Translations under genes and position numbers: made by a program
Assembly: GCA_030691725.1 (NCBI GenBank)
Contig: JAUYDQ010000067.1
Location: 1 to 11,457, forward strand
Direction of reading: 5' to 3'
Origin: Candidatus Omnitrophota bacterium
Lineage (GTDB): Bacteria; Omnitrophota; Gorgyraeia; Gygaellales; Profunditerraquicolaceae
DNA length: 11,457 nt
The notes under the pieces: generated by a model
The model's database searches: none
What the model was told of the DNA's origin: nothing
What the model saw: the letters and a program-made list of their open reading frames with translations, nothing else
Shown: piece after piece, positions 1 through 11,457 of the stretch
How positions within the stretch are numbered: position 1 is the first letter of the stretch
Layout of the letters: every line of letters starts with the position of its first letter

Positions 1-555
1 GTTTTATACGTAGGCCGAAGAAATACTGCAATAGAAACAAAAGCAGGAATTATTGAATCTGAGCTAAAAGGAGATAATGTAAAAATAAAATTAACTAATC
101 CGGTGAATATGAAATTAGATATTCCTATCAAAGTGAATAATTGTAATCTCAAGGTAAATTTTATTGATACCGGAGTTCCGCATGCAGTAATATTTGTAGA
201 GGGACTTGATGAGATTCATGTGAGCGACATAGGCAGAGAAATACGGAATCATAAAAGATTTGCGCCCCGCGGTACTAATGTGGACTTTGTAGAAGTCTTA
301 AGGCAAGATTTAATCGGAATACGCACATACGAGAGAGGAGTTGAGGATGAGACTTTGGCTTGCGGGACAGGGGCGGTGGCTTCAGCTTTAATACTCGCTA
401 CTCGCTACTCGCTACTCGCTACTAAAATCAACGTGAAAACAAAAAGCCAGGAGATATTAAGAGTATATTTTGATAGAATAAATAATAAATTTGAGAATGT
501 CTGGTTAGAAGGCAAAGCAAAAATAGTTTACAAAGGGTGCTGGTGCGACGAATAA
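1..555 (+). CDS. dapF: Diaminopimelate epimerase, 3' part (start lies before the window)
   Basis: DapF converts LL-diaminopimelate to meso-diaminopimelate, for lysine and peptidoglycan, by a cofactor-free two-cysteine mechanism in the cytoplasm. The frame is open from base 1 (184 visible codons), so the ATG at 103 is internal. Visible family motifs are AGIIE, DTGVPHAV, RGTNVDFVEV, YERGVEDET and LACGTGAVA. The cysteine of the last motif (bases 367-369 region, codon 121-123 of the fragment) is the second catalytic cysteine; the first must lie upstream. Soon after this motif the protein carries an unusual stretch (ATRYSLLAT) encoded by four copies of ACTCGCT at 393-420, where relatives have a short helix-strand link. 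The C-terminal VWLEGKAKIVYKG is typical of the family. The gene leads a dapF-dapA-dapB-dapL block. Family assignment is near certain; whether the repeat-bearing enzyme is fully active is unknown. Confidence 0.95.
   Translation, partial: VLYVGRRNTAIETKAGIIESELKGDNVKIKLTNPVNMKLDIPIKVNNCNLKVNFIDTGVPHAVIFVEGLDEIHVSDIGREIRNHKRFAPRGTNVDFVEVLRQDLIGIRTYERGVEDETLACGTGAVASALILATRYSLLATKINVKTKSQEILRVYFDRINNKFENVWLEGKAKIVYKGCWCDE
393..423 (+). repeat. Tandem heptamer repeat (ACTCGCT x4) inside dapF
   Basis: Four perfect head-to-tail copies of ACTCGCT (393-399, 400-406, 407-413, 414-420) are followed by a partial ACT. Three copies make 21 bases, or seven codons, so gain or loss of three units keeps the frame. 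On the other strand the unit can be written TAGCGAG, which resembles the TAGTAAC and TAGTTCG units found at 4785-4899 and 9031-9067. The array encodes part of the DapF C-terminal domain just after the catalytic cysteine motif. Confidence 0.9.
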
Positions 556-559
556 GGAG

Positions 560-596
560 CACCGTTTAGCACGCCTGCCGAGACGGTGAGGCAGGC
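560..596 (+). repeat. Interlocked palindromes in the dapF-dapA gap
   Basis: GCCTGCC (573-579) pairs perfectly with GGCAGGC (590-596) around a ten-base loop. A second perfect pair, CACCGT (560-565) with ACGGTG (583-588), crosses the first, so the two stems are alternatives or form a pseudoknot-like fold. The structure ends seven bases before the dapA ribosome binding site (603-608). It is either a dispersed palindromic repeat or a translational control element for dapA; the sequence alone does not decide. Confidence 0.6.
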
Positions 597-602
597 CGGT
601 AA

Positions 603-608
603 AGGAGG
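603..608 (+). promoter_or_regulatory. Ribosome binding site that sets the dapA start
   Basis: AGGAGG ends four bases before the ATG at 613. It supports that ATG over the GTG at 586, which lies within the palindrome and has no such site in front of it. Confidence 0.75.
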
Positions 609-612
609 CAGA

Positions 613-1506
613 ATGTTTAGAGGCTCAATTGTAGCCATAGTTACGCCGTTTTCCGCATCCGGCGGAAAAGACCTCGTAGTTGACGAGAAGAAATTAAGGG
701 ATTTAATAGAATTCCATGTTAAAAATGGTACTTCTGGAATTGTGCCTTGCGGCACGACAGGTGAATCTGCAACTTTATCATTCGATGAGCACGATAGGGT
801 AATTGAAATTACTATTGAGCAGGTAAAAAAAAGAATACCCGTTATTGCCGGCACAGGTTCGAATTCTACGCAAGAGGCTATAATGTTAACTAGGCATGCC
901 GCCAAAGCCGGAGCAGATGCGTCCTTACAGGTTTCTCCGTATTATAATCGTCCCACGCAAAAAGGCCTTTATGAGCATTTTAAAGCAGTTGCTGAATCCG
1001 TCAATATTCCGATTATTCTTTACAATATTGCCTCTCGAACAGGCGTGAATATTGAGCCTGAAACCATAGCTAAATTAGCGCATGATTGTAAAAACATAGT
1101 AGGAGTCAAAGAAGCTTCGGGGAATTTGGATCAGATGTCACGCATTAAGCAATTGTCAGGAGGAAATTTTGACTTAATTTCCGGAGACGATAGCCTGACT
1201 TTACCCGTATTGAGTATTGGCGGAACAGGCATAATATCAGTAGTAGCTAATATTGTGCCTAGGGATGTTGCTAATCTTGTGGCTGAATTTGAAAAAGGGA
1301 ATCTTAAAAAAGCCCAGGAAATTCATTACAGGTTATTACCTTTGATTAAGGCCATATTTATTGAAACTAATCCCATACCGGTTAAGACCGCAATGGGGCT
1401 GTTGGGTATGTGCGAGCCGGATTTAAGACTTCCGATGTGTGCGATGTTGCCTGAGAATTTAGAGAAGCTTAAGAAAGCATTGAAAGATTACGGTCTCTTA
1501 AAATAA
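613..1506 (+). CDS. dapA: 4-hydroxy-tetrahydrodipicolinate synthase
   Basis: DapA condenses pyruvate with aspartate semialdehyde, the committed step of the lysine/diaminopimelate branch, using a Schiff-base lysine in a TIM barrel. The ATG at 613 gives 297 residues, close to the usual length of about 290. It is chosen over an in-frame GTG at 586 because AGGAGG lies at 603-608 and the family starts near MFRGSIVAIVTPF. Visible active-site elements are GTTGES (Thr48, Thr49), SPYYNRPTQKG (Tyr111), YNIASRTG (Tyr137, Arg142), Schiff-base Lys166 in GVKEASG, and GGTGIISVVANI. The C-terminal NPIPVKTAMGLLG is also typical. The gene follows dapF after a 57-base gap that holds a palindrome, and precedes dapB by 14 bases. 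No oddity is seen in the protein itself. Confidence 0.97.
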   Translation: MFRGSIVAIVTPFSASGGKDLVVDEKKLRDLIEFHVKNGTSGIVPCGTTGESATLSFDEHDRVIEITIEQVKKRIPVIAGTGSNSTQEAIMLTRHAAKAGADASLQVSPYYNRPTQKGLYEHFKAVAESVNIPIILYNIASRTGVNIEPETIAKLAHDCKNIVGVKEASGNLDQMSRIKQLSGGNFDLISGDDSLTLPVLSIGGTGIISVVANIVPRDVANLVAEFEKGNLKKAQEIHYRLLPLIKAIFIETNPIPVKTAMGLLGMCEPDLRLPMCAMLPENLEKLKKALKDYGLLK

Positions 1507-1520
1507 GGGAGAGTTAAAAA

Positions 1521-2237
1521 ATGATTAAACTGGGAATTGCGGGTGTCTGCGGAAAGATGGGCAGGCGCATATTTGAATTAGCCTGTTATGATAAAGATTT
1601 TGAGATTACCTTAGCTTTAGAGAAGAAAGGTACTCCTCAAATCGGGAAAGAATTGGGCAAATTAAAGATATCTTCTACTGCTGACGGGTTATTTCTTATA
1701 GATGTATTTGTTGATTTTACTACGCCCGAAGCAACTGAAACTAATTTAGATTATGTAGCAAGATATAGGAAAGCCCTGGTTTTAGGCACAACCGGACTTA
1801 ATGATGCGCAATTGAAAAAAGTAGAAGAGGTCTCCCGAGTTGTTCCTGTAGTATTCTCTCCAAATATGTCTATAGGTGTGAATGTTTTATTTGCCATATT
1901 GCCGGAAATTGCCAAGAGATTAGGCTCGGATTATAGTATAGAAATTGTGGAGGCGCATCATAAAACTAAAAAAGATGCTCCTTCAGGCACAGCTAAGAAA
2001 TTCGGCCAGGTTTTAGCGGACATAACAGGAAAGGAAATTCCTATCCATGCTATAAGATTAGGCGATATTGTAGGCGACCATACCATTATCTTTTGTGGCA
2101 ATTCTGAACGCATTGAGATAAAGCATCAGGCGCATTCGCGCGATTTATTCGCTTTGGGAGCATTAAAAGCAGCTAAGTGGGTTATGGGTAAGCCCGCGGG
2201 ACTATATTCAATGCAGGATGTATTAAAAACTGATTAA
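1521..2237 (+). CDS. dapB: 4-hydroxy-tetrahydrodipicolinate reductase
   Basis: DapB reduces the DapA product to tetrahydrodipicolinate with NAD(P)H. The 238-residue length is slightly short but within the range for the family. The N-terminal Rossmann loop is GVCGKMGRR (residues 8-16). GTTGL and SPNMSIGVN mark the nucleotide domain and hinge. The substrate domain shows VEAHHKTKKDAPSGTA, with the catalytic histidine pair His146/His147 and Lys150, and QAHSRDLFALGALKAAKW near the C-terminus. GGAG at 1508-1511 lies nine bases before the ATG. The gene ends in tandem TAA codons seven bases before dapL. No repeat insertion is seen here, unlike in several neighbours. Its product is the direct substrate of the DapL encoded next. 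Confidence 0.97.
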   Translation: MIKLGIAGVCGKMGRRIFELACYDKDFEITLALEKKGTPQIGKELGKLKISSTADGLFLIDVFVDFTTPEATETNLDYVARYRKALVLGTTGLNDAQLKKVEEVSRVVPVVFSPNMSIGVNVLFAILPEIAKRLGSDYSIEIVEAHHKTKKDAPSGTAKKFGQVLADITGKEIPIHAIRLGDIVGDHTIIFCGNSERIEIKHQAHSRDLFALGALKAAKWVMGKPAGLYSMQDVLKTD

Positions 2238-2244
2238 TAATAAA

Positions 2245-3453
2245 ATGTTTAAACTTTCTAAAAAAATAAAATTGCTTCCGCCGTATCTTTTCTTGGAAAT
2301 AGATAAAGCAAAGGGGAAAGCTAGGCAGGAGGGCAGGGACATTATTGATTTAGGAGTAGGTGACCCGGATCAACCTACGCCTGCTCATATTATTGAGAAA
2401 CTATATCAGGCAGCGCGTGATCCTTCAACCCATCGTTATGCTTTAGACCAGGGACTGTTAGGGTTACGTAAGGCTATTGCCGAGTGGTATGAGCAGCGGT
2501 TCAATGTAAAGCTTGACCCTGAAACTGAAATCTTGCCTTTAATTGGCTCCAAAGAAGGTATTGCTCATTTTCCTTTGGCATTTTTAGATGAGGACGAGTA
2601 CTCTTTACTGCCTGATCCTTGTTATCCACCCTATAAAGGCGGAACAATCCTTGCTGGCGGAAAACCGTATCTTATGCCGCTTAAAGAAGAAAATGCGTTT
2701 TTGCCTGACTTAAAAAAGATTCCCCTGAATATAATCCGGAAAGCAAAGTTAATGTATATTAATTATCCTAATAATCCGACTGGAGCAATCGCAGAAAGAG
2801 ATTTTTATAAAGACGTCGTTAAGTTTGCTACTAAAAATAAAATTATTGTTATTTCGGATTTAGCTTATTCTGAGATTGCTTATGACGGTTACAGGCCATC
2901 TAGTTTCTTAGAAGTTGAAGGGGGCAAAGATGTAGGTATAGAATTCCATTCTTTATCTAAAACTTATAATATGACAGGTTGGCGGATAGGCTGGGCTTGC
3001 GGCAATACTAAATTAATATCAGCCTTAGCAAAAGTTAAATCGAACATTGACTCCGGGATATTCTCGGCAATCCAATTAGCAGGTATTGCTGCTTTGGAAG
3101 GATCCAGCCAGTACATTAAAGATATGTGCCGGCTTTATCAAGAGCGGCGCAATACCTTAATTAGAGGCTTAAATTCTTTGGGTTGGCATACAAATCCGCC
3201 CAAAGCTACTTTTTATGTCTGGATAAAAGTTCCCAAAAAAACCAACACTTCGGTTTCGCTTGAGTGTCGTGGTGAGCATAGTCGAACCGCCAATTCTATA
3301 AAATTTTCTGCATTATTATTAGAGAAAGCAAATATTGTAGTTACTCCTGGCGTGGGTTTCGGTAAATACGGAGAAGGTTATATTCGCATGGCCTTGACTG
3401 TTTCTGGAGAGAGAATTCAAGAGGCCATTGAACGCTTAAAAAGAATCCTCTAA
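2245..3453 (+). CDS. dapL: LL-diaminopimelate aminotransferase, with a repeat-derived insertion
   Basis: DapL is a PLP enzyme that makes LL-diaminopimelate directly from tetrahydrodipicolinate and glutamate, replacing the DapD/DapC/DapE route. The start LLPPYLFLEIDKAK and GVGDPDQPTPAHI fit the family. Other landmarks are YPNNPTGA (174-181), DLAYSEIAYDG, and SLSKTYNMTGWRIGW with the PLP-binding Lys239. The C-terminus has TPGVGFGKYGEGYIRMALT. Between ATFYVWIKVPKK and SIKFSALLLEKA the protein has about 16 extra residues, encoded by a TTCGACT-type palindromic element at 3251-3289, which explains part of the 402-residue length. The frame stays open across it. No clear ribosome binding site is seen before the ATG; translation probably continues from dapB, seven bases upstream. 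The stop overlaps the folK start (TAATG). Confidence 0.96.
   Translation: MFKLSKKIKLLPPYLFLEIDKAKGKARQEGRDIIDLGVGDPDQPTPAHIIEKLYQAARDPSTHRYALDQGLLGLRKAIAEWYEQRFNVKLDPETEILPLIGSKEGIAHFPLAFLDEDEYSLLPDPCYPPYKGGTILAGGKPYLMPLKEENAFLPDLKKIPLNIIRKAKLMYINYPNNPTGAIAERDFYKDVVKFATKNKIIVISDLAYSEIAYDGYRPSSFLEVEGGKDVGIEFHSLSKTYNMTGWRIGWACGNTKLISALAKVKSNIDSGIFSAIQLAGIAALEGSSQYIKDMCRLYQERRNTLIRGLNSLGWHTNPPKATFYVWIKVPKKTNTSVSLECRGEHSRTANSIKFSALLLEKANIVVTPGVGFGKYGEGYIRMALTVSGERIQEAIERLKRIL
3251..3289 (+). repeat. TTCGACT-type palindromic element inserted in frame in dapL
   Basis: The element runs from CGGTT (3251-3255) to the complementary AACCG (3285-3289) and contains GAGCATAGTCGAA. This resembles the widespread dispersed repeat with core CTGAGCGTAGTCGAA. 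It encodes SVSLECRGEHSRT, foreign to aligned DapL proteins as remembered, between two conserved strands. The exact ends cannot be fixed without a second copy or an alignment. A related element lies at 3855-3905. Confidence 0.7.
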
Positions 3454-3683
3454 TGGCAGTTTGTTATCTGGCAGTGGGCTCAAATTTAGGAAACAGAAGA
3501 AATAATATTAAAAAGGCATTGGATTATTTAGCTAAAACCAAAGGTATAAAAATAGAGAAGACCTCGCGGATTTATGAAACCGAACCGGTAGGCGGCCCGC
3601 CACAAGATAAGTTTTTGAATGCTGCCATAAAAATTAAGACTTCACTCTCCCCCCAGTTACTCCTTAATAATATAAAAAAATAG
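3453..3683 (+). CDS. folK: HPPK (folate biosynthesis), N-terminal frame of a split folK
   Basis: FolK (6-hydroxymethyl-7,8-dihydropterin pyrophosphokinase) transfers pyrophosphate from ATP to the pterin for folate synthesis. This frame starts at an ATG overlapping the dapL stop by one base, suggesting coupled translation. It gives 76 residues with AVGSNLGNRRNNIKKAL, SRIYETEPVGGPPQDKFLNAA and SLSPQLLLNNIKK. It then meets TAG immediately after seven A residues (3674-3680). The family continues for about 80 more residues, including the metal-binding aspartates, and these are present in the -1 frame. Taken alone this product would lack catalytic residues. Three explanations fit: a one-base sequencing or assembly error, a true mutation, or slippage at the A run that rejoins the frames. 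Confidence 0.88.
   Translation: MAVCYLAVGSNLGNRRNNIKKALDYLAKTKGIKIEKTSRIYETEPVGGPPQDKFLNAAIKIKTSLSPQLLLNNIKK
3674..3680 (+). other. A7 slippery heptamer at the folK frame break
   Basis: The zero-frame codons are ATA AAA AAA TAG, so the heptamer A AAA AAA sits in the classical -1 slippage register directly before a stop codon. A -1 shift, or transcripts with one extra A, yields the intact FolK signature downstream. No strong pseudoknot was noticed downstream by eye. Confidence 0.6.
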
Positions 3684-3854
3684 AGAAAGATTTAGGCCGT
3701 AGAAAATCCGTTCGTTGGGGCCCTCGCCAAATAGATTTAGATATTTTACTCTACGCAAATAAGATTATAAAACGAAAGAATCTGGTGATTCCTCATCCTC
3801 GGATGTTTGAGCGGGAATTTGTTTTAAAACCATTAAGAGAAATTATATGGCCCA

Positions 3855-3905
3855 TTCGACTTTCGTTTGAGGGTCTATCCTTGAGCGACCGAAGGGAGTC
3901 GAAGG
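3855..3905 (+). repeat. TTCGACT...AGTCGAA element across the folK/panC junction
   Basis: TTCGACT (3855-3861) and AGTCGAA (3897-3903) are perfect inverted ends, with TTTGAGGG and CCTTGAG segments between them. The element encodes the last residues of the FolK continuation. It also contains AGGGAG (3893-3898), seven bases before the panC ATG. Its core resembles the element in dapL. Confidence 0.75.
3893..3898 (+). promoter_or_regulatory. panC ribosome binding site, located inside a repeat element
   Basis: AGGGAG ends seven bases before the panC ATG at 3906, a good position. All of it lies within the palindromic element at 3855-3905, so the repeat appears to have been adopted as the translation signal for panC. 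Confidence 0.6.
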
Positions 3906-4787
3906 ATGAAAATTATTCGTAGTATAAAAGAAATGTCCAATTTTTCGCAGATGATGCATATTAAAGGCAAAACCATTGGTTTTGTGCCGACAATGGGCGC
4001 ATTGCACGAAGGGCACCTAACGCTTATTCGCCAGGTTCATAAAGAGAACGATATCGTTGTGGTAAGCATATTCGTTAATCCCATTCAATTTGGCCCAAAG
4101 TGGCTTTGGCTAAAGGAGGCCAAACCACGGTCCTCTGGCCTGGAAGATTATAGACGCTACCCCAGGAATCTAAAACTTGATGCCCAATTATGCGAAAAAG
4201 CAGGTGCGGATGTTATATTTTGTCCTGAGGCACAACAGATGTACCCTGGTAGTTATAAAACATATGTTAATGTTTCCGATTTAAGTGATTGTTTATGCGG
4301 AAAGTTTCGGCCCGGGCATTTTAAAGGTGTAGCTACAGTGGCCACTAAGCTTTTTAATATTGTTAACCCCGATATCGCCTATTTTGGACAAAAGGATGCT
4401 CAGCAGGCAATAATTGTAAAAAAGACGGTCGGAGATTTAAATATCCCTGTTCAAATAAAGGTTATGCCAACTATCCGTGAAAAAGACGGATTAGCAATGA
4501 GTTCGCGCAATGCCTATTTAAATAAAGAGGAAAGACAAGATGCCACAGTTTTATATCAGGCACTGATTCTAGCTAAAAATTTAATCCGGGAGGGGAATAT
4601 TAACGCTTCGGATATTATAAGAAAAATGCGGCAGTTGATAAATAAGAAGAAAAGGGCCCAGATACAATATATTTTGATTGTTGACCTAAAAGATTTGAAG
4701 CCTGTAGATAAGATAAGGGATAAAGTATTAGTCGCTCTTAGTGTCTGGATAGGCAAGACCAGACTTATCGATAATATAATAACTTAG
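3906..4787 (+). CDS. panC: Pantothenate synthetase, with a repeat-derived insertion
   Basis: PanC joins pantoate and beta-alanine using ATP to make pantothenate, the coenzyme A precursor. The nucleotidyltransferase motif TMGALHEGH gives Met30, His34 and His37. Further landmarks are FVNPIQFGP, RPGHFKGVATVATKLFNIV, GQKDAQQ (161-167) and the KMSKS-like AMSSRN (197-202). The usual FGP-NEDFDRYPR stretch is interrupted: after FGP come about 15 extra residues (KWLWLKEAKPRSSGL, residues 65-79) before EDYRRYPR. They are encoded by a palindromic element shared with nadX. This explains the length of 293 against about 280. The insertion is in frame, next to an active-site loop. The stop codon is the first part of a heptamer array. 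No panB or panD is in view. Confidence 0.95.
   Translation: MKIIRSIKEMSNFSQMMHIKGKTIGFVPTMGALHEGHLTLIRQVHKENDIVVVSIFVNPIQFGPKWLWLKEAKPRSSGLEDYRRYPRNLKLDAQLCEKAGADVIFCPEAQQMYPGSYKTYVNVSDLSDCLCGKFRPGHFKGVATVATKLFNIVNPDIAYFGQKDAQQAIIVKKTVGDLNIPVQIKVMPTIREKDGLAMSSRNAYLNKEERQDATVLYQALILAKNLIREGNINASDIIRKMRQLINKKKRAQIQYILIVDLKDLKPVDKIRDKVLVALSVWIGKTRLIDNIIT
4101..4141 (+). repeat. Two-hairpin palindromic element, copy 1 (in panC)
   Basis: The first hairpin pairs TGGCTTTGGC with GCCAAACCA (one bulged C). The second is GGTC...GGCC with a G-T wobble. Over 41 bases it matches 5051-5091 in nadX at 33 positions, and the flanks do not match, so the ends look sharp. It is read as W-L-W-L-K-E-A-K, a different frame from the nadX copy. 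Confidence 0.85.
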
Positions 4788-4899
4788 TAACTAGTAAATT
4801 AGTAACTTGTAACTAGTAATTTTTATAAAAATTTAGGAAATCTTCAATTTCTTTTGTTATTAGATTACGAGTTACTAGTTACGAGCTTACGAGTTACGA
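4785..4899 (+). repeat. Large inverted repeat of heptamer units between panC and nadX
   Basis: The 118-base gap is mostly this structure. The left arm (4785-4820) reads TAGTAAC, TAGTAAAT, TAGTAAC, TTGTAAC, TAGTAAT. The right arm (4864-4899), read on the other strand, is TCGTAAC, TCGTAAGC, TCGTAAC, TAGTAAC, TCGTAAT. Both arms are 36 bases with the same unit order, including the single eight-base unit in second place, and agree at 29 positions. The spacer (4821-4863) is AT-rich with no recognised signal. The panC stop is the first TAG of the left arm, and the right arm ends six bases before the nadX ATG. RNA from here could form a long imperfect hairpin. Confidence 0.85.
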
Positions 4900-4905
4900 A
4901 GATAT

Positions 4906-5766
4906 ATGGCTAAGTTATTAAAAATCGGAATTGTAGGTTGCGGTGCAATAGGTTCTTCTTTAGCAAAGGCAATTGTATCTGATTTCTCTGAAAAGGCCGA
5001 GCTCGCCAGCCTATATGATATTGATATAGAGAAGGCTTACAATCTATCTATGGCTTTGGCTATCGGAAGCCAAACCATGGTCTCCCGACCTATTAAGTTT
5101 AACAGAAAGTTAGCAGCTTTAAATTTAGAGGATTTAATAAATAAGGTTGATTTAGTTATTGAAGCCACAAAAGCCGATACTGCTTTTGATATTGCTAAAA
5201 AAGCAATTTCTAATTCTCGGGATATTATGATTATGAGTGTCGGTGGTATAATAGAGCATTATAAAGAATTAAAAGCATTAACAGAAGAAAAAAAGGCCCG
5301 TATTTTTATACCTTCGGGAGCTATATGCGGCATAGACGGACTGAAGGCCGCTACCTGCGGTAAGATAAATAAAGTTATTTTAACTACGAAGAAACCTCCC
5401 AAGGCATTTTTAGGAGCCCCTTATTTATTAAAGAAGAAAATACGGCTGGATAATATAGATAAAGATACAGTTCTTTTTGAAGGCAATGCCTCGCAGGCAA
5501 CAAAGGCCTTTCCGCAAAACATCAATGTTGCAGCAACCCTGAGTATGGCTGGCATTGGTCCAGAAGCTACTATAGTGCGTATTGTAGCATCGCCAACTAT
5601 AACCAGAAATATTCATGAGATAGAGATAGAGTCGGATGCCGGTAAAATAATTATTCGTTGCGAAAATGTAGTTCATCCTGATAATCCTAAAACAAGCTAT
5701 CTTGCGGTTCTGTCAGCAATAGCAACTTTGAAACAGGTTTTAGAGCCGATTAAAATCGGCACTTAA
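4906..5766 (+). CDS. nadX: L-aspartate dehydrogenase (NadX type), with a repeat-derived insertion
   Basis: This enzyme oxidises L-aspartate to iminoaspartate with NAD(P)+. In some bacteria it feeds NadA in NAD synthesis in place of the NadB oxidase. The N-terminal Rossmann motif is GIVGCGAIG (8-16). Other family blocks are FIPSGAICGIDGLKAA, KPPKAF, VLFEGNASQATKAFPQNINVAATL and RNIHEI with the likely catalytic His237. The C-terminus has NPKTSYLAVLSAIATL. These closely recall the Thermotoga maritima enzyme of about 241 residues. The extra length (286) is partly due to MALAIGSQTMVSRP (about residues 49-62), encoded by the same palindromic element that interrupts panC, between two strands of the Rossmann fold. 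The ribosome binding site is weak and abuts a heptamer array. No nadA or nadC is in view, so the link to NAD synthesis is inferred. Confidence 0.9.
   Translation: MAKLLKIGIVGCGAIGSSLAKAIVSDFSEKAELASLYDIDIEKAYNLSMALAIGSQTMVSRPIKFNRKLAALNLEDLINKVDLVIEATKADTAFDIAKKAISNSRDIMIMSVGGIIEHYKELKALTEEKKARIFIPSGAICGIDGLKAATCGKINKVILTTKKPPKAFLGAPYLLKKKIRLDNIDKDTVLFEGNASQATKAFPQNINVAATLSMAGIGPEATIVRIVASPTITRNIHEIEIESDAGKIIIRCENVVHPDNPKTSYLAVLSAIATLKQVLEPIKIGT
5051..5091 (+). repeat. Two-hairpin palindromic element, copy 2 (in nadX)
   Basis: TGGCTTTGGCT (5051-5061) pairs with AGCCAAACCA (5068-5077) with one bulged C. GGTC (5079-5082) then pairs with GACC (5087-5090). The two-hairpin layout is the same as in panC, and the second stem shows the full Watson-Crick form of the wobble pair there. 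It is translated one frame off relative to panC (A-L-A-I-G-S-Q-T), so the DNA or RNA, not the peptide, is what the copies share. Confidence 0.85.
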
Positions 5767-5785
5767 TTAAAAATAAAAAAAGGAG

Positions 5786-5793
5786 GGAGGTGA
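5786..5793 (+). promoter_or_regulatory. Near-ideal ribosome binding site for the small basic protein
   Basis: GGAGGTGA, complementary to the 3' end of 16S rRNA over all eight bases, lies seven bases before the ATG at 5801, within a longer purine run from 5781. It is the strongest such site in the window and suggests high translation. Confidence 0.8.
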
Positions 5794-5800
5794 ATAATAT

Positions 5801-6043
5801 ATGGCAGAGAAATTAGTAAAACTAGGAATCAAGAGGCAGAAAGGCTATCTTTACTATATTGACAAAAAAGGCGATGTCTCTTGCGCCAAGATGGCCAGAG
5901 GTAAGAAAAAGGGAGGTAGCCCCAAGAAGGTAGCGAAATGCGGTATCAAGAAAAAAAAGGGATACCTCTATTTCGTTGACAAAAAAGGCGATGTCTCTTG
6001 TGCCAAGATGAAAAGAGGCGGCACGAAAAAGAAAAAAAGATAA
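5801..6043 (+). CDS. Small, very basic, internally duplicated protein of unknown function
   Basis: The 80-residue protein is two tandem copies of a unit of about 39 residues: G-I-K, a basic cluster, KGYLY-aromatic, DKKGDVSCAKM, then a lysine/arginine/glycine tail. Bases 5861-5893 and 5978-6010 differ at one of 33 positions, so the duplication looks recent or gene-converted. Lysine and arginine make up roughly a third of the protein and acidic residues are few. There is no signal peptide or membrane segment. Each unit has one cysteine in VSCAKM, and the second unit has another in KCGIK. From memory, one-unit proteins with GYLYF-DKDGDVSR motifs occur as uncharacterised small proteins in candidate phyla; this needs a search. 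The charge suggests binding to nucleic acid or ribosome, which is inference only. The strong ribosome binding site and the terminator just downstream suggest high expression. Confidence 0.82.
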   Translation: MAEKLVKLGIKRQKGYLYYIDKKGDVSCAKMARGKKKGGSPKKVAKCGIKKKKGYLYFVDKKGDVSCAKMKRGGTKKKKR

Positions 6044-6056
6044 GTATCTAAAAAAG

Positions 6057-6113
6057 TCCCGCCCTTTCTTACTTTGAAGTGACCCTTCGCAGTAGAAAGG
6101 GCGGGGTTTTTTT
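6057..6113 (+). terminator. Strong intrinsic terminator after the small basic gene
   Basis: CCCGCCCTTTCT (6058-6069) pairs perfectly with AGAAAGGGCGGG (6094-6105), extended by a T-G pair, and is followed by a run of seven T (6107-6113). The 24-base loop contains a small ACTT/AAGT hairpin. The other strand also has a T run past the stem, so it could work in both directions. It closes the dapF-to-small-protein unit 14 bases after the last stop codon. Confidence 0.93.
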
Positions 6114-6121
6114 GGTATAAT
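6113..6121 (+). promoter_or_regulatory. Extended -10 promoter of uvrA
   Basis: TGGTATAAT matches an extended -10 element (TG, one base, perfect TATAAT at 6116-6121). No good -35 is seen, as is common for extended -10 promoters; that region would fall in the terminator stem. Transcription should begin near 6128, only a few bases before the ATG at 6131, and no ribosome binding site is present. The uvrA mRNA is therefore predicted to be leaderless or nearly so. Confidence 0.7.
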
Positions 6122-6130
6122 TTTTACGCT

Positions 6131-8953
6131 ATGGAGAATATAATTATTATAAGAGGCGCTAAAGAACATAACTTAAAAAATATAAGTCTAAAGCTGCCTC
6201 GCAATAAACTTATTGTTATTACCGGACTTTCTGGCTCGGGTAAATCCAGCCTTGCCTTTGATACTATCTATGCCGAAGGTCAAAGGCGCTATGTAGAAAG
6301 CCTATCCAGCTATGCCCGCCATTTTTTAGAGCAGTTACAGAAACCAGATGTAGAATATATTGAAGGCTTATCTCCGGCTATAGCTATTGAACAAAGAACA
6401 GCCGGAGGAAATCCCCGCTCAACAGTAGGGACACAAACTGAGATTTACGACTATCTAAGGATCCTTTTTGCGCGTATCGGAAAAGTATTATGTTATCAAT
6501 GTGGAGAGCCTATAGAGAAACAGAGTGCGCAGGAGATTGTCCAAAGAGTCATGACTTTACCGCTCAATACAGATATCCAGATATTAGCACCGCTCGTGCG
6601 GGGAAGAAAAGGAGAATATAAAGATATATTTAGTCAGATTCAAAAAGCAGGATTTATACGCGTGCGCGTTGACGGTGCGATTTACGAATTACCTGTAAAA
6701 ATAAAACTTAAGAAATACACTATTCACAATATTGAAGTCCTGGTAGATAGGATCAAGATAAAACCGGACGTAAAAAATAGGCTTACAGATTCTATAGAGA
6801 CAGCGCTTAAAGTAGGCAAAGGAATAGTTATAGTAAACAGGCCACAGTCCCCGCCAAAGGCGGGTCCGCCTTCGGCGGAAACAGACCAGATATTCAGTGA
6901 GCAATACGCCTGTACAAGATGCGGTATTAGTTATTCTGAAATTGAACCGCGGATGTTCTCTTTTAATTCTCCTTATGGAGCATGCACTGATTGCAATGGC
7001 CTGGGTACAAAACTTGAATTTGATCCAGATTTAGTTATTCCCGATAAAAGCAAATCTATAAATGACGGAGCAATTGAACCTTGGAAAAGAGGCGGAAGAG
7101 GATATATCATTTATTATCGCGCGCTCATCCGTGAACTGTCTTCTAAGATGCAGTTCGATTTAGATACACCATTCAATAAATTAACCAAGGAGGTGCAGAA
7201 GGCCATACTCTACGGAACTGATGAATATATCTGGGGCAAGCGTTTTGAAGGCGTTATTCCGCATCTCGAAAGATTGTTTCATCAGACGGAAAGCGACTAT
7301 TTAAAAGAAGAAATCTCCAGATTTATGTCCAGCCTTCCCTGTCCGGCCTGTCTCGGAGCAAGACTTAAGAAAGAAAGCTTAGCCGTGAAGATTAACAATG
7401 GAAACATCTGGGACGTAACACAGATGACTATAAGAGAAGCCCACAATTTTTTTATAAAATTAGAATTAACAGAAAGACAAAGAATAATTGCTCAACAGGC
7501 GTTAAAAGGGATAATTCAGAAACTACAATTCTGTATTGATGTTGGTTTAGAGTATCTGGCTTTGGACAGAAAGAGTTCAACCCTTTCAGGCGGAGAAGCG
7601 CAACGTATTAGGTTAGCCACGCAAGTTGGCTCAGGGTTAGTAGGGGTGTTATATATATTAGACGAACCCAGTATTGGTTTGCATCAGAGGGATAATGCTA
7701 AGTTAATTTCTACGCTAAAGGCCTTAAGAGACCTAGGCAACACCTTAATTGTTGTAGAGCATGATGAGTCTACAATCTTCGCAGCTGATTATATCGTCGA
7801 TTTAGGTCCGGGCGCGGGCAGGCACGGCGGAGAAGTGGTTTTTTCGGGTACAAAAGAAGACTTATTAAAGAATCCCGATTCTCTTACTGCAAAATATCTG
7901 AGAAAAGAATTAAAGATAGAGATACCTATAAAAAGAAGAGCCTGGGGGGGCAGGAAATTCTTAGAAATAAAAGGAGCCAGAGAGCATAATTTAAAGAATA
8001 TAAATGTAAAGTTTCCTTTAGGCCTCCTTATCTGTATCACAGGCGTATCTGGTTCGGGTAAATCTACCCTGATTGATGAAATACTATATCGAAGTCTCGC
8101 TCAGAAATTATATAAATCCCGGGAAAAACCCGGGCTCCATCAAAAGATTACCGGCATAGAACATATAGATAAGGTTATTGTGGTAGACCAGTCTCCTATA
8201 GGGAGGACGCCGCGCTCAAATCCTGCTACTTATACCGGTGTATTTAGCCACATCAGGGACATATTCAATAAACTCCCCCAAGCGCGTATTCGGGGTTATA
8301 AACCAGGCAGATTCTCTTTTAATGTCAAGGGCGGCCGCTGTGAGGCATGCTCAGGCGATGGTATAAAAAAGATTGAGATGCATTTCCTTCCCGATGTCTA
8401 TGTAAAATGCGACGTATGCAAGGCTAGGCGTTTTAATGAAGCAACCTTAGAAATAAAATATAAAGGAAAATCCATTGCCGATGTCCTGGATATGACTGTG
8501 GAGGAGGCGGTGGATTTATTTGCCAATATACCCAAGATAAAAAACATTCTCACTTACCTTTATGATGTAGGGTTAGGTTATATTGAGCTCGGTCAATCTG
8601 CAACTACATTATCAGGCGGTGAGGCACAACGCGTAAAGCTTTCATCAGAGTTAAGTAAACGCTCAACCGGCAAAACCCTTTATCTTTTGGATGAGCCTAC
8701 GACGGGTTTGCATTTTGCGGATGTAGGTAAGCTCCTTTCAGTTCTTCAGAGATTAGTGGATAAGGGTAACACCGTTTGCGTAATTGAACATAACTTAGAA
8801 GTAATAAAATGTGCTGATTATATTATTGATCTAGGGCCCCAAGGCGGAGAAAACGGCGGAAAAATTGTAGGCTTCGGCAGCCCCGAAGAGTTACTCAGCA
8901 ATAAAGGATCGTATACAGCACAATCTTTAAGAAAGGTATTGAAGAGTGGATAA
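6131..8953 (+). CDS. uvrA: Excinuclease ABC subunit A, with a double-hairpin insertion
   Basis: UvrA is the damage-recognition ATPase of nucleotide excision repair and loads UvrB on DNA as a dimer. At 940 residues it has the full family length. The first ATPase half has Walker [10 protein letters not shown] (32-40, Lys38), signature LSGGEAQR (from 485) and Walker B LYILDEP (Asp511). The second has GVSGSGKST (638-646, Lys644), LSGGEAQR (from 827) and LYLLDEP (Asp854). Zinc modules show Cys261, Cys264, Cys285 and Cys288, and Cys737, Cys740, Cys760 and Cys763. The insertion-domain blocks [11 protein letters not shown] and [12 protein letters not shown] are present. About 12 residues ([15 protein letters not shown] region, 239-253) just before Cys261 come from a GC-rich double hairpin. 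The gene has its own promoter and no ribosome binding site. An active protein is expected because all motifs are intact. Confidence 0.98.
6850..6879 (+). repeat. GC-rich double-hairpin element inserted in frame in uvrA
   Basis: Two adjacent hairpins are seen: CCCGCC/GGCGGG around AAA (6850-6864), then TCCGCC/GGCGGA around TTC (6865-6879). The halves also pair with each other. The base composition is far more GC-rich than the surrounding gene. The 30 bases are exactly ten codons, giving a proline-rich [10 protein letters not shown] peptide ahead of the zinc module. Confidence 0.8.
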
Positions 8954-8976
8954 AGAAGTGGTATAGTTGTGACAAG

Positions 8977-11457
8977 ATGACCAATTTTAAATTAAAATTT
9001 CTAAAAATCATTTTATTATTAATATTTATTACGAACTACGAACTACGAACTACGAACTACGAACTACTTGCCCAGGAGCCATCTAAGGAGGAAGAGACGC
9101 TTTTTGTAGCCAAAAAGGCGTTCGAGGATGGTTTCTATGATGTAGCATTAGGCTTATTTGGACGTTTCTTGAAGAACTACCCGAGTTCATCAAAAATACC
9201 AGAGGTAAATCTATTAACGGGTGAGTGTTATTTTCGTCAAAATAGATTTCTGGATGCTTTAGCAAAGTTTGAAGAACTTCAAGGCCAAGGCGCCGCACAG
9301 AATATTAAAGACGCCATCCTTTATTGGGTGGCGGAAGTGCATTTTAAGGGTAATAATTTTACCAAGGCAAGCCAGTATTATAAGGCGATTATCGAGGGAT
9401 TCCCTAAATCTTCCTATTGCCTTTATGCCTATTACTCATTGGGCTGGTGTTTATTCCAGGAGGCTAAGTTTGACGAAGCCATCAAATATTTTAAAATTGT
9501 AGAAGAGAAGTTTCCCAAAGAACCCCAGGCCCAAGACTCGTCATTTAAGATAATCGAGTGCCTTTACAACTTAAAGGATTACTCCGGGTTAAAAGACAGT
9601 CTTAAGTCTTACCTTAAATTATATTCTAAGGATACTGCGCATGTGCCTTATTTATATTTCTATATGGCTGAGGCAGATTATTATTTGACCAATTTCCAAG
9701 AGGCAATCGATGAATATTCCAAAGTTATCACAAGTTCAGGCGATGAGAGGATACAGGGATTATCCAAATTAGGTATCGGCTGGGCTTATCTTAAATTAAA
9801 GCGGTATAAGGAATCCGGGGATACATTTTCCGAGATAAAAACCGATAATCTGGACAAAAAGAACCGGGATATTCTATTATTAGGTAAGGCAACATTGAGT
9901 TTAGAAACAAAGAGCTTTACTGAGGCAGGAAACCTTTACGGTGAATTAGCAAATACAACCTTGGATCAGGTTATTCTAATACAGGCTTACCTGGGTAAGG
10001 CAGACGCATATTATAATACCGCTGAATATAAGAAAGCAATAAGTGTATATGAAGAAGCGTTGAATAAGACTTCGGAATCTGCTTCACAAGAAAACGTCGA
10101 TAAGTTACATTACGGCCTGGCCTGGGCTTTTTTAAAAGAGGGTGAATTTAAAAAGGCAATAGATGAGTTTCAAAAGATTGCTAAACACACAGAAGATAAA
10201 ATAGTTAAGGTTGCTGCGCTTTGTCAAATAGGAGATGCCTATCAAGACTTGGGTGATTATAATAAGGCCATTGAAACATATGATAGCATATTGAAAAATT
10301 ATCCTGATAGTTTATATAGCGATTATATCCAGTATCAACTAGGCATTACATTACTGAAAACCTCTAATTACGACGGTGCCATTATGGCATTTCAGAGTCT
10401 GAAAAATCATTTTCCCGACTCAAAGCTATTAGACGATGCAACTTACGCTTTGGGGCTAGCCTATTTTCAGAGACAAGACTATAAATCCAGTAAAGAAATC
10501 TTTGAAAAGTTTCAGGATGAATTTAAAGATAGCAACTTAAAGCCTGAAAGCTTGTATCTTTTAGGAACGAGCCTATATAATTTAGGTGATTTTGCGAAAG
10601 CCTTAGAGGTTTTTAAGAATATTATAAGGATGTATAATCAAAATACAGAGCTCATCCAGAAGGCTGAATACGAGATAGCCGATTGTTACTATCAGATGGG
10701 TAATGAAAAAGAGGCAATGGAGAGATTCAAAATATTGCGTTCTAAATATCCGGATTCTAAACTTACTCCTGAAGTTATGTGGTGGCTGGCTGAATACTAT
10801 TACAGGCACAACGAGTTAAGTTTGGCGCGAAGGTACTTCTCTTCGCTTATACAAGATTTTCCCAAAAATAATTTAATCCCCGATGCTTATTATGCCTTAG
10901 GTTCAACTTATGCAGAAGAAAATAAAAATGAGGAAGCTATAGATAATTTCAAAAAGGTAATTGAATTAGGTAAGTCTGATCTTGCTGGCACGGCAAGTAT
11001 TGCAATAGCAGATATATATACTAAACAGGACAAAATTGATTTGTCACTAGGGATTTATAAAGACGTAGTCAGTGAGTATCCTAATTTGGCAAGCCTAATT
11101 TATCCTAAGATTGCGGACCTTTATCGCAAAATAAGTAATTATGGCGAGGCAATAAATTTCTATCGTAAAAGTTTAAATATAGTACCGGCAAGAGAAATGG
11201 TAGATATTCAATTTAAGATAGCCGAAGCTTTACAGTCAGAAGGTAGCTATCCCGAAGCAATTGAAGAATACCTGAAGGTTACTTACCTTTATTCGGAAAA
11301 TAATGATTTAGCGGTAAAGGCGCTTTTGAGAGTAGCGGCAATTTATGAAGATAAAGAAAACTTTAAAGAAGCGACCAATATCTATAAAAGAATTAACTCT
11401 ATGAATGTTCAAGAAGCAAAATATGCACAAGAGAGGATAGACTGGATAAGGGCACAT
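8977..11457 (+). CDS. Large exported tetratricopeptide-repeat protein (3' end beyond the window)
   Basis: The frame is open from the ATG at 8977 to the last base (827 codons). The N-terminus looks like a signal peptide: basic MTNFKLKFLK, hydrophobic IILLLIFI, then TNYELRTTNYELLAQE with a possible cleavage near LLAQ. The middle of this segment comes from five copies of ACGAACT. After that, roughly twenty helix-turn-helix repeats of 34-40 residues follow, with TPR consensus positions (for example GWCLFQEAKFDEAIKYF, QIGDAYQDLGDYNKAIETY, ALGLAYFQRQDYKSS) and frequent FPxS turns. The pattern resembles BamD/YbgF-like envelope TPR proteins, so a scaffold in the periplasm or outer membrane is likely, but the exact role is unknown. 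The gene begins 23 bases after uvrA and may share its transcript. No strong ribosome binding site is seen. Confidence 0.9.
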   Translation, partial: MTNFKLKFLKIILLLIFITNYELRTTNYELLAQEPSKEEETLFVAKKAFEDGFYDVALGLFGRFLKNYPSSSKIPEVNLLTGECYFRQNRFLDALAKFEELQGQGAAQNIKDAILYWVAEVHFKGNNFTKASQYYKAIIEGFPKSSYCLYAYYSLGWCLFQEAKFDEAIKYFKIVEEKFPKEPQAQDSSFKIIECLYNLKDYSGLKDSLKSYLKLYSKDTAHVPYLYFYMAEADYYLTNFQEAIDEYSKVITSSGDERIQGLSKLGIGWAYLKLKRYKESGDTFSEIKTDNLDKKNRDILLLGKATLSLETKSFTEAGNLYGELANTTLDQVILIQAYLGKADAYYNTAEYKKAISVYEEALNKTSESASQENVDKLHYGLAWAFLKEGEFKKAIDEFQKIAKHTEDKIVKVAALCQIGDAYQDLGDYNKAIETYDSILKNYPDSLYSDYIQYQLGITLLKTSNYDGAIMAFQSLKNHFPDSKLLDDATYALGLAYFQRQDYKSSKEIFEKFQDEFKDSNLKPESLYLLGTSLYNLGDFAKALEVFKNIIRMYNQNTELIQKAEYEIADCYYQMGNEKEAMERFKILRSKYPDSKLTPEVMWWLAEYYYRHNELSLARRYFSSLIQDFPKNNLIPDAYYALGSTYAEENKNEEAIDNFKKVIELGKSDLAGTASIAIADIYTKQDKIDLSLGIYKDVVSEYPNLASLIYPKIADLYRKISNYGEAINFYRKSLNIVPAREMVDIQFKIAEALQSEGSYPEAIEEYLKVTYLYSENNDLAVKALLRVAAIYEDKENFKEATNIYKRINSMNVQEAKYAQERIDWIRAH
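9031..9067 (+). repeat. Tandem heptamer repeat (ACGAACT x5) in a signal-peptide region
   Basis: Five perfect copies of ACGAACT (9031-9065) plus a partial AC lie between the hydrophobic core and the likely cleavage site of the TPR protein. They are translated as TNYELRTTNYEL because a seven-base unit cycles through all three frames. On the other strand the unit is TAGTTCG, similar in form to the units near panC and in dapF. Confidence 0.9.

Follow-up and report, generated by a model that had tools for sequence, protein, structure and literature searches.

Rickettsia palindromic elements (RPEs) are repeats of approximately 100 to 150 bp that lie within open reading frames without destroying the frame; in the excerpts available from the two accounts, some RPE families favour coding sites, and related genes either share or lack individual copies (PMC3767692, PMC10969869). 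The available part of one of these papers presents in-frame coding palindromes mainly as a Rickettsia feature (PMC10969869). In the REP/RAYT (TnpA-REP) system, as far as the accessible portion of its description goes, short bulged palindromes occur in many copies, and cleavage takes place beside the hairpin, with a flanking motif (PMC8266576). The same portion attributes to IS200/IS605 elements a subterminal hairpin with a guide sequence just 5' of it, complementarity between guide and cleavage site, and single-stranded, strand-specific movement (PMC8266576). Finally, multiple palindromic inserts occur in the protein genes of Magnusiomyces capitatus mitochondria, according to the excerpted text on that system (PMC6649704).

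Here we analyze a palindromic element present twice in an 11,457-nt stretch of DNA from a Candidatus Omnitrophota bacterium (the window), which is the whole of contig C95 in a metagenome-assembled genome (MAG) of 774 kb and 143 contigs, 83% complete. An initial annotation, made from the letters alone, had likened it to the RPEs in spite of the unrelated phylum, and the behaviour is indeed the same: the element is repeated at many loci, with 13 copies in its own genome and up to 44 matches in another (G248), and is inserted in-frame in protein-coding genes. It differs from the RPEs, as these are described in the excerpts above, in its unit of 42 nt, or 14 codons, against about 100-150 nt, and in its two-hairpin architecture, YTR^T site, pairing guide-like base, nesting and tandem arrays. 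With the REP sequences of the excerpted account it shares a short bulged palindrome in many copies per genome, but it carries no tetranucleotide of the GTAG or CGTC type (ten aligned copies and the flank tables give YTR before the element and Y-K between the hairpins), it lies mostly in open reading frames (151/215 copies) and not in extragenic DNA, and it stands beside no Y1_Tnp gene (0/55 loci, 22 genomes); on these three tested features, REP membership fails. The pairing at its junctions resembles the guide/cleavage-site pairing described, in the portion available, for IS200/IS605 and for one REP system (PMC8266576), although the 42-nt unit has neither an internal nor a linked transposase gene, and one base seems to serve both junctions. 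From the bypassed inserts of Magnusiomyces capitatus it differs in that its length and frame are constrained in the way expected of translated sequence. No earlier description of the element was apparent in the titles and abstract openings listed from an open-licence library, and papers elsewhere could contain one.

Overall, the best explanation, to which we assign a probability of roughly 0.85, is that of a non-autonomous mobile element of 42 nt that is translated within its hosts, would move by a single-strand guide mechanism, and persists as a selfish passenger.

The two copies in panC and nadX

The features of the two copies and of their host genes are as follows.

4101..4142, + strand: palindromic element, panC copy, 42 nt (pattern, fold and alignment evidence)
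Parts of the panC copy: hairpin 1, 4101-4127; pairing pyrimidine, 4128; hairpin 2, 4129-4140; right end, T4141 G4142
5051..5092, + strand: palindromic element, nadX copy, 42 nt (pattern, fold and alignment evidence)
Parts of the nadX copy: hairpin 1, 5051-5077; pairing pyrimidine, 5078; hairpin 2, 5079-5090; right end, T5091 A5092
4098..4100, + strand: left junction trinucleotide of the panC copy, target side, AAG, of which the last base alone fits the family's YTR
5048..5050, + strand: left junction trinucleotide of the nadX copy, target side, CTA, repeating the CTA at the element's right end
3906..4787, + strand: panC host gene, pantoate-beta-alanine ligase, PF02569; 293 aa, of which 14 (residues 66-79) are inserted
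4906..5766, + strand: nadX host gene, PF03447 NAD-binding and PF01958 aspartate dehydrogenase C-terminal domains; 286 aa, of which 14 (residues 49-62) are inserted

The segments 4101-4141 and 5051-5091, which the initial annotation had singled out, agree at 33 of 41 positions (80%) without gaps and between unrelated flanks, while approximately 2e-4 pairs as similar as these would be expected by chance in the window (binomial, match probability 0.27). The 41-base match is therefore real, but the unit has to be extended to 42 nt so as to include the last base (4142 and 5092). Folding of the + strands with RNA parameters gives the same pair of hairpins for each copy, as had been claimed; with DNA parameters the two hairpins are clear in the nadX copy (z -4.9), whereas the optimum of the panC copy is weaker (z -1.8) and slightly different. 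The second stem carries the proposed wobble, with T-G in the panC copy and T-A in the nadX copy. The two copies are also read in different frames, giving W-L-W-L... in panC and M-A-L-A-I... in nadX, but the accompanying claim of unrelated peptides does not extend to the family, in which not all of them are unrelated. Moreover, the nadX 42-mer is identical to a copy in the IF-2 gene of another locus (L010).

In PanC, the 14-residue insert WLWLKEAKPRSSGL sits between FGPK and EDYRR; in NadX, MALAIGSQTMVSRP sits between NLS and IKF, where the alignment leaves one residue of slack. For each protein, 30 loci, own included, were fetched of the 52 genomes with a match, and the insert position was filled in one of the 30 rows, namely the window's own. 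The 29 other rows lack the segment in both cases, bearing out the view that the insertions fall where the families run shorter, and the one solved PanC structure shown in the alignment is gapped at the same position. This comparison and the search for further copies, both proposed in the initial annotation, spoke in its favour. In the predicted structures, the PanC model retains the PanC fold (TM 0.92 to 2ejc), with pLDDT below 50 at residues 61-82, and the NadX model shows lowered confidence at residues 51-70 (block means of 64 and 67). As modelled, each insert is a low-confidence loop within an otherwise confident structure, a statement that concerns fold only and not activity.

Fold, copy number and distribution

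Copies were found by pattern and pairing scans. The 42-nt consensus reads TGGC-TTTGGCY-(six-base loop)-RGCCAAA-CCA, followed by Y-K and a short hairpin whose loop has four bases, and closes with a pyrimidine, T and a purine. The unit was set at 42 nt because tandem copies in contig C46 are spaced by 42 and because the last base pairs inside the element, and this length is found in 154 of the 164 parsed copies; in contig C90, one copy lies within the loop of another.

The search for further copies that the initial annotation had proposed gave 13 distinct ones in the window's own MAG, 11 of them in long open reading frames. When up to three mismatches are allowed, 33 of 98 genomes (own included) contain the hairpin-1 pattern, against two matches in total for a reversed-pattern control; when up to two are allowed, it is present in 52 of 285 genomes from the phylum, again counting the own one. 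Element-bearing genomes belong mainly to the window's own family, and some to another family of the same order, while G248, an outlier elsewhere in the class, has the highest number per genome (44 pattern matches). A scan of named genomes returned at least 110 stretches, and 78 of the 80 matches listed are titled Omnitrophota or Omnitrophica. A match titled Kerfeldbacteria (L110), with one copy in its genome, reads as a putative misplaced contig; another (L071, contig 1, 10458-10484) lies at the same place as one in the own-family genome G035, and so is probably the same record. Exact element matches in viral contigs numbered zero, and an Rfam scan of the window gave none at the element and one sub-gathering-score match elsewhere (mir-5681, 6051-6111).

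A set of 215 distinct copies was gathered by a scan that requires hairpin 1 to pair, and is consequently biased for stem 1. This stem was therefore assessed in 77 copies with one to three mismatches, collected with no pairing condition: all 38 two-sided changes were paired (38/38), 11 one-sided changes led to G-T, and 32 one-sided changes broke the pair. Stem 1 also exists in subfamilies, namely TTTGCC/GGCAAA, TGCGGC/GCCGCA and TTTCGTT/AACGAAA. Stem 2 was evaluated in 130 unique exact-core copies, in whose selection it played no part, against 2000 shuffles. Pairs 30-37 (124/130) and 31-36 (121/130) exceed all 2000 shuffles, and the pyrimidine-purine pair 27-41 is formed in 115/130, with a shuffle maximum of 102. 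Pair 29-38, at 118/130, equals the shuffle maximum without rising above it, its partner slid by one column pairing more often (124), and pair 28-39 is mostly unformed (45/130, again the shuffle maximum). The aligned copies demonstrate, at the level of sequence, that compensatory changes maintain a bulged hairpin and, after it, another short one. In the predicted folds, with DNA and RNA parameters, the purine immediately preceding the element lengthens the stem of hairpin 1, pairing with the pyrimidine that follows this hairpin.

Coding sequence, junctions and mode of movement

Open reading frames with at least 120 further codons hold 151 of the 215 copies (70%), as compared to 78% of random 42-nt places in the same loci, indicating that coding DNA is hardly avoided. 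Within the parsed set (51 unparsed copies excluded), 116/154 copies of 42 nt lie in such frames, against 0/10 of those of 41 or 43 nt; this test and the rarity of the stop-bearing frame hold partly by construction, as copies that shift the frame or carry a stop cannot sit within an open frame. A second test relied on the flanks only, with 40 open codons required on each side in one continuous phase and the element itself unconstrained. Copies of 42 nt were continuous in 94 of 147 cases, 92 of them open through the element and two with a stop inside, and those of 41 or 43 nt in one of 10 (p=0.001); among random 43-nt spans, 261 of 1500 lie in a continuous frame. At 60 codons, the figures are 62/144 for 42 nt and 0/10 for 41/43 nt.

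Moreover, a single frame, with the copy antisense to the gene, is used in 81 of 124 hosts (p<=1e-17, this and the preceding p value being too small, as copies share ancestry and some hosts are orthologs), while the expected share is 24-25% from site preference (weight matrix), or 27-28% without the stop frame. This frame encodes a hydrophilic linker peptide that reads like KPEGSGLASDSQSH, and the element thereby accounts for odd 14-residue inserts of this kind in Omnitrophota proteins. Of the 94 continuous copies, a single one is read in the antisense frame in which a stop is usually present, where 9-11% would be expected. All six frames occur, and the window's panC and nadX copies use minority ones. 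As about two thirds of the coding copies share one frame, the encoded peptide also appears to be filtered by selection. Pfam matches were obtained for 36 of the 38 distinct hosts scanned, those in L030 and L129 having none, and include SecA, IF-2, leucyl-tRNA synthetase, two class II tRNA synthetases, enolase, pyruvate kinase, UvrA, LpxC, ketol-acid reductoisomerase and EtfA. Judged from these frames, the 42-nt element is most probably neither removed nor bypassed, but translated and tolerated by its hosts.

Nine of 33 EtfA rows have an insertion at one and the same codon, that of G053 being a different sequence; the rows comprise 30 loci, fetched from among 52 matching genomes, and the carriers G000, L098 and L039, which were added as such. 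Carriers are scattered on the EtfA tree in the manner of shuffled labels (nine changes versus a mean of 8.0), although only three of the 30 inner branches are well supported and those are compatible with one origin. Rows without the element read GA^YAAR at the site in 19 of 23 cases, which is YTR^T on the other strand. Given the scatter of the carriers and the mostly YTR^T empty sites, this site has probably been hit, or cleanly vacated, several times. Copies at the same site keep their pairing as bases change, GCC/GGC becoming GTC/GAC in EtfA, and the same is seen in semialdehyde dehydrogenase.

The junction analysis covers those 164 of the 215 copies whose second stem could be parsed. The pyrimidine that follows hairpin 1 forms, together with the final base of the element, C-G in 78 copies, T-A in 73 and other combinations in 13, so that 151 of the 164 pair. 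With nested, tandem and repeated contexts removed (119 copies), the base immediately to the left is A beside 45 of 57 T-type elements and G beside 30 of 61 C-type elements; the commonest left trinucleotides are TTA, TTG and CTA. In a stricter set of 102 copies, 70 are followed directly by T and 55 have YTR on the left, so YTR^T is a preference and no rule. Copies nested in the loop of another have A as their target base; 27 of them are T-type and eight C-type, against 72 T to 89 C among unique other copies (p=6e-4, with about four of the 35 possibly not nested). The Y-R covariation at the right end and the left flank, together with the nested-site bias, would be in keeping with guide/cleavage pairing, but clear covariation is confined to one position and is not seen for pair 28-39.

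Mobility is suggested by the scatter of the sites and by unrelated loci that carry identical copies, and a mobile, translated palindromic element is, judging by the copies themselves, highly probable; the scattered copies and the empty sites in relatives also fit the earlier suggestion of a non-autonomous mobile palindrome that tolerates insertion into coding sequence. The element would move as folded single-stranded DNA, on which a structure-recognizing strand-transfer enzyme may act in trans, the best guess being an HUH enzyme of the IS200/IS605-like kind; in IS200/IS605, the cleavage site lies 3' of the right hairpin. Here, the pyrimidine after hairpin 1 would act as guide base for both junctions. 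The insertions themselves, as the sequences show, add 42 nt, which leaves the codon count whole, and fall mostly at YTR^T sites. Most copies would then be selfish passengers, with selection removing those that shift the frame or carry a stop and thinning those in unfavourable frames. We give the single-strand guide mechanism even odds. Tentatively, and with somewhat less assurance, the element can be seen as a 42-nt single-stranded DNA transposon with one guide base for both junctions and a length and reading frame by which it would spread through housekeeping genes as a translated linker, which would constitute an independent invention of the Rickettsia type at less than half the size. As to the enzyme, none of 55 Y1_Tnp (PF01797) loci read in 22 element-bearing genomes (30 of the 51 matches of one search, and 25 from another) has an element within about 1.5 kb, the Y1 gene of the own genome being adjoined by other repeats. 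Y1 genes were present in 28 of 33 genomes with the element and in 50 of 65 without it, with no association across these 98 genomes (p=0.43). Because the junction bases covary, the mechanism lends itself to in vitro work on short oligonucleotides.

A duplex MITE of the classical type, mobilised by a DDE transposase with a 3-bp target duplication (YTR on both sides), would predict almost the same sites. YTR often stands on both sides of the element, and the left base agrees strongly with the right end in the 119 simple copies (A/A 46, G/G 32). Nevertheless, the right-end base looks element-owned, given that it pairs with an internal base in 151/164 copies, and a duplication should decay evenly, whereas the agreement is 45/57 for A beside T-type and only 30/61 for G beside C-type elements; the usual terminal inverted repeats are also missing, since hairpins 1 and 2 differ. 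We thus regard a duplex MITE as unlikely. Chance similarity of two low-complexity stretches, or an assembly artefact, could be suspected in so fragmented a MAG (143 contigs, 83% complete), but the approximately 2e-4 such pairs expected in the window, the recurrence of copies in independent assemblies and the two control matches in total make it practically negligible.

A benefit to the host, the peptide or hairpin being kept as a linker or for RNA processing or regulation, would suit the retained stem pairing of same-site copies in related genes despite base changes, and the element identity that exceeds the ungapped flank identity in five of five same-site groups (smallest in EtfA, 0.79 versus 0.76, some flank values being lowered by misalignment). 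However, the insertions are patchy (1/30 in PanC, 1/30 in NadX, 9/33 and scattered in EtfA), the hosts are functionally unrelated and all six reading frames are represented, so that we consider such a benefit improbable as the main explanation. Translational bypass is very improbable. Under bypass, the ribosome would skip the insert and yield a protein without it, as happens with the palindromes of a yeast mitochondrion, Magnusiomyces, in the excerpted account (PMC6649704); hairpins within genes, similar trinucleotides at both ends and the two continuous-flank copies with a stop inside are of the kind it predicts. Skipped inserts, though, need be neither a multiple of three nor open, contrary to the 94/147 against 1/10 by length and the 92/94 open copies, and the strong preference for one peptide frame also speaks against it. 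As regards the preferred reading, that of a translated selfish passenger, a much smaller element in a second, unrelated phylum would demonstrate that conserved proteins can harbour selfish DNA tuned to be harmless, and the many natural pairs with and without it lend themselves to the study of how proteins accept insertions.

Other inserts and repeats

In the same EtfA region, L328 (G034), L333 (G015) and L321 (G053) carry different inserts, one of them with a GGCCTGCCTGCCGGCAGGCAG palindrome, and by its sequence the region reads as a hot spot for several coding inserts. At three further loci (L153, L085 and L126), hairpin 1 is followed by a different second part (CTGCCTTGCCGGCAGGCAGG), perhaps forming a hybrid element.

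The window contains additional repeats, described here under gene names that we presume for the reading frames concerned. A CCGCC-type palindromic, insert-like stretch of 15 residues is found at 6841-6885 in a uvrA-like frame; with up to one mismatch allowed, its 16-base core has six matches among the fetched loci and the reversed control has none, and the stretch may perhaps represent a second coding palindrome family. Another insert-like stretch, at 3246-3290 in an aminotransferase-like frame, has a GAGCATAGTCGAA core with eight matches in the fetched loci against two for the control. Tandem repeats of CTCGCTA occupy 390-422 in the coding sequence of a dapF-like frame, those of ACGAACT lie at 9030-9068 near the start of a TPR-like frame, and TTACGAG-like repeats are present in the gap 4786-4900. 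Upstream of panC, the region 3501-3906 has a folK-like reading that is not a single frame of at least 90 aa and meets a stop near 3681, attributable either to decay or to an assembly error, and a palindrome bearing GTCGAAGG lies ahead of panC.
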